A stretch of 64,000 bases of DNA from Geodermatophilus dictyosporus (GTDB taxonomy: Bacteria > Actinomycetota > Actinomycetes > Mycobacteriales > Geodermatophilaceae). The DNA lies in NCBI RefSeq assembly GCF_900115505.1, contig NZ_FOWQ01000004.1:118250-182249 (forward strand), read 5' to 3'. Shown here piece by piece: positions 1 through 64,000 of this stretch. The number at the start of each line of letters is the position of its first letter. The stretch's first letter is position 1. The notes under the pieces were generated by a model. The model was not told the DNA's origin and did not search any database. It saw nothing but the letters and a program-made list of their open reading frames with translations. Position numbers and translations under genes: made by a program.

Positions 1-107
1 ACAGGCTGGGGCAGCTCCTGGGGTCCGTCGGAGTGACCCTCGCTCGGCCACCGGAGGCGACGACGCTGCGCGTCGAGGGCGGCCGGGCGGTGGAGCCGAC
101 CGGCTGA
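1..107 (+). CDS. C-terminal fragment of an unidentified protein
   Basis: An open frame enters from the left edge and stops at TGA 105-107. It encodes about 34 residues ending VEPTG. The composition, with alternating hydrophobic residues (LLGSVGVTLARP), looks like ordinary coding sequence. There are too few residues to name a family. It converges on glnA; the strong hairpin at 258-306 lies between the two. Confidence 0.45.
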   Translation, partial: RLGQLLGSVGVTLARPPEATTLRVEGGRAVEPTG

Positions 108-257
108 CCGGACCCATCCGAAGGCCGCGGACGTGGCATCCGCGACGGTCCGGGGCGGAGACCGTCGGGTGCGGCGCGCGTGACGACGGGCGTTCAGCCG
201 CACGTCGGTCCCCTCCCGACCGCCCGTCACGAGGGTGCGCGCCCGGTGCCGGACGCG

Positions 258-306
258 GCGCAGCCCCCGCCAGGGGGATCCGGGGAGACCCTGGCGGGGG
301 CTGCGC
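258..306. terminator. strong hairpin, terminator of glnA
   Basis: Perfect 18-bp inverted repeat (258-275 with 289-306) around a 13-base loop, 33 bases past the glnA stop. There is no U tract, as is usual in very GC-rich actinobacteria. It may also stop transcription of the incoming left-edge gene. The rest of 108-338 shows nothing else I can name. Confidence 0.8.
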
Positions 307-338
307 TTCGCGCAGGTCAGGGGCGGTGGCCCCGTCGC

Positions 339-1775
339 TCAGATGTCGTAGTACATCGCGAACTCGTGCGGGTGCGGGCGGAGGCGGATCGGGTCGATCT
401 CGTTCTCCCGCTTGTACTCGATCCACGTCTCGATCAGGTCGGGGGTGAACACCCCGCCGTCGATCAGGTAGTCGTGGTCGACCTCGAGCCGGTCGAGGAC
501 GGCGTCCAGCGAGGCCGGGACCTTCTCGATGCCCAGGGCCTCCTCGGGCGGCAGCTCGTAGAGGTCCTTGTCCACCGGCGCCGGCGGCTCGATCTTGTTC
601 TTGATGCCGTCGAGGCCGGCCATCAGCATCGCCGAGAAGGCGAGGTAGGGGTTGGCCGAGGGGTCGGGCACGCGGAACTCGATGCGCTTGGCCTTCGGGC
701 TGTCGCCGGAGATCGGGATCCGGCAGCAGGCCGAGCGGTTGCGCGCCGAGTAGACCAGGTTGATCGGGGCCTCGTAGCCGGGCACCAGGCGGTGGTAGCT
801 GTTCACCGTCGGGTTGGTGAAGGCCAGCAGCGACGGGGCGTGGGCCAGCAGGCCGCCGATGTAGTGGCGGGCGGTGTCGGACAGGCCCGCGTAGCCGGTC
901 TCGGCGTGGAAGAGCGGCTCGCCGTCCCGCCAGAGGCTCTGGTGGCAGTGCATGCCCGAACCGTTGTCGCCGAAGAGCGGCTTGGGCATGAACGTGGCGG
1001 TCTTGCCGTGCGCCCAGGCGGTGTTCTTGATGACGTACTTGAACAGCATCAGGCTGTCGGCCGACCGCAGCAGCGTGTCGAACTTGTAGTTGATCTCGGC
1101 CTGGCCGCCGGTGCCCACCTCGTGGTGGCCGCGCTCGAGCTCGAGGCCGACGCCGATGAGGTTCTTCATCATGTCGGCGCGCAGGTCGCTCTGCTGGTCG
1201 TAGGGCTCGACCGGGAAGTAGCCGCCCTTCAGCCGCGCCTTGTAGCCGCGGTTGGGGCCGACGCCGTTCTCACCGGTCGGGGAGCCGGAGTTCCAGGCGC
1301 CCTCGACCGAGTCGATGTGGTAGTAGGCCTCGTTGATGCCGGTGTCGTACCGGATCGAGTCGAAGACGTAGAACTCCGCCTCCGGCCCGAAGTAGGCCGT
1401 GTCGGCGATGCCGCTGCTGGCCAGGTAGGCCTCGGCCTTCTTCGCCACGTTGCGCGGGTCGCGGCTGTAGGCCTCGCGCGTGATCGGGTCGTGGATGAAG
1501 AAGTTGACGTTGAGCGTCCTGTGCTTGCGGAAGGGGTCCACGAACGCGCTGTTGGCGTCGGGCAGCAGCAGCATGTCGGACTCGTTGATGGCCTGGAAGC
1601 CGCGGATCGACGAGCCGTCGAAGCCGAGACCGTCGGAGAACGTGTCCTCGCCGAAGGTCGACGCGGGGATCGTGAAGTGCTGCATGACGCCGGGCAGGTC
1701 GCAGAAGCGGACGTCGACGAACTCGACGTCGTTGTCGCGGATGTAGGCAGCGACCTCGTCGGGACTGGTGAACAT
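339..1775 (-). CDS. glnA: type I glutamine synthetase
   Basis: Makes glutamine from glutamate, ammonia and ATP as a cytoplasmic dodecamer; the central ammonium-assimilation enzyme. The 478 residues match GSI-beta length. An N-terminal beta-grasp region (from [12 protein letters not shown]) is followed by the catalytic domain with [19 protein letters not shown], the MHCHQSLW segment and the NRSACCRIP region. Tyr406 in DLYELPPEE matches the adenylylation tyrosine of the family, so GlnE control is expected. A longer open frame extends upstream, but I start at the ATG with GGAGG six bases before it, where homologous sequence begins. A GlnR-type operator lies upstream (1826-1863), so nitrogen control of transcription is also expected. 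Confidence 0.98.
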
Positions 1776-1809
1776 CGATCCTCCGGGAGTGGGCGGACGG
1801 CCTTCGGCC

Positions 1810-1815
1810 AAGCTA
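1810..1815 (-). promoter_or_regulatory. glnA -10 element
   Basis: TAGCTT on the minus strand, about 35 bases before the glnA ATG, so the predicted 5' leader is short (roughly 28 bases). No good -35 hexamer is visible. The GlnR-like repeats sit directly upstream where an activator of a weak promoter would bind. Confidence 0.6.
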
Positions 1816-1825
1816 CGAGCGGGGG

Positions 1826-1863
1826 GTTGCCCCGCGGTGTCCCGTCTGTTTCGGCGCGGTAAC
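1826..1863 (-). promoter_or_regulatory. GlnR-type operator of glnA
   Basis: Read on the minus strand: GTTAC-n6-GAAAC-n6-GACAC-n6-GCAAC. This reproduces the actinobacterial GlnR pattern of alternating GTnAC and GAAAC half-boxes at exact 11-base pitch. The operator ends 10 bases upstream of the -10 element, overlapping the -35 position. The match is read directly; regulation by GlnR is inferred from the known role of this site in streptomycetes and mycobacteria. Confidence 0.8.
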
Positions 1864-1928
1864 AACGCCCCCGGCGTGTCGGCGCCCGTCGTCGTCCCGG
1901 CTCGGAGGGGCCGGCTGCAGGCGCGTCC

Positions 1929-1934
1929 TACGCT
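1929..1934 (+). promoter_or_regulatory. leaderless promoter -10 (RDD gene)
   Basis: TACGCT followed by six bases and the ATG at 1941. A transcript would begin at or next to the start codon. Confidence 0.6.
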
Positions 1935-1940
1935 GGGGGC

Positions 1941-2363
1941 ATGGTCGGGGACGCGCAGCCACCCTCTCAGGGCCGCCGCCGCGGCGCCTCCCTGGGGCTC
2001 CCGTCCGACGGGCCCGGCTCGCTGGCCACCTTCGGCACCCGCGTGCTCGCCTTCCTCGTCGACGCGGTGCTCTCGGCGGTCCTCGCCGGCCTGTTCACCG
2101 CGCCGGACCTGCCGGGCAACTGGAGCCTGCTGTCCTTCGCCGTCGTCTACGTCGTGTCCCTCGTCGCCGTCGGGCAGACGCCGGGCATGCGGCTGCTCGG
2201 CCTGCGGCTGGCCCACGACCGGCCGGCGGCGCGGCTGGCGCTGTGGCGGGCCGTCGTCCGCACCGGGCTGCTGATGCTGCTGGTCCCGGCGCTGGTCGTC
2301 GACGCCGACGGCCGCGGGCTGCACGACCGCCTCACCGACACCGCCGTCGTCCGCGAGCGCTGA
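1941..2363 (+). CDS. RDD family membrane protein
   Basis: 140-residue membrane protein. The RDD domain spans about residues 28-135, with the R-D pair in [13 protein letters not shown] and hydrophobic stretches near residues 34-48, 58-74 and 105-118. Function of RDD proteins is poorly known; some act as ion exchangers. The same gene type sits beside glnA in mycobacteria (knowledge of gene order), facing away from glnA here. No Shine-Dalgarno; the -10-like TACGCT six bases before ATG points to leaderless translation. The ORF ends ten bases before the next gene. Confidence 0.85.
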
Positions 2364-2372
2364 AGGACCACC

Positions 2373-2912
2373 GTGCCCCCCACCGCTCGCAGGCTCGCGG
2401 CGGGACCCCGCACGATGGCCGTGAGACGGGAACGGCCCGCCGACCACCGCGCCGTCGGCGACGTCCACCGGGCGGCCTTCCCGACGCCGGTGGAGGCGCG
2501 GCTGGTCGAGGAGCTGCGCGAGGACGCCGGGTTCCTCCCGCACCTGTCCCTCGTGGCCGTGGACGGCGACGACGTCGTCGGGCACGTCCTGGCCACCCGC
2601 GGGTGGATCGAGCCGCTCGGCGCACCTGCGCTCGGGCTCGGCCCGCTCGGCGTGCGGCCGGACAGGCAGGGCCGCGGGACGGGCACGGTGCTGGTGCACG
2701 CGCTGCTCGCCGTCGCCGAGGCGGCGGGGGAGCGCCTGGTCACGCTGCTCGGGTCGCCGGCCTACTACGGGCGCTTCGGCTTCCGGGCGGCGTCCGACCT
2801 CGGCCTCGCCCCGCCCGACCCGGCGTGGGGCGCGCACTTCCAGGCCCGCCGGCTCGACGGGCCCGAGCAGCGCGGCACCTTCCGCTACGCCGCGCCCTTC
2901 GACCGGCTGTGA
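2373..2912 (+). CDS. GNAT family N-acetyltransferase (YhbS-like)
   Basis: Transfers an acetyl group from acetyl-CoA to an unknown amine. The 179 residues carry a GNAT fold with the acetyl-CoA loop [14 protein letters not shown] (about residues 90-103) and the C-terminal [11 protein letters not shown] segment, typical of the YhbS subgroup. I use the GTG at 2373 because AGGA precedes it by six bases; an ATG at 2415 (residue 15) is a reasonable alternative, since family homology begins near there. It follows the RDD gene by nine bases and is probably co-transcribed with it. Confidence 0.85.
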
Positions 2913-2945
2913 CGGCCACCCCGCGGGGAGCAGGGTGGTCCGTCC

Positions 2946-3812
2946 TCAGCGGCGGCGGACCTGCCGGGAGCTGACCGACATCTGCCGGCCGCCGGGCAGC
3001 GGGCCGCCGGGGACGGGCATCCGCGGACCGCCGAGCGCGGACATCCGCCGGCCGAGGCTGTTGACCTCGGCGGCCGAGAGGTTGCGCGGCAGCTTCATCA
3101 CGTGGGTGCTGAGCCTGCGCAGGGGCACCTGCCCCTCCTCGTCGCCCACCATGACGTCGTAGATCGGGGTGTCGCCGACGACGCGGGCGATCTTCTTCTT
3201 CTCCTGGGCGATCAGGCCGCGGACGCGGGCGGGGGAGCCCTCGCCGACCAGGATGATCCCGGGGCGGCCGAGCACGCGGTGCACGCTGTCGAGCTGGGTG
3301 GTGCCGGCGACGCCCGCGCTGACCCGCCAGTCGCCGCGCATGCCCTCGAGCACCCAGGCGGCCGCGCCCGGCTGGCCCTCCACCTGGCGGTAGGCCGAGC
3401 CCTGCGCCCGGCGGCCGAACACGATCATCGCGGCCATCAGGCCGAGGACGATCGCCAGCGGCAGGAGCAGGAACGGTGCGCCGAAGAGGATCGCCAGCAG
3501 CTCCACGACGCCGGCCACCGCCACGAAGGCGATGAGCATCAGCCAGGGCAGCTTGGGGTCGTTCTTCCGCGTGAGCGAGTAGGCCTGCTTGATCATGCGG
3601 ACCTGGTTGCCGACCCTCTTCAGGCGCCCGACCTTGGGCTGACCGTCCGCGCCGGCCTTGCCCTTGGCCTTGGTGTCCTTGCCGGCGGTGCCCTTCGCGG
3701 AGGCGGCCGTGGCCCCGGCGGCAGCGCCCGAGGACCGGCCGCGCCCCGCGGCGGGGCCGCGCCCCGCCTTGCCGGCGGGCGCGGGGGAGTCTGTGGGCTT
3801 GCTGCGTGCCAT
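2946..3812 (-). CDS. DUF4191-like membrane protein
   Basis: 288 residues, of unknown function. A low-complexity Lys/Ala/Gly-rich N-terminus (1-60) leads to a basic helix (LKRVGNQVRMIKQAY). Two adjacent membrane segments follow at about 92-110 and 113-132. The C-terminal cytoplasmic domain contains the motifs GRPGIILVGEG and AQEKKKIARVVGDTPIYDV. This matches the actinobacterial family found next to lipA. The C-terminus is rich in Gly, Pro and Arg. ATG start lacks a Shine-Dalgarno but has TATCCT six bases upstream. Confidence 0.85.
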   Translation of the reverse strand: MARSKPTDSPAPAGKAGRGPAAGRGRSSGAAAGATAASAKGTAGKDTKAKGKAGADGQPKVGRLKRVGNQVRMIKQAYSLTRKNDPKLPWLMLIAFVAVAGVVELLAILFGAPFLLLPLAIVLGLMAAMIVFGRRAQGSAYRQVEGQPGAAAWVLEGMRGDWRVSAGVAGTTQLDSVHRVLGRPGIILVGEGSPARVRGLIAQEKKKIARVVGDTPIYDVMVGDEEGQVPLRRLSTHVMKLPRNLSAAEVNSLGRRMSALGGPRMPVPGGPLPGGRQMSVSSRQVRRR

Positions 3813-3818
3813 GTCCCC

Positions 3819-3824
3819 AGGATA
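3819..3824 (-). promoter_or_regulatory. leaderless promoter -10 (DUF4191-like gene)
   Basis: TATCCT on the minus strand, six bases before the ATG at 3812. Confidence 0.6.
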
Positions 3825-3863
3825 GGGGCGTGCGGGCAGCAGTCCGGTCGGCGCGGCGGGAGT

Positions 3864-4841
3864 TCAGCCCCGAGGAGCGAGACCGCGGGCCTCCACGGCC
3901 TGCTGGTAGAGCCGCCCGGCCCGGTAGGAGCTGCGCACCAGCGGCCCGGCGAGCACGCCCGGGAAGCCGATCTCCTCGGCCTGCTGCTGGAAGCCGACGA
4001 ACTCCTCGGGCTTGACCCAGCGGACGACGGGGTGGTGCCGCGGCGAGGGCCGCAGGTACTGGGTGATGGTGAGCAGGTCGCAGCCGGCCTCGTGCAGGGC
4101 GCGCATCGTCTCCAGCACCTCGTGGGGCTCCTCGCCCATGCCGAGGATGAGGTTGGACTTGGTCACCAGCCCGGCCTCCCGGGCGGCGGTGATCACCGCG
4201 AGCGACCGCTCGAAGCGGAAGCCCGGCCGGATCCGCTTGAAGATCCGCGGCACGGTCTCCACGTTGTGCGCGAGCACCTCCGGCCGCGAGGAGAACACCT
4301 CGGCGAGCTGCGCGGGCTCGGCGTTGAAGTCGGGGATGAGCAGCTCGACGCCACAGCCGGGGACGGCGGCGTGGATCTGCCGGACTGTCTCGGCGTAGAG
4401 CCAGGCCCCGCCGTCGGGCAGGTCGTCGCGGGCGACCCCGGTGACGGTGGCGTAGCGCAGCTGCATCGCGGCCACGCTCTCGGCCACGCGGCGGGGCTCG
4501 TCGGCGTCGAACTCGGCCGGCTTGCCGGTGTCGATCTGGCAGAAGTCACAGCGCCGGGTGCACTGGTCGCCACCGATGAGGAAGGTGGCCTCCCGGTCCT
4601 CCCAGCACTCGTAGATGTTGGGGCAACCGGCTTCTTCGCAGACGGTGTGCAGGCCCTCGCGGCGGACCAGCGACTTGAGCTCGGTGTACTCCGGGCCGGT
4701 CTTGAGCCGGGTCTTGATCCAGTCGGGCTTGCGCTCGATCGGGACCTGGCTGTTGCGGACCTCCAGGCGCAGCAGCTTGCGTCCGGCGGGCTCGACCTTC
4801 GCGGGGGGAGTGGGCACCGCCGTCTCGCTCATGACCAGCAC
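3864..4841 (-). CDS. lipA: lipoyl synthase
   Basis: Radical-SAM enzyme that inserts two sulfurs into octanoyl-protein to make lipoyl groups, for example on SucB encoded at 17463-19370. The 325 residues hold both cluster sets: the auxiliary cluster cysteines in [12 protein letters not shown], and the radical-SAM CTRRCDFC. The C-terminal RSSYRAG closes the auxiliary site. GTG at 4841 has a G-rich Shine-Dalgarno-like stretch four bases away; the ATG at 4832 is the alternative. lipB is about 7 kb away rather than adjacent. Confidence 0.97.
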
Positions 4842-4857
4842 GGTACCCCCGGACGCG

Positions 4858-4895
4858 CACCGCCCCCGCTGCCTCGGGAGGCAGCGGGGGCGGTG
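4858..4895 (-). terminator. terminator of the repeat-protein gene
   Basis: Perfect 18-bp inverted repeat (4858-4875 with 4878-4895) whose central GG leaves a tight loop. It lies 22 bases past the stop of the gene ending at 4917 and just upstream of lipA, so it separates the two. Confidence 0.75.
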
Positions 4896-4916
4896 TGGGA
4901 GAGCTCTCGGCGCGGC

Positions 4917-6026
4917 TCAGGCCTGGCCGGCTCCGGGCGGGCCGGCGGTCGGGCCGGCGTCCTGGGCGCCGCCACCGCTGGTGTACGGCTCGGGGGCGGT
5001 CTGCGTCGGGTCGGTCTCGCCGGCGGCGTCGTCACCGGCCACGAGCTGCGCGTCGCGGATGCCCATGTCGGACTCGTTGGGCGCGGAGTCGCCGGCCTCC
5101 CACTGGGCGCTGGAGACGGTCTTGCCGGCGTTGTCGTTGCTCGGGGAACTGGGCACGGGGTCCTCTCGGTAGCTCGGCACGGGCCCGTCACCGGCAGGGG
5201 CCGGCGTCCACGGGTCCGCCTTCTTCCGGCGCAGCAGCACGAAGGCCACCGCCCCGGCGACGAGGGCGGCGACGACCCACGGCCAGCGGCGCGGCTCGGG
5301 CGCGAGCCCGGCCCTCCGCGTGGTCCGCGCGGCCGTCCGCGCCGCCCTCGTCCTCGTGTCCCTACCCGTTCTCGCCGACTTCGTGCGCAGGTCGGCCGTC
5401 GCCTTCGTGGTGGTGGCGACGAGCTCGGCGCGGCGGTGCTCGAGCTCGCCGAGGGCGGCCTCGACACCGGCGGCCAGGGTGCCCCGGGCGTGCTCGAGGG
5501 CGGGCCCGACCGCGTCGCGGGCGGCGACGACGCGGGGCGCGACCTCGGTGGTCAGGGCCTTGCGGGTGGCCGCCGAGGCGGCCTCCACGTGCGGGGCGAG
5601 GTCGGCGGCGGCCCGGGCGGCCACGGCACCCGCCGCGGTGAGCGCGGAGGTGACGGCGGGACCGGCGGCACCGCGGGCGGCCTCCAGGCGCGGGGTCAGG
5701 GCCTCGACGGCGGCGTCGACCCGCTCGCGGGCCAGCTCCAGCACGGGGCCGGCCGCGTCGCGGGCGGACTCCACCCGGGGCGAGAGCGCCTCCCGGGCGG
5801 AGGCGAGCGCCGGGGCGGCGACGGCGACGGCAGCGGCGACCTTCGGGACGACGACGTCGCGGGCGGCGTCGAGGGCGGGACCGGCCGCGTCACGGGCCGC
5901 CTCGACGCGCGGGGCGAGCTGCTCGGCAGCGGCCCGCGACGCCTCGGTCACGGCGGCGCCCAGGTGGCTGAACCCCTCCTGGAGCTCGGCCCCGATGACC
6001 TGGCCGCGGGTTTGACTACGGGACAC
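4917..6026 (-). CDS. alanine-rich amphipathic repeat protein, tail-anchored
   Basis: 369 residues, no named family. Residues about 15-215 consist of imperfect repeats around a core like APRVEAARDAAGPAL, recurring every 20-35 residues. Charged and alanine positions alternate as in long amphipathic or apolipoprotein-like helices. A basic stretch (RTRAARTAARTTRRAG) then precedes one membrane span, WPWVVAALVAGAVAFVLL, followed by RRKK. The last 100 residues are acidic and disordered-looking. GTG start has GGAGG nine bases upstream; the open frame extends further but without such a site. Streptomycetes carry similar Ala-rich tail-anchored proteins, so an envelope- or membrane-surface role is plausible but unproven. 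Confidence 0.75.
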   Translation of the reverse strand: MSRSQTRGQVIGAELQEGFSHLGAAVTEASRAAAEQLAPRVEAARDAAGPALDAARDVVVPKVAAAVAVAAPALASAREALSPRVESARDAAGPVLELARERVDAAVEALTPRLEAARGAAGPAVTSALTAAGAVAARAAADLAPHVEAASAATRKALTTEVAPRVVAARDAVGPALEHARGTLAAGVEAALGELEHRRAELVATTTKATADLRTKSARTGRDTRTRAARTAARTTRRAGLAPEPRRWPWVVAALVAGAVAFVLLRRKKADPWTPAPAGDGPVPSYREDPVPSSPSNDNAGKTVSSAQWEAGDSAPNESDMGIRDAQLVAGDDAAGETDPTQTAPEPYTSGGGAQDAGPTAGPPGAGQA

Positions 6027-6112
6027 GGGATGGACCTCCGGGTTGATCGACTCCGGCCATCCTGCCCGGTCCCGCTGGCGGGCACACCCCGGGGGAGCGC
6101 GGCCCCCGGCGG

Positions 6113-8395
6113 TCACACGCGGTGGCTGGACCCGCCCGTGCGCGTGCCGGCCAGCCACCCGACGAAGTCGGCGACGGGCATCGGCCGGGCGATGGCGTAG
6201 CCCTGCGCGACGTCGCAGCCGAGGTCGGCCAGCCGCCGTCCGGTGGCGAGGTCCTCCACGCCCTCGGCGACCAGGCTCAGCCCCAGGTCGTGCGCCAGCG
6301 CGGCGGTGTGCCGCACGATCGCCGCGGCCCGCTCGTCGCGGTCGACGTCGGCGGTCAGGCTGCGGTCGAGCTTGAGCTCGTCGGCGGGCAGGTGCCGGAG
6401 GTAGGCCAGCGAGCTGTAGCCGGTGCCGTAGTCGTCGATGGACGTGCGCACGCCGAGCCGGCGCAGCTCGCCGAGCACCCGGCGGCCGCGCTCGGGGTCG
6501 GCCATGAGGGTGTCCTCGACCAGCTCCAGGGTCAGCGCCTGCGGGGGCAGCCCCCGGCGGCCGAGGGCGGCGGCCACCTTGGCCGGCAGGTCCAGGTCGG
6601 CGACGTTGGCCGCCGACAGGTTGACCGAGACCGGCACCCGGTGCTCGGCCCACCACAGGGCGACCGCGTCCAGCGACCGGTCGAGCACCGCGTCGGTGAG
6701 CGGGCGCAGCAGCCCCGCCTGCTCGGCGGCGGGCAGCACGAACGCGGGGCTGAGCAGCCCGCGCGTGGGGTGCTGCCAGCGCAGCAGCGCCTCGACGCCG
6801 ACCGGCCGGCCGTCGTCCATCGCGACCTGCGGCTGCAGGTGCACGATCAGCTCGTCCTCGACCAGCGCGGTGCGCAGCTCCTCCATGGTGCGCAGCCGGT
6901 CACCGGAGTCGCTGCCCGGGTCGGGCACGTACACCTGGACGCCGGTGCGCCCGGACTTGGCCGCGTACATGGCCACGTCGGCGCAGCGCAGCAGCTCCTG
7001 GACGTCGTCGGCGGGCACCGGGGCGGTGGACACGCCGATGCTGACGCCGACGTGCAGCCGGATGCCCCCGACCGGGAAGGGCTGGCGGAGCAGCCCGTCG
7101 ACCACGCCGGCGAAGTCGGCCGCGGTCTCGAGGTCCGTGCCGGGCAGCAGCACGGCGAACTCGTCGCCACCGAGGCGGGCCAGCACCTCGCCGGGCCGCA
7201 GCGCGGGGGTCAGCCGCGGGCCGACCTGGCGCAGCAGCTCGTCGCCGGCGCTGTGGCCGAGGCTGTCGTTGACCTCCTTGAAGCCGTCGAGGTCGAGCAG
7301 CAGCAGGGCCGCGGGCCGCGCGGTGGTGGCCGCGGCGACGACGTCGCGGGCGGCCTCGAGCAGCGCGCGCCGGTTGGGCAGGCCGGTCAGCTCGTCGGTG
7401 CGGGCCTCGAGCTTGACCTCGCGGATCGTGCGGACCTCGCGGAAGGTGACCGCCGTCCGGGCCAGCGCGGCCAGGACGCACCCGATCGCGGCCCACGCCG
7501 CCCACGGCGACATCCGGTCGCCCCAGCCGAGGCCGAGCACGAAGAGGCTGGCCAGGTTGCACACCAGCGGGACGGCGAGCACCCGCCAGCCCACCTGGGT
7601 GTCGGCCTCGCGCGACGGGGGGACCGTCCGGTCGCTGCGGTGGGCGGCCAGCGCCATGAGCAGCATGCCGCTGAGCCAGGTGAGGTCGAGCGGGCCGCCC
7701 TCGACGTAGTCCCCCACGGTGGCCAGGTCGAGGTAGACGATGTCGCCGACCAGGTTGGCCACGATGCCGCCCCCGAGCAGCAGCAGCGCGGGGTCGCGGC
7801 GCACGCCGAGGATCGCCGACACGGCGACGAGGACGGCGAGCAGCACGACGTCGGCCACGGGGTAGGCCAGGTTGGTGACGACGGCGGCGAGACTGCCCTC
7901 GGTCAGGCGCAGGGCCGGCTCCAGCAGCACCGCGACGGCCACGGCCGTGGCGCCCAGGGCGCCGATCCCGCCGTCGAGCCACATGCTCGCGTGGAAGCGC
8001 TGCACGCGGGTGCGGATGAGGGCGATGAGCGCGACGTACAGCGGCACGAAGTAGCCGAGGTAGAAGAAGTCGGCCAGCGAGGGGTAGGGCTCGTAGGTCA
8101 GCCGGGCGATGACCAGCGTGTAGACGAGGTTGCCGACGGTGTTGAGCACGAAGGCGACGGCCAGGCTGGTCCAGGCGAGGCGCTCCGCGCGGTTGCGGCG
8201 GGCGGCGAGGACGCAGACGACGGCGGCCAGCAGGCAGACGGCGTTGTAGAGGACCAGGTCGTAGGCCAGGGCCCACGCCTCGCCGTCCGGACGCGGTCCG
8301 ACGCCGGTGGCGAAGAGCGCGAGGACGAGGCCGATCGAGCCCAGGGTCCAGCGGGAGCCGCGACGGTCGGGCTCTCTCTCCGCGTTCGATCGCAC
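6113..8395 (-). CDS. membrane-bound GGDEF-EAL protein (c-di-GMP turnover)
   Basis: Bifunctional diguanylate cyclase/phosphodiesterase acting at the inner membrane. The N-terminal half (residues about 15-325) has eight to ten hydrophobic segments and is not a sensor type I recognise. The GGDEF domain follows with RTDELTGLPNRRALL and an intact LGGDEFAVLL. The EAL domain then shows VEALLRWQHP, the SVNLSA stretch, ELVEDTLM, and the IDDYGTGYSSL loop. Both active sites look intact; an obvious I-site RxxD is not seen before GGDEF, where the sequence is RPGEVLARLGGDEF. GTG start, no clear Shine-Dalgarno. It diverges from leuS. Confidence 0.93.
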   Translation of the reverse strand: MRSNAEREPDRRGSRWTLGSIGLVLALFATGVGPRPDGEAWALAYDLVLYNAVCLLAAVVCVLAARRNRAERLAWTSLAVAFVLNTVGNLVYTLVIARLTYEPYPSLADFFYLGYFVPLYVALIALIRTRVQRFHASMWLDGGIGALGATAVAVAVLLEPALRLTEGSLAAVVTNLAYPVADVVLLAVLVAVSAILGVRRDPALLLLGGGIVANLVGDIVYLDLATVGDYVEGGPLDLTWLSGMLLMALAAHRSDRTVPPSREADTQVGWRVLAVPLVCNLASLFVLGLGWGDRMSPWAAWAAIGCVLAALARTAVTFREVRTIREVKLEARTDELTGLPNRRALLEAARDVVAAATTARPAALLLLDLDGFKEVNDSLGHSAGDELLRQVGPRLTPALRPGEVLARLGGDEFAVLLPGTDLETAADFAGVVDGLLRQPFPVGGIRLHVGVSIGVSTAPVPADDVQELLRCADVAMYAAKSGRTGVQVYVPDPGSDSGDRLRTMEELRTALVEDELIVHLQPQVAMDDGRPVGVEALLRWQHPTRGLLSPAFVLPAAEQAGLLRPLTDAVLDRSLDAVALWWAEHRVPVSVNLSAANVADLDLPAKVAAALGRRGLPPQALTLELVEDTLMADPERGRRVLGELRRLGVRTSIDDYGTGYSSLAYLRHLPADELKLDRSLTADVDRDERAAAIVRHTAALAHDLGLSLVAEGVEDLATGRRLADLGCDVAQGYAIARPMPVADFVGWLAGTRTGGSSHRV

Positions 8396-8519
8396 ACGAT
8401 CGGTCTCGGCAGGGCGGGACGGGGACTACAGCCCGGTCCGCCGCCGGTTCACCCTCCCGGGTGGTGTGCACGGGACGGCGGCCGGCCGCATCCGCGCGCG
8501 TCCCGCCGGTGCGGCGGAG

Positions 8520-8525
8520 TAGGCT
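8520..8525 (+). promoter_or_regulatory. -10 element of the leuS leader transcript
   Basis: TAGGCT followed by seven bases and the GTG at 8533, so the leader peptide itself would be translated leaderlessly. Upstream 8396-8519 is divergent promoter space; no convincing -35 is seen. Confidence 0.6.
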
Positions 8526-8532
8526 CGCGCGC

Positions 8533-8568
8533 GTGATCGGGCAGCTGCTCCTTCGCCGGCCGTGCTGA
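8533..8568 (+). CDS. leuS leader peptide MIGQLLLRRPC
   Basis: Eleven codons from GTG 8533 to TGA 8566-8568. Codons 5-7 are CTG CTC CTT, three consecutive leucines, in front of the leucyl-tRNA synthetase gene. Such a run, next to a hairpin and an intrinsic terminator, is the signature of ribosome-mediated attenuation: scarce charged tRNA-Leu stalls the ribosome on the Leu codons. Start is leaderless (TAGGCT seven bases upstream). The peptide is too short for any independent function to be inferred. Confidence 0.7.
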   Translation: MIGQLLLRRPC

Positions 8569-8592
8569 TCTGACCGACGCAGACAGCACGGC
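8559..8592 (+). promoter_or_regulatory. leader hairpin over the peptide stop codon
   Basis: Nine-bp perfect inverted repeat, 8559-8567 with 8584-8592, with a 16-base loop. The left arm includes the last codons and stop of the leader peptide, so ribosome position decides whether it forms. It abuts the terminator stem two bases downstream. I could not identify an unambiguous antiterminator pairing that overlaps the terminator arm. Confidence 0.6.
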
Positions 8593-8594
8593 GA

Positions 8595-8619
8595 CCCCTC
8601 CTGCGCGAGGGGTTTTTTT
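8595..8619 (+). terminator. intrinsic terminator/attenuator before leuS
   Basis: Six-bp stem (8595-8600 with 8607-8612), hexaloop CTGCGC, followed by seven T (8613-8619). This is the only hairpin with a U tract I found in the window. It lies 36 bases before the leuS ATG and inside its leader, so most transcripts should end here unless readthrough is induced. Confidence 0.8.
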
Positions 8620-8655
8620 CTGCCCGCCGCACGACCGCCGAGGAGAACCGCGACC

Positions 8656-11559
8656 ATGAGCCAGACGGTCAGCCAGCCCGCCACCGACCCGGCCGGCGAG
8701 GGCGTCCCGCCGCACCGCTACACGCCGGCGCTGGCGCAGCGGATCGAGCTGGAGTGGCAGGACCGCTGGGAGCGCGAGGGCACCTTCCACACGCCCAACC
8801 CGACGGGGCGGCTGGCGGAGGGCTTCGAGCGGGTCGCCGACCGGCCCAAGGCCTTCCTGATGGACATGTTCCCGTACCCCTCGGGCGCCGGGCTGCACGT
8901 CGGGCACCCGCTGGGCTACCTGGGCACCGACGTGACCAGCCGGTTCCTGCGGATGGACGGCCGCAACGTGCTGCACCCGATGGGCTACGACGCCTTCGGC
9001 CTGCCCGCCGAGCAGTACGCCGTCCAGACCGGGCAGCACCCGCGGATCACCACCGAGGCCAACATCGCCGCGATCCGCGCGCAGCTGCGCCGGCTGGGCG
9101 TCGACCACGACGAGCGGCGCACCTTCGCCACCATCGACCCCGGCTACTACCGGTGGACGCAGTGGATCTTCCTGAAGATCTTCGGCGCCTGGTTCGACGA
9201 GGAGGCCGGCCGCGCCCGCCCGGTGGAGGAGCTGGTCGCCGAGCTGGACGCCGGCACGCGCGAGCCGGCGCCGGGCACCAACCCGACGGGGCGGCCGTGG
9301 GCGGAGCTGCCCGACGCCGACAAGCGCCGCGTGGTCGACGCGCACCGGCTGGCCTACCTGCACCAGGCGCCGGTCAACTGGTGCCCGGGCCTGGGGACGG
9401 TGCTGTCCAACGAGGAGGTCACCCCCGACGGCCGGTCCGAGCGGGGCAACTTCCCGGTGTTCCGGCGCCCGCTGACCCAGTGGATGATGCGGATCACCGC
9501 CTACGCCGAGCGGCTGCTGGCCGACCTGGACCGGCTGGACTGGTCGGACTCGGTCAAGCAGATGCAGCGCAACTGGATCGGCCGCTCGACCGGCGCGCGG
9601 ATCCGCTTCGCGGCCGGTGAGCAGGCGATCGAGGTCTTCACCACCCGCCCGGACACCCTGTTCGGCGCCACCTACGTGGTGCTGGCCCCCGAGCACCCGC
9701 TGGTCGAGGCGCTGACCGCGGACGCCTGGCCCGACGGCACCGACCCGCGGTGGACCGGCGGCGCGGCCACCCCCGGCGAGGCGGTGCGCGAGTACCAGCG
9801 GCAGGCCTCCCGCCGCTCGGAGCTGGACCGGCAGAACGAGGCCCGGGAGAAGACCGGCGTCTGGCTGGGCACGACCGCCGTCAACCCGGTCACCGGCCGC
9901 GAGCTGCCGGTGTTCGTCGCCGACTACGTGCTGACCGGCTACGGCACCGGGGCGATCATGGCGGTGCCGGGCGAGGACAGCCGCGACTGGGAGTTCGCCG
10001 CCGTCTTCGGCCTGCCGGTGGTGCGCACCGTGCAGCCGCCGGAGGGCTTCGAGGGCGGCGCGTACACCGGCAGCGGCCCGATGGTGAACTCGTCGAACGA
10101 GCACGTGTCGCTGGACGGCCTGACCGACAAGGCCACGGCGATCGCCCGGATGACCGAGTGGCTGGTGGCCGCCGGCCACGGCGAGGCGACGACCACCTAC
10201 AAGCTGCGCGACTGGCTGTTCAGCCGGCAGCGCTACTGGGGCGAGCCGTTCCCGGTCGTCTACGCCGTCGACGGGGACGACGCCGGCCTGCCGCGGGCGG
10301 TGCCGGAGTCGCTGCTGCCGGTGCTGCTGCCCGAGGTCGACGACTACTCGCCGAAGACCTTCGCCGACGACGACGCCGAGTCCGCTCCCGAGCCGCCGCT
10401 GTCGCGGGTCCCCGAGTGGACGACGGTGGAGCTGGACCTGGGCGACGGCCTGCGGACCTACCGCCGCGAGACCAACACGATGCCCAACTGGGCGGGGTCG
10501 TGCTGGTACTACCTGCGCTACCTGGACCCGGGCGACGACGCGCAGATGGTCGACCCGGAGCTGGAGCGCTACTGGCTGGGGCCGCGCTCGCCGGGCGACG
10601 TCGGCGGCGTCGACCTGTACGTGGGCGGCATGGAGCACGCGGTGCTGCACCTGCTGTACGCCCGGTTCTGGCACAAGGTGCTGCACGACCTGGGCTACGT
10701 GTCCAGCGAGGAGCCGTTCCGGCGGCTGGTCAACCAGGGCTACATCTCCGCCTACGCCTACACCGACGAGCGCGGCTTCTACGTGCCGGCCGCCGACGTG
10801 GTCGAGGAGGACGGGCGGTTCCTCTACGAGGGCAGGCCGGTCAACCGGGAGTACGGGAAGATCGGCAAGAGCCTCAAGAACATGGTGACGCCCGACGAGA
10901 TGATCGGGGCCTACGGCGCCGACACCTTCCGGGTCTACGAGATGTCGACCGGGCCGCTGGAGCAGTCGCGGCCGTGGGACACCAAGGCCGTCGTCGGCTC
11001 GCAGCGCCTGCTGCAGCGAATCTGGCGGGTGGTGGTCGACGAGGCGACCGGCGCGGTCCGCGTGGACGACGCCACGCCCTCGGACGACGTGCTGCGGGCG
11101 CTGCACCGGGCGATCGCCGGCGTCCGGGACGGCATGGCCACGCTGCGGTTCAACGTGGCCATCGCCCGCATCGCCGAGCTGACCAACGCGCTGACCGCGA
11201 CCTACGGCGCCGACGCAGCCGTGCCGCGCTCGGTGGCCGAGCCGCTGGTGCTGCTGGTCTCGCCGCTGGCCCCGCACCTGGGCGAGGAGCTGTGGGCCCG
11301 GCTGGGCCACGACTCCTCGGTCGCCTGGGCGGGGTTCCCGGTGGCCGACGAGCAGTGGCTGGTCGAGGACACCGTCGAGGTCGCCGTGCAGGTCAACGGG
11401 AAGGTGCGGGCGCAGGTGAGCGTGCCGGCCGGTGCCGACGCCGCGGCCCTGGAGGCCGTGGCGCGGGCCGACGAGCGGGTCGCCGTGCAGCTGGCCGGTA
11501 AGACGGTGCGGCGGGTGGTCGCCGTCCCGGGCCGGCTGGTCAACTTCGTCGTCGCCTGA
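8656..11559 (+). CDS. leuS: leucyl-tRNA synthetase
   Basis: Charges tRNA-Leu in the cytoplasm. 967 residues, class I. The HIGH motif reads HVGH (about residues 82-85, in [12 protein letters not shown]). The CP1 editing domain contains the threonine-rich [12 protein letters not shown]. The KMSKS loop reads KIGKSLKNM near residue 735, the usual actinobacterial variant. The C-terminus carries the tRNA-binding extension with [14 protein letters not shown] has AGGAG nine bases upstream. It sits between the GGDEF-EAL gene and the PPOX gene, and is under the leucine attenuator just upstream. Confidence 0.98.
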
Positions 11560-11565
11560 GGCGCC

Positions 11566-11597
11566 CGTCCCGCCTGGGCGCCTCCTCAGGCGGGACG
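11566..11597. terminator. bidirectional terminator, leuS / PPOX gene
   Basis: Perfect 11-bp inverted repeat (11566-11576 with 11587-11597) with a ten-base loop. It starts six bases after the leuS stop and covers the stop codon of the converging PPOX gene. Confidence 0.7.
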
Positions 11598-11969
11598 GAT
11601 GCGGATCAGCTCGTGCCGCTCGGTGCCCGGCCGGGTGGGCCGGGACCACAGCCGGGAGCCTCCGTAGCCGAGCCGGAAACGCAGGCCGTAGGCGCGCCGC
11701 AGGGCGGCGAGGGCCTGCGGCCACTCGGCGCGGTCGACGAAACCCGCCGTCGCCTCGACCGCCGGGCCGCGCACCCGGCCGCGGATGTCGCACGGGGCGA
11801 CGGTGACCCGGCTGGTGTGCCGCAGCCGTCTGACCTTGCCGGAGTCGGCGCGGGTCCAGACGACGAGGCTCTCGCCGTCGGGGGCGGCCCAGACCGGCGT
11901 GGCCACCGGCTGCCCGGTGCGACGGAACGTGGTCAGGCTGACGTGGGTGCTCCGCGGCAGCCCGGCCAC
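11586..11969 (-). CDS. PPOX-class (F420/flavin-dependent) oxidoreductase
   Basis: 127 residues in the split-barrel flavin/F420 family. It has the typical run of strands: VSLTTFRRTGQPVATPVW at the N-terminus, LVVWTRADSGKVRRLRHT, then a VTVAPCDIRGR strand and the C-terminal HELIRIRP. The K-R-L-R pattern after the second strand matches the cofactor phosphate-binding region of the PPOX class F420-dependent enzymes. Substrate unknown. GTG start lies two bases after the lipB stop, so it is probably translated from the lipB transcript. Confidence 0.8.
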   Translation of the reverse strand: MAGLPRSTHVSLTTFRRTGQPVATPVWAAPDGESLVVWTRADSGKVRRLRHTSRVTVAPCDIRGRVRGPAVEATAGFVDRAEWPQALAALRRAYGLRFRLGYGGSRLWSRPTRPGTERHELIRIRPA

Positions 11970-11971
11970 GG

Positions 11972-12631
11972 TCAGACGGCCGGGGCGAGGGCGAGGACGC
12001 GTCGCACGGCGTCCTCCACCGCGTCGACCACCTCGGCCACGGGCACGTCCCGGCCGAGCTCAGCGCTCAGCGAGGTCACCCCGGCGTCGACGATGCCGCA
12101 GGGCACGATCGCGCCGAACGCCGCCAGGTCGGGGTCGCAGTTGAGCGCGAAGCCGTGCATGGTGACCCCGCGCGCGACCCGGACGCCGATCGCGGCGATC
12201 TTGCGCTCGGGGCGGAACCGGCTGTCGGGGCCGGGCGCGTCGGCGGCCACCCACACGCCGCTGCGGCCCTCGACCCGCTGGGTCTGCACGCCCACGCCGG
12301 CGCAGACCGCGATGAGCGCGTCCTCCAGCCGGCGGACGTGCGCGACGACGTCGACCGGGTCGGGCAGCGCGACGATCGGGTAGCCGACCAGCTGGCCGGG
12401 CCCGTGCCAGGTGATCTTGCCGCCGCGGTCGACGTCGATGACGGGCGTGCCGTCGAGCGGCCGCTCGTGCGGCTCGGTGCGCCGGCCGGCGGTGTAGACC
12501 GAGGGGTGCTCGAGCAGGAGCAGGGTGTCGGGGCCCTCCCCGGCCACGCGTGCGGCGTGGATCTCGCGCTGCCGCTCCCACGCCTGCTCGTAGGGGACGG
12601 TGCCGGCCCGGACGACGCGCAGCTCGCTCAC
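11972..12631 (-). CDS. lipB: lipoyl(octanoyl) transferase
   Basis: Moves octanoyl from acyl carrier protein to the lipoyl domains of 2-oxoacid dehydrogenases; LipA then adds sulfur. 219 residues. Conserved [18 protein letters not shown] is present, as are the catalytic Cys in VPCGI and Lys in RKIAAIG. The open frame continues upstream, but homology starts at GTG 12631, which has a -10-like TACGCT seven bases before it and no Shine-Dalgarno. The PPOX gene follows directly. Confidence 0.97.
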
Positions 12632-12638
12632 GGTTCCC

Positions 12639-12644
12639 AGCGTA
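12639..12644 (-). promoter_or_regulatory. leaderless promoter -10 (lipB)
   Basis: TACGCT on the minus strand, seven bases before GTG 12631. Confidence 0.6.
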
Positions 12645-12695
12645 GTGAGGGGACCCCGCTCGCCCCACTCCACGGGACCGGGGACGGCCGGCCGC

Positions 12696-13430
12696 TCAGC
12701 GCAGCCGGCGCGGCTCGACCCGGGTCTCCACCGCAGTGCCGTCGGGTCCGCGCTCGACCCGGTAGGCCGCCTTGCCCGGCCGGTCGGCGACAGCCTCGAC
12801 CATGGCGGTGCCGCGGTACACCAGGCCGACGCCGTCGTCGGTGGCGTGCCCGGCGGGGAGGGTGCCGTCGGCGACCAGCCGCTGGTAGAGCGGACGGCGC
12901 TGCTCCTCGGAGTCGTGGTGCACGCCGTTGGAGGTCGGGATGAGCCCCAGGCCGTTGGTGACCGGCCGCAGGTCGGGCCCGTAGGAGTCGGTGGTGCCTC
13001 CCACGTGCCAGCACAGCGACCCCGCCGACACCCCGCCGAGCACGACGCCGGCCCGCCAGCACTCGGCCAGCACCTCGTCGAGCCCGTGCACCCGCCAGAC
13101 CGCCAGCAGGTTGGCCACGCTGCCGCCGCCGACCCAGATGACGTCCTGCGCCAGCAGGTGCGCCCGCACGTCGGGCACGGTCGGCATCGGGAACAGGCTG
13201 AGGTGGCTGACCCGCACCGCACTGCCGGCGAAGGCCCCGTAGACCCCGGCCACCCGGACCGGGTCGTCGCCGGTCGCGGTGCCGAGGTAGCACAGCCGGG
13301 GCTGCTCGGGCGCCTCGGCCAGCTCCAGGGCCAGGTCGAACACCGGCCCGGGCACCCAGTCGTAGGGGCCGCGGCCGCGGGAGTCGAAGCCGATGCTCGT
13401 GGCGAGGATCGTCGGCGTGGTCGCGGGCAT
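12696..13430 (-). CDS. peptidase E family (S51) protein
   Basis: 244 residues of the class I glutamine-amidotransferase-like fold. The nucleophile elbow GVSAGSLCW has Ser, not Cys, as in aspartyl dipeptidases (peptidase E) and cyanophycinase relatives. [11 protein letters not shown] and the [10 protein letters not shown] segment near residue 175 support the assignment. Likely a cytoplasmic dipeptidase; true substrate unknown. The start overlaps the stop of the upstream oxidoreductase gene (TGATG), so the two are translationally coupled. Confidence 0.85.
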
Positions 13431-14677
13431 CAGGCGGCTCCTGCCGGGGTGCCCGACCGCAGCGACCTCAGCACGGCCGCGGCGGTGCGCCGGCCGCTGG
13501 CCATGGCACCCTGGATCGACGGGGTGTCGCGGTGGTCACCGCAGACGAACAGGCCCCCGCCGAGGTCGACCGGGCGGCGCAGCTGCAGCGGTGGCAGCGC
13601 GGCCGGCTGGGCGCCGGTCACCGTGACGGTGGTCAGGTGCTCGAGGTCGGCGACCGCGACGCCGTGCAGCCGCGCCACCTCCTCCCGGACGTCGACCTCG
13701 CGGGTCGGGGCGAGGGAGTTGCTGGCCACCAGCGCCCGGCCGTCCGGGCCGTAGGCGGGCTGGGCGTCGGTGAGCACCACGCTGTTGACCAGGTGCCCGC
13801 CGGGGGTGCCGAGGACGATGAGCGGATCGGGCCACGGGCTGGCCGGCAGCACGTGGTAGTGGGTGGTCACCTGCCGGGGCGCGCTCGCCTGCACGGCGGG
13901 CACCAGCTCGGCCGCGGTGGCCGGGTCGGTCGCCACGACCACGGCGTCGGCCTGCACCCGTCCGGCGTCGGTGGTGACCGACGACCCCGACACAGCGCCG
14001 ACCCGGACGCCGTGGTGCAGCCGCTCCGCGCCCACCCGCCCGGCCAGCTGCTCGCCGATGGCCTGGATGCCGCGGGCCGGCAGGCCCGTGGCGCCGCGGA
14101 CGAAGCTGCGCCACAGCAGGTCGAGGTAGCGGCTGGAGGTCTCCAGCCGGTCCTCGAGCAGCACGCCGGCGAGGAAGGGGCCGAAGAACCGCGACCGGGC
14201 CGCGGGCCCGACCCCGGCCCGCGCCAGGCGCTCGTCGGCGCTGGTCTCGGGCGCGGCCAGCAGCCGCGACACCGGCGCGTAGCCCGCCCGCGCCGAGAAC
14301 GCGGCGACGGCCGCCTTGCGGGGCAGCGGGCCCAGCGGCGAGCGCAGCGTGTCCAGTGCCGCGGTGGGGTGGCGGCGCGGGTCGACCACCCGGTGGGCGC
14401 GCCCGCCGTCCCACACGACCGCGCCCGGGGTGAACCAGCCGAGGTCGAGGGCCGGCAGGTCGAGGTCGGCCGCCCGGGGGTAGCCGGTGTTGAAGACCTG
14501 GAAGCCCCGGTCGACGACGAAGCCGTCGACGCGCTCGGTGGCCAGCCGGCCGCCCGCGTGCGCGGCCGCCTCCAGGACGTGCACGTCGCGGCCGGCGTCG
14601 ACCAGGCGGGTGGCCACCGACAACCCGGCGAGGCCGGCGCCGACGACGACGACCTCGGCACGGGCGGGCAGCGGCAT
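13430..14677 (-). CDS. FAD-dependent amine-oxidase-like oxidoreductase
   Basis: 415 residues. N-terminal dinucleotide-binding motif VVVVGAGLAGLSVATRL, followed by LEAAAHAGGRLAT, the usual second FAD motif of the phytoene-desaturase/protoporphyrinogen-oxidase/monoamine-oxidase group. The C-terminal FAD motif LFVCGDHRDTPSIQGAMASGR closes the fold. Substrate unknown. First gene of a two-gene unit with the peptidase E gene. ATG has TAGGTT six bases upstream and no Shine-Dalgarno. Confidence 0.88.
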   Translation of the reverse strand: MPLPARAEVVVVGAGLAGLSVATRLVDAGRDVHVLEAAAHAGGRLATERVDGFVVDRGFQVFNTGYPRAADLDLPALDLGWFTPGAVVWDGGRAHRVVDPRRHPTAALDTLRSPLGPLPRKAAVAAFSARAGYAPVSRLLAAPETSADERLARAGVGPAARSRFFGPFLAGVLLEDRLETSSRYLDLLWRSFVRGATGLPARGIQAIGEQLAGRVGAERLHHGVRVGAVSGSSVTTDAGRVQADAVVVATDPATAAELVPAVQASAPRQVTTHYHVLPASPWPDPLIVLGTPGGHLVNSVVLTDAQPAYGPDGRALVASNSLAPTREVDVREEVARLHGVAVADLEHLTTVTVTGAQPAALPPLQLRRPVDLGGGLFVCGDHRDTPSIQGAMASGRRTAAAVLRSLRSGTPAGAA

Positions 14678-14683
14678 GCCCCG

Positions 14684-14689
14684 AACCTA
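14684..14689 (-). promoter_or_regulatory. leaderless promoter -10 (FAD oxidoreductase)
   Basis: TAGGTT on the minus strand, six bases before ATG 14677. Confidence 0.6.
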
Positions 14690-14782
14690 GGTGCTCACCG
14701 CCCGGGCCACCCGTCCGGGACGGGGGCTGTGGACGGCCCCGCGGCCTGTGGACGGACGGAGCGGGCCACCGGCCTGGCGTCC

Positions 14783-14788
14783 TACCGT
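14783..14788 (+). promoter_or_regulatory. leaderless promoter -10 (Ser/Thr kinase)
   Basis: TACCGT seven bases before GTG 14796. Confidence 0.6.
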
Positions 14789-14795
14789 CCCCGCC

Positions 14796-16472
14796 GTGCC
14801 TGCCTCCCCGGACCCCGCCGGCCCGCCCGACGGCGACCCGCGGCCGCCCGCCGTGCCCGGCTACCGGCTCGAGCGGCTGCTCGGCCGAGGCGGCTCGGGT
14901 GAGGTCTGGCGGGCGGTGCCCCGGGCCGGCGGCCGCCCCGTGGCCGTCAAGGTCCTCCTCGCCGGGGACGCCGAGCGGCAGGCCCGCGAGGCGGCGCTGC
15001 TCGGCGCGCTGGACCACCCGCACCTGGTCCGGCTGCACGAGGTGGTGCACCAGCCGCGCCGGGGCGGACCCGCGCGGGTCGCGCTCGTCCTCGACCTCCT
15101 CGAGGGCGGCAGCCTGGCGGACCTGCTGGCCCGGCGCGGGCGGCTGCGACCCGGGGAGGTGGTCACCGCACTCGCTCCGGTGGCCGCGGCGCTGGCCTGC
15201 GCCCACGGGGAGGGCGTCGTGCACGGTGACCTGTCCCCGGGCAACGTCGTCTTCACCGCCGAGGGCCGCCCGGTGCTGACCGACCTGGGGGTGGCCCGGG
15301 TGCTGGGGGAGCAGGCGGCCGGTGCCGTCACACCGGCCTACGTCGACCCCGCCGTCGCCCGCGGTGCGGCGCCGGGCCCGGCGTCGGACGTCTTCGGGGT
15401 CGCGGCCGCGGCCTTCCACGCCCTGACCGGGGTGGCACCGTGGAACGCGGCGACACCGGCCGACACCCTGGCCGTCGCCGCGACCGCGGAGCTGCCCGAC
15501 CTCGCCGAGCTCGCGCCGGGAGCCCCGCCGGCGCTGCTGGACGTCGTCGCCCGCGGCCTGTCGCCCGACCCGCACGACCGCGGGTCGGCGGCGGCCTTCG
15601 CCCTGGACCTCCGGCACGCCTGCCGTCCCGAGCCGGTGCGGTTGCCCGCCACGGACGCGGACGACGCGAGCCCCGGACGGGTGCCGCGCACCGAGCTCAC
15701 CCACGAGGTGCCCGGACGGCACCGGCGCCCGCCGCCCCGGGAGGTCCGGCCCGCCCCGCGACGGCTGCTCCGGCTGCCCCGGCCGGGCGGCCCGCTGCTG
15801 CGTCGCGCTGCGGTGGCCCTCGGCGTGACCGGGCTCGTGGCCGGCGCCGTCTGGCTGGGGACGGTGTGGACCCGGTCGGGGCCCGGGGGAGCGGACGCTC
15901 CCGCCGCTGCGGTCGCGTCGGCGACGGCGCCGTCCGGCACGTCCTCCGCCGCGCCGCCGCCGGCACCCACTCCCGCCCCGTCCACTCCCGCCCCGTCCAC
16001 TCCTGACGCCGCCCCGCCACCCGCCGCTCCGGCCCCGTCGTCCTCCCCGCCCGCGGTCGAGGCCACCACGGCGGACCCGGACTGGCCGACCGTCCTCGCC
16101 GGGCTCTACGCGCGCCGGGCCGAGGCGCTGTCCAGCACCTCTCCGGCGGCGCTGGGGGAGGTCTACACAGCGGACAGCACCCTGCTGGCCGCCGACCGTG
16201 GCTACGTGGCGGCGCTCGCGGCCTCCGGCGAGGCACTGCGCGGCTTCCGGCCCGTCGTCGAGGAGGTGACCGCGACCGGTGCGCCCGGCGCGGACGGCCG
16301 GGTGGTGCTGCGGCTGGTGGACAGCTGGCCGGCCTACGACGTCGTCGCCGCGGACGATCCCGACGGTCCGCCGAGGCGGACCGAGGCCGGTCGGGGGCGG
16401 ACCCCGGTCAGCATGGTGCTGGTCCGGACGCCCGGGGGCTGGCGGATCGAGTCGGCCGGGCGGCTGACGTGA
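14796..16472 (+). CDS. receptor-type Ser/Thr protein kinase with divergent motifs
   Basis: 558 residues. The kinase domain (about 18-275) has the glycine loop GRGGSGEVWRA, the ATP lysine in VAVKVLL, and a catalytic loop HGDLSPGN where canonical kinases have HRDLKPxN. DLG replaces DFG. The general base Asp and metal ligand Asn are kept, so activity is possible. One membrane span lies near residues 336-358. A Pro/Ala/Ser linker with a tandem STPAP repeat leads to an extracellular domain of about 135 residues with no known sensor family. The chosen GTG has TACCGT seven bases upstream; the in-frame start 105 bases earlier adds only low-quality sequence. Confidence 0.85.
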   Translation: MPASPDPAGPPDGDPRPPAVPGYRLERLLGRGGSGEVWRAVPRAGGRPVAVKVLLAGDAERQAREAALLGALDHPHLVRLHEVVHQPRRGGPARVALVLDLLEGGSLADLLARRGRLRPGEVVTALAPVAAALACAHGEGVVHGDLSPGNVVFTAEGRPVLTDLGVARVLGEQAAGAVTPAYVDPAVARGAAPGPASDVFGVAAAAFHALTGVAPWNAATPADTLAVAATAELPDLAELAPGAPPALLDVVARGLSPDPHDRGSAAAFALDLRHACRPEPVRLPATDADDASPGRVPRTELTHEVPGRHRRPPPREVRPAPRRLLRLPRPGGPLLRRAAVALGVTGLVAGAVWLGTVWTRSGPGGADAPAAAVASATAPSGTSSAAPPPAPTPAPSTPAPSTPDAAPPPAAPAPSSSPPAVEATTADPDWPTVLAGLYARRAEALSSTSPAALGEVYTADSTLLAADRGYVAALAASGEALRGFRPVVEEVTATGAPGADGRVVLRLVDSWPAYDVVAADDPDGPPRRTEAGRGRTPVSMVLVRTPGGWRIESAGRLT

Positions 16473-16478
16473 GGAAGG

Positions 16479-17390
16479 TCAGTCGCGGGCGAGGGCGTCG
16501 CGCAGCGCCGCGGGCAGGTCGGGATGGGTGAAGCGGTAGCCGGCGGCCTGCAGCTGCGCGGGCACGGCGCGCTGCCCCGCCAGGACGCTGGAGCGGCCGA
16601 ACTCGCCCAGGGCCAGCCGGATGACCGGCGCGGGCACCGGGAGGACGGCCGGCCGGTGGACGGCCCGGGCGAGGTCCCGCACGAAGTCCGCGTTGGTCAC
16701 CGGGTCGGGGCCGGTCAGGTTCACCGGGCCGGACGCGTCGTCGGCGGTGAGCAGGAACCGGATCGCGCCGACCTCGTCGGCCAGGCCGATCCACGGCCAG
16801 TACTGGCGGCCCGAGCCCATGCGGCCGCCGAGCCCGGCGCGGAACACGGTGCCGAGGATCCGCACCAGCATCGCGCCGCGGCCGATGACCAGCCCGGTGC
16901 GCAGCGTGGCCACGCGCACGCCCGCGTCGGCGGCCGGACGGGTGGCGTCCTCCCACTGCACGCAGACGCGGGCGAGGAAGTCGTCACCGGCCGGGGCCCG
17001 CTCGTCGGTGACGGTGTCACCGGTGTCGCCGTAGTAGCCGACGGCGGATGCCGACAGCAGCACCCGGCGGCGACCGGGTTCCTCGGCCGCCACGGCGGCC
17101 AGCGCCTCGCTGATCGTGCGGGTGCTGTCGACCCGGCTGCCGAGGACCTCCTGGCGGTACCGCTCGGTGAACGGGCGCGGGCGGATGGGCGTCCCGGCCA
17201 GGTTGACCACCGCGTCGACGTCGCGCAGGAGCGTGGGGTCGATGGAGCGGTGCTGGGGCTCCCAGCGGTGCTCGTCGGCGGTGCGGGGGGTGCGGCGGAC
17301 CAGGCGGATCACCTCGTGCCCGTCGGTCCGCAGGGCGGGGACCAGCGCGTTGCCGATGAGCCCGGACGCGCCGGTGACCGCGATCTTCAT
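16479..17390 (-). CDS. TIGR01777-family NAD-dependent epimerase/dehydratase
   Basis: 303-residue atypical short-chain dehydrogenase (SulA/YfcH type). Rossmann motif TGASGLIGNALV begins at residue 6; LSASAVGYYGDTGD holds the Ser and Tyr region; C-terminal DUF1731-like part includes LGEFGRSSVLAGQRAVP. Function of the family is not established. ATG 17390 has GAGGAGG four bases upstream and starts exactly at the beta strand, so I reject the ten extra residues upstream. It lies downstream of sucB as in mycobacteria, but the sucB terminator intervenes. Confidence 0.9.
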   Translation of the reverse strand: MKIAVTGASGLIGNALVPALRTDGHEVIRLVRRTPRTADEHRWEPQHRSIDPTLLRDVDAVVNLAGTPIRPRPFTERYRQEVLGSRVDSTRTISEALAAVAAEEPGRRRVLLSASAVGYYGDTGDTVTDERAPAGDDFLARVCVQWEDATRPAADAGVRVATLRTGLVIGRGAMLVRILGTVFRAGLGGRMGSGRQYWPWIGLADEVGAIRFLLTADDASGPVNLTGPDPVTNADFVRDLARAVHRPAVLPVPAPVIRLALGEFGRSSVLAGQRAVPAQLQAAGYRFTHPDLPAALRDALARD

Positions 17391-17420
17391 GACCCTCCTC
17401 GATCCCCCTGGCCGGGACAC

Positions 17421-17454
17421 GGTCGGGCCCCGGCGCGCACGCCGGGGCCCGACC
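17421..17454 (-). terminator. terminator of lpd-sucB
   Basis: Perfect 14-bp inverted repeat (17421-17434 with 17441-17454) with a six-base loop, starting nine bases past the sucB stop. Confidence 0.8.
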
Positions 17455-17462
17455 GGGGGGCG

Positions 17463-19370
17463 TCAGGCGAGACCGAGCTCGCCCTGGAACTGGCCTGCCT
17501 CCAGCCGGTCCTTGACCGTGGTGAGGAAGCGGGCGGCGTCGGCACCGTCGACGATCCGGTGGTCGTAGGTGAGGGCCAGGTAGACCATCGACCGCACCGC
17601 GATGACCTCGCCGAGGTCGGGGTCCTGCACGACCACCGGACGCTTCACCACGCTGCCGGTGCCGAGGATCGCCACCTGCGGCTGGTTGATGATCGGCGTG
17701 TCGAACAGGGCGCCGCGGCTGCCGGTGTTGGTCAGCGTGAACGTGCCGCCGCCCAGCTCGTCGGGGGTCACCTTGTTCAGCCGGGTGCGCTCGGCCAGGT
17801 CGGAGATCTTGCGGGCGAGACCACCGATGCTGAGGTCACCGGCGTCGCGGATGACCGGCACGAGCAGGCCGCGCTCGGTGTCCACCGCGACGCCGAGGTT
17901 CTCCGCGTCGTGGTAGGTGACCGTGCCGGCCTCCATGTCCACCGAGGAGTTCACGGCCGGGTGGGCCTTGAGCGCCTCGACGGCCGCCTTCGCGAAGAAC
18001 GGCAGGAACGACAGCTTGACGCCCTCGCGGGCCTGGAAGTCCGCCTTGGCCCGGTCACGCAGCTTGGCGATCCGGGTGATGTCGACCTCCACCACGGTGG
18101 TCAGCTGGGCGCTGACCGCGAGCGACTCGACCATCCGCTGGGCGATGACCTTGCGCAGGCGGGACATCTTCTCCGTGCGGCCCCGCAGCGACGGGTCGGG
18201 CTGGGCGGCCGGCGACGGGGTGGCCGGCCGGCCGGCGGCCGCGGCAGGCGCCGGAGCGGCTGCCGGAGCCGGGGCCTCGGTCGGGGCGGCGGCCTGCTCG
18301 GCGGCGGCGAGCACGTCCTGCTTGCGGATCCGCCCGCCGACACCGGTGCCGGTGATCGAGTTCAGGTCGACGCCGTGCTCGGCGGCCAGGCGGCGCACCA
18401 GCGGGGTGACGTAGGTGCCCGCACCGTCGGCGGGCGCCGGGGCCGGCGCGGGAGCCGGCGCCGGGGCCTGCTCGCCGGAGGACGCCGGGCGCGGCTGGGT
18501 CGGTGGGGTCTGCTGCTGCTCGGCGACCGTCTCGGCGGCACCGGAGCCGTAGTCGGCACCGGCCGGGACCGACGGCGGGGGGCCGGGCGGCGCGGGAGCC
18601 GGGGGCTCCTGCCGCGGTGCCGGCGGCTGGGTGACGGGCGTGTCCTGCTGGGCCGGGGCAGGGGTGGGCGCGGACGGTGCGGGGGCGCTCGCCGCGGCAC
18701 CGCTGCCGATGACGGCCAGCTGCGCGCCGACCTCGACGGTCTCGTCCTCGCCGACCGTGATCTCCAGCAGCGTGCCGGACGCCGGTGCGGGGATCTCGGT
18801 GTCGACCTTGTCGGTCGAGACCTCCAGCAGCGGCTCGTCGGCGCTGACCTCGTCGCCGACGGCCTTCAGCCAGCGGGTGACCGTCCCCTCGGTGACGCTC
18901 TCGCCGAGCGCCGGCATGGTCACCGGCGTCCCCTCACCGCCCCCGCCACCGCCACCGGAGCCGCCGTCGGCCGAGGCCGGTGCCGGCTGCTGCCCCTGCT
19001 CCTGCTCCTGCTGGGGCGCGGGCTGCTGCTCCTCCTGCGGAGCGGGACCGGCGTCGGCGACCTGCTGGTCGGGGGTCTGCGGGGTGTCCTGGTCGTCCGC
19101 GGACGCCGGACCGCCGCCGCCGTCCCCGTCGCCCTCGCCACCGATCACCGCGAGTTCGGCGCCGACCTCGACGGTCTCGTCCTCCGACACCAGGATCCGG
19201 CTGAGGACGCCCGCGGCGGGCGAGGGGATCTCGGTGTCGACCTTGTCGGTCGAGACCTCGAGGAGGGGCTCGTCGACCTCGACCTGTTCACCCTCCTGCT
19301 TGAGCCATCGGGTGACCGTGCCCTCGGTGACGCTCTCGCCCAGGGCGGGCATGGTGACGGAGGTCGGCAT
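17463..19370 (-). CDS. sucB: 2-oxoglutarate dehydrogenase E2 (dihydrolipoyl succinyl/acyltransferase)
   Basis: E2 core of the 2-oxoacid dehydrogenase complex. 635 residues: lipoyl domain 1 (about 1-78, lipoyl Lys in STDKVDTE), acidic/Gln-rich linker, lipoyl domain 2 (about 150-230, same STDKVDTE), a long Pro/Ala linker, the E3-binding domain ([17 protein letters not shown] onward), and the catalytic domain ending with the active-site [13 protein letters not shown]. Two near-identical lipoyl domains are characteristic of actinobacterial SucB. LipA and LipB in this window would lipoylate it. It follows lpd by 48 bases; a GGAG-type site lies ahead of the ATG. Confidence 0.95.
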
Positions 19371-19418
19371 CGGGGCAGGGCTCCTTCGTGGTGGCGGTGG
19401 GGGAGACGGGGTGCTCGG

Positions 19419-20801
19419 TCAGCTGTGCGCGTGCAGGGGCTTGCCGGCCAGGGCCAGGTGGGCCTCGCCGATGGCCTCGCTCTGCGTCGGGTGCGGGTGG
19501 ATCAGGGCGGCCACCTCGTCGGGCAGGGCCTCCCAGTTGAAGATGAGCTGCGCCTCGGCGACGAGCTCGCCGACGCGGCTGCCGACCATGTGCACGCCGA
19601 CGACCGGCCCGTCCTTCTGGCGGATCAGCTTGACCGCGCCCTGGGTCTTGAGGATCTGGCTGCGCCCGTTGCCGCCGAGGTCGTAGACGAGGGTCTCGAT
19701 CTCGTCGCCGTACTCCTCGCGGGCCTGCACCTCGGTGAGGCCGACGGAGGCGACCTCGGGCTCGGAGTAGGTGACCCGCGGGACGCCGGCGTAGTCGATC
19801 GGCACGACCGGCAGCCCGGCGAGGCGCTCGGCGACGAGGATGCCCTCGCCGAAGCCGACGTGGGCCAGCTGCAGGGTCGGGATGAGGTCGCCGACGGCGG
19901 AGATGGTGGGGACGTTGGTCTGGCAATACTGGTCGACGAGCACGTAGCCGCGGTCCATCGCGACGCCGGCCTCCTCGTAGCCCAGGCCCTGGCTGACCGG
20001 GCCGCGGCCGACGGCGACCAGCACGATCTCGGCCTCGAACTCCTTGCTGTTCTGCAGGCTGACCTTCACGCCGTTCTCGGTGGGCTGGACCGACGACACC
20101 AGGTTGCCGAGCTCGAAGTTGATCTTCCGGCGGCGGAACGCCCGCTCGAGCAGCTTGGAGGAGCTCTCGTCCTCCAGGGGCACGAGGTGCTTGAGGCCCT
20201 CGATGATCGTCACGTCGACGCCGAAGGACTTCCACGCGCTGGCGAACTCGCAGCCGATGACGCCGCCGCCGAGGATGATCGCCGAGGTCGGTACGCGGTC
20301 GAGGCCGAGGGCCTGCTCGCTGTCGATGACGCGGACGCCGTCGAGCTCGACCCCCGGGATGCTGCGGGAGTAGGACCCGGTGGCCAGCAGGACGTGGCGG
20401 CCCTCGTAGGTCTCCCCGTTCACGGACACGGCGGTGGGGGAGACCAGCCGGCCCTCGCCCTCGACGTAGGTGATCTTGCGGCTCTTGATCAGCCCCTGCA
20501 GGCCCTTGTAGAGCCGGGAGACGACGCCGTCCTTGTAGGCGTTGACGCCGTCCATGTCGATGCCGGCCAGCGAGGTCTTGACGCCGAACTGCTCGCCCTC
20601 GCGGGCGGAGTCGGCGACCTCGCCGCTGTGCAGCAGCGCCTTGGTGGGGATGCAGCCCCGGTGGAGGCAGGTGCCGCCGACCTTGTCCTTCTCGATCAGG
20701 ACGACCGACAGCCCGAGCTCGGCCGCTCGCAGCGCGGCGGCGTAGCCACCCGAGCCACCACCGAGGATGACCAGGTCGGCGGGGGAGGTGGGTGCGCTCA
20801 C
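19419..20801 (-). CDS. lpdA: dihydrolipoyl dehydrogenase (E3)
   Basis: Reoxidises dihydrolipoyl groups on E2, producing NADH. 460 residues; FAD motif LVILGGGSGGYAAALRAAELG at the N-terminus (GxGxxG), redox disulfide GGTCLHRGCIPTKALL, NAD-binding GGGVIGCEFASAW, and the His-Glu pair in HPTQSEAIGEAHLAL. The open frame extends far upstream through the intergenic region, but GTG 20801 has GAGGAG seven bases before it and begins just before the first strand. Forms an operon with sucB. Confidence 0.96.
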   Translation of the reverse strand: MSAPTSPADLVILGGGSGGYAAALRAAELGLSVVLIEKDKVGGTCLHRGCIPTKALLHSGEVADSAREGEQFGVKTSLAGIDMDGVNAYKDGVVSRLYKGLQGLIKSRKITYVEGEGRLVSPTAVSVNGETYEGRHVLLATGSYSRSIPGVELDGVRVIDSEQALGLDRVPTSAIILGGGVIGCEFASAWKSFGVDVTIIEGLKHLVPLEDESSSKLLERAFRRRKINFELGNLVSSVQPTENGVKVSLQNSKEFEAEIVLVAVGRGPVSQGLGYEEAGVAMDRGYVLVDQYCQTNVPTISAVGDLIPTLQLAHVGFGEGILVAERLAGLPVVPIDYAGVPRVTYSEPEVASVGLTEVQAREEYGDEIETLVYDLGGNGRSQILKTQGAVKLIRQKDGPVVGVHMVGSRVGELVAEAQLIFNWEALPDEVAALIHPHPTQSEAIGEAHLALAGKPLHAHS

Positions 20802-20831
20802 GACGTGCTCCTCGTAGTCCGTGGCCTCCCT

Positions 20832-20845
20832 CGTTCGTCCGAACG
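20832..20845. promoter_or_regulatory. inverted repeat upstream of lpdA
   Basis: CGTTCG-TC-CGAACG, a perfect 6-bp dyad, 31 bases before the lpdA start. Could be an operator half-site pair or chance; no regulator is suggested by the sequence. Confidence 0.3.
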
Positions 20846-20958
20846 GGGGATGGTCCGCGCCCATCCTGCCACTCCGGAGATCGTCCGGCCGAGGGCGGCG
20901 ACCACGGCGGGGCGCAGGTCGCCGGGGTACGGCGCGGGCGCCCCGCCGGTGGTGCGGG

Positions 20959-22470
20959 TCAGCCGGTGAGCAGGTCCTCGATGGTGGCCAGGAGCGTGCG
21001 CACCGGTACGCCGGTGCCGCCCTTGGGCGTGTAGCCCCACGGGGCGCCGGTGTTGTAGCTCGGCCCGGCGATGTCGATGTGCGCCCACGGCAGTCCGGCC
21101 GGCACGAACTCGGCGAGGAAGTGCGCCCCGACGAGCATGCCGCCCATCCGGTCGGCGTTGGCGTTGACGAAGTCGGCGATCGGGGAGTCGATGCCACGGC
21201 GCAGCTCCTCGGGCAGCGGCATCGGCCACATGGGCTCGCCGCTGCGCCGGCTGGCCGCGACGACGGCGTCGCGCAGGTCGTCGCTGCCCATGACGCCCGC
21301 CGTCCGCGAGCCGAGGGCGACGAGTTGGGCGCCGGTGAGCGTCGAGGTCTCGAGCAGGACGTCGGGCGAGTCCTCGGCCGCGCGGGCGATGGCGTCGGCG
21401 AGGACCACGCGCCCCTCGGCGTCGGTGTTGGTGATCTCGGCCTTCTTGCCGTTGCGGAAGGTGACCACGTCGGCCGGGCGGTAGGCGGTGCCGCTGGGCA
21501 GGTTCTCGGCCATCGGGACGGTGGCGGTGACCTCGACCGGCAGGCCCAGCCGGGAGACGAGGCACACGGTGGCGATGACCGCGGCGGCGCCGGCCATGTC
21601 GCTGGTCATGTGGTGCATGTTCTGCGCCGGCTTGATCGACAGGCCGCCGCTGTCGAAGGTGATGCCCTTGCCGACGAGGGCGACCTTCTTGCGCGCCTTC
21701 TTGCCGCTGTAGGTCAGCCGCAGCAGCCGGGGCCCCCGCACCGAGCCGCTGCCCACGGCGAGCACGCCGCCGTAGCCGCCCGCGACGAGGTCGTCCTCGT
21801 CCAGCACCTCGACCGACAGGCCGGCGGCCTTGCCCGCCTCGGCACCGCGGGCGGCCAGCTCGGCGGGGAAGAGGTCGTTGGGCGGGGTGTTGACCAGGTC
21901 GCGCACGAGCGCGACGGCGTCGGCCACCGCGCGCACCCGCACCAGCGGCGCCTTCGCCGCGCCGGCGTCGGGGACGACGACGGTGACCTCGCGCGGCGGG
22001 GCCGGCCGGTCGGCGGGCAGGTCGGACTTGTAGGCCGTGAACTCGTAGGCACCCAGCAGCGCGCCCTCGCCGACGGCGTGCAGCCGCTCGGCGTCGGGCG
22101 CCCCGCCCACCGCGGCGAGCAGCGTGACGACGGAGCCGCGCCCGGACAGCGCCCGGCTGGCGGCGCCCGCCGCCCGGCGGACCGCCTCGGCGGAGTAGCC
22201 GCCGGTGGCCTCCGGCGCGCCGAGCCCCACGGCCGCCACCACCGGGAAGGGACCCTGGCCGAGGCTGGAGAGCCGGGTCACCTCGTCAGGGTTCCCGCGG
22301 GCGCCGAGGTCGGCGAGCGCGGACATCAGCCGGCCGCCCAGCAGCCGGTCGACGGCCTCCGCGCCCGGCGTGGGCAGCGGGCCGGACGGGCCCTTCCCGA
22401 CGCCGACGACGACGGCGTCGGCGGGGGTCTTCTCGAGCGGGCGGTCGGTGGCGGTGATCGTCGGCGGCAC
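20959..22470 (-). CDS. pepA: leucyl aminopeptidase (M17)
   Basis: Cytoplasmic dizinc aminopeptidase, 503 residues. The C-terminal catalytic domain contains VGKGITFDSGGLSIKP (metal-binding Lys and Asp) and the family signature NTDAEGRVVLADAI. The N-terminal Ala-rich domain is typical. GTG start has TAGGAT six bases upstream and no Shine-Dalgarno. It diverges from gcvT. 20802-20958 downstream is the lpdA promoter region. Confidence 0.95.
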   Translation of the reverse strand: MPPTITATDRPLEKTPADAVVVGVGKGPSGPLPTPGAEAVDRLLGGRLMSALADLGARGNPDEVTRLSSLGQGPFPVVAAVGLGAPEATGGYSAEAVRRAAGAASRALSGRGSVVTLLAAVGGAPDAERLHAVGEGALLGAYEFTAYKSDLPADRPAPPREVTVVVPDAGAAKAPLVRVRAVADAVALVRDLVNTPPNDLFPAELAARGAEAGKAAGLSVEVLDEDDLVAGGYGGVLAVGSGSVRGPRLLRLTYSGKKARKKVALVGKGITFDSGGLSIKPAQNMHHMTSDMAGAAAVIATVCLVSRLGLPVEVTATVPMAENLPSGTAYRPADVVTFRNGKKAEITNTDAEGRVVLADAIARAAEDSPDVLLETSTLTGAQLVALGSRTAGVMGSDDLRDAVVAASRRSGEPMWPMPLPEELRRGIDSPIADFVNANADRMGGMLVGAHFLAEFVPAGLPWAHIDIAGPSYNTGAPWGYTPKGGTGVPVRTLLATIEDLLTG

Positions 22471-22476
22471 CGCTCG

Positions 22477-22482
22477 ATCCTA
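22477..22482 (-). promoter_or_regulatory. leaderless promoter -10 (pepA)
   Basis: TAGGAT on the minus strand, six bases before GTG 22470. Confidence 0.6.
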
Positions 22483-22560
22483 GGAGGACCTGCGTGCCCT
22501 CCTCGCCTCGCCCGCCCGGCGCAGGCTCCTGCACGGGGGCCGGTCCCGCAGGTCGCCGGA

Positions 22561-22566
22561 TAGCGT
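22561..22566 (+). promoter_or_regulatory. leaderless promoter -10 (gcvT)
   Basis: TAGCGT six bases before GTG 22573. Confidence 0.6.
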
Positions 22567-22572
22567 GCGGGA

Positions 22573-23697
22573 GTGAGCCCGCGGACCTCGCCCCTGCACG
22601 AGCGGCACGTCGCGGCCGGCGCCAAGCTGGCCGACTTCGGCGGCTGGTCCATGCCCATCGAGTACGCCGGCGGCGGCGTGCTCGCCGAGCACGCCGCCGT
22701 GCGCGAGGGGGTGGGGCTCTTCGACGTCTCGCACCTGGGCACCGGCACCGTCCGCGGCCCGGGTGCGGCGGCCCTCGTCGACGCCAGCCTGACCAACGAC
22801 CTCGGGCGGATCGGCCCCGGCCGGGCGCAGTACACGCTGTGCTGCGTCCCCGACGGGGAGGCCGACGCCGGCGGGGTGGTCGACGACCTGATCGTCTACC
22901 TGCACGGCCCCGAGGACGTGCTGCTGGTGCCCAACGCCGCCAACGCCCAGGAGGTGCTCGCCCGGCTGGCCGCCGCGGCGCCGCCGGGGGTGACCGTGAC
23001 CGACCGGCACGAGGAGGTCGCCGTGCTGGCCGTCCAGGGGCCCCGGTCGGCTGCCGTCCTGGCCGCCGCCGGGCTGGTCGGCGACCTGGACCACGCGGAC
23101 CTGGACTACATGGCCTTCGCCGGCGGGGAGGGCCAGGAGGTCACCGTGTGCCGGACCGGCTACACCGGCGAGCACGGCTACGAGCTGCTCGCCCCGGCCG
23201 AGCGGGCGGGCGCGCTCTGGGACCGGCTGCTCGAGGCCGGCGCCGCCGAGGGCATCCGGCCGTGCGGCCTGGGCGCCCGCGACACCCTCCGCACCGAGAT
23301 GGGCTACCCGCTGCACGGCCACGAGCTCGGACGCCGGATCACCCCCAACCAGGCCCGCAGCGGCTGGGCGGTCGGCTGGCGCAAGCCGGCGTTCTGGGGC
23401 CGGGAGGCGCTGCTGGCCGAGAGGGAGGCCGGCCCGGCGAGGCTGCTGTGGGGCCTGCGCGCGCCCGGCCGGGGCATCCCGCGCCCGGGCATGGCGGTGC
23501 TCGACGGCGCGGGCGCCCGGGTCGGCGAGGTCACCAGCGGCACGTTCTCGCCCACCCTGCGCACGGGCATCGCCCTCGCGCTGCTGGACACCGCCGCCGA
23601 CGTCGAGGCGGGGGCGGAGCTGGCCGTCGACGTCCGTGGACGTCCGCAGCCGGTCGAGGTCGTGAAGCCGCCCTTCGTCCCCTCGCACGTGCGCTGA
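22573..23697 (+). CDS. gcvT: glycine cleavage system T protein (aminomethyltransferase)
   Basis: 374 residues. Uses tetrahydrofolate to release ammonia from the aminomethyl group on lipoyl-GcvH. Recognisable N-terminus ([26 protein letters not shown]), the catalytic-region [12 protein letters not shown] (canonical DVSHMG, here DVSHLG) and C-terminal [22 protein letters not shown]. It is alone: gcvH and gcvP are not in the window. GTG start is leaderless. It converges on the BrkB gene with a seven-base gap. Confidence 0.95.
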
Positions 23698-23704
23698 ACG
23701 GCGC

Positions 23705-24874
23705 TCAGGCCTTCTGCTTCGACTCCTTCGTCGGCTCCGGCGGGTCGGGCAGCTCGTCGGCCATCGTGGCGTTGCGCTCGCCCATCGGCACCGGGTCGCC
23801 CTCGGTGGTGTCCTCCGCCGTCTGGTGCTCGGCCTCGGAGTTGATCTCCGCGCCGAGCAGCACCAGGTAGCAGGTCAGGTAGAGCCACAGCATGAGGACG
23901 ATGACGCCGGCGATGGTCCCGTACGTCTTGTCGTAGGACCCGAAGTTGTTGACGTAGAAGCTGAACCCCAGGCTCACCAGCGCCCAGATGATCGTGACGA
24001 CGATGGCGCCGAGGCTGACCCACCTCAGCTGCGGGGCGTCGCGGTCGGGCGCCACCCGGTAGAGGACGGCGAGGGAGCCGGCGAAGACGCCGAGCAGCAG
24101 CACCCACCGCACGACCTGCGCGAGGACGGTCCCGACCACGCCCAGAGGGAGCGTGTCGAGCACGGCCGGCACCACGGCGACCAGCGCGAAGGTGACCAGC
24201 ACGAACACGATCGCGCCGAGCGTGAGCCCCAGCGCCAGCGCCTTGCGCTTGACGAAGGAGCGGGTCTCCACCTCGTCGTAGGCGATGTTGACCGCCGAGA
24301 TGACGTTGCCGGTGCCGCCCGAGGCCGACCACAGCGCACCGAGCACCGACACGAGCAGCGAGAGGGACAGCGCCCCGCCGCTGTTCTGGGTGATCGACGT
24401 CAGCTGGTCGCCGATGAGGCTCGCGGCGCTGTCGGGCAGCTGTGCCGAGAGGCTCTCCACCTGCTCGGCGACCGTCTCCGGCGAGGCGACCAGGCCGTAG
24501 ATCGAGATGGTGGCGATCAGCGCGGGGAAGATGGCCAGGAAGGCGAAGAACGCGACGCCGCCGGCGATGATCGGCATGTTGTCGGCGTTGTTCTCCGCCC
24601 ACGCCCGCTTGACGACCTGCTTCCAGCCGCGGGCGGGGATCTCGGTCGGCTTCTCGGCGTGGACGCCGGGCAGCTCGTGTGGCGAGGGGCCGCCGGGCGG
24701 GACACGACCCGGGTCGGGCGCGTGTCCGCCGCGGACGGTGCGCTCGGCCGCCTCGCGGGCCGCCGCCCGCCGGGCCGCCTTCTCCTCGACCCGCTCGCGG
24801 ATCCGGTCGACGGCGCTCTCCCGGCGCCGGGCCGGTGACCCGCCCGCTCGTCCCTCCGGTCGTGTCCGCGTCAT
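23705..24874 (-). CDS. YihY/BrkB family membrane protein
   Basis: 389 residues. An N-terminal cytoplasmic part of about 90 residues is Arg/Ala-rich. The BrkB domain has about six membrane segments: AGGVAFFAFLAIFPALIATI near residues 105-124, then LGLTLGAIVFVLVTFALV, VLLLGVFAGSLAVLY, and the C-terminal AGVIVLMLWLYLTCYLVLLGAEIN, the family signature. An acidic tail follows. Family function is unsettled (once called ribonuclease BN). Last gene of the operon starting at 26079; GGGAGG precedes the ATG. Confidence 0.9.
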   Translation of the reverse strand: MTRTRPEGRAGGSPARRRESAVDRIRERVEEKAARRAAAREAAERTVRGGHAPDPGRVPPGGPSPHELPGVHAEKPTEIPARGWKQVVKRAWAENNADNMPIIAGGVAFFAFLAIFPALIATISIYGLVASPETVAEQVESLSAQLPDSAASLIGDQLTSITQNSGGALSLSLLVSVLGALWSASGGTGNVISAVNIAYDEVETRSFVKRKALALGLTLGAIVFVLVTFALVAVVPAVLDTLPLGVVGTVLAQVVRWVLLLGVFAGSLAVLYRVAPDRDAPQLRWVSLGAIVVTIIWALVSLGFSFYVNNFGSYDKTYGTIAGVIVLMLWLYLTCYLVLLGAEINSEAEHQTAEDTTEGDPVPMGERNATMADELPDPPEPTKESKQKA

Positions 24875-24890
24875 CCCGTCCCTCCCGGCG

Positions 24891-25181
24891 TCAGTCGCCC
24901 GGCCAGCTGCCGGTCAGCTTGGTGAACCCGCGGGCCCCGGCCCGGTCGATGGCCGCCTTGGTCGCGGCGAAGATCGCGCCCTGGATGGCGGCGGCGAGCA
25001 CCACCTCGCGCATGCGGTACTCGCTCTGCAGGGCGTCCGGGGCGTCGTCCTCACCGGAGACCCGCTTCCACACCTGCTTGAACACCGCGCCGGAGATGAC
25101 ACCGGCGAGGATGCCGCCGGCCAGTCCGACCGGCCGGTAGACCAGCTTGGCGCTCTTGCTGGCGTTCCTGCTCTCGCTCAC
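24891..25181 (-). CDS. DUF4235-like small membrane protein
   Basis: 96 residues: LVYRPVGLAGGILAGVISGAVFKQVWKRV forms a glycine-rich membrane helix, and EVVLAAAIQGAIFAATKAAIDRAGA a second. Pattern fits DUF4235, of unknown function. Its GTG overlaps the DUF3618 stop by four bases (GTGA), so the two are coupled. Confidence 0.8.
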   Translation of the reverse strand: MSESRNASKSAKLVYRPVGLAGGILAGVISGAVFKQVWKRVSGEDDAPDALQSEYRMREVVLAAAIQGAIFAATKAAIDRAGARGFTKLTGSWPGD

Positions 25182-25642
25182 GTCCGCACCTTCCTCGAGA
25201 CGCGGCGCGACGTCCGCCTGGTCCGCCTGGCGTTCTTCGCGACGGCCCGGCGGGCCCGGGCGGCCTCGCGGGCCGCCTCCTGGCGGGCACGGCGTGCCTC
25301 GGCCCGCGCCTCGGCCAGGGCGGCCCCGCTGCTGAGGGCGGCCGCGGCACGGCGGCGCTTGCGCCGGCGCCGCCACGCGATCAGCCCGACCAGGCCCACG
25401 AGGGCGGCCCCGGCGCCGGCGACGACCGGCGGGCTCTCGCGGTAGGTCTCGACGGCGGTGTCGCGGGCGCGCGCGGCGCCCTCCTTGGCCCGCGCCGGGA
25501 CGTCGAGGCGGTGGCTGAGCTCGTCGACGGTGCCTGCGAGCTGCTCGCGGGTGGCCTCGATGTCGGCCTTGATGGCGTCGGGGTCGGTGGGACCCTGCGC
25601 GGCCGCGTCGTCGGGGCGGGAGCTGCCGGACGGGGTGCTCAT
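25178..25642 (-). CDS. DUF3618-like membrane protein
   Basis: 154 residues. The N-terminus carries DPDAIKADIEATREQLAGTVDELSHRLD, the DUF3618 helix, then one membrane span (VVAGAGAALVGLVGLIAW) and a strongly basic, Ala/Arg-rich C-terminal helix that probably lies on the cytoplasmic face or binds acidic polymers. Overlaps the holin-like gene by four bases (ATGA) and the DUF4235 gene by four bases. Confidence 0.85.
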   Translation of the reverse strand: MSTPSGSSRPDDAAAQGPTDPDAIKADIEATREQLAGTVDELSHRLDVPARAKEGAARARDTAVETYRESPPVVAGAGAALVGLVGLIAWRRRRKRRRAAAALSSGAALAEARAEARRARQEAAREAARARRAVAKNARRTRRTSRRVSRKVRT

Positions 25643-26079
25643 CGGCGCGCACTCTCCCGGACGGTCGCGATGTCGGCCTTCGTGCTGGCGATCGCCTCGG
25701 TGGGCACCGGCGGCGTCCCCTTCTGCACGTCCTTCTTGCCGACCAGGGCGAGCACGCCGGCGACGGCGAACAGGACGACGGCGACGATCAGCGCCGCCAG
25801 CCAGGCCGGCAGCACGAGGTCGAGCAGCAGCACGAAGGTCGCCACCAGGACGCACAGCCCGAGGAAGCCGAACAGGCCGGCGCCGCCGAACAGACCCGCT
25901 CCGGTGCCCAGCCGCTTGGCCTTCTGGGTCATCTCGGCCTGGGCCAGCCGGGCTTCGTCACGGACGAGGCGGGAGACCTGCTCGGTCAGCTGGCTGATCA
26001 GCTGGCCGGTCGAGGCGTCCTCCGTCGTCGGGGGTGGCGGGGTCGCGCGCGAGGCGCCGCCCGTGGGGGGCGTGGTCAT
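25639..26079 (-). CDS. phage-holin-family (DUF1469-like) membrane protein
   Basis: 146 residues. A cytoplasmic amphipathic helix (GQLISQLTEQVSRLVRDEARLAQAEM) is followed by two membrane segments, GAGLFGFLGLCVLVATFVLLLDL and WLAALIVAVVLFAVAGVLALVG. Despite the family name this is a chromosomal gene with no phage neighbours. First gene of a four-gene operon with DUF3618, DUF4235 and BrkB; GGAGG lies four bases before the ATG. Confidence 0.85.
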   Translation of the reverse strand: MTTPPTGGASRATPPPPTTEDASTGQLISQLTEQVSRLVRDEARLAQAEMTQKAKRLGTGAGLFGGAGLFGFLGLCVLVATFVLLLDLVLPAWLAALIVAVVLFAVAGVLALVGKKDVQKGTPPVPTEAIASTKADIATVRESARR

Positions 26080-26190
26080 CGGTCCTCCGGTGGTGGCGGG
26101 ACGGTCGATGACTCCAGATGCCCGGCGGGGACCGCGCTAACCCCGGCGCGGGTCACACCCCGGACACGGCGGCCCCGGCCGGCCGCTGCC

Positions 26191-26196
26191 TACCCT
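26191..26196 (+). promoter_or_regulatory. leaderless promoter -10 (70-residue protein)
   Basis: TACCCT seven bases before ATG 26204. Confidence 0.6.
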
Positions 26197-26203
26197 CGCG
26201 GGC

Positions 26204-26416
26204 ATGACCTGGACGTGGCGGCTCGAGGACCCCGACGGCGCACCCCTGGACCCGGTCACCCTCGGTGTCGAGGTGCCGGCAGCGGACAACCAGGGCGACG
26301 CGGAGTCCTGGCTGGGGGAGAACTGGCGCGACCTGCTGGCCCGGGGCGTGGCCGCGGTCAGCCTGTTCGACGGGGAGGCGAAGGTCTACGGCCCGATGGC
26401 CCTCGCCCCGGCCTGA
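26204..26416 (+). CDS. small conserved-looking protein, function unknown
   Basis: 70 residues starting MTWTWRLEDPDG; acidic, with a DNQGDAESWLGENWRDLL helix and a C-terminal VAAVSLFDGEAKVYGPM strand pair. No cysteines, no membrane segment. I do not recognise a named domain, though similar tiny proteins are common in actinobacteria. It has a clear leaderless promoter and a shared downstream hairpin, which supports it as a real gene. Confidence 0.75.
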   Translation: MTWTWRLEDPDGAPLDPVTLGVEVPAADNQGDAESWLGENWRDLLARGVAAVSLFDGEAKVYGPMALAPA

Positions 26417-26448
26417 ACCTCCAGGAGAGGTCGAGGCCGGGGCGAGGG
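26400..26448. terminator. bidirectional terminator between converging genes
   Basis: Perfect 15-bp inverted repeat (26400-26414 with 26434-26448), 19-base loop. The left arm contains the last codons of the 70-residue protein. The aldo/keto reductase gene ends at 26456 on the other strand. Confidence 0.75.
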
Positions 26449-26455
26449 TCCCGTG

Positions 26456-27439
26456 TCAGCCGCGGGCGGTCTTCGCCGGGTCGCGCTCGACGACGTCGCC
26501 GAGCACTTCGTCGATGCGGGCCAGCACGTCGGCCTCGAGCCGGACGCCGGCCGCCTTGACGTTGTCGTGCACCTGCTCGGGGCGGGTCGCGCCGATGATC
26601 GCCGCAGCCACGTTCTCGTTCCGGAGCACCCAGGCGACGGCGAGCTGTGCCATCGACAGGCCGAGGTCGTCGGCGACCGGCCGCAACTCCTGCACCCGGG
26701 TGAGGACGTCGTCGGCCATGAACCGCCGGATGAACCGCCCGGCCTCCGGGTCGGTGGCGCGGCTGCCCTCGGGGGGCTGCTCGCCGGGGCGGTACTTGCC
26801 GGTGAGCACGCCCTGCGCCAGTGGCGACCAGACGATCTGCGAGACGCCCTCGCGCTGCGACGTCGGGACGACCTCGTCCTCGATGACCCGCCACAGCATC
26901 GAGTACTGCGGCTGGTTGCTGATGAGCTGGATGCCGAGGTCCCGGGCGAGCGCGGCGCCGGCGGCGATCTCCTCGGCGCGCCACTCCGACACGCCGACGT
27001 AGAGCACCTTGCCCGCCCGCACCAGGTCGGCGAAGGCGGTCATCGTCTCCTCCAGCGGCACCGTCTCGTCGTAGCGGTGCGCCTGGTAGAGGTCGATGTG
27101 GTCGGTCTGCAGCCGCCGCAGCGAGGCCTCGCAGCTCTCGGTGACGTGCTTGCGGCCGAGGCCGCGGTCGTTGGGGCCCGGGCCGGTGGGCCAGTAGACC
27201 TTGGTGAAGACTTCCAGCCCCTCCCGGCGCTGGCCGGCCAGGGCGCGGCCGAGCACGGACTCGGCGCGGGTGCCGGCGTAGACGTCGGCGGTGTCGAAGG
27301 TCGTGATCCCGGCGTCGAGGGCGGCGCGCACGCAGGCCTGCGCGGCGTCCTCCTCGACCTGGCCCCCGTGGGTGAGCCAGTTGCCGTAGGCGATCTCGGA
27401 GATGGTCAGGCCGGAACGGCCGAGGCGTCGGTACTCCAC
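26456..27439 (-). CDS. aldo/keto reductase
   Basis: 327 residues, NADPH-dependent TIM barrel of the potassium-channel-beta/YghZ subgroup. The catalytic tetrad is recognisable: Asp and Tyr in TFDTADVYAG, Lys in FTKVYWPT, and His in DLYQAHRYDE. The C-terminal AWVLRNENVAAAIIGATRPEQV binds cofactor. Substrate unknown. GTG start has TAGCGT eight bases upstream. Confidence 0.93.
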   Translation of the reverse strand: MEYRRLGRSGLTISEIAYGNWLTHGGQVEEDAAQACVRAALDAGITTFDTADVYAGTRAESVLGRALAGQRREGLEVFTKVYWPTGPGPNDRGLGRKHVTESCEASLRRLQTDHIDLYQAHRYDETVPLEETMTAFADLVRAGKVLYVGVSEWRAEEIAAGAALARDLGIQLISNQPQYSMLWRVIEDEVVPTSQREGVSQIVWSPLAQGVLTGKYRPGEQPPEGSRATDPEAGRFIRRFMADDVLTRVQELRPVADDLGLSMAQLAVAWVLRNENVAAAIIGATRPEQVHDNVKAAGVRLEADVLARIDEVLGDVVERDPAKTARG

Positions 27440-27447
27440 GTACCCCG

Positions 27448-27453
27448 ACGCTA
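27448..27453 (-). promoter_or_regulatory. leaderless promoter -10 (aldo/keto reductase)
   Basis: TAGCGT on the minus strand, eight bases before GTG 27439. Confidence 0.5.
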
Positions 27454-27491
27454 GTGCGGCGGCGGGGGATCGGCCTGCCTGGGGAGGTCGC

Positions 27492-28106
27492 TCAGACGTC
27501 CGCGCCGATGGGCACCTCGGCCCGCGGGAACCGCCACCGGCGGATCATCGTGGCGCGGCTGATGCCGTACCAGACGAGGCCCTTCATGCGGTGCGGCTGG
27601 TCGGGGAAGCGCTCGAGGACCTTCTTCTTGATCCGCCGGCCGAGGAACACCGAGTCGACGGCGATCGCCAGGAAGAAGAAGAACCAGACGAAGACGGTGT
27701 AGCTCTGCACCGCCGGGTCGGGGATGAAGTACCCGACCAGCACCAGCGCGGCGACACCGAGGAAGAAGCTGCCGGCGTTGCGGCGGGCGTCGACGACGTC
27801 GCGCACCAGCCGGCGCACCGGGCCGCGGTCGCGGGCGGGCAGGTACTGCTCCTCGCCGCGGGCCATGCCGGCCCGGGTGTCGGCGCGCCGGGACGCCTGC
27901 TGCTCCCGCATCCGCTTGTAGGCCTCCTTGCGCGTGGTGGGAGGCGGCGGCGGGGGGCCGGGACGGCGGCCCTGGGCCTCGACGCGCTTGGGGGTGGGCC
28001 GGCCCTTGCCGGTGGCCTTCACCAGCTGCGGGGTCAGGTCGGCGGCGTCGTCCGGGACGGTCGTGGCGGCGGCGCGGTCCCGGCGCCCGGGCAGGCGGAA
28101 CTTCAC
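27492..28106 (-). CDS. DUF3043-like membrane protein
   Basis: 204 residues. Basic, Pro-rich cytoplasmic N-terminus (1-100) containing the family-like PTPKRVEAQ and RKEAYKRMREQQ segments. Two adjacent membrane helices follow, SFFLGVAALVLVGYFI and YTVFVWFFFFLAIAVDSVFLG, then a basic tail with RRIKKKVLERFPDQP. Function unknown; the family is actinobacterial. The frame continues upstream, but GTG 28106 has TAGACT seven bases before it. It diverges from the Fe-S carrier gene. Confidence 0.85.
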   Translation of the reverse strand: MKFRLPGRRDRAAATTVPDDAADLTPQLVKATGKGRPTPKRVEAQGRRPGPPPPPPTTRKEAYKRMREQQASRRADTRAGMARGEEQYLPARDRGPVRRLVRDVVDARRNAGSFFLGVAALVLVGYFIPDPAVQSYTVFVWFFFFLAIAVDSVFLGRRIKKKVLERFPDQPHRMKGLVWYGISRATMIRRWRFPRAEVPIGADV

Positions 28107-28113
28107 GGCCGGG

Positions 28114-28119
28114 AGTCTA
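28114..28119 (-). promoter_or_regulatory. leaderless promoter -10 (DUF3043-like gene)
   Basis: TAGACT on the minus strand, seven bases before GTG 28106. Confidence 0.6.
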
Positions 28120-28161
28120 CGTGCGTCCGCGCAGGGGACTGGCCCCCCGCGGTGCGCGCCG

Positions 28162-28167
28162 TACAGT
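28162..28167 (+). promoter_or_regulatory. probable -10 of the A-type carrier gene
   Basis: TACAGT about 90 bases before the ATG at 28259. The leader in between contains an imperfect 9-bp inverted repeat near 28182-28205. Confidence 0.4.
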
Positions 28168-28258
28168 GGGACGGGCATCGGAACACCACCGGCCACGGCG
28201 GTGTTGGTCCGCGGCAGGGAGCGCACAACGGACGCCCTCGGATGTGGGAGGACAGAAC

Positions 28259-28615
28259 ATGACGGTGCAGGACACCGAGACCCCCGGCAGCACCGGCGTG
28301 CTGCTCAGTGACCCGGCCGCCTCGAAGGTCAAGGCGCTGCTGGACCAGGAGGGCCGCGACGACCTGCGTCTGCGCATCGCCGTCCAGCCCGGTGGCTGCT
28401 CCGGCCTGCGCTACCAGCTCTTCTTCGACGAGCGGTTCCTCGACGGCGACCAGACCTACGAGTTCGGTGGCGTCGAGGTGATCGTCGACCGGATGAGCGG
28501 CCCGTACCTGGGCGGCGCGGTGATCGACTTCGTCGACACCATCGAGAAGCAGGGCTTCACGATCGACAACCCCAACGCGCAGGGCTCCTGCGCGTGCGGC
28601 GACTCGTTCCACTGA
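28259..28615 (+). CDS. A-type iron-sulfur carrier (HesB/IscA/ErpA family)
   Basis: 118 residues. Delivers Fe-S clusters to apoproteins. The three ligand cysteines are in GGCSG and the C-terminal GSCACGDSF, exactly the family pattern. A 20-residue N-terminal extension precedes the core. GGGAGG lies seven bases before ATG. Upstream genes in related actinobacteria show it near asnB and ctaC, as here, which fits supply of clusters to respiratory proteins (inference). Confidence 0.95.
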   Translation: MTVQDTETPGSTGVLLSDPAASKVKALLDQEGRDDLRLRIAVQPGGCSGLRYQLFFDERFLDGDQTYEFGGVEVIVDRMSGPYLGGAVIDFVDTIEKQGFTIDNPNAQGSCACGDSFH

Positions 28616-28622
28616 GAGAGGA

Positions 28623-28674
28623 CCCCGTCGCCCCCCGGGACACGCTCCGCGCGCCCCGGGACCCTGCGACGGGG
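28623..28674 (+). terminator. terminator of the Fe-S carrier gene
   Basis: Nested inverted repeats: outer 9 bp (28623-28631 with 28666-28674) and inner CCCGGG pair (28634-28639 with 28655-28660). Begins seven bases after the stop. Confidence 0.7.
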
Positions 28675-28695
28675 CCGTTCCAGTAGGTCACCGCG

Positions 28696-28728
28696 ACGGC
28701 GCCCGTCCCCTCCGGGGGCGGGCGCCGT
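28696..28728 (-). terminator. terminator of asnB
   Basis: 15-bp stem with one G-U pair (28696-28710 with 28714-28728) and a three-base loop, ten bases past the asnB stop. Confidence 0.8.
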
Positions 28729-28738
28729 TCCGCGTCTG

Positions 28739-30673
28739 TCAGAGCTTGACGGGGTACACCGTCTCCGGGACGTCGACGGCGATCCGCTCCTCGACGAAGA
28801 TCCCGTGCCACACCATGAAGACGAGCACCGACCACAGCTGACGGGCCACCCGCTTGCTGGGCACGTCCTCGGTGCGCAGCCGGTCGAGCAGAGCGAGGAC
28901 GACGTCGCGGTCGAGCCACTGCTGGGTCTGGCTGTCGGTGACGATGCCGCGGGCCCAGTCGTGCAGCGGGCCGGCCAGGAAGTCCGCCGTCGGCACGGGG
29001 AAGCCCAGCTTGCGCCGGTTCATGATCCGCGGCGGGACGATCTGGCGCATCGCCTGGCGCAGCGCGTACTTGGTGGCGTCCCCGCGGCGGGGCACCCGCT
29101 GCTCGACCGGCAGGGAGCTCGCGACCGCGAAGACCTCCGGGTCGAGGAAGGGCACCCGCAGCTCGAGCGAGTTCGCCATGGTCATCTTGTCGGCCTTGAC
29201 CAGGATGTCGCCGCGCAGCCAGGTGAACAGGTCCACGTACTGCATCGCCGTCACGTCGTCGTAGCCGGCCTCGCGGGTGCGCCGGTAGAGGTCCTCGGTG
29301 ACGGCAACGTGCGAGAGGTCGGGGTCGCGGCCGGGCAGCAGCGCGGCGAGCTCGTCGTCGCGCATGTTGCGGGCGTTGCCGTAGTAGCGCTGCTCGAGCG
29401 GGGTGGCGGCCCGGCGCAGCAGGTCCTGGCCGCGGACGCCCTCGGGCAGCAGGTCGGCGATCCGGGCCATCGCGCGGCGGCCGGCGGCGGGCAGCCCCGA
29501 CGCCCAGGCCAGGCTGATCGGCTCCCGGTAGATGGTGTAGCCGCCGAACAGCTCGTCGGCGCCCTCGCCGGACAGCACCACCTTCACGTGCTTGCGCGCC
29601 TCGCGGGCCACGAAGTACAGCGGCACGAGCGCCGGGTCGGCGACCGGGTCGTCGAGGTACCAGACGACCTCGGGGATGGCGGCGGCGAACTCCTCGGCGG
29701 TCACCTCCACCGGCACGTGCCGCACGCCCAGGATCGACGCCGACTCCGCGGCGATCTCGATCTCCGACTGCGCCTGCCGCTGGAAGCCGACCGTGAAGGT
29801 CATCAGATCGGGGTTGTAGCGGTGCGCGAGCGCGGCGATCGCGGTGGAGTCGATGCCGCTGGAGAGGAACGACCCGACGGTGACGTCGGCGCGCATGTGC
29901 TTGGCCACCGACTCGTCGAGGACGGCGGCGATGCGGTCGTAGAGCTCCTGCTCGCCGCCGGCGGGGACCGGCTGCGGCCGCCACGCCGGGTGGAAGTAGC
30001 GCGCGGTGGCCAGCTCGCCGTCGACGACGGTGAAGCTCGTGCCGCTCTCGATCCGGCGGATGCCCCGGTGCAGCGTCGCGGGCTCGGGCACGTACTGCAG
30101 CGTCAGGTAGTGCTGCAGCGAGGCGGGGTCGACGCCGCCGGCCGCCGCGCTGCCGCCGAGCAGCTGCAGCAGGGCCTTCTTCTCCGAGCTGAAGACCAGG
30201 CCGCCGTCGGCCAGGCGCGCCGTGAACAGCGGCTTGATGCCGAACGGGTCACGGGCGCCGAAGGCGGTGCGGGTGTGGGTGTCCCAGATGACGAAGGAGA
30301 ACATCCCGCGCAGCCGGCGGACGACGTCCTGACCCCACAGGTGGTAGCCGGCGACGATCGTCTCGGTGTCGCCGTGTGTGGCCAGCTGCGCGCCGGCGGC
30401 GGCCAGCTCCTCGCGCAGCTCGACGTAGTTGTAGATCTCGCCGTTGAACAGGATCCGGTAGCGGTCACCGGCGTAGGGGAGGGGCTGCGGGCTGCCCTCG
30501 ACGTCGATGATCGACAGCCGGTTGAAGCCCAGGACGACGTTGGCGTCGGACCAGACCGCGGTGTCGTCGGGGCCGCGGTGGTGCAGGCAGTGCAGCGCCT
30601 CGCGGACGCCGTCGACACGGTCGTCGTCGACCCGGGGGGCGTCGGTGGACAGGTAGGCCAGCAGGCCGCACAT
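28739..30673 (-). CDS. asnB: asparagine synthase (glutamine-hydrolysing)
   Basis: 644 residues. N-terminal glutaminase begins MCGLLAYLS with the catalytic Cys2, then LGFNRLSIID, NGEIYNYVELR and the GDTETI motif. The synthetase domain has the PP-loop SFLSSGIDSTAIAAL and the LSGEGADELFGGYTIY motif. In mycobacteria this paralog lies beside ctaC and is involved in amidation linked to the cell envelope; that role is an inference here. No glnA-like operator seen. GGAG lies about 11 bases before ATG. Confidence 0.96.
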   Translation of the reverse strand: MCGLLAYLSTDAPRVDDDRVDGVREALHCLHHRGPDDTAVWSDANVVLGFNRLSIIDVEGSPQPLPYAGDRYRILFNGEIYNYVELREELAAAGAQLATHGDTETIVAGYHLWGQDVVRRLRGMFSFVIWDTHTRTAFGARDPFGIKPLFTARLADGGLVFSSEKKALLQLLGGSAAAGGVDPASLQHYLTLQYVPEPATLHRGIRRIESGTSFTVVDGELATARYFHPAWRPQPVPAGGEQELYDRIAAVLDESVAKHMRADVTVGSFLSSGIDSTAIAALAHRYNPDLMTFTVGFQRQAQSEIEIAAESASILGVRHVPVEVTAEEFAAAIPEVVWYLDDPVADPALVPLYFVAREARKHVKVVLSGEGADELFGGYTIYREPISLAWASGLPAAGRRAMARIADLLPEGVRGQDLLRRAATPLEQRYYGNARNMRDDELAALLPGRDPDLSHVAVTEDLYRRTREAGYDDVTAMQYVDLFTWLRGDILVKADKMTMANSLELRVPFLDPEVFAVASSLPVEQRVPRRGDATKYALRQAMRQIVPPRIMNRRKLGFPVPTADFLAGPLHDWARGIVTDSQTQQWLDRDVVLALLDRLRTEDVPSKRVARQLWSVLVFMVWHGIFVEERIAVDVPETVYPVKL

Positions 30674-30728
30674 GAGGCGCAGGTCTCCGGGGGTCTCGGC
30701 TCGAGCCCGGCCGGGGGCCGGGACGGGG

Positions 30729-31103
30729 TCAGACGCGCTCGCCGGCGCGGGTCTTGCGGGTGGCGATCCGCTCGGCGACGAAGGACAGGATCGGGACCGT
30801 CCCCGCCAGCAGGATGAGCACCGTGCCGCGCAGCGTCCAGCGGGCGCGCAGGGCGAGGTCGCAGGCCGTCACGAAGAAGACGGCGTACAGCCACCCGTGC
30901 AGGGTGCCGATGACCGCGACCGGCTCGTCGACCTCGCCGAGGTACTTGACCGGCACCGCGACGAGCACCAGCGCGACGAGCAGCACCCCCACGACCCAGG
31001 CCATGACCCGGTAGCGGGTCAGCGCCGCGGGGACGCCCTGCCCGACCCGGCGGGCGAGGGCGTACGGCAGCCGGCTGCGCTCGGCGGTGCGCTCAGCGGC
31101 CAC
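30729..31103 (-). CDS. DUF3817-like membrane protein
   Basis: 124 residues, three membrane segments: VMAWVVGVLLVALVLVAVPVKYL, the signature-like VIGTLHGWLYAVFFVTACDLAL, and LRGTVLILLAGTVPILSFVAER. The HGW...Y pattern matches DUF3817, whose function is unknown. GTG start overlaps the upstream membrane gene by 11 bases, so they are co-transcribed. It sits between asnB and the oxidase genes. Confidence 0.85.
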   Translation of the reverse strand: MAAERTAERSRLPYALARRVGQGVPAALTRYRVMAWVVGVLLVALVLVAVPVKYLGEVDEPVAVIGTLHGWLYAVFFVTACDLALRARWTLRGTVLILLAGTVPILSFVAERIATRKTRAGERV

Positions 31104-31458
31104 CGGGACCCCGCTGGCCCAGCGCCCGCTCGTTGAGCTCGGCGAGGTAGGCGTTGTAGGCGGCCAGCTCGGGGTCGCCCGAGGTGTCGATGCGCGGGCG
31201 CTGGTAGAGGACGACGGCGTTGCCGGGCTCGTCCTCGTCGGGGTCGCGGTGGAGCTCCTCGCGCACCATGCGCACGTAGAACCACAGGCCCATGAACCCG
31301 TAGAGGGGCCACTGCAGCGCGTAGCTCCAGTTGACCGCGCCGCCGCCGTCCTCGGCCTTGCCCAGCTGCCAGAAGCCGAGGAAGAAGGTGGCGACGAAGA
31401 GCGCGGCGACGAGCAGGTGCAGCAGCACCCAGCGGGGGGTCAGCAGCCGCGTCCACAC
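31093..31458 (-). CDS. two-span membrane protein next to ctaC, SURF1-like N-terminus
   Basis: 121 residues. The first segment, WVLLHLLVAALFVATFFLGFWQLGKA, resembles the first span of SURF1 oxidase-assembly proteins in its W-L/GxWQL pattern. The second span, YALQWPLYGFMGLWFYVRMV, does not. No SURF1 extracytoplasmic domain follows; instead there is an acidic tail with the motif AAYNAYLAELNERA. GTG 31458 has a TATTGT seven bases upstream, an ideal -10, so I reject the longer frame. An oxidase-related role is suggested only by its position. Confidence 0.75.
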   Translation of the reverse strand: MWTRLLTPRWVLLHLLVAALFVATFFLGFWQLGKAEDGGGAVNWSYALQWPLYGFMGLWFYVRMVREELHRDPDEDEPGNAVVLYQRPRIDTSGDPELAAYNAYLAELNERALGQRGPGGR

Positions 31459-31465
31459 GCTCCCG

Positions 31466-31471
31466 ACAATA
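31466..31471 (-). promoter_or_regulatory. leaderless promoter -10 (membrane protein)
   Basis: TATTGT on the minus strand, seven bases before GTG 31458. Closest to the TATAAT consensus of all the leaderless sites here. Confidence 0.65.
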
Positions 31472-31669
31472 ACCGCCGCAGGAGCCGGGGCGGCGGCGCG
31501 GTGAGGGGGGTCACCGCGCCACCGCGGCACCGCCGGGCGGCCCGCCCGCACCCTCTCGGGCCCGCCGGACGCCTGGGCGTCTCCGGCCACGTCAGGGCGG
31601 TGAACGCGCCGGTGCGGGGCCGACCCGCCGGGATCGGGTCTCCGGTCGCCGCCCCTCCTGCGAGGTCGG

Positions 31670-31689
31670 TTAGTCTCGGCCCAGACTGA
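31670..31689 (+). promoter_or_regulatory. ctaC promoter region with dyad
   Basis: TAGTCT at 31671-31676 is a TANNNT -10. It forms the left half of an inverted repeat, TTAGTCT-n6-AGACTGA (six of seven match). A regulator dimer could bind over the -10. The rest of the 325-base divergent space 31459-31783 shows only the hairpin at 31741-31761. Confidence 0.45.
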
Positions 31690-31740
31690 GGTCGGCGCAC
31701 GGACCGCCGTGGGGTCCCCGCGGTCGGTCGCGCCGGAGAG

Positions 31741-31761
31741 CCACCCGGGTCACCCGGGTGG
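31741..31761 (+). promoter_or_regulatory. 5' leader hairpin before the ctaC ribosome site
   Basis: Perfect 9-bp stem (31741-31749 with 31753-31761) with a three-base loop, six bases before the GAGGAGG Shine-Dalgarno at 31768-31774. It could modulate ctaC translation or protect the 5' end. Confidence 0.4.
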
Positions 31762-31783
31762 AGGAACGAGGAGGCAGCGAGCA

Positions 31784-32656
31784 GTGGCTCGACGCAGCAG
31801 GCTCGCGCGGGTCGCCGCGCTCGGTCTCCTGGGGGTGCTCACCCTCACCGGATGCGACCTCAACAACGAGTTCTGGCGCTTCGGCTTCCCCGAGGGGATC
31901 ACCGAGGAGGCCGAGAGCGTCCGCGAGCTGTGGACCGGTTCGGTCATCGCCGCACTGATCGTCGGGGTCCTCGTGTGGGGCCTGATCGTCTGGTCGGTGC
32001 TGTTCCACCGGAAGAAGGGTGACGAGCTCCCGCGGCAGACGGCGTACAACCTGCCGCTCGAGATCGCCTACACGATCTTCCCGTTCCTGATCATCGCGGG
32101 CCTGTTCTTCTTCACCGTCGTCGTCCAGAACCAGGTGCAGGACCGCAGCGACGAACCCGACGCGACGATCGCGGTCAACGCCTTCAAGTGGAACTGGCAG
32201 TTCGTCTACCCCGAGACCACCGGCGACGACGGCGAGCCGGTGAACACCGTCGGCTCCACCGACGAGATCCCGATCCTCGTCATGCCGGTCGACCAGGACG
32301 TCCGCTTCGAGGTCGCCTCCGCCGACGTCATCCACTCCTTCTGGGTGCCGGAGTTCCTCTTCAAGCTCGACGTCATCCCGGGCAACGAGAACGGCCGGGA
32401 CAACGTCTTCGAGGTCCGCGCCACCCAGGAGGGCGCCTACGTCGGCCGCTGTGCCGAGCTGTGCGGGAGCTACCACGCGTACATGAACTTCGAGGTCCGC
32501 GTGGTCAGCGGCGAGCAGTACGACGCCTACCTGGCCGCCCGTGAGGCCGGCCAGAGCACGCGCGAGGCGCTGGAGACCATCGGCCAGGAGGGCGAGGCGA
32601 CGACGACCCGCCCGTTCCGCGTGGGCGACGGGTACTACCAGCAGGCCGCGAACTGA
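31784..32656 (+). CDS. ctaC: cytochrome c oxidase subunit II
   Basis: 290 residues. CuA subunit of the aa3 oxidase. Lipoprotein signal: LLGVLTLTGC with the lipobox Cys near residue 24. Two membrane helices follow (VIAALIVGVLVWGLIVWSVLF and IAYTIFPFLIIAGLFFFTVV). The cupredoxin domain has CuA ligands His in DVIHSFW and CAELCGSYHAYM. GTG 31784 has GAGGAGG nine bases upstream and sits just before the basic signal-peptide start; the longer frame is rejected. Operon with ctaF. Confidence 0.97.
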   Translation: MARRSRLARVAALGLLGVLTLTGCDLNNEFWRFGFPEGITEEAESVRELWTGSVIAALIVGVLVWGLIVWSVLFHRKKGDELPRQTAYNLPLEIAYTIFPFLIIAGLFFFTVVVQNQVQDRSDEPDATIAVNAFKWNWQFVYPETTGDDGEPVNTVGSTDEIPILVMPVDQDVRFEVASADVIHSFWVPEFLFKLDVIPGNENGRDNVFEVRATQEGAYVGRCAELCGSYHAYMNFEVRVVSGEQYDAYLAAREAGQSTREALETIGQEGEATTTRPFRVGDGYYQQAAN

Positions 32657-32707
32657 GCACGCTGATCCCGTGACCACCACCGCCACCGACGCGCAGGGAG
32701 GACGACC

Positions 32708-33112
32708 GTGAAGGTCGAGGCGCTGATTCTCAATCTGATCGCGGTCTTCTGCGTGGTCGCCGCGGCCGTCTACGGGATCTGGTCGCGGGAGCCGATCGGC
32801 ACCACGGCGCTCATCCTGTCCGCTGGTCTGTCCGGACTCATCGGCGGCTTCTTCTGGTTCGTCTCCCGCCGCATCGACCCCCGACCCGAGGACCGCAAGG
32901 ACGCCGAGATCGCCGAGGGCGCCGGCGAGCTGGGCTTCTTCCCGCCGGCGAGCTACTGGCCCTTCGGGCTGGCCCTGGCCTCCGCCATCACCGGTCTGGG
33001 CCTGGCGTACTGGTACGTCTGGCTGCTGCTCATCGGCGTCGTGGCGCTCCTGGTCACCATCGGTGGGCTGCTGTTCGAGTACTACGTGGGGCAGAACGCG
33101 CAGTCGAGCTGA
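32708..33112 (+). CDS. ctaF: cytochrome c oxidase subunit IV (actinobacterial)
   Basis: 134 residues, four membrane segments: the start (ALILNLIAVFCVVAAAVYGIW), ALILSAGLSGLIGGFFWFV, then WPFGLALASAITGLGLAYWY and VWLLLIGVVALLVTIGGLLFEYY. The middle loop is acidic and ends with the family-like AELGFFPPASYWP motif. GGGAGGACG precedes the GTG. Follows ctaC by 51 bases. Confidence 0.93.
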   Translation: MKVEALILNLIAVFCVVAAAVYGIWSREPIGTTALILSAGLSGLIGGFFWFVSRRIDPRPEDRKDAEIAEGAGELGFFPPASYWPFGLALASAITGLGLAYWYVWLLLIGVVALLVTIGGLLFEYYVGQNAQSS

Positions 33113-33134
33113 CGCCGTCCACCCGACCGGAGGG

Positions 33135-33159
33135 CCCTCTCCCGTGCCGCGGGGGAGGG
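33135..33159 (+). terminator. terminator of ctaC-ctaF
   Basis: Nine-bp stem including one G-U pair (33135-33143 with 33151-33159), loop of seven, 22 bases after the ctaF stop. Confidence 0.65.
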
Positions 33160-33247
33160 TCCCCCGTCGTCCCCGGGGTCGCCGGCGCGGAGGTCCGCGC
33201 GTGCAGCACGCGGCCCGGTGCCTCCGGTCGGGCCAGGACGTGGCCGC

Positions 33248-33253
33248 TACCGT
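33248..33253 (+). promoter_or_regulatory. leaderless promoter -10 (broken phosphatase gene)
   Basis: TACCGT eight bases before ATG 33262, or five before the GTG at 33259. The promoter looks intact although the gene is not. Confidence 0.5.
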
Positions 33254-33261
33254 CGACGGTG

Positions 33262-34020
33262 ATGGAGGCCGATGACGACCTCCGACTGGCCTTCGACGCC
33301 GCGGGCCGGGTAGGGGAGCTGGCGCTCGCCCACTTCCGCTCCGGCGTCCCGGCCACCCGCAAGGCCGACGGCTCACCGGTCACCGCAGCCGACCTGGCGG
33401 TCGAGCGCCTGCTGCGGGAGACGTTGTCGCAGGCCCGGTCCGGGGACGCGTTCCTGGGCGAGGAGTCCGGGCGGCTCGGTGACTCCGACCGGGTCCGGAT
33501 CCTCGACCCCCTCGCCGCACCGGCTTCTTCAGCAGGGGTGATCCGAACCGGCGGATCCACGTCGCGCCGGCGGTCCGGGGACCACGGAGGTCGCCGTCGT
33601 CGCCTCCCCGGCGCTGCGGTGCTGCTGGTGGGCGACCCCGGGGTGGGTCCTTCGAGTCGTCCTGGCCCGGCCAGGACGCCGGGACCCGGCGCCTGCAGGT
33701 CAGCACGACCGCGATGCTCGCCGGCGCGGTGCTCGACGCCCTGGACGACGAGTCCCGGGCCCGGCTCCCACCCGGTGCTGGGCGCACCGGGGAGCCCCCT
33801 CCCGCTGGTCGAGCTGGTCCGTGGCGAGATCGACGGCTTCCTGGCCGAGCGTCACCACACGTGGGACCACGCGCCCTGGATCCTGATCGTCGAGGAGGCG
33901 GGCGGCCGCTTCACCGACCTCACCGGGGGACGGGCCAGCGACCGTGGTGGCGGCCTGTACTCGAACGCCGCCCTGCGCGGTCAGCTGCTCACTGCGCTGC
34001 ACTCCCCGGCGGCTCCGTGA
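33262..34020 (+). pseudogene. histidinol-phosphatase/inositol-monophosphatase-like gene with four frameshifts
   Basis: The N-terminus (LAFDAAGRVGELALAHF, then GEESGR) and the C-terminus (HTWDHAPWILIVEEAGGRFTD, then GGGLYSNAALRGQLL) belong to the IMPase/HisN family in the same frame. The middle does not. Coding continues in shifted frames: TGFFSRGDPNRRIHVA (33519-33566), VAVVASPALRCCWWATPG (about 33590-33643), and GGSFESSW to LDALDDESRARLP (33645-33775). That requires four frame changes, two -1 and two +1, which cancel. The metal-binding DPxDGT motif near 33505-33520 is destroyed. The frame stays free of stops, so a 253-residue nonfunctional product could be made. Sequencing error at four points is possible but less likely. 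Whether another hisN exists elsewhere cannot be seen. Confidence 0.8.
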
Positions 34021-34172
34021 CCTCCTGACCGGGCGCAGGGGTCAGCGGGCTCCCGGCCTGCCACCGGTGGGGGGTCCCTCGGCGTCGACGCGCGGGCCCC
34101 GACGAGCGGGGTGCTTGCAGGCCTCCGGCGTCCGTGGAGCGCCGGTGGCACCTGACGAGGCAGGCACGGATG

Positions 34173-34209
34173 CAGCAGGGCCCCGGTGGAGTCCACCGGG
34201 GCCCTGCTG
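34173..34209 (-). terminator. terminator of the ctaE-qcrCAB operon
   Basis: Perfect 17-bp inverted repeat (34173-34189 with 34193-34209), three-base loop, 36 bases past the qcrB stop. The remaining bases between the broken gene and qcrB (34021-34245) hold nothing else I can identify. Confidence 0.85.
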
Positions 34210-34245
34210 GTCGCCCCCCGCCTGGGGGCCTCGATCACGCGCGGG

Positions 34246-35964
34246 TCAGTCCCGCGGCTCCTGCGGACGACCGCCCTCGGAGGGGCGACCACCCTCGGAC
34301 GGGCGCCCGCCCTCGGCGGGACGACCACCTTCGGCGGGTCGGCCGCTCGTGGTGAGCTCCCGCTGCGGCTCGGCCGGGGCGAGACCCCGGTCCTCCCCGC
34401 GCTGCTCGAGCTCGACCGCGGTGGGCTCCTCGATCGGGGAGAAGAACCCGCGGATGGCCCGGCGGGCGCCGCCCACCTGGTTCATCTTCTTGGGCACCGG
34501 CGCACCGCCGTAGGCCAGCTGGCCGTGGCCGTGCTCGTCCACCGGCCCGAGCGGCTGGTGGACCTCGATGAACTCACCGTGCGGCAGCCGGCGGATGACA
34601 CCGGTCTCGATGCCGTGCTCGAGCACCTCGCGGTCGTGCTGCTGCAGACCCAGGCAGATGCGGTAGGTCAGCACGTACGCGATCGGCGGCACGATGAGCA
34701 GCCCGATGCGGCCGATCCAGGTCATCGCGTTGAGGCTGATGTCGAACTTGTCGGCGATGACGTCGTTACCGCCCGACAGCAGCAGCACCAGGTAGAACGA
34801 GATGGCCATCACGCCCAGCGACGTCCGTACGGGTACGTCACGCGGGCGCTGCAGCAGGTGGTGCGAGGCGGTGTCGCCGGTCAGCTTCCGCTCGATGACG
34901 GGGTAGGCCATCAGGAGCGTGAACAGGATGCCCGGCAGGACCAGCGTCGGCCAGAAGAGCGCCGGGATGTTGTAGTTGCCCGGCAGGTAGATGTCCCACG
35001 CGGGGAACAGGCGCGTCGACCCGTCGAGGAACATGACGTACCAGTCGGGCTGGGACGCCGCCGAGACCTGCGCCGGGTTGTACGGGCCCCACAGCCAGAC
35101 CGGGTTGATCTGGACCAGCCCGCCGAGAGCGGCGACGACACCGAAGACCACGAGCAGCAGTCCGGTCGCCTTGCCCGCGAAGGTCGGGAAGAGCCGGTTG
35201 CCCACCACGTTGTGCTCGGTGCGGCCCGGGCCGGGGAACTGCGTGTGCTTCTGCTTGACCAGGATGAGCAGGTGCAGCGCGATCAACCCGAGCAGGATCG
35301 CCGGGATCAGCAGCACGTGGACGATGTAGAACCGGCCGACGATCAGCTCACCGACGTAGTCACCGCCGAACACGGCCCAGTGCGCCCAGGTCCCGATCAC
35401 CGGGATGGACAGGATGATCGCGCTGATGATCCGGAGGCCGGTGCCGGAGAGCAGGTCGTCGGGCATGGTGTAACCGGTCATGCCTTCGACCAGCGCCAGC
35501 ACCAGCAGTGCGACACCGATCAGCCAGTTGGTCTCACGCGGCCGGCGGAAGGCGCCGGTGAAGAAGATCCGCAGCATGTGGACGACGATCGAGGCGACGA
35601 AGAGCAGCGCCGCCCAGTGGTGCATCTGCCGGATGAGCAGACCGCCGCGGACGTCGAAGGAGATGTCCAGCGTCGAGGCGTAGGCGATCGACATGTCGAG
35701 GCCCCGCAACGGCGCGTACGACCCGTCGTAGACGACCTCGGTCATCGAGGCCTGGAAGAAGAACGTCAGGTACGTGCCGGTCAGCAGCAGGATGATGAAC
35801 GAGTAGAGCGCGATCTCGCCCAGGAGGAACGACCAGTGGTCGGGGAAGACCTTGTTGAGCGTCCTGCGCAGCGGACCGGCGACGATGAGCCGGTCGTCGA
35901 CCTCGAGCGCGGTCTTGCCCAGACGCGTCGTCGGCGCTCCCGGGGCGGTGGCGGTACGGGCCAT
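34246..35964 (-). CDS. qcrB: cytochrome bc1 complex cytochrome b subunit
   Basis: 572 residues. Di-heme membrane subunit of menaquinol:cytochrome c reductase. Eight or nine hydrophobic spans. The quinol-site motif appears as PDWY (canonical PEWY), in [12 protein letters not shown]. Heme histidines lie in the [10 protein letters not shown] and IVHML region and in TWAHWAVF. The C-terminus has a low-complexity tail with four copies of [A/S]EGGRP (coding 34264-34335). Start overlaps the qcrA stop (TGATG). In actinobacteria this subunit docks to the aa3 oxidase. Confidence 0.96.
34264..34335 (-). repeat. four tandem 18-bp units encoding EGGRP repeats
   Basis: Within the qcrB C-terminal tail, an 18-bp unit occurs four times, encoding [24 protein letters not shown]. 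Length could vary between strains by slippage. Confidence 0.8.
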
Positions 35965-37076
35965 CAGATGCGCTCCCGGTTCCAGTAAGTGGGACCCACG
36001 GCCTCAATGTAGTCGCTGCGCGCGACGAAGAAGCCCTCGTCGTCGACCGTGATCGGCAGCTGGGGGAGCGAGCGGGTGGCCGGGCCGAAGATCGGCTTGG
36101 CGCCCTGCGTCACGTCGAACTGCGACTGGTGGCAGGGGCAGAGGATCCGGCTGGTCTCCTGCTCGTACAGCGACACCGGGCAACCGGCGTGCGTGCAGAT
36201 CTTGGAGTAGGCGACGTAGTCGCCGTAGCCGAAGTCCTCCTGGCCGCTGCGCGGCACGGCCTGCTCCAGCTGCGCGGGGCGCAGCCGGATGAGCATCGTC
36301 GCGGCGTCGGCGAGCCGGTTGCCCTCGGGGACGGCCGGGAAGACCGTCTCCAGGGATCCGGGTTCCTGGTCACCCGGACGCACCGGGGTGCCGTCGTCGC
36401 GGACGAGCCGCACGCCCTCGGCCCACTCGGTGGTGCCCAGCGGGTCGCCCTCGTTGGGGTCCTTGATCAGGCCGCCGAGCGGGGCCAGCAGCATCAGGCC
36501 CAGGCCGCCGCCCATGAAGGCGAGGCTGCCGGTGATGAGCTTGCGCCGCTTCAGGCCGCTGTTGTGCAGACCGCCGACGAGGGTCGCCCCGGTGGTCACC
36601 CGGTCGAAGTGCGACCCGTCGTGCTTGTCCTGGACGGCGGTCTCGTGCGGCAGCAGCTTCTTGGTGTAGAGCACCAGGCCCACGCCGAAGAAGGTGAACG
36701 CCAGCGCCATGAGCAGGCCCAGCAGCGGCGTGTACAGCACGCTGAAGCTGCTGCTGCCCAGCTCCCACTGCCAGTCGGGCAGGAACCACCCGGCGCCGGC
36801 GTAGACGACGACGAAGGCGAAGGCGCAGAGCCCCGCGAGGCCGAACAACAGGCCGACCTGGCGGACGGCCCGCTTCTCCAGCGGGGAGCCCGGCTCGGGA
36901 CCGGGCTCGACGTGGAGGATCTCCACCCCGTCGTAGCGGGCACCGAGCCGGTCGAGCTCCTCCCGGGGGAGGGCGGCCAGCTGCTCGGGCGTGTAGTCGT
37001 CGTCCGGGCCGCCGTACAGCGGGCCCGGGGTGTCCGCGCCGCCGGTCGAGCCGGGACGCGTGTCGTGCGTGGTCAC
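35964..37076 (-). CDS. qcrA: cytochrome bc1 complex Rieske iron-sulfur subunit
   Basis: 370 residues. Actinobacterial QcrA with three membrane segments ([41 protein letters not shown], and [22 protein letters not shown], preceded by RRK as a Tat-like motif). The C-terminal Rieske domain has cluster ligands CTHAGC and CPCHQS. Its GTG overlaps the qcrC stop (GTGA), so the operon is tightly coupled. Confidence 0.96.
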
Positions 37077-37951
37077 GCCTTGCTCCCCATCCAGAAGATC
37101 CCGAACAGCAGGGCCGAGACGCCGACGAGCCAGATGACCAGGCCCTCGCCCACCGGGCCGATGCGGCCGATGCCCGCGCCGCCCGGGTCGGGCATGTCGG
37201 TGATCGTCTGGATGTAGTTGATGATCGAGCGCTTCTCCTCGGCGGTCAGCTGGTTGTCCCCGAAGACGGGCATGTTCTCCGGGCCGCTGAGCATGGCCGA
37301 GTAGATCTCGAGGTCGTTGGCGTCCTCGATGCTGGGCGCGTACTTGCCCGACGACAGGGCGCCGCCCTCGCCGACGAAGTTGTGGCAGGACGCGCAGTTG
37401 AGCCGGAACAGCTCCCCGCCGAGGGCCAGGTCGCCGTCGCGCAGGTCGCCGGAGGGCAGCACCGGGCCGCCGCCGTTGGCCTGCACGTAGGCCATCAGCT
37501 GGTCGATCTCCTCGTCGGAGAAGATGGCCGGCTTGTCGGGGGCCTGGGCCTCCTGGCGGACCAGCGGCATGCGGCCGGTGTGCACCTGGAAGTAGACGGC
37601 GGCCTCGCCGACGCCGATCAGCGACGGGCCGCGGTTGGGCACGCCCTCGAGGTTCTCGCCGTGGCAGCTGATGCAGCTGCGCTCGTACAGCTCGCGGCCG
37701 GCGGCCTCGGCGCTGGACTCGCTGCCCTCGTCGGCGGCCTGGGCCCCGGGCGCGAGGGTCGAGTAGAGGGCACCGGTCAGGACGAGACCGGCCATCAGGG
37801 CGGCGACGTTGGCCAGCCGGCGACGCTGCCTGGAGCGGCGGCGGGCCCGGGCGGCGGCCGCCGGGGTGCCCTCGGCCGGCCGCCGCGACCAGCGGGACCG
37901 GCGTGGCCCCTCGTCGAGCTGGGTGTCGGACTGGGGGTTCGTGGTGGACAC
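37073..37951 (-). CDS. qcrC: diheme cytochrome c subunit of bc1
   Basis: 292 residues. Membrane anchor near residues 45-65, two cytochrome c domains with CISCH and CASCH heme-attachment motifs, and a C-terminal span (VIWLVGVSALLFGIFWMG). The fused diheme c1/c carries electrons directly to the CuA of CtaC without a soluble cytochrome c. GTG start with AGGGA upstream, seven bases after ctaE. Confidence 0.95.
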   Translation of the reverse strand: MSTTNPQSDTQLDEGPRRSRWSRRPAEGTPAAAARARRRSRQRRRLANVAALMAGLVLTGALYSTLAPGAQAADEGSESSAEAAGRELYERSCISCHGENLEGVPNRGPSLIGVGEAAVYFQVHTGRMPLVRQEAQAPDKPAIFSDEEIDQLMAYVQANGGGPVLPSGDLRDGDLALGGELFRLNCASCHNFVGEGGALSSGKYAPSIEDANDLEIYSAMLSGPENMPVFGDNQLTAEEKRSIINYIQTITDMPDPGGAGIGRIGPVGEGLVIWLVGVSALLFGIFWMGSKA

Positions 37952-37958
37952 CGGTTCC

Positions 37959-38585
37959 CTAGCGGATCAGGTAGATCGTGGCGAAGAGCCCGACCCACAC
38001 GACGTCGACGAAGTGCCAGTAATAGGAGACCACGATGGCCGAGGTCGCCTGTGCCGGCGTGAACCGGCCCATGGTGGACCGGATGAGCACGTAGACGAAG
38101 GCCACCAGGCCGCCGATGACGTGCAGCGCGTGGAAGCCGGTCGTCAGGTAGAAGACCGAGCCGTAGGTCGAGCTGGAGATGGTGGTCGCGTGCTCGGTGA
38201 CCAGCACCCGGTACTCGTTGGCCTGGGCCAGGACGAACACCAGGCCCATCACGAAGGTGATCGTGAACCACCGGCGCAGGCCGTAGACGTTGCCGCTCTC
38301 CGCCGCGAAGACGCCGATCTGGCAGGTGACCGAGGAGGCGACCAGGACCAGGGTGAAGAAGAGCGCGTAGGGCAGGTTGAGCTCGGTGGGTTCCGGGGGC
38401 CAGCCCTCGGTCGCGCGGGCGCGCGCGGTGAAGTACATGGCGAACAGCCCGGCGAAGAACATCAGCTCGCTGGAGAGCCAGATGATCGTGCCGACGCTGA
38501 CCATGTTCGGTCGGGTCAGGGAGTGCACCCGCGAGGTGTCGAAGGTGCTGCTCGCCACGGGGGCCGTTGTCACGACGCCCATCAT
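37959..38585 (-). CDS. ctaE: cytochrome c oxidase subunit III
   Basis: 208 residues with five membrane spans: [79 protein letters not shown], and [19 protein letters not shown]. The ELMFFAGLF and HxxHVxxG patterns are typical of CtaE. First gene of the ctaE-qcrCAB operon. Start could be either ATG of the ATGATG pair (38585 or 38582); no clear Shine-Dalgarno. Subunit I (ctaD) is not in the window. Confidence 0.95.
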
Positions 38586-38703
38586 GTCACCGGCCGGCGA
38601 CAGGCACCGATCGCGGGTGGCACGACGTGCCTGGTCCGTGACCGGGTCGAGACCGTCCCCCGTCCGGGTGTCGTCCCGGCCGGGCGGAGGAGGGCCGGGG
38701 CAC

Positions 38704-38709
38704 TACGCT
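38704..38709 (+). promoter_or_regulatory. leaderless promoter -10 (receiver-like gene and trpD)
   Basis: TACGCT seven bases before GTG 38717. Confidence 0.6.
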
Positions 38710-38716
38710 CCCGCAC

Positions 38717-39142
38717 GTGAGCGACGCGCCGGCCACCGTCCTGGTCTACAGCTCCCGGCCCGAGGTCCGCGAGGCCGTCCGCACCGCCGTCGGCCGCCGT
38801 CCGGCGCCCGACGTCGGTCCGCTGACCTGGATCGAGTGCGCCACCGGCGAGGACGTCGTCGACACCGTCGACGGCGGTGGCGTGGACCTGTGCGTCCTCG
38901 ACGGCGAGGCGCAGCCCACCGGGGGGCTGGCGCTGTCCCGCCAGATGGTCGTGGAGGTCGCCGACCGCCCGGCGATCTGCGTGCTCATCGCCCGGCAGCC
39001 CGACCGCTGGCTGGCGCACTGGTCGCAGGCCGACGGCACGCTCGCCCTGCCGGTCGACCCGCTGGTCGCCCCGCAGGTCGTGGCCGGGCTGCTGCGCGAG
39101 CGGGCCGGGCGTGGCCCGTCCCGCCGTCCCGTCTCGCGGTGA
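38717..39142 (+). CDS. degenerate receiver-like domain protein
   Basis: 141 residues. The alternating strands and helices ([21 protein letters not shown], then [38 protein letters not shown]) resemble a CheY-type receiver. The phospho-acceptor-like Asp in LCVLDGE is kept. The acidic pair at the first strand (normally DD) is YSSR, and the conserved Lys before Pro is missing, so phosphorylation is doubtful. No output domain. Its stop overlaps the trpD start (GTGA), so it is co-expressed with trpD. Confidence 0.7.
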
Positions 39143-40203
39143 GCGCGCGCACCTCTGCCGGGCCGTCGTGGCCCGGCCTGCTGACGCGCCTGCTCGCCGG
39201 TGAGGACCTCGCCGCCGACGACACCGCGTGGGCGATGCGCGAGATCATGAGCGGCGAGGCGACGCCGGCGCAGGTGGCCGGCTTCGCGGTGGCGCTGCGG
39301 GCCAAGGGCGAGGCGCCCGCCGAGGTCGCCGGACTGGCGGCCACGATGCTGGAGCGGGCCACGCCGGTGCAGCTGTCCGGCGCGTTCGTCGACGTCGTCG
39401 GCACCGGCGGCGACGGCGCGCACACGGTGAACATCTCCACGATGGCCGCGGTGGTGACCGCGGCCGCCGGCGTCCCGGTGGCCAAGCACGGCAACCGGGC
39501 GGCCTCGTCGTCCTCCGGGGCCGCCGACGTGCTCGAGGCGCTCGGCGTGGTCATCGACCTCCCGGCGCCGGCCGTGGCCCGCTGTGTGCAGGAGGCGGGC
39601 ATCGGATTCTTCTTCGCGCCGGTCTTCCACCCCGGCTACCGGCACACCGCCGCCCCGCGCCGCGAGATGGGCATCGGCACGGTGTTCAACTTCCTCGGCC
39701 CGCTGACCAACCCGGCCCGGCCGGTGGCCGCCGCCATCGGCTGCGCCGACGCCCGCATGGCGCCCGTGCTGGCGGCCGTGGTCGCCGGCCGGGGGAGCCG
39801 GGCGCTGGTGTTCCGCGGGGACGACGGCCTCGACGAGCTCACCACCGCGACGACGTCGCGGGTCTGGGTGGCGCGCGACGGCGCGGTGGCCCCCGGCGTC
39901 GTCGACCCCACCGACCTCGGCATCGCCCCGGCCGGGCCGGACGCGCTGCGCGGCGGGGACCCGGCGTACAACGCCGAGGTGTTCCGGCGGGTCGTCGGCG
40001 GCGAGGCGGGGCCGGTGCGCGACGCCGTGCTGCTCAACGCCGCGGCCGCCCTGGCGGCCTTCGACGAGCACGGCGGGGAGCTGACCGCCGCGCTGGCGGG
40101 CGGCATCGAGCGGGCCGCCGCGGCCGTGGACGACGGCCGGGCGAGCGCGCTGCTCGACCGCTGGGTGGCCGTCAGCCGAGCCGCCGCCGGCCAGTACGGC
40201 TAG
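39139..40203 (+). CDS. trpD: anthranilate phosphoribosyltransferase
   Basis: 354 residues. Second step of tryptophan synthesis: anthranilate plus [20 protein letters not shown] is the PRPP loop; [22 protein letters not shown] and [30 protein letters not shown] are family signatures. Separate from other trp genes; in this group trpD sits next to the respiratory genes. GTG overlaps the upstream gene. Ends in the shared CTAG with the opposite gene. Confidence 0.96.
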
Positions 40204-40487
40204 TCGGCGTTCTCGAAGCCGAGGGAGAAGGCCGCCTCGAGGTCGTGCCGGGAGTAGGCCCGGAAGGCGATGTGGGTGTCGGTCTCGAGGACGCCGGGCA
40301 CCTTGTTGATCCGGCCGGCGATCACCTCGGCGACCTGCTCGAACTCGCGGACCCGCACGATGGCGACGAGGTCGGTGTCCCCGGCGACGGAGTAGACCTC
40401 GCTGACGCCCTCCAGGTCGGCGACGGCCTGGGCCACCTCGCCGATGGCGTCGGTGGCGGCGTCGATCATCACGATGGCGGTGATCAC
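40200..40487 (-). CDS. stand-alone Lrp/AsnC ligand-binding (RAM) domain protein
   Basis: 95 residues: the alpha/beta RAM fold only, without a helix-turn-helix. [34 protein letters not shown], then the [28 protein letters not shown] repeat, closely follow the family. Such proteins oligomerise and may bind amino acids or partner Lrp regulators. It converges on trpD with overlapping stops. GTG has TAGCAT seven bases upstream. Confidence 0.9.
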
Positions 40488-40494
40488 GCCGGGG

Positions 40495-40500
40495 ATGCTA
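40495..40500 (-). promoter_or_regulatory. leaderless promoter -10 (RAM protein)
   Basis: TAGCAT on the minus strand, seven bases before GTG 40487. Confidence 0.6.
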
Positions 40501-40536
40501 GTCGAAGGGCCCTCCTGCCCCCCGCGTCTCGCTCCG

Positions 40537-40569
40537 CTCGCCGCCGGCGGGTCACCCGCCGGCGGCGAG
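40537..40569 (-). terminator. terminator overlapping the exonuclease stop codon
   Basis: 16-bp inverted repeat (40537-40552 with 40554-40569), apex at the TCA that is the reverse stop codon, so the real loop must be a few bases. It encodes the last five residues of the gene. The RAM gene promoter lies just beyond. Confidence 0.7.
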
Positions 40570-42390
40570 GCGCTCGGGGCGGGCGCGGGTGCCCAACTGC
40601 CGGCCGTCGGCGAACGGGTCGCGCAGCGCCCGCCCGGCCTCCACCCGCGCGAGGAACCCGCTGAGCCCGCCCGTCCCCGGCGCCGCGCAGGCCAGCGTGC
40701 CGTGCACCTCGACCAGCCGGGTGCCCGGCTTCTCCATCCACCGCACGACCAGCTCGGTCTCGTCGACCGACGCGGCGAGCTCGCCGTCGGGGCCGGGAGG
40801 CGTCTCCGCGGTGGCGCGCAGGCCGCCGAGCGTGTCGCGCACCGACACCCCCCGGGCGGCGCAGCCGGCCGCCACGAGCCGCCCGCGGCGCACCACCGAC
40901 AGCGCCCAGCCGCCCTCGCCGTCGGGCCGGGCGAGCACGAGCTCCGGGACGGCGGCCAGCGACTCCAGCCGCTGCCGCCGGCGGACCGCGCGGACGAGGA
41001 CGGCGACCCGGTCGCGGAGCAGCGCGGCGTCCTCGAAGCGCTCCTCGGCGGCCAGCCGGTCGACGCGGTCGAGCAGCGGGGCGACCAGGTCCCGCGGGTC
41101 GCCGGCGACGGCGGCGCGCAGCACGGCGGTGATCGCGGCGTACTCCTCGACCGACTGCGCCCCGGTGCACGGCGCGCCGCAGCGGCCCATGCCGAACAGC
41201 GCGCAGGCGCTGGTGTGCACGCGCGGGGACAGCCGCGAGGTGCACTGCCGCAGCGGCAGCGCCTCGTGGACGGCGGCCATCGCCATGTCCGCGGCGCGCC
41301 GGTCGGCGAAGGGGCCGAGGAACAGCCCCGCCCCCGGCCGCACCCGCCGCACCGCCGACAGCCGGGGGAAGGCCTCCTCGGTCAGCCGCAGCCACAGCGC
41401 CCGCTCGGGGAAGCGGGAGCGGCGGTTGTAGCGCGGTTTGTGCTCGGCGATGAGCCGCAGCTCCCGGACGGCGGCCTCGAGGTCGTGCGCGCACGGCAGT
41501 GCCTCGACCCGCTGCGCGAGCGCCACCATCTCGGTCATCCGGCTGCGCTGCTCGCTGGAGGAGAAGTAGCTGCGCACCCGGGTGCGCAGGTCGGTCGACG
41601 TCCCGACGTAGAGGGGCTCGTCACGCGGCCCGCGGAAGACGTAGACGCCCGGGCCCGAGGGGACGTGCTCGGCGAGGTGCCGCTTGCGGCGGCGCTCCGG
41701 GTCGACCTGGCGGGTGAGGGAGGTCAGCTCCTCCAGCGACGTGACCCCCAGCGGCCCGAGCCGCTCGAACAGGCCGTGGAGGACGTCGACGGTCGCGCGG
41801 GCGTCGTCCAGCGCCCGGTGGCAGGGCGAGGTGGCGGCGGAGAAGAACGGCGCCAGGGTGGCCAGCTTGCAGTTGGGCACCTCGTCGCGGGACAGCAGCC
41901 GGCGGGCGAGGACGGCGGTGTCGACCGAGGCGGCGGCGGGCCACGCGGTGCCGGTCTGCTCGCACGCGGCCCTGAGGAAACCGAGGTCGAAGGGCGCGTT
42001 GTGGGCCACCAGCACCGCGCCGCGGGCGAACTCGAGGAAGGCCGGCAGCACCGCGTCGATGCGCGGGGCGGTGGCCACCATGGCGGTGGTGATACCGGTG
42101 AGCACGCTGATGTAGGGCGGCACCTCGCAGCCCGGGTCCACCAGCGTCTGGAACTCCCCGAGCACCTCACCGGCGCGCACCTTCACCGCGCCGATCTCGG
42201 TGATCGCGCTGTCCTTGGGCGAGCCCCCGGTCGTCTCCAGGTCGACGACGACGAAGGTGACCGCCGCCAGTGGCGTCCCCAGCTCGTCGATCGTGGTCTG
42301 CGCGGGCCCGGAGCCGGGGTGGCCGGCGGCCTGCTCGTGACGGGGCAGCCGTGACCCGGTGCCGCCGGGGCGGGCGCTGGGGAAGTGCAC
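40552..42390 (-). CDS. DEDDh exonuclease fused to UvrC/Cho-like GIY-YIG nuclease
   Basis: 612 residues. The N-terminal DEDDh 3'-5' exonuclease domain (DnaQ/epsilon type, residues about 45-205) has VVVDLETTGG (first acidic pair), HNAPFDLGFL, and HRALDDARAT. The GIY-YIG domain follows with SGPGVYVFRGP and EPLYVGTSTDLRTRVRSYF. Then comes a UvrC-like part, with RCGAPCTG cysteines and a UvrB-binding-like ERFEDAALLRDRVAVL helix. No UvrC C-terminal RNase H domain. Likely a DNA repair nuclease. GTG 42390 has TACCGT six bases upstream. The same fusion is known in mycobacteria. Confidence 0.93.
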   Translation of the reverse strand: MHFPSARPGGTGSRLPRHEQAAGHPGSGPAQTTIDELGTPLAAVTFVVVDLETTGGSPKDSAITEIGAVKVRAGEVLGEFQTLVDPGCEVPPYISVLTGITTAMVATAPRIDAVLPAFLEFARGAVLVAHNAPFDLGFLRAACEQTGTAWPAAASVDTAVLARRLLSRDEVPNCKLATLAPFFSAATSPCHRALDDARATVDVLHGLFERLGPLGVTSLEELTSLTRQVDPERRRKRHLAEHVPSGPGVYVFRGPRDEPLYVGTSTDLRTRVRSYFSSSEQRSRMTEMVALAQRVEALPCAHDLEAAVRELRLIAEHKPRYNRRSRFPERALWLRLTEEAFPRLSAVRRVRPGAGLFLGPFADRRAADMAMAAVHEALPLRQCTSRLSPRVHTSACALFGMGRCGAPCTGAQSVEEYAAITAVLRAAVAGDPRDLVAPLLDRVDRLAAEERFEDAALLRDRVAVLVRAVRRRQRLESLAAVPELVLARPDGEGGWALSVVRRGRLVAAGCAARGVSVRDTLGGLRATAETPPGPDGELAASVDETELVVRWMEKPGTRLVEVHGTLACAAPGTGGLSGFLARVEAGRALRDPFADGRQLGTRARPERLAAGG

Positions 42391-42396
42391 GGCGGG

Positions 42397-42402
42397 ACGG
42401 TA
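42397..42402 (-). promoter_or_regulatory. leaderless promoter -10 (exonuclease fusion)
   Basis: TACCGT on the minus strand, six bases before GTG 42390. The 174 bases to the next gene hold nothing else clear. Confidence 0.6.
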
Positions 42403-42564
42403 GGCCGGGGGTCGGACAGTCCCGCGGGCACACGCCGCGTGACCGGCGCCCGCACGGCTCGCCCGGCCGGGGGAGGGCGCGCCGGAGCCGGTGGCGCAGC
42501 CGCCGACGACTGGGGCACGATCCCGCGGTGGGCCACGGTGGCCGCCACGTCGGGAGGGGGACCG

Positions 42565-44307
42565 ATGCGCGCCCGGTCGCCGCGGGGGACCAGGCCGCGG
42601 ACGGCGGCGCTGGGCCTGGCCGCCGCGGTCGCCGTCCTCCTGGCCGTGCCCCTCGCCGGACCGGCCGCGGCCGCGCCCAGCGACCAGCCCGGGGGCACCA
42701 GCGGCGTGCTCGACAGCGAGGCCCTCGACCGGCTGCAGCAGCGGGCCGCCGAGGTGCAGGCCGACCTCCGGCAACGCCAGGCCGAGGTGACCGCCGCCCG
42801 CGACGCGCTGGCCGCCGCCCAGGCCGACGTCGAGGCGGCGCGCGCCGTGGTGGCCGACGCCGAGGGCGCGCTGGCGCGGTACCAGGACGTGGTGGCCGAC
42901 TACGCCGCGGCGGTCTACCGCGACGGCGGTGCGCCGACCCCGCTGTCCGTGCTGCTCTCCGGCGGGGACCCGGGGGACGCCGCCGCCGCGATCGGCTACC
43001 TGGAGGCGGTCGACGCGCACACCGCGGTGGTCGTCGGGGGGGCCGAGCAGCAGCGGCAGGCGGCGCTGGACGAGCAGGGCACCGCCGACGCCGCCCTCGC
43101 CGAGGCGCAGGGGCGGGCCGACCGCCTGGCCGGGGAGGTCGCCGACCTGGAGGCCACCGCCGCGGCGGTCACCGAGGAGCTCGACGCGGCCCTCGGCGAG
43201 GTCGACCGGCAGCTGGCGCAGCTGCAGCGCGCGCAGGGCGACGTCAACGCGCAGACGGCGGCCAACTGGCGCGCCTACCTCGACCAGCTCGCCGCGGCCG
43301 GCGTCCGGGCCCCGGCGGCCCCGGCGCTGCTCGACCCCGCGCGCGGCCTGCCGGCCGGGCTGGCGCCGGTCGGGGCGACCGGCGGGGGAGCGCAGGCCGG
43401 TGCCGCCCAGCTGCCGCGGCAGCCGACGTCGCTGCTGGTGCTGCCGGCCGAGACGCTCGGCGCGGTCACCGCCGCCATGGACACCCTCGGCCGTCCCTAC
43501 GCCCCGGGCACGGCGGGCCCGGACTCCTGGGACTGCGGCTCGCTGGTGTCCTCCGTCTACGGCGCCGCCGGCATCGACCTGCCCGCCGACCAGGCCGGGC
43601 TGTTCGCCGTCAGCACGCCGGTCGACCTCGCCGACGTGCTGCCCGGCGACCTGGTGTTCCTCGGCACCCCGGAGTCGGGCCTGGGCCACGTCGGGATCGC
43701 CCTGGACCGGGAGACGATGCTCGCCGCCGACGGGCGGGCGGGCGCGGTCGTCGTCCGGCGGCTGCCCGCCGACCAGGTCCTGCACGTCGGCCGGCCGAGC
43801 CTGGGCCCACGACCCGAGGTCCCGGCGCCCGGCCCCGCCGACGGGGGGCTGCCCGTCGAGTGCGGCAACACCGTCCACCCGCCCAGCGCCGACGGCGCCC
43901 GCTCGTGGGGCGGCTACCCCAACGGGCTGATCCCGCCCAGCGCGCTGTGCCCGATCGGCGTGGCCGGCCACTCGCTGCGCTGCGACGCCGCCGCGGCCTG
44001 GCGGGCGATGAGCGCGGCGTACGCCGAGGAGTTCGGGCAGCCGGTCTGCATCACCGACTCCTACCGGACCTACGCAGGCCAGGTGCGCCTCTACGGCGAG
44101 AAGCCGGCCCTGGCCGCGGTCCCGGGCACCAGCAACCACGGCTGGGGGCTGGCGGTGGACCTGTGCGGGGGCATCGAGGAGTTCGGCACGCCGCAGTACG
44201 CGTGGATGGTGGCCAACGCCGGCCGGTTCGGCTGGCTGCACCCGACCTGGGCCGACCCGGGCAACGGCCGCGAGGAGCCCTGGCACTGGGAGTACGCGGG
44301 CAGCTGA
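42565..44307 (+). CDS. secreted NlpC/P60 hydrolase fused to a VanY-like D,D-peptidase
   Basis: 580 residues. Signal peptide about 1-38 (ALGLAAAVAVLLAVPLAGPAAAAP). A long coiled coil follows (about 50-240; RLQQRAAEVQADLRQRQAEV onward), as in RipA-type autolysins. The NlpC/P60 domain (about 305-420) has its catalytic Cys324 in SWDCGSLV and His in GLGHVGIALD. A second catalytic domain, about 440-580, is of the M15B/VanY type: SYRTYAGQVRLY, HGWGLAVDLC (zinc His and Asp) and PWHWEYAG (second His). So one protein may cut both stem-peptide and D-Ala bonds. ATG has GGGAGGGGG five bases upstream. Confidence 0.93.
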   Translation: MRARSPRGTRPRTAALGLAAAVAVLLAVPLAGPAAAAPSDQPGGTSGVLDSEALDRLQQRAAEVQADLRQRQAEVTAARDALAAAQADVEAARAVVADAEGALARYQDVVADYAAAVYRDGGAPTPLSVLLSGGDPGDAAAAIGYLEAVDAHTAVVVGGAEQQRQAALDEQGTADAALAEAQGRADRLAGEVADLEATAAAVTEELDAALGEVDRQLAQLQRAQGDVNAQTAANWRAYLDQLAAAGVRAPAAPALLDPARGLPAGLAPVGATGGGAQAGAAQLPRQPTSLLVLPAETLGAVTAAMDTLGRPYAPGTAGPDSWDCGSLVSSVYGAAGIDLPADQAGLFAVSTPVDLADVLPGDLVFLGTPESGLGHVGIALDRETMLAADGRAGAVVVRRLPADQVLHVGRPSLGPRPEVPAPGPADGGLPVECGNTVHPPSADGARSWGGYPNGLIPPSALCPIGVAGHSLRCDAAAAWRAMSAAYAEEFGQPVCITDSYRTYAGQVRLYGEKPALAAVPGTSNHGWGLAVDLCGGIEEFGTPQYAWMVANAGRFGWLHPTWADPGNGREEPWHWEYAGS

Positions 44308-44330
44308 GCGGGACTGTCGGTGGCCGTCCC

Positions 44331-44336
44331 TAGCGT
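44331..44336 (+). promoter_or_regulatory. probable -10 before the Cys-motif small gene
   Basis: TAGCGT, 24 bases past the hydrolase stop and 80 bases before ATG 44417. Confidence 0.4.
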
Positions 44337-44416
44337 GCGCAGCGACCGACAGGGAGACCGTCCCGACCGCGGCCCGGCACCGGGCGGCGCGGCGGGGCCA
44401 CCGGAGGGACACGGCC

Positions 44417-44719
44417 ATGCTGATCGACTGCGACTCGTGCACCGCGCGCGGCACCGGCTGCGCCGACTGCGTCGTCACCGTCCTGCTGGGGGCGCCGCCG
44501 GGGGAGCGGGGCACCGAGCCCGTGCTGCTGCCGGTGCCGCCGGTCCCGGCCCGCTGGTCGTCCGAGCGCGAGGACGCCCCGCGCCCGGGCGTGGTGGTGG
44601 AGTTCGACGACGTCGAGCGGCGCGCCGTCCGGGCCCTCGCCGAGGGGGGCCTGGTCCCTCCGCTGCGTCACCGTCCGGCCGGGTCGGCCCGACCGGGCGG
44701 ACGGCGGCGGACGGGCTGA
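44417..44719 (+). CDS. small Cys-motif protein, function unknown
   Basis: 100 residues. The N-terminus reads MLIDCDSCTARGTGCADCVVTVLLG: CxxC-n6-CxxC, a likely zinc ribbon or knuckle. The rest is Pro-rich, then a helix (DDVERRAVRALAEGGLVPPL). I recall similar proteins beside NlpC/P60 genes in other actinobacteria, but its job is not known. GGAGGG lies ten bases before ATG, a conventional site. It stands between two peptidoglycan-hydrolase genes. Confidence 0.8.
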   Translation: MLIDCDSCTARGTGCADCVVTVLLGAPPGERGTEPVLLPVPPVPARWSSEREDAPRPGVVVEFDDVERRAVRALAEGGLVPPLRHRPAGSARPGGRRRTG

Positions 44720-44804
44720 GGCCGAGGTGAGAGCCCTGGTCGGGACGCGCCGGCGTGGCGCGGCTCGGGACCGTGTGCTTCCCCACAGTCACCGGGACCC
44801 TCGT

Positions 44805-44833
44805 TTGTCACACCTGCACCACGTCCGTAGGGT
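44805..44833 (+). promoter_or_regulatory. sigma-70-like promoter of the riboswitch-controlled hydrolase
   Basis: TTGTCA (44805-44810), exactly 17 bases, then TAGGGT (44828-44833). The best two-hexamer promoter in the window. Transcription would start near 44840, giving a 5' leader of about 237 bases. Confidence 0.7.
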
Positions 44834-44934
44834 GACCCGCGTTCGGCCGGGTGGTCGTCACCCGATGCGAGGTGGCCTCGGCCGGACACCGCCGAGTCAC
44901 CGGACGCCGTCCACGGACGTGCGCGAGGTGAGCC

Positions 44935-45062
44935 GGGGACCCACCGCAGCACTGGGGTGAGTTCTCGTGTGCGCCGGACCCGTTCCGGTACACGGAGATA
45001 GGGCACGTCTTCCCAGCCCGAACCCGTCAGCTAACTCGGTAGGCGGTTGCTGAGGAAGAACG
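44935..45062 (+). ncRNA. ydaO/yuaA-type c-di-AMP riboswitch
   Basis: The leader carries the hallmarks of this class: a CTGGGGTGAG segment (44952-44961) and a 3' core CCGAACCCGTCAGCTAAC (45018-45035), then CGGTAGGCGG and GAGGAAG before the Shine-Dalgarno. The 357 bases between the flanking genes hold this aptamer plus the promoter above. Boundaries are approximate, by eye. In actinobacteria this riboswitch is known upstream of cell-wall hydrolase genes, and c-di-AMP typically turns expression off. Confidence 0.9.
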
Positions 45063-45076
45063 GAGAGCCGCCGACC

Positions 45077-46288
45077 GTGGCGACCCCCCGCCCTGCCCTG
45101 GGGCACGCACGCGCACAGTCCACCGCCGGCCGCAGCACCCGCACCACCCGGGCTGCCGGTCCGCACACCCCCTCGCTGGTCCGCCGCCTCGGCCGGGTCG
45201 TGCTCGTGGGGACCACCGCCAGCCTCACGCTGGCCCTCCTCCCCGGCACCGCCGCCGCCGACCCCGAGCAGGCCGACACGGCCGCGCAGGCCACCCAGCT
45301 CGCCGCCGAGGCCGGGCACCGGCTCGAGGTGGTCACCGAGCAGGTCAACGAGGCCCGCGAGGTGCTCACCCAGCAGCAGGCCGCCGTCGAGGAGGCCGAC
45401 CGCGCCGCCGCCGACGCCCGGTCGCAGCTCGACGCCCTCGACGGCCGGCTGCGCGAGGTCGCCCGCAGCGCCTACACGGCCGGCGACTCGATGGCCGAGC
45501 TCGACCTGCTGATGACCAGCGACTCCGCCGAGGACTTCGTCAGCTCGCTGGCCACCCTCGACCAGATCGCCGGGCACACCACCGACGTCCTGGCCGAGGT
45601 CGGCGAGGTCGCCGCGGCCGCGCGGCAGGCGCAGGCCGACGCCGAGCAGGCCGAGGCCGCCGCGCAGCAGAGCCTCGACGAGCTGTCCACCCAGGAGGAC
45701 CGCCTCCAGGACGACATCGCCGCGTACCAGGAGCAGGTCGCCGCGCTGACCGCCGCCGAGCAGGAGGCGGCCGCGGCCGCCCAGCGGGCGCTGGCCGCTC
45801 AGCAGACCGGCTCGGTCGGCGAGAGCGGCCCGGCCGCCGCGGTCCCGGCCGGGGCCGCCCCGGCCGACGCCGAGCCCGCGCCGGCGCCCGCCCCGGCGGC
45901 GCCCGCCCCGGCCCCGGCCCCGGCCGGCGGGGGCAGCGGCGCGGCGCAGAGCGCGGTGCAGACGGCGCTGGCGCAGGTCGGTGACGCCTACGTGTGGGGC
46001 GCCGGCGGCCCCGACGCCTTCGACTGCTCGGGTCTGACCCAGTACGCCTACGCGGCGGCGGGGATCAGCCTCCCGCACTCCAGCCGCATGCAGTCGCAGA
46101 TGGGCACCGCGGTCAGCCGCGCCGAGCTGCGGCCCGGCGACCTGGTCTTCTACTACAGCCCGGTCAGCCACGTGTCGCTGTACATCGGCAACGGCCAGAT
46201 GGTGCACGCCTCCACCTCCGGCCAGCCGGTGAAGGTCGTGTCGGTCGACTCGATGGGCGGCATCACCGGGATGCGGCGCATCGCCTAG
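45077..46288 (+). CDS. secreted NlpC/P60 endopeptidase (RipC/RipA-like)
   Basis: 403 residues. Long basic N-terminal region, then a signal-type hydrophobic stretch VVLVGTTASLTLALLPGTAAA (about 48-65). Coiled coil about 75-250 (Gln/Ala/Glu-rich), a Pro/Ala linker, and the NlpC/P60 domain with catalytic Cys317 in FDCSGLTQYAY and His in SHVSLYIG. Cuts peptidoglycan stem peptides at division. GTG 45077 chosen because GGAGAG lies about nine bases upstream, directly after the riboswitch. Confidence 0.93.
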   Translation: MATPRPALGHARAQSTAGRSTRTTRAAGPHTPSLVRRLGRVVLVGTTASLTLALLPGTAAADPEQADTAAQATQLAAEAGHRLEVVTEQVNEAREVLTQQQAAVEEADRAAADARSQLDALDGRLREVARSAYTAGDSMAELDLLMTSDSAEDFVSSLATLDQIAGHTTDVLAEVGEVAAAARQAQADAEQAEAAAQQSLDELSTQEDRLQDDIAAYQEQVAALTAAEQEAAAAAQRALAAQQTGSVGESGPAAAVPAGAAPADAEPAPAPAPAAPAPAPAPAGGGSGAAQSAVQTALAQVGDAYVWGAGGPDAFDCSGLTQYAYAAAGISLPHSSRMQSQMGTAVSRAELRPGDLVFYYSPVSHVSLYIGNGQMVHASTSGQPVKVVSVDSMGGITGMRRIA

Positions 46289-46328
46289 CGGAGGACCTCC
46301 CCGCGAGGGGCCGTCCCGGCACGTCGCC

Positions 46329-46359
46329 AGGGCCGGGGACCCGAGGGGTCCCCGGCCCT
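46329..46359 (+). terminator. terminator of the NlpC/P60 gene
   Basis: Perfect 13-bp inverted repeat (46329-46341 with 46347-46359), five-base loop, 41 bases past the stop. Confidence 0.8.
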
Positions 46360-46401
46360 CGCCGTCCCCGGAGCCGTCCGGGGCCCGGGCGCGGCGGCAC
46401 C

Positions 46402-46407
46402 TAGGAT
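46402..46407 (+). promoter_or_regulatory. leaderless promoter -10 (M48 protease and pimB)
   Basis: TAGGAT seven bases before GTG 46415. Confidence 0.6.
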
Positions 46408-46414
46408 CGGCCGG

Positions 46415-47695
46415 GTGGACGGTGCGCGCCGGGCCGGCGCTCGGGCCGCCCTCCTCGTGGCGGCCCTGCTCGGCGCCGCGTTCGTCGTGGTGGTCGCCGT
46501 CCGCACGCCCTGGACGCTGCTGCCCACCCCGCCCGGCGGGGCCACGCCGGCCAGCGCCGACGCCGGCCTGCCCGCCGCCGTCCTCGCGCGCGCCGAGGCC
46601 CTCGCCGCCGACATCCGCCCCGCCTCGGTGGCCAACCTGCTGCTCGGGCTGGCCACCTCCGCGCTGCTGGGCCTGACCCCGCTGGGCAGCCGGCTGGTGA
46701 CCGCGGCCGGCCGGCCGGTGGGCGGGCGCTGGGGCTGGCAGGTCCTGCTGGGCACCGTCGTGCTGGTGGTCGTGGGCCGGCTGGTCACGTTGCCGGTGGC
46801 GGCCTACGGCGAGGTCGTCCGGCACCGGTACGGGCTGTCCACCCGCTCCTGGCCGCTGTGGCTGCGCGACGTCGGCGTCTCCACCGCCATCGACGCCGGC
46901 CTGACCGCGCTGGTCGTGCTGGTGCTGGTCGCGCTCGCCCGGCGCACGCCGCGGACGTGGTGGGCCTGGGCGTCGGCCGGGGCCGCCGGGCTGGTGGTGG
47001 CCGGCTCCTTCCTCTACCCGGTGGTCATCGAGCCGGCGTTCAACACCTTCGCGCCGCTGCCGGCCGGCCAGCTGCGCACCGACCTGCTGGAGCTGGCCGA
47101 GGAGAGCGGCTCCCCGGTGCAGGACGTCCTCGTCGCCGACGCGTCCCGGCGGACGACGGCGCTCAACGCCTACGTGTCCGGCTTCGGCTCCACCCGCCGC
47201 GTCGTCCTCTACGACACACTCCTGGCCGACGTGCCCGCCGACGAGATCGAGTCGATCGTCGCGCACGAGCTCGGCCACGTGGCCACCGACGACGTCCTCA
47301 CCGGGACGCTCCTGGGGGCGCTGGGGGCCGGCGCCGCGGTCGCGCTGCTCGGCTGGCTGCTGTCCCGGGCGCCGCTGCTGCGCCGCGCCGGTGCCGACTC
47401 GCCCGGGGACCCCCGCGTGGTGCCACTGGTGCTGCTGCTGGTCTCGCTCGGTTCCCTGGTGGCCACCCCGGTGCAGAACCTGGTGTCGCGGCACGTCGAG
47501 GCCCGCGCCGACCTGTACGCGCTCGACCTCACCGGGGACGCGGCCGCCTTCATCGAGATGCAGCGCCGGCTGGCCGAGACCAACGTGTCCGACCCGAGCC
47601 CGCCGACGCCCTGGCAGTGGTGGTTCGGGTCGCACCCGACGACGGCACAGCGGATCGCCCTGGCCGAGGACTGGCTGCGGCTGGGCGAGCGGTGA
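46415..47695 (+). CDS. Ste24/HtpX-like M48 membrane metallopeptidase
   Basis: 426 residues. Several membrane segments, including an early one (ARAALLVAALLGAAFVVVVAV) and a pair around the catalytic domain. The zinc motif HELGH is in SIVAHELGHVATDD, and the third ligand Glu in the SRHVEARADLYAL segment, as in CAAX-type proteases. C-terminal WFGSHPTTAQRI is the family end. The stop overlaps pimB (GTGA), so they are co-expressed. Substrate unknown. Confidence 0.92.
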   Translation: MDGARRAGARAALLVAALLGAAFVVVVAVRTPWTLLPTPPGGATPASADAGLPAAVLARAEALAADIRPASVANLLLGLATSALLGLTPLGSRLVTAAGRPVGGRWGWQVLLGTVVLVVVGRLVTLPVAAYGEVVRHRYGLSTRSWPLWLRDVGVSTAIDAGLTALVVLVLVALARRTPRTWWAWASAGAAGLVVAGSFLYPVVIEPAFNTFAPLPAGQLRTDLLELAEESGSPVQDVLVADASRRTTALNAYVSGFGSTRRVVLYDTLLADVPADEIESIVAHELGHVATDDVLTGTLLGALGAGAAVALLGWLLSRAPLLRRAGADSPGDPRVVPLVLLLVSLGSLVATPVQNLVSRHVEARADLYALDLTGDAAAFIEMQRRLAETNVSDPSPPTPWQWWFGSHPTTAQRIALAEDWLRLGER

Positions 47696-48834
47696 GCCGG
47701 CCGCACCGCACGCTCGTCGTCACCAACGACTTCCCCCCGCGGCAGGGCGGCATCCAGACCTTCGTGGCCGCGCTGCTGGAGCGGCGCCCGCCGGAGTCGC
47801 TGGTGGTGCTCGCCTCCCGCTCACCGGGCTGGGAGGCGCACGACGCGCGGCTGCCCTACCGCGTCGTGCGCCGGGACACGGGCCTGCTGCTGCCCACCCC
47901 CGGCACCGCCCGTGCCGCCGTCACGCTGGCCGCCGAGCACGGGTGCCACACCGCCTTCTTCGGCGCGGCCGCCCCGCTCGGGCTGCTCGCCCCGGCGCTG
48001 CGGGCCGCCGGCGTCCGCCACCTCGTCGGCGCCACGCACGGCCACGAGACCGGCTGGGTGGCGCTGCCCGGGGCCCGCGGGGTGATGCGCCGCATCGCCG
48101 GCGGGCTCGACGTCCTCACCTACATCAGCGAGTACACCCGCGGCCGGCTGGCACCGGCGCTGGCCGGCCGCACCCGGCTCGCGCAGCTCTCACCCGGCGT
48201 CGACGTCGACCGGTTCACCCCGGCCGCCGACGGCAGCGAGGTGCGCCGCCGCCACGGGCTGGGGGAGGGGCCGGTGGTGGTGTGCGTGTCCCGCCTGGTG
48301 CCCCGCAAGGGACAGGACGTGCTCGTGGCGGCCTGGCCCCGGGTGCTCGCCCGGCACCCCGGTGCGCAGCTGCTGCTGGTGGGCGGCGGGCCGCTGGAGG
48401 CCGACCTGCGCCGGGCGGTCGCCGCGCGGGGCCTGCAGCGCTCGGTCGTCCTCGCCGGTCCGGTGCCGCCCGCCCGGCTGCCCGAGCACTACGCGGCCGG
48501 CGACGTCTTCGCCATGCCCTGCCGCACCCGTCGCGCCGGCCTCGACGTGGAGGGGCTCGGCATGGTCTACCTCGAGGCCGCCGCGTGCGGGCTGCCGGTC
48601 GTCGCGGGGACCTCCGGCGGCGCGCCGGAGGCCGTCCGCGACGGCGTGACCGGCACCGTCGTCGGCGACCCCCGCGACCCGGCGGCGGTCGCCGACGCCG
48701 TCACCGCCCTGCTCGACGACCCGGCGCGGGCCCGGGCCGTGGGCGCGGCCGGCCGGGCGTGGGTGGAGCAGCGCTGGTCGTGGACGACGATCGCCGCCAC
48801 CTTCGCCGACCTGCTCGCACCACCGGCCCCGTGA
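47692..48834 (+). CDS. pimB: GT4 mannosyltransferase, PimB-like
   Basis: 380 residues. GT-B fold: N-terminal VVTNDFPPRQGGIQTF, the nucleotide-sugar half with LVPRKGQDVLV and the GT4 signature EGLGMVYLEAAACGLPVVAG (Glu of the EX7E motif). Probably adds the second mannose to phosphatidylinositol mannoside, judging by similarity and by the neighbouring fadD15-like gene, an arrangement I recall from mycobacteria. GTG start overlaps the M48 gene. Confidence 0.88.
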   Translation: MSRPHRTLVVTNDFPPRQGGIQTFVAALLERRPPESLVVLASRSPGWEAHDARLPYRVVRRDTGLLLPTPGTARAAVTLAAEHGCHTAFFGAAAPLGLLAPALRAAGVRHLVGATHGHETGWVALPGARGVMRRIAGGLDVLTYISEYTRGRLAPALAGRTRLAQLSPGVDVDRFTPAADGSEVRRRHGLGEGPVVVCVSRLVPRKGQDVLVAAWPRVLARHPGAQLLLVGGGPLEADLRRAVAARGLQRSVVLAGPVPPARLPEHYAAGDVFAMPCRTRRAGLDVEGLGMVYLEAAACGLPVVAGTSGGAPEAVRDGVTGTVVGDPRDPAAVADAVTALLDDPARARAVGAAGRAWVEQRWSWTTIAATFADLLAPPAP

Positions 48835-48844
48835 GCGGCCCGCC

Positions 48845-50638
48845 TCAGCGGGCGTAGAGCTCCTCGACCTCGGCGTCGAACTCCTTCATCACCACGGCCC
48901 GCTTGAGCTTCAGGCTCGGGGTGAGCATCCCGTTGTCCTCGGTGAAGTCGGTGCCCAGCACCCGGTACTTCTTGATCGCCTCCGCCTGGGACACCGCCTT
49001 GTTGGCCTCGGCGACGGCGGCGTCGAGCTCGGCCCGGATGTCGGGGTCGTCGGCCAGCTGCTCGACGGGGGTGTCGGCCGGCCGGCCCCTGGACTGCAGC
49101 CACAGCGGGAGCGCCTCGGCGTCGAGGGTGACCAGCGCGGCGATGAAGGGCCGCTGGTCGCCGACGACGATGCACTGGCTGACCAGCCGGTGCGAGCGCA
49201 GCCGGTCCTCCAGGACCGCGGGGGCGACGTTCTTGCCGCCGGCGGTCACCAGGATCTCCTTCTTCCGGCCGGTGATCCGGAGGAACCCGTCGGCGTCGAT
49301 CTCGCCGATGTCGCCGGTGGCGAACCAGCCGTCGGCGTCGATCGCCTCGGCGGTGGCCTGCGGGTTGTTCCAGTAGCCGCGCATGACCACGCCGCCGCGG
49401 ATGAGGACCTCACCGTCGTCGGCGATGCGGAAGCCGACACCGGGCAGCGGCCGGCCGACGGTGCCGATGCGGACGGCCTCGTCGTGGTTGACCGACGCGG
49501 CTGCCGTCGTCTCGGTGAGGCCGTAGCCCTCGTAGACGGTGACGCCGATGCCGCGGAAGAAGTGCCCGAGCCGCTCGCCGAGCGGGGCGCCGCCGGAGAT
49601 GGCGCCCTTGCAGCGGCCGCCGAGCGCGGCGCGCAGCTTGCCGTAGACCAGCCGGTCGAACAGCGCGTGCTGCACGCGCAGCGCCAGCCCGGGACCGCCG
49701 GTGTCCTGCGCGCGCGACCAGTCGATGGCGACCCGCGCCGCGCGGTCGAAGATGCGGCCCTTGCCGTCGGCGTCGGCCTTGGCCTTCGCGGAGTTGTAGA
49801 CCTTCTCGAACACCCGGGGGACGGCGAGCACGAACGTCGGCTGGAAGGCGCCGAGGTCCTCGACCAGGTTCTTCACGTCGGGGGTGTGGCCGGTGACGGT
49901 GCGCGTCTTGACCGCGCCCACCTGCAGCACCCGCGCCAGCACGTGCGCCAGCGGGATGAACAGCAGCAGCGAGTCCTCCTCGCCGAGGAGCCGGTGCAGC
50001 AGCGTGATGCCGTTGTCGATCTCGAAGAGGAAGTTGCCGTGGGTCAGCTCGCAGCCCTTGGGCCGGCCGGTGGTGCCGCTGGTGTAGATCAGCGTGGCCA
50101 GGCTGTCGGCGTCGAGCGTGGCGCGGCGGGCCGCGAGCTCGCTGTCGGGCACCCCAGCACCCGCGGCGGTGAGCGCGCCGACGGCGTCGTCCTCGATGAC
50201 GTAGAGCGGCCCGAGGTCGGGGGCCTGCTCGCGGACCGAGTCGACGGCGACCGCGTGCTCGGGCCGCTCGACGACGGCGACGACGGCACCGGAGTCGGCG
50301 AGGATCCAGGCGACCTGGTCGGCGCTGGAGGTCTCGTAGACCGGCACGGTGACCGCGCCGGCGGTCCAGATCGCGAAGTCGAGCAGCGGCCACTCGTAGC
50401 GGGTCTTGGCCTGCAGCGCGACCCGGTCGCCGGGGCCGACGCCCGCGGCGATGAGCCCCTTGGCGACGCCGGCGACCTGGTCGCCGAACTCCCGCCAGGT
50501 GACGTCCTCCCACCGGCCGCCGCGCTGGACCCGCAGGCCGACGTCGTCGCCGTGCCGGGCGACGTTGTCGGCCAGCAGGTCGGGGAGGGCCGCGTCATGG
50601 CCCACCTGGGTCCTCGCCGGGACGCTGTACTCGCGCAC
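48845..50638 (-). CDS. long-chain fatty-acid--CoA ligase (FadD15-like)
   Basis: 597 residues. AMP-forming acyl-CoA synthetase: P-loop-like LIYTSGTTGRPKGCELTH, VYEGYGLTETTAA, and the C-terminal GWFATGDIGEIDADGFLRITGRKKE hinge with GGKNVAP. These are the long-chain ACS motifs. The open frame extends 51 bases upstream, but GTG 50638 has a GGAAGGA site ten bases before it and starts before the first conserved block. TAGATT at 50709-50714 (minus strand) may be its -10. Converges on pimB with a ten-base gap. Confidence 0.93.
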   Translation of the reverse strand: MREYSVPARTQVGHDAALPDLLADNVARHGDDVGLRVQRGGRWEDVTWREFGDQVAGVAKGLIAAGVGPGDRVALQAKTRYEWPLLDFAIWTAGAVTVPVYETSSADQVAWILADSGAVVAVVERPEHAVAVDSVREQAPDLGPLYVIEDDAVGALTAAGAGVPDSELAARRATLDADSLATLIYTSGTTGRPKGCELTHGNFLFEIDNGITLLHRLLGEEDSLLLFIPLAHVLARVLQVGAVKTRTVTGHTPDVKNLVEDLGAFQPTFVLAVPRVFEKVYNSAKAKADADGKGRIFDRAARVAIDWSRAQDTGGPGLALRVQHALFDRLVYGKLRAALGGRCKGAISGGAPLGERLGHFFRGIGVTVYEGYGLTETTAAASVNHDEAVRIGTVGRPLPGVGFRIADDGEVLIRGGVVMRGYWNNPQATAEAIDADGWFATGDIGEIDADGFLRITGRKKEILVTAGGKNVAPAVLEDRLRSHRLVSQCIVVGDQRPFIAALVTLDAEALPLWLQSRGRPADTPVEQLADDPDIRAELDAAVAEANKAVSQAEAIKKYRVLGTDFTEDNGMLTPSLKLKRAVVMKEFDAEVEELYAR

Positions 50639-50780
50639 GCTCGGTCCTTCCTGCCCGCTCGGCCGGGGCGCCGGTGCCCGCGGTCCCACCGCGGGACACG
50701 TCGGCGCGAATCTACCGGGTGCTGCTACCGGTGAGTAGGCGCACGTCGGCCGCCCGGCGGGCAGGCGGGGACCGAGCGGC

Positions 50781-50786
50781 TAGCCT
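50781..50786 (+). promoter_or_regulatory. leaderless promoter -10 (SRPBCC operon)
   Basis: TAGCCT six bases before ATG 50793. Confidence 0.6.
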
Positions 50787-50792
50787 CGTCGC

Positions 50793-51224
50793 ATGGCCGA
50801 GCAGTCCACCCAGTCGATCGTCGTCTCGGCGCCGGCGTCCGAGGTGATGGCGGTGATCGCCGACTTCCCGGCCTATCCGCAGTGGGTCGGCGCGGCCAAG
50901 ACCGTCGAGGTGCTCGAGACCGGGCCGGACGGCCGCGCCCGGCGGGTGCGCTTCGTCATCGACGCCACGGTGCTCACCGACGACTACGTCCTCGACTACA
51001 CCTGGGACGGCGACCGGCAGGTGTCCTGGACGCTCGTCCGCAGCAAGATCATGAAGCGGCAGGACGGCTCCTACACGCTCGTCGAGGCCGGCGGGGGCAC
51101 CGAGGTGACCTACCGGCTCACCGTCGACATGGCGGTGCCGATGATCGGGATGCTCAAGCGGCGGGCGGAGAAGGTCATCCTCGACACCGCGCTCAAGGAG
51201 CTCAAGAAGCGCGTCGAGGGCTGA
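50793..51224 (+). CDS. SRPBCC/START-like (cyclase/dehydrase family) protein
   Basis: 143 residues with a helix-grip fold: SIVVSAPASEVMAVIADFPAYPQW (polyketide-cyclase type start), RVRFVIDATVLTDDYVLDY, and VTYRLTVDMAVPMIGMLKRRAEKVI. Probably binds a hydrophobic ligand. Similar to a mycobacterial secreted/cytosolic START-like protein of the same location. Starts a run of four forward genes with gaps of 6, -4 and 0 bases. Leaderless start. Confidence 0.88.
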   Translation: MAEQSTQSIVVSAPASEVMAVIADFPAYPQWVGAAKTVEVLETGPDGRARRVRFVIDATVLTDDYVLDYTWDGDRQVSWTLVRSKIMKRQDGSYTLVEAGGGTEVTYRLTVDMAVPMIGMLKRRAEKVILDTALKELKKRVEG

Positions 51225-51230
51225 GCAGGC

Positions 51231-52448
51231 GTGCCGACCCTGCTGTTCACCGGTCCCGGGGGTGCCGGGACCACCACGCTGGCGGCCGCCGCCGCGGTCC
51301 GCGCCGCCCGCGCCGGGCGCCGCGCCGTCCTCGTCACGGGCCAGCGGCCGCCCTCCGGCGCGGCGGAGCAGCCGGGGCTCGACGTCGTCCGGGTCGACCC
51401 CCAGGCGGACTTCGGCACCTTCTGGGCCGGCCGGGCCGGGGAGCTGAGCGGCGCCGCCCCCGGCCTCGCGCTGCCGCCGGCCACGTCGGTGGTGCCGCTG
51501 CCGGGGACCGGCGAGCTGGCGCTGCTGGCCGCCCTGGGCCGGGTGCCCGACGGTGCCCACACCGATACCGACGTCGTCGTCGACGCCGGCCCGCTGGCCG
51601 CGGCCGCGGCGCTGGTGGCCCTGCCCGGCGCGCTGCGCTGGTGGCTGGAGCAGGCCCTGCCGACGCGGGTCCGGGTGCTGGCCGCCGTCCGCACCGCCGC
51701 CGTCCGCGCGGGCACGCTGCGCCGCGGGGCGGCCGACCTGGTGCTCGAGGCGGTCCCGGAGCTCGAGGCACTGCTGCAGCGGCAGGCGCTGACCGACCCC
51801 GGCGCGACCGCCGTCTGGCTGGTCGCCCTGCCCCGGCCGGCCGCCGCCGCCGACCTGCGCCGCGCGGCCACCGCGCTGGCCGTGCACGGGCAGCGCCCGG
51901 CCGGCGTGCTGGTGCGCGTGCTGCCCGAGGGCGGCGCCGGGGACTGGTGGACCGCCCGCCTGGGCGAGCAGGAGGCCGCGCTCGCCACGCTGGCCGGGGT
52001 CGCGCCGGTGCACACGGTCCCGGAGACGGCGTCCGCGCCGGAGGACGCCGGCGCGCTCGCCGCCCTCCTGCCCGACCTGCCGGGCCCGTCCGCGGGTCCT
52101 GCGGCGCCGGCGCCCGAGCGGGTGGAGGGCGGCTGGCGGCTGACCGTGCCGCTGCCCTTCGCCGAGCGGGAGGACGTGCAGCTGACCCGCTGGGAGGACG
52201 AGCTGGTGGTCACCGCCGCCGGCGCCCGCCGGTCGCTGCGCCTCGACGCGCTGCTGCGGCGCTGCGTGGTGACCGCGGGCACCCTGGCCGCGGCGGGGAC
52301 CGGCGCCGCCCGGCTCGAGGTCGGGTTCGCGGCGGATCCGGAGCTGTGGCCGGCCGACCTGCTGGCCGCCCAGGCGGGGAACGGCAGCGAGGACGTCGGC
52401 GAGGGCATCGGCGAGGACGTCGGCGAGGACATCGGGAGGACGCGGTGA
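51231..52448 (+). CDS. ArsA-family ATPase-like protein with altered P-loop
   Basis: 405 residues. N-terminus LFTGPGGAGTTTLAAAAAV aligns with the ArsA/Get3 deviant Walker A (GKGGVGKT), but both signature lysines are lost: the first K is P, the GKT lysine is T. The Asp of the switch/Walker-B-like VVVDAGPLA remains. The C-terminal domain (VEGGWRLTVPLPFAEREDVQLTRWEDELVV) is the HSP20-like domain of this family. The tail has a tandem 12-bp repeat (EDVGEGIGEDVGEDIG). ATP hydrolysis is doubtful. GTG start six bases past the SRPBCC stop. Confidence 0.82.
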   Translation: MPTLLFTGPGGAGTTTLAAAAAVRAARAGRRAVLVTGQRPPSGAAEQPGLDVVRVDPQADFGTFWAGRAGELSGAAPGLALPPATSVVPLPGTGELALLAALGRVPDGAHTDTDVVVDAGPLAAAAALVALPGALRWWLEQALPTRVRVLAAVRTAAVRAGTLRRGAADLVLEAVPELEALLQRQALTDPGATAVWLVALPRPAAAADLRRAATALAVHGQRPAGVLVRVLPEGGAGDWWTARLGEQEAALATLAGVAPVHTVPETASAPEDAGALAALLPDLPGPSAGPAAPAPERVEGGWRLTVPLPFAEREDVQLTRWEDELVVTAAGARRSLRLDALLRRCVVTAGTLAAAGTGAARLEVGFAADPELWPADLLAAQAGNGSEDVGEGIGEDVGEDIGRTR

Positions 52449-52801
52449 GCGAGGGAGCCGACTGGCTCGACGAGGCGCGGCGGGTGGTCGCCGGGCTGGG
52501 GCAGGCGGTGGTGCGGTCCTGGGCCGAGACCGACCCGGGCCCGGGCGCGGAGGGCGCCGGGCACGTCCCGGGCGGCAACTGCCAGTGGTGCCCGGTCTGC
52601 CGGCTGGCCGCCGTGGCGCGCCGGCCGGAGGTGACCGAGGCGCTGGCCGACGCGCTGACCACCGCGGCCGCCGCACTGCGCACCGTCGCCGAGCAGCAGC
52701 CGGCACCGCCGGCCGGGACACCGGGGCGGGCCCCGGCGGAGGCGCCCGGCGAGGCGGGCCCCCCGGCGTCGGTACCGGTGCAGCACATCGAGATCGGCTG
52801 A
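52445..52801 (+). CDS. small CxxCPxC protein, function unknown
   Basis: 118 residues. One motif, GGNCQWCPVCRLAAVAR (CxxCPxC), could bind zinc; N-terminal helix WLDEARRVVAGLGQAVV and a hydrophobic helix LTTAAAALRTVAEQQ. The C-terminus is Pro/Ala-rich. It overlaps the ArsA-like gene by four bases (GTGA) and abuts the glucokinase gene with no gap. No named family assigned; I recall a similar gene after the ArsA-like one in mycobacteria and streptomycetes. Confidence 0.75.
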   Translation: MSEGADWLDEARRVVAGLGQAVVRSWAETDPGPGAEGAGHVPGGNCQWCPVCRLAAVARRPEVTEALADALTTAAAALRTVAEQQPAPPAGTPGRAPAEAPGEAGPPASVPVQHIEIG

Positions 52802-53803
52802 GTGGCCGGGAGCGGGGACGCCGGTCCCGCCGCCCTGCCGGCCCTCGGGGTCGACGTCGGCGGCACCAAGGTGGCCGGCGGGGTCGTCGCCCCGGACGGC
52901 ACCGTGCTGGCCACCGCGCGGCGCTCGACACCGACCGCGTCGGTCGCCGAGACCGAGGCCGCGGTGGCCGACGTGGTCACCGAGCTGGCCGGTGCGCACG
53001 GCGGGTCGCTGGCCGCCGTCGGCGTGGGGGCGGCGGGCTGGTTCGACCGCACCGGCGACGTGGTGCTGTTCAGCCCGCACCTGGCCTGGCGGCACAGCTC
53101 GCTGCGCCGTGACCTCGCCGCCCGGTTGCGGCGGCCGGTGTGGGTGGGCAACGACGCCGACGCCGCCGCCTGGGCCGAGTACCGCTTCGGCGCCGCCCGC
53201 GGGGCGGAGCTGGCGCTGTGCGTGACCCTGGGCACCGGGATCGGCGGCGGCATCGTGGCCGGCGGACAGCTGCAGCGCGGCGCGCACGGCGTCGCGGGGG
53301 AGTGGGGCCACATGCGCGTGGTCCCCGACGGCCGGCTGTGCCCGTGCGGCAACCGCGGCTGCTGGGAGCAGTACGCCAGCGGCAGCGCCCTGGCCACCAC
53401 CGCCCGCGAGGTGGCCACCCGCTCACCGGCGGCGGCGGCCCGGCTGCTCGACCGGGTGGACGGCGACGCCGCCCGGCTGACCGGCGAGGACGTCGCCCGC
53501 GCCGCGGCGGAGGGCGACCCGGTGGCGCTCAGCCTGGTCAGCGACGTGGGCGAGTGGCTCGGGCAGGGCATCGCCGACCTGGCCACCGTGCTCGACCCCG
53601 ACGTCGTGGTCATCGGCGGCGGGGTGAGCGTCCTCGGCGAGATGGTGCTGCGGCCGGCGCGGGAGCGGCTGGACCGGGCCCTGCCGGGGCGCGGCTTCCG
53701 GCCCGGCCCCCGGGTGGTGGCCGCGGCGCTGGGCGCCCAGGCCGGCCTGGTCGGGGCCGCCGACCTCGCCCGCACCGCCGCCTGCGCCGAGCACCGCGGC
53801 TGA
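52802..53803 (+). CDS. glk: ROK family glucokinase
   Basis: 333 residues. N-terminal LGVDVGGTKVAGGVV (phosphate loop). VGNDADAAAWAEY holds the catalytic Asp region. The zinc motif CPCGNRGCWEQYASGSAL is the ROK signature. C-terminal VVIGGGVSVLGEMVL matches the adenosine loop. Probably phosphorylates glucose with ATP; other sugars are possible. GTG directly follows the previous stop, so it is translated as part of the same operon. Confidence 0.9.
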   Translation: MAGSGDAGPAALPALGVDVGGTKVAGGVVAPDGTVLATARRSTPTASVAETEAAVADVVTELAGAHGGSLAAVGVGAAGWFDRTGDVVLFSPHLAWRHSSLRRDLAARLRRPVWVGNDADAAAWAEYRFGAARGAELALCVTLGTGIGGGIVAGGQLQRGAHGVAGEWGHMRVVPDGRLCPCGNRGCWEQYASGSALATTAREVATRSPAAAARLLDRVDGDAARLTGEDVARAAAEGDPVALSLVSDVGEWLGQGIADLATVLDPDVVVIGGGVSVLGEMVLRPARERLDRALPGRGFRPGPRVVAAALGAQAGLVGAADLARTAACAEHRG

Positions 53804-53808
53804 CGCGC

Positions 53809-54480
53809 TCAGACGACGGCGCCGTCGTCCCCGTCGTCGGTGGAGCGCTCCCGCATGCGGGAGAGGAACAGCCCGGCGCTGCCCACCAGCGCGGCCACGC
53901 CGAGCACCAGGCCGGTGTCGGTGGTCAGGCCGAGCACCCGGGGCGCGCCCACCAGCACCACGCCGGCGGCGGCCAGCAGCACCGCGTACAGCGTCGAGGG
54001 GGAGGGCAGCGGCACCGGCGGGGCCGGCGGCGGCTCGTAGTGCTCCTCGCGCTCCGCCTGCTCGACCTGCGGCGGGTCGTGCGGTGGGGGGGCGTCCTCG
54101 ACCACGGTGCGGCCGTGCTCGGCCTCGTACGCGGCCACGATGCGCGCCCACTCGACGTCCTCGTCGAGGTCGCGGCGGGCCGGCCGGCGCACCGCCTCGG
54201 CGGGGGCGTGGTCGTCGGCGTGCCGGTCGACCAGCGCGCGGCCCTCGCCCACCCGGGCGCGGTCGACGAAGAGCCGGTCGACCGGCGGGCTGGGGTAGGT
54301 GACCGTGCGGGTGTAGGGCTCGACGTCGGCGGCCGGCTCCAGGTAGGCGGCGATGCCGGCCTCGCGCAGCACGTCGAGCAGGTGCTCGCCCACCCGCGGG
54401 TCGACGTCGCGCACCGGCGCCCAGAGCGCGGCGTCCAGGCCGTTGTCGAGACGGCCGCGACCGCGGCGCGGGCCGGTCAC
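53809..54480 (-). CDS. C-terminally anchored membrane protein, function unknown
   Basis: 223 residues. The N-terminal soluble domain (about 20-95, DPRVGEHLLDVLREAGIAAYLEP then PPVDRLFVDRARVGEGRALVDR) resembles a ferredoxin-like or carrier-like fold conserved in actinobacteria. An acidic/Pro linker follows, then two membrane spans (LYAVLLAAAGVVLVGAPRVLG and TGLVLGVAALVGSAGLFLSRM). I recognise no family. Converges on the glucokinase gene (five-base gap). GTG start; no strong site. Confidence 0.7.
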   Translation of the reverse strand: MTGPRRGRGRLDNGLDAALWAPVRDVDPRVGEHLLDVLREAGIAAYLEPAADVEPYTRTVTYPSPPVDRLFVDRARVGEGRALVDRHADDHAPAEAVRRPARRDLDEDVEWARIVAAYEAEHGRTVVEDAPPPHDPPQVEQAEREEHYEPPPAPPVPLPSPSTLYAVLLAAAGVVLVGAPRVLGLTTDTGLVLGVAALVGSAGLFLSRMRERSTDDGDDGAVV

Positions 54481-54641
54481 GCGCCACCCCGGGGACGCCG
54501 GGTCGGCCGGTCTGGCACCACGGGGAGTCCTCCTCGGCGTCCGGCGACGGCGCCACGCGCGCGGGTGGCGACGCGCGGGTGCCCCGGCCGGATTGTCGCC
54601 GGGGCTCCCGCCTCCCTAGTCTGGCAGTTCCACAGGGAGGC

Positions 54642-55403
54642 GTGTTGTTCTACTGGTTCCTCAAGTTCGTGGCGATCGGCCCCGTCGCGAAGCTGGTGTT
54701 CCGGCCCCGCGTCGAGGGCCGTGAGAACGTGCCGGCCACCGGCGCCGCGATCCTGGCGAGCAACCACCTCGCGGCCGCCGACTGGATCTTCATGCCGCTG
54801 TCGCTGCGGCGCCGGGTCACCTTCCTGGCCAAGGCGGAGTACTTCACCGGCCGCGGGGTGAAGGGCCTCCTGCGGCGGGCCTTCTTCACCGGCGCCGGCC
54901 AGGTGCCCATCGACCGCTCCAGCGCCACGGCCGCGGAGGGGGCGATCCGCACCGGCCTGCAGATGCTGCGCCAGGGCCGGCTGCTGGGCATCTACCCGGA
55001 GGGCACCCGCTCGCCCGACGGCCGGCTCTACCGCGGCAAGACCGGCGTGGCCCGCATGGCGCTGGAGACCGGCGTCCCGGTGGTCCCCGTGGCGATGACC
55101 TACGCGCCCCGCCGGATCCCGTTCGGCCGCAGGCTCGTGCGCATCGGCGTCCGCTTCGGCGAGCCCCTCGACTTCTCCCGCTACGAGGGCCTGGCCGGCG
55201 ACCGCTACGTCGAGCGGTCGATCACCGACGAGATCATGTACGAGATCATGACGCTGTCGGGGCAGGAGTACGTCGACGTCTACGGCGCCACGGTGAAGCG
55301 GACCATGGACGCCACCGGCGCCAGCGCCTCGGACGTCGTCAGCCGGCTGCAGCCGCCCGTCGACGAGGCCGGCGACCGGGCCCCGGACACGCTCGCCGGC
55401 TGA
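54642..55403 (+). CDS. 1-acylglycerol-3-phosphate acyltransferase-like (PlsC)
   Basis: 253 residues. Acyl transfer to lysophospholipids. The catalytic SNHLAAADW is the H-x4-D motif, PIDRSSATAAE and EGTRSPDGRLYRGKTG the substrate motifs, and VVPVAMTY motif IV. GTG 54642 gives MLFYWFLKF; GGGAGG ends just one base before it, so the TTG at 54645 may be the true start. TAGTCT (54617-54622) is a likely -10. The 161 bases upstream hold no gene. Confidence 0.9.
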   Translation: MLFYWFLKFVAIGPVAKLVFRPRVEGRENVPATGAAILASNHLAAADWIFMPLSLRRRVTFLAKAEYFTGRGVKGLLRRAFFTGAGQVPIDRSSATAAEGAIRTGLQMLRQGRLLGIYPEGTRSPDGRLYRGKTGVARMALETGVPVVPVAMTYAPRRIPFGRRLVRIGVRFGEPLDFSRYEGLAGDRYVERSITDEIMYEIMTLSGQEYVDVYGATVKRTMDATGASASDVVSRLQPPVDEAGDRAPDTLAG

Positions 55404-55467
55404 GCGGCGGTCCCGTCCCCGGCCGGGCACCGGCCCGGTTCGACGGGCGTCGACCCGCGCGGGCCCG

Positions 55468-55473
55468 CAGGAT
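55468..55473 (+). promoter_or_regulatory. possible leaderless -10 of the antiporter mini-cistron
   Basis: CAGGAT, one mismatch to TANNNT, six bases before GTG 55480. Confidence 0.35.
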
Positions 55474-55479
55474 CGCTGC

Positions 55480-55518
55480 GTGAGGAGCACCGCGCGCGAC
55501 CGGCAGCCGGCTCGGTGA
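55480..55518 (+). CDS. putative 12-residue upstream mini-cistron
   Basis: GTG 55480 to TGA 55516-55518 would encode MRSTARDRQPAR. Its stop overlaps the antiporter GTG (GTGA), as in the coupled gene pairs here. It could exist only to deliver ribosomes to a start lacking a Shine-Dalgarno. Evidence is positional only. Confidence 0.35.
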   Translation: MRSTARDRQPAR

Positions 55519-56810
55519 GCCTGGACCCGACGGGTCTGGCGTACGCGGTCGCGGGCCTGGCCACGCTGGTGGCCGCCGTCCTGCCCCGCCTGCTCGCCCA
55601 GCGGCCGCTGTCGCTGCCCATCGTCTTCGTCGCGGTCGGCGCGGTCGTGTTCGCCCTGGTCGAGGCGCTGCCCACGCCCGACCCGATCCGCCACGAGACC
55701 GTCGCGGTGCACCTCACCGAGGTGGTGGTCATCGTGTCGCTGATGGGCGCCGGGCTGGCCCTGGACCGGCCGGTGGGCTGGCGCCGCTGGCGCACCACCT
55801 GGCGCCTGCTGGGCATCACGATGCCCCTGACCGTCGTCGCGGTGGCCCTCCTCGGCGGGTGGCTGCTCGGGCTCGGCGCCGCCGCCGCCGTGCTGCTCGC
55901 CGCCGCCCTCGCCCCGACCGACCCGGTCCTGGCCACCGAGGTGCAGGTCGGCGAGCCGACCGACGAGGCCGACGGCGAGGACGAGGCGCGCTTCGCGCTG
56001 ACCTCCGAGGCCGGCCTCAACGACGGCCTCGCCTTCCCCTTCACCTACGCGGCGATCGCGATCGCCGCCGCGGGTGCGGCGCCGGGCGGCTGGCTGGCCG
56101 AGTGGCTGGCCGTGGACGTGCTGTGGCGGCTGGCGGCGGGGATCGCCGTCGGCTACGCCGTCGGCTGGGTGCTGCGCGCGCTGTTCTTCTCCCGGCCGGC
56201 CGAGGACGTCGGCCTGGCCGAGCGGGCGGAGGGCTTCATCGCGCTCACCGGCGTGTCACTGGCCTACGGCACGGCCGAGCTGGCGCAGGGCTACGGCTTC
56301 GTCGCCGTGTTCGTCTGCGCCTGCACGGTGCGCGCGGCCGAGCGGGCCCACGGCCGCCACCGGGTCCTGCACGCCCACGTCGAGCAGCTGGAGCGGCTGC
56401 TGACCGTGGTCCTGCTGGTGCTGATCGGGGGCGCGGTGGGCCGGGGGATCCTGGCCGGCGTCTCGGTCGCCGAGGTGGTCCTGGCCCTCGCCGTGCTGCT
56501 CGTCGTCCGGCCGGTGGCCGGCTGGCTGGGCCTGTCCCGGGGGAGGACCGGGCACGCCGAGCGCGGGGTGATCGCCTCCTTCGGCGTCCGCGGCATCGGG
56601 TCGCTCTACTACCTCGCCTACGGGCTGTCGGAGGCCGACGTCCCCGGCGCCGAGCAGCTCTGGCGGGTCACCGTGCTGGTCGTCGTCGGGTCGGTCGTCC
56701 TGCACGGCGTCACCGCCGGGCCGGTGATGCGCTGGCTCGACCGCCGTCGGGAGGCCACGGCGGTGGCCCGCCACGGCGACCCCGAGCGCGCACCGTCGAC
56801 GGCGACCTGA
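55515..56810 (+). CDS. CPA1-type Na+/H+ antiporter-like protein
   Basis: 431 residues, 12-13 hydrophobic spans. The conserved ion-binding region appears as LAAALAPTDPVLATEV (the TDP of CPA antiporters) and ALTSEAGLNDGLAFPF (normally ND; present as the NDG). The middle FIALTGVSLAYGTAELAQGYGFVAVF is also typical. Exchanges monovalent cations for protons across the membrane. GTG start without an own Shine-Dalgarno, see the overlapping mini-cistron. Confidence 0.9.
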   Translation: MSLDPTGLAYAVAGLATLVAAVLPRLLAQRPLSLPIVFVAVGAVVFALVEALPTPDPIRHETVAVHLTEVVVIVSLMGAGLALDRPVGWRRWRTTWRLLGITMPLTVVAVALLGGWLLGLGAAAAVLLAAALAPTDPVLATEVQVGEPTDEADGEDEARFALTSEAGLNDGLAFPFTYAAIAIAAAGAAPGGWLAEWLAVDVLWRLAAGIAVGYAVGWVLRALFFSRPAEDVGLAERAEGFIALTGVSLAYGTAELAQGYGFVAVFVCACTVRAAERAHGRHRVLHAHVEQLERLLTVVLLVLIGGAVGRGILAGVSVAEVVLALAVLLVVRPVAGWLGLSRGRTGHAERGVIASFGVRGIGSLYYLAYGLSEADVPGAEQLWRVTVLVVVGSVVLHGVTAGPVMRWLDRRREATAVARHGDPERAPSTAT

Positions 56811-56826
56811 CCCGCGCACGCGGCTC

Positions 56827-56832
56827 TACGGT
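56827..56832 (+). promoter_or_regulatory. leaderless promoter -10 (exoribonuclease)
   Basis: TACGGT seven bases before GTG 56840. Confidence 0.6.
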
Positions 56833-56839
56833 GGGCGGC

Positions 56840-57328
56840 GTGCGGCGGTACTTCTACGACACCGAGTTCATCGAGGACGGCACCACGATCGACCTCGTCT
56901 CCATCGGCGTCGTCGACGAGACCGGCCGCGAGTTCTACGCGGTCAGCACCGAGTTCGACGAGCGGCGGGCCATCCCGTGGGTGCGCCGCAACGTCCTCGA
57001 CCAGCTGCCCCCGCCGGCCGACCGGGCCTGGCGCAGCCGCCGGCGCATCCGCGACGACCTGCTGGCCTTCCTCACCGGCCCCGGTGAGGAGGTGGAGCTG
57101 TGGGCCTGGTTCGCCGCCTACGACCACGTGGCGCTGTGCCAGCTGTGGGGCCCGATGACGGCGCTGCCGCGGGCGGTGCCCCGGTTCACCCGGGAGCTCC
57201 GGCAGCGGTGGGACGACGCCGGCCGGCCCGGGCTGCCGCCCAAGCCCGCCGGCACGCACGACGCCCTCGTCGATGCCCGCTACAACCTGGCCCGCTGGCA
57301 GGCGATGGAGGCCGCCCGCGACCGCTGA
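56840..57328 (+). CDS. DEDD-type 3'-5' exoribonuclease (polyadenylate-specific type)
   Basis: 162 residues. FYDTEFIEDG gives the first acidic pair; WAWFAAYDHVALCQLWG the second Asp; HDALVDARYNLARW the last His/Asp. This is the small actinobacterial RNase T-like exoribonuclease, Rv2179c type. Degrades RNA 3' ends. Start chosen by the TACGGT promoter and because RRYFYDTEF is the conserved beginning. Confidence 0.9.
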   Translation: MRRYFYDTEFIEDGTTIDLVSIGVVDETGREFYAVSTEFDERRAIPWVRRNVLDQLPPPADRAWRSRRRIRDDLLAFLTGPGEEVELWAWFAAYDHVALCQLWGPMTALPRAVPRFTRELRQRWDDAGRPGLPPKPAGTHDALVDARYNLARWQAMEAARDR

Positions 57329-57432
57329 GGGCAGCCGCGTCCCGTCGGCCCGGCACCGACTGCCGGGACCCGGCAGTCCCCGGGGCGCCGACTCGTCCGT
57401 CCCGGTCGGTGCCCCGGCAGCCGGGTGCTCCC

Positions 57433-57438
57433 TAGCGT
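57433..57438 (+). promoter_or_regulatory. leaderless promoter -10 (STAS gene)
   Basis: TAGCGT seven bases before ATG 57446. Confidence 0.6.
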
Positions 57439-57445
57439 GCGGCGC

Positions 57446-57838
57446 ATGCACCCGCGCCCCGCTTCCCGACCGCTCCGCACCGTGCCGTCGCCCGGGTCGG
57501 AGGAGGACACCCTCCGGGTCGAGGTCCGCCACCGCGGCGGTGCCGCGGTCGTCGAGGTGCACGGCGAACTCGACGCCGCCGGCGCCCCGCTGGTGGGGGC
57601 GGTGGTCGAGCACGTGGCGGCCCGGGCCGGCACGCCGGTCGCCGTCGACCTGCGGGCCGTGCCCTTCGCCGACACCCACGGGCTGGCACCGGTCCTCGGC
57701 CGCGACGTCGTCCTGGTCGCGGCCTCGGCACCCGTCCGGCGGCTGCTCCGGCTGATGGGACTGCCGGACGTGCGGGGGCTCCCGCCGGTCCTCCGTCGCC
57801 GGCGGGACCGGTCCCGGCTCGTCGGCGCCGTCCGGTGA
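57446..57838 (+). CDS. STAS-domain protein lacking the usual phospho-serine
   Basis: 130 residues. Core VVEVHGELDAAGAPLVGAVVEHV, then VAVDLRAVPFADTHGLAPVLG, and a final helix. It fits an anti-sigma-factor-antagonist fold (GELD, DLRAVPF), but the DSSG loop reads DTHG, so phospho-switching by an anti-sigma kinase is uncertain. Overlaps the next gene by four bases (GTGA). Confidence 0.8.
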   Translation: MHPRPASRPLRTVPSPGSEEDTLRVEVRHRGGAAVVEVHGELDAAGAPLVGAVVEHVAARAGTPVAVDLRAVPFADTHGLAPVLGRDVVLVAASAPVRRLLRLMGLPDVRGLPPVLRRRRDRSRLVGAVR

Positions 57839-58467
57839 CCCGCCGGCGCCCCGCGGACGTCCGGCGCAGCAGGGCTCGGCTGCGCCGGCTGGCGGGGATC
57901 GCCCGGCCGGCCCTGCTCGTGGTCGTCCTCCCGGTGGCCGCGCTCGGGGCGCTCGGCCTGACGCCGCCCCAGGTGCTGGCGCTGGTCCCGCTGGGCGCCG
58001 CGGTCGCCGCGACCGTCGCCGGCATCGGCCACGAGGGCTCCCCGCAGGGGCCCGGCTCCCGCCGGGTGGTCGCCCTGGCCGCCGCCTGGGGAGCCCTGGC
58101 GGTGCCCTTCCTCGCGGGGGTGCCGCCGGCCGGGTCGGCCGGTGCGGTCGCCGTCGGCCTGGTCGTCGTGCTGGGCGGGGTCGTCGCCGTCGACGCCCTG
58201 GGCCGTGCGCTCGAGCGCGCCCCCGTCGAGGCGGTGCGCGCCGCCGCGGGAGAGCTGTCCCTGGCCGAGCTGTGCGTGCAGTGGCGGCTGACCGAGGAGG
58301 CCCTCGGCCCGGGCGCCCGGCCGGGTGCCCGGGCCGACGCCCTCGCCGTGCGCGGGGTCCTGCTCGACGAGTTCGCCAGCCGCGACCCCGCCGGTCTCGC
58401 CCAGTGGCTGCACCAGGGGTCCGCGGACCCACCCGAGCACTGGTCCGGCCAGGACGCGCCCCGCTGA
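57835..58467 (+). CDS. four-span membrane protein, function unknown
   Basis: 210 residues: basic N-terminus, about four hydrophobic segments (PALLVVVLPVAALGALGL, VLALVPLGAAVAATVAGI, VVALAAAWGALAVPFLAG, AVAVGLVVVLGGVVAVDAL). The cytoplasmic C-terminus has a helical EAVRAAAGELSLAELCVQWRLTEE segment. No family recognised. Translationally coupled to the STAS gene, so it may act with it. Confidence 0.7.
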   Translation: MTRRRPADVRRSRARLRRLAGIARPALLVVVLPVAALGALGLTPPQVLALVPLGAAVAATVAGIGHEGSPQGPGSRRVVALAAAWGALAVPFLAGVPPAGSAGAVAVGLVVVLGGVVAVDALGRALERAPVEAVRAAAGELSLAELCVQWRLTEEALGPGARPGARADALAVRGVLLDEFASRDPAGLAQWLHQGSADPPEHWSGQDAPR

Positions 58468-58484
58468 CGCCGCCCGGGCGCGGG

Positions 58485-60608
58485 TCACACGGTGAACGCG
58501 CCCACCAGCCGGGTCAGCTCCTGGGAGAGCCGGTCGAGCTCGCCCGCGCTGGTGCGGGCCCGGTCGACGTCGTCGGCGCTGTCGCGGGCGTCGGCGCTGA
58601 CGACGGTGAGCGTGCCCGACACCGAGCCCGCGCCGTCGGCGGCCGCGGCGACGCTGCGGGTCAGCTCGCGGGTGGTCGCCGTCTGCTCCTCGACCGCGCT
58701 GGCGATGGTCAGCTGGTGGTCGTTCATCGCGTGCACGACCTCGGCGATGCGGGTGATCGAGCCGACCGCGGCGCCGGTGTCGGCCTGGATCGCCTCGACG
58801 CGGCGCGCGATGTCGTCGCTGGCGCGGGCGGCCTCCTGCGCGAGTTCCTTGACCTCGTTGGCGACGACGGCGAAGCCCTTGCCCGCCTCCCCGGCCCGCG
58901 CGGCCTCGATGGTGGCGTTGAGCGCGAGCAGGTTGGTCTGCTCGGCGACGGCGGCGATGACCCGGACGACGTCGCCGATCTCGGCCGAGCTGGTGCCCAG
59001 CGTGGCGATCGCGGTCTCGGTCTCCCGCGCGAGCTCGGCGGCCTGCCGGCCCACCGCGGCGGCCTCGGCGGCGCTGCGGGCGATGTCGGAGATCGACAGG
59101 CCCATCTCCTCCGCACCGGCCGCGGCCGAGGACACGCTGGCGCTGATGTCGCTGGCCGCGGCGTGCGCGGACTCGGCCTGGTCGCGGCTGCGCGCGGCCC
59201 GGCCGGCCAGCCCGTCGGCCACCTGGGCGACGCCGGAGGCGGACTCGGCGACCTGGCGGGCGCACCGGCCGATGTCGCGGACGGTCCCGGCCACCTTGCC
59301 GACGAACCGGTTGAACGCCTCCGACAGCTGGCCCACCTCGTCGCCGCCGGTGACCGGCATGCGCTGGGTGAGGTCCCCCTCGCCGTCGGCGATCTCGGCC
59401 ATGCGGGCGCGCAGCTGCTCCAGCGGCGCGGTGAGCCGGCGGCCCACCTGCCGGGCGGCCAGCCCGCCGAGCAGCGCGACCGCGACGGCGGCGACGACCA
59501 GCGCGGTGACCATCGCGCTGCGGCCGTCGGCGAGCCGGTCGACCGGGCCGGTGAAGTCGGCGTCGCGGGCCACGGTGACGACCACCCAGTCCCACGGCGC
59601 GTAGTAGGTGACCCGCGCGGTGCTCGCGCCGGCCTCGCGGTCGGTGAAGTGGACGGTGGCCTGCTCGCCGTCGCCGAGCGCCAGGGCGGTGTCGACGATC
59701 TCCTGCACGTGGGCCCGGCCGTCGGCGTCGGTGGCCTCGGCCAGCTGCTCGCCGTCGCGGGCGCCGTCCCGGCTGACCAGCACGGTGCCGCGGCGGTCAC
59801 CGGTGCCGCCGAGGACCTCGACGTAGCCGTGCTCGCCGACCGTGGTCGCCTCGAGGCTCTCCCGGAGCGCCGGCAGGTTCTCCTGCTTCTCGCCGACGTA
59901 GAGCATGCCGACCACCTGGCCGGCGCCGTCGAACAGCGGCGTGTACGCGCTGACGTACCAGGAGTCGACGACGAAGGCGTTGCCGCGGTAGGTCTGCCCG
60001 GACTGCACCGTGGACACGACCGGGTTGGGCTGCCCGTCGGGGTTCGTCGCGGGGATGAAGGTGCCGATCGCGCGGGCGCCGGTGGTGCCGGTGACGTTGG
60101 TGGCCACGCGGAGCATGTCGCCCGACGGCGTCCGCTGGAACAGCGTGGCGGTGCCGCCGACCAGCGCCTTGACCTGGTCGACCACGGCGGTTGGCACCGC
60201 GGGGTCGGTGTTCTGGCCCAGCCACGCGCCGCCCACGGTGACCCGTGGCAGGTCGAGGGGGGTCACCTCGCCGCTGAGCTGGTTCCTCGCCTCCCAGCGC
60301 ACGGGTCCGCCCGGCCCGCCGACGGCCAGGCCGCCGGAGGTGGCCAGCACGTGCAGCGCGACGGCGAGGTCGCTGTCGACCTGCGCGGCGGTGGACGCGC
60401 CCTGGGTGGCGACGACGTCGTGCACGCCCGCCGCGGTGCGCGCCACGCTCTCCTCGACCAGCTCGGCGACCGAGCGCTCGGTCTCGTCGGCGAAGCGGGC
60501 GCTCTGCCAGGCGCTCACCCCGGCCATGGCCGCACCGGTCGCGGTGACGCTGGCGACCGCCAGGGCCACCACCTTCGTCCTGATGCCCCACTGCCCGCGC
60601 ACCCGCAC
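58485..60608 (-). CDS. methyl-accepting chemotaxis protein with Cache sensor
   Basis: 707 residues. N-terminal membrane helix (VVALAVASVTATGAAMAGVSAW), an extracellular Cache 3/Cache 2 fusion domain (about 40-330, with DADGRAHVQEIVDTAL and the VARDADFTGPV end), second span (ALVVAAVAVALLGGLAARQV), HAMP (RLTAPLEQLRARMAEIADGEGD), and a signalling domain with EQTNLLALNATIEAARAGEAGKGFAVVANEVKELA at the hairpin tip. GTG 60608 has GGGAGGGGG five bases upstream; a second GTG six bases on is possible. Indicates a chemotactic organism; no CheA or CheW here. Confidence 0.95.
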   Translation of the reverse strand: MRVRGQWGIRTKVVALAVASVTATGAAMAGVSAWQSARFADETERSVAELVEESVARTAAGVHDVVATQGASTAAQVDSDLAVALHVLATSGGLAVGGPGGPVRWEARNQLSGEVTPLDLPRVTVGGAWLGQNTDPAVPTAVVDQVKALVGGTATLFQRTPSGDMLRVATNVTGTTGARAIGTFIPATNPDGQPNPVVSTVQSGQTYRGNAFVVDSWYVSAYTPLFDGAGQVVGMLYVGEKQENLPALRESLEATTVGEHGYVEVLGGTGDRRGTVLVSRDGARDGEQLAEATDADGRAHVQEIVDTALALGDGEQATVHFTDREAGASTARVTYYAPWDWVVVTVARDADFTGPVDRLADGRSAMVTALVVAAVAVALLGGLAARQVGRRLTAPLEQLRARMAEIADGEGDLTQRMPVTGGDEVGQLSEAFNRFVGKVAGTVRDIGRCARQVAESASGVAQVADGLAGRAARSRDQAESAHAAASDISASVSSAAAGAEEMGLSISDIARSAAEAAAVGRQAAELARETETAIATLGTSSAEIGDVVRVIAAVAEQTNLLALNATIEAARAGEAGKGFAVVANEVKELAQEAARASDDIARRVEAIQADTGAAVGSITRIAEVVHAMNDHQLTIASAVEEQTATTRELTRSVAAAADGAGSVSGTLTVVSADARDSADDVDRARTSAGELDRLSQELTRLVGAFTV

Positions 60609-60754
60609 GTCGTCCCCCTCCCGGCCGGCCGGTGGTCCCGGCACGCGGCGGCAGGGTCGGCAGCCCGCGGCCGCACCTGTACCGGAACCCCGGGGGGTGT
60701 GGCGGGCGGGACGGCTGGGACGGGCCGGGACGCCGGCGAGACCCCGGCGGGATC

Positions 60755-64000
<3,246 letters not shown>

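Follow-up and report, generated by a model that had tools for sequence, protein, structure and literature searches.

The leuS gene in the Geodermatophilus dictyosporus window (by which we mean the whole 64-kb stretch of DNA that was analysed) is preceded by a short reading frame with a run of leucine codons and by two neighbouring hairpins, and this raises the question of whether transcription into the gene is controlled by leucine and, if so, how the switch operates. The gene itself (8656-11559, plus strand, as are all features given below) codes for a leucyl-tRNA synthetase of 967 aa and is assigned by TIGR00396 (864.6 bits, cut-off 548.4). From sequence comparison, we consider it probable that the leader is a leucine-responsive, ribosome-mediated transcription attenuator in which the first hairpin, when intact, blocks the second, a terminator, by abutting it. 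Most likely, the leader would let the cell make more LeuS when charged leucine is short.

The element begins with a -10 box, TAGGCT (8520-8525), read from the sequence 7 nt 5' of the leader start. The leader frame (8533-8568), which we presume from its sequence and its relatives to be leaderless, has 11 codons from GTG 8533, followed by TGA at 8566-8568, and encodes VIGQLLLRRPC. It carries the putative control codons CTG CTC CTT (8545-8553), whose Leu positions are conserved across leaders, and a 5-nt spacer (8554-8558) separates the last of these from hairpin A (8559-8592), the proposed antiterminator. According to folding and the pairing test described below, A consists of 9 bp (8559-8567 with 8584-8592), with the leader stop codon inside. 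The intrinsic terminator T (8593-8619) is indicated by folding, a terminator scan and the pairing test; its arms are 8593-8600 and 8607-8614, and its U-tract corresponds to seven T at 8613-8619, 36 bases ahead of the leuS ATG at 8656. A probable Shine-Dalgarno sequence of leuS, GAGGAG, is found at 8640-8645. The fold of 8533-8660 has a z value of -2.54 against shuffles.

A preliminary description of this locus had listed the box, the GTG, the 11-codon peptide with its three Leu codons, the U7 and the distance of 36 bases, all of which are confirmed by the sequence, as is, by folding, its 9-bp hairpin over the leader stop codon. The terminator that it placed two bases behind this hairpin is present with its U7, but the spacing has to be corrected to 0 nt, counting the closing G-U pair of T, or otherwise 1 nt. 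Its remark that this is the only U-tract hairpin in 64 kb is right in substance: the terminator scan of the window reported nine sites, two of which are the leuS leader hairpin, and an unbroken T-run only there.

A sigma-70 scan of the window, which demands a -35 hexamer, listed no promoter. The pattern TANNNT occurs 31 times in the 64 kb, both strands included, so that its presence 7 nt before the leader GTG is unlikely to be due to chance. When the region 8000-9000 was compared with Rfam up to an E value of 10, two chance-level matches on the minus strand were obtained, neither of them a T-box; at the gathering threshold, the sole match in the window and 17 loci was a c-di-AMP riboswitch elsewhere. 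A T-box riboswitch was rejected for the leuS leader, given that no T-box covariance model matched, and the comparative data favour what had been proposed at the outset, namely that leuS is under ribosome-mediated attenuation through a leaderless leader peptide. Since the leaders tested match no Rfam family, a family model would annotate many genomes.

A comparison with relatives had been suggested as a check. The leuS search of the genus returned 27 loci from 26 of 26 genomes, and each of the 27 has kept A, T and a leader whose Leu run is two to four codons long (three in 23 loci). The outcome named beforehand as refuting, loss of these features in close relatives, did not occur. A frame with a Leu run and a -10 box just upstream is seen in 78 of the 80 named loci; L054 comes without upstream DNA, L100 has no leader, and the leader of L099 is visible although it was not parsed. 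Among 48 loci taken as Geodermatophilaceae (family labels of the named loci follow record titles; L037, titled Bacillus but with a LeuS 84% identical to that of the window, is counted here, and some genomes are in twice, e.g., L018 and L031), the element has a mean identity of 80%. The corresponding value is 57% in the 90 nt ahead of the element and 67% between it and leuS, and the opening 90 nt of the gene reach 73%.

A covariance model built from 40 leaders and searched at an E value of 0.01 matches at least 190 of the 394 class genomes that were sampled, in 81 of 138 genera; the filters are strict and lose weak matches. The gene directly downstream is leuS in 92 of 100 fetched model matches. 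Class genomes without a model match include at least 20 in family f2, which belongs to the same order, and 184 more. In a phylum-wide sample, 26 of 296 genomes match, 12 of these 26 lying outside the class, with several weak matches. One model match (L257) lies inside a long open frame and looks false. Judged by sequence, the layout of the leuS leader is conserved in many actinomycetes, and leucine attenuation of leuS, which has been described for Streptomyces, is thereby indicated for roughly half of the genomes sampled from the class.

The geometry of the element was read by a parser, which took in 206 loci, parsed 187 and failed on 19; quality filters then took out another 6, and removal of near-duplicates reduced the remaining 181 to 118, duplicate genomes having been present up to that step. 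Fifty model loci (L111-L160) are not in the parsed set, the 100 fetched places being used instead. The distance from the last Leu codon to A is 5 nt in 109 of the 118 deduplicated leaders and 2 nt in the other 9, but the covariance-model search, with its preference for the model's own spacing, contributed 74 of the 118. Leaders found via the LeuS protein show the same spacing although 0-8 nt were allowed: before deduplication, 5 nt in 92 of 104 parsed leaders and 2 nt in 12 (106 examined), and after it, 5 nt in 38 of 44 and 2 nt in 6 (37 of these 44 belonging to the Geodermatophilaceae or the Streptomyces family). The 5-nt spacer is thus not an artefact of the model.

Counted in codon positions from A, Leu is found at -11 and -8 in all 118 leaders (a Leu run of at least 2 being a condition of the parser) and at -14 in 96. 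The last Leu codon (-8) is CTT in 102 leaders, while CTT accounts for 0 of 270 Leu codons in four genes of the window. The stop codon lies at +7 relative to A in 91 leaders, at -2 in 18, and further on in 9; a ribosome terminating at +7 or -2 would reach the 5' arm of A. Between A and T there are 0 nt in 66 leaders, 1 nt in 32 and 2-3 nt in 8; in 10 leaders the hairpins overlap by 2-3 nt, and 2 are misparsed. In 116 of 118 leaders, 6 or 7 nt separate the -10 box from the leader start, a count to be read with the parser settings in mind, which called for a T[AG]NNNT box in the vicinity and gave preference to gaps near 6.5. Shine-Dalgarno-like strings precede the leader start in 12 of 118.

Outside the Leu run, the leader peptide is variable across loci, and its C-terminal PC or PR is dictated by the hairpin sequence. 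This bears on the possibility that T is an unregulated terminator and that the peptide or a short RNA has a role of its own. From the coordinates, termination would indeed be expected to yield a leader RNA of about 87 nt. A peptide that varies in this way and takes its end from a hairpin argues against such a role, as do the 18 of 118 leaders that stop before PC or PR is reached, and we regard this explanation as very improbable.

The switch that we favour would work as follows. Transcription would start at or next to the leader GTG, the promoter geometry being visible in the sequence, and a 70S ribosome would load without a Shine-Dalgarno sequence. When Leu-tRNA is scarce, this ribosome would be expected to stall on the Leu run. 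A 5-nt spacer corresponds to a hairpin that just touches the mRNA entry when the last Leu codon occupies the ribosomal A site, a geometry known from frameshift stimulators. With any of the three Leu codons in the A site, the ribosome would halt just short of A, and A would stay folded. To terminate, T has to form its basal pairs within the RNA exit channel, and a helix that adjoins T without a linker should not fit there; A, if intact, would thus keep these pairs from closing, with read-through into leuS as the predicted outcome. When leucine is plentiful, the ribosome would reach the stop codon, inside or at the edge of the 5' arm of A, and melt A, upon which T would fold and terminate transcription. 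A would take the place of the 2:3 antiterminator of trp-type systems, acting by abutment and not by sharing bases with T.

Folding of the stalled and completed states, another check that had been suggested, was carried out for the 118 leaders with the ribosome represented as a mask, and T stays folded in every masked state. With the mask extending up to the foot of A, mean P(A) and mean P(T) are both 0.98; with masks to the two stop positions, where A is excluded by construction, mean P(T) is 0.96 and 0.93. Across four states, P(T) is at least 0.9 in 106, 114, 107, and 101 of the 118 leaders, and in the window it is 0.999 in all masked states. Because T folds with or without A, the switch cannot be a plain base competition at equilibrium, and the proposed blocking by abutment would have to rest on a kinetic or steric effect.

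Abutment appears the probable mechanism to us in view of the conservation in 27 of 27 genus loci, the fixed 5-nt spacer and Leu positions, the A-T gap of 0 or 1 nt in 98 of 118 leaders, and the retention of the rare CTT as the last Leu codon. The class-wide model matches with leuS mostly downstream, the stop-codon positions, the reportedly leaderless LeuL2 of S. lividans (PMC8079986) and the adjacent hairpins of C. glutamicum ilvBNC with their mutational evidence (PMC11857589) point the same way. It is supported by phage P7, for which a blocked exit channel is described as preventing terminator hairpins (PMC6624301, in part). Against it stands a proposal that contiguous hairpins terminate as effectively as a single strong hairpin does (PMC8355165, in the section concerned). 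Changes of the control codons in the S. coelicolor ilvB leader, and likewise mutations of leuA Leu codons, reportedly had no regulatory effect (both as cited in PMC1262725), which also counts against the model. Furthermore, A would form in the absence of translation, and the model then predicts read-through, unlike classical attenuators.

A classical trp-type switch has to be weighed against abutment. The order of leader, hairpin, and terminator is the usual one for such systems, and the relevant part of Seliverstov 2005 (PMC1262725) describes the Streptomyces examples as classical attenuators that have both an antiterminator and a terminator hairpin. A would then be the 1:2 protector and T the 3:4 helix, and a hidden 2:3 helix would pair the 3' arm of A with the 5' arm or loop of T. 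By eye this candidate is attractive, as the GCRCGG of A can pair with the T loop in some members. Pairing was examined in the 118 leaders by a permutation test, in which true partners are compared with partners swapped between species and which covered 20 pairings. Cognate pairing is evident for A (z -21.5 overall, -9.9 within families) and for T (z -22.6 overall, -9.1 within families). The 3' arm of A, however, pairs with the 5' arm and loop of T worse than with non-cognate partners (z +2.9, within families +1.2) and worse than shuffles do (mean z +0.60), so that the hidden 2:3 helix was rejected.

Pairing of the Leu codons with the terminator was also rejected, as there is no signal (z -0.6 and -0.8 overall, +0.8 and +2.2 within families). 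In equilibrium folding and energy tests, a trp-type antiterminator that shares bases with T and excludes it showed neither covariation nor excess pairing. The Leu codons, moreover, lie outside A, and a ribosome stalled on them would hardly mask its 5' arm. We consider the trp-type switch unlikely. That an antiterminator pairing is not obvious at this locus had been noted from the start, and the permutation, shuffle, and masked-folding tests bear this out.

No better placed is a boundary competition of the kind described for C. glutamicum ilvBNC, in which A and T would contest a few shared basal nucleotides. Adjacent hairpins have experimental support in that system (PMC11857589, in part), and the leaders with a 2-3 nt overlap would be compatible with it. 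However, the hairpins are 0-3 nt apart without overlapping in 106 of 118 leaders, and in the window the next outward pair of T would be C-U; we are doubtful that such a competition operates here.

Folding also points to a helix, P0, which joins the leader just 5' of the Leu run (CGGGCAG, 8538-8544) to the stretch behind the U-tract, adjoining it on the 3' side (CUGCCCG, 8620-8626). Further pairs are GGCGGAC/GUCCGCC (L041), GGUGG/CCACC (L045), and GGCGUC/GACGCC (L022). The permutation test gives z -5.6 overall and -3.1 within families (p 0.0015), and for Geodermatophilaceae z -5.0, a value reached in 0 of 100000 permutations (33 distinct pairs, drawn from 46 loci); these figures are inflated by shared ancestry. 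The signal between the Leu run and the sequence after the U-tract (z -3.0 overall, -1.7 within families) is attributed to overlap with P0, and pairing of the leader 5' of the Leu run with the 3' arm of A (z -3.1 overall, within-family p 0.0065) is weak given 20 pairings. The 30 nt upstream of the leader score z -4.2 with the sequence after the U-tract, a value that shrinks to -1.6 within families, from which it follows that overall z values carry relatedness and composition.

In the shuffle control, the five families shown range from -1.48 (f1, Geodermatophilaceae) and -1.37 (f11) over little signal in f16 (-0.24) to 0.06 in f21 and 0.07 in f29, and the mean of 33 families is -0.26. P0 as a class-wide helix is not upheld by this control. 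In alignment A2, the register of P0 differs between clades. In view of shared ancestry, the patchy shuffle control and the 20 pairings tested, we treat P0 as a lineage feature of secondary importance.

P0 could nevertheless point to control of leuS translation or RNA stability: it would close the read-through leader and hide the leaderless start, while T would trim a constant share of transcripts. The Geodermatophilaceae permutation result and the shuffle values of f1 and f11 speak for this. Related sequences share states, though, so that the permutation number is overstated, and in the shuffle control P0 is not seen in f21 and f29 and is slight in f16, families that otherwise conserve the element. 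We consider this explanation quite unlikely and retain attenuation by abutment.

The same spacing is met at other branched-chain genes. Away from leuS, the model has matches before cimA (L245), leuA (L254), and ilvB (L256, L259, L260); the gene calls are from fragments below curated cut-offs for L245, L254, and L259 and were read by eye for L256 and L260. The citramalate synthase gene of the window's own genome (L266; TIGR00977 478.8 bits, cut-off 450) was found via its protein and missed by the model, and its leader, MHLSGTTLIID before the stop, has the same parts as that of leuS. Seven non-leuS leaders were examined, and six have an assigned start. In all six (L245, L254, L258, L259, L260, L266) 5 nt lie between the last branched-chain codon and the best hairpin, with a T-like hairpin immediately behind it. 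It has to be added that five of these are model matches, that the model favours a 5-nt spacing, and that the gene downstream of L258 is without assignment.

The leuA leader of the own genome reads VRGSLLLTRRGEALS, followed by a stop; at the ilvB locus of this genome (L261) the scan gave no comparable leader. We tentatively suggest, as a possibility somewhat short of even, that actinomycetes share an attenuator module at leuS, cimA, and some leuA and ilvB genes, in which a fixed 5-nt ruler holds a ribosome stalled on a leaderless leader right at the base of a hairpin. This hairpin would block termination by abutting the terminator, without alternative pairing, and would thus be a steric antiterminator gated by ribosome position. 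If so, a shared branched-chain module would be switched by the position of a ribosome and without alternative base pairing.

Among known systems, the E. coli trp attenuator has its control codons inside segment 1, and its segments 2 and 3 are shared. It resembles the leuS leader in its control codons, the leader stop codon at a hairpin and the terminator, whereas neither codons inside segment 1 nor shared segments are found in the leuS leader.

C. glutamicum ilvBNC is closer, and the nearest of the experimentally tested systems, with a near-leaderless branched-chain leader peptide and an antiterminator hairpin that adjoins the terminator (PMC11857589, in part). The same source gives mutational evidence for the adjacent hairpins, places the choice between them at a GCC trinucleotide shared at their bases, and proposes an anti-antiterminator. 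The hairpins described there overlap by this GCC, whereas those of the leuS leaders are mostly without overlap. The ilvB-II motif is grouped with the ilvBNC attenuator as a close system (PMC10272879, in part). The LEU element of leuA shares a leader peptide with a Leu run but differs by its proposed pseudoknot, the base stem of which is formed by Leu codons and the leuA Shine-Dalgarno box (PMC1262725, in part).

The closest counterpart is in Streptomyces. Attenuators of leuS were predicted in 2005 for S. coelicolor and S. avermitilis (PMC1262725, in part), and for S. lividans TK24 the leader peptide LeuL2 (MRAVRLLLSEPR) is described, on RNA-seq data, as leaderless and located before leuS, with a hairpin and uridines behind it (PMC8079986, in part). 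The Streptomyces loci found via the LeuS protein carry the printed LeuL2 peptide or near variants. The window agrees with LeuL2 in the gene, a short frame with a Leu triplet directly 5' of leuS, and a hairpin at the stop codon followed by a U-tract terminator, and its leader is presumed to be leaderless too; it differs in its GTG start and its PC end, and relative to the Streptomyces family (f21) in having P0, which is not seen there, and in the A loop, which is longer in many Streptomyces.

In the literature searched, which left most subscription journals outside, no report of the class-wide spread, the fixed spacer or P0 was found. This type of leuS leader is thus already known from Streptomyces, and the window is a new example with an unusually clear geometry, fixed to the nucleotide across leaders, by which switching without an evident antiterminator becomes simply testable. 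What the comparison adds, at the level of sequence, is the 5-nt (or 2-nt) spacer, the abutting of A and T without the pairing signal of a trp-type antiterminator, and the P0 helix of the Geodermatophilaceae.

The covariance model built from the 40 leuS leaders also matched branched-chain leaders upstream of genes other than leuS, namely ilvB (loci L259, L260, and L256), leuA (L254), and cimA (L245). The five-nucleotide spacer, which the model itself favours, is kept in those matches with an assignable leader start (L259, L260, L254, and L245). Locus L256 is from an AT-rich genome outside the class Actinomycetes; it does not belong to the matches with an assignable leader start.

Two leuS loci on separate contigs were encountered in one genome from the window's genus (G015: L014 and L027). 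Their leader sequences are identical, and the pair may represent a duplication or an assembly artefact. A c-di-AMP riboswitch (RF00379) is found on the plus strand of the window at 44880-45060 (67.8 bits vs. a gathering score of 38).

In the source genome of the window, the leader MHLSGTTLIID* (L266 on C6, minus strand, start near position 2016) precedes a citramalate synthase gene. Judged by its sequence, it appears leaderless, with abutting hairpins; 5 nt separate the end of the last Ile codon from the hairpin. The leader VRGSLLLTRRGEALS* (L265 on C7, minus strand, start near position 2167) precedes leuA in the same genome and, at the sequence level, is similar to the published leuA leader peptides of the actinobacterial LEU element (PMC1262725).
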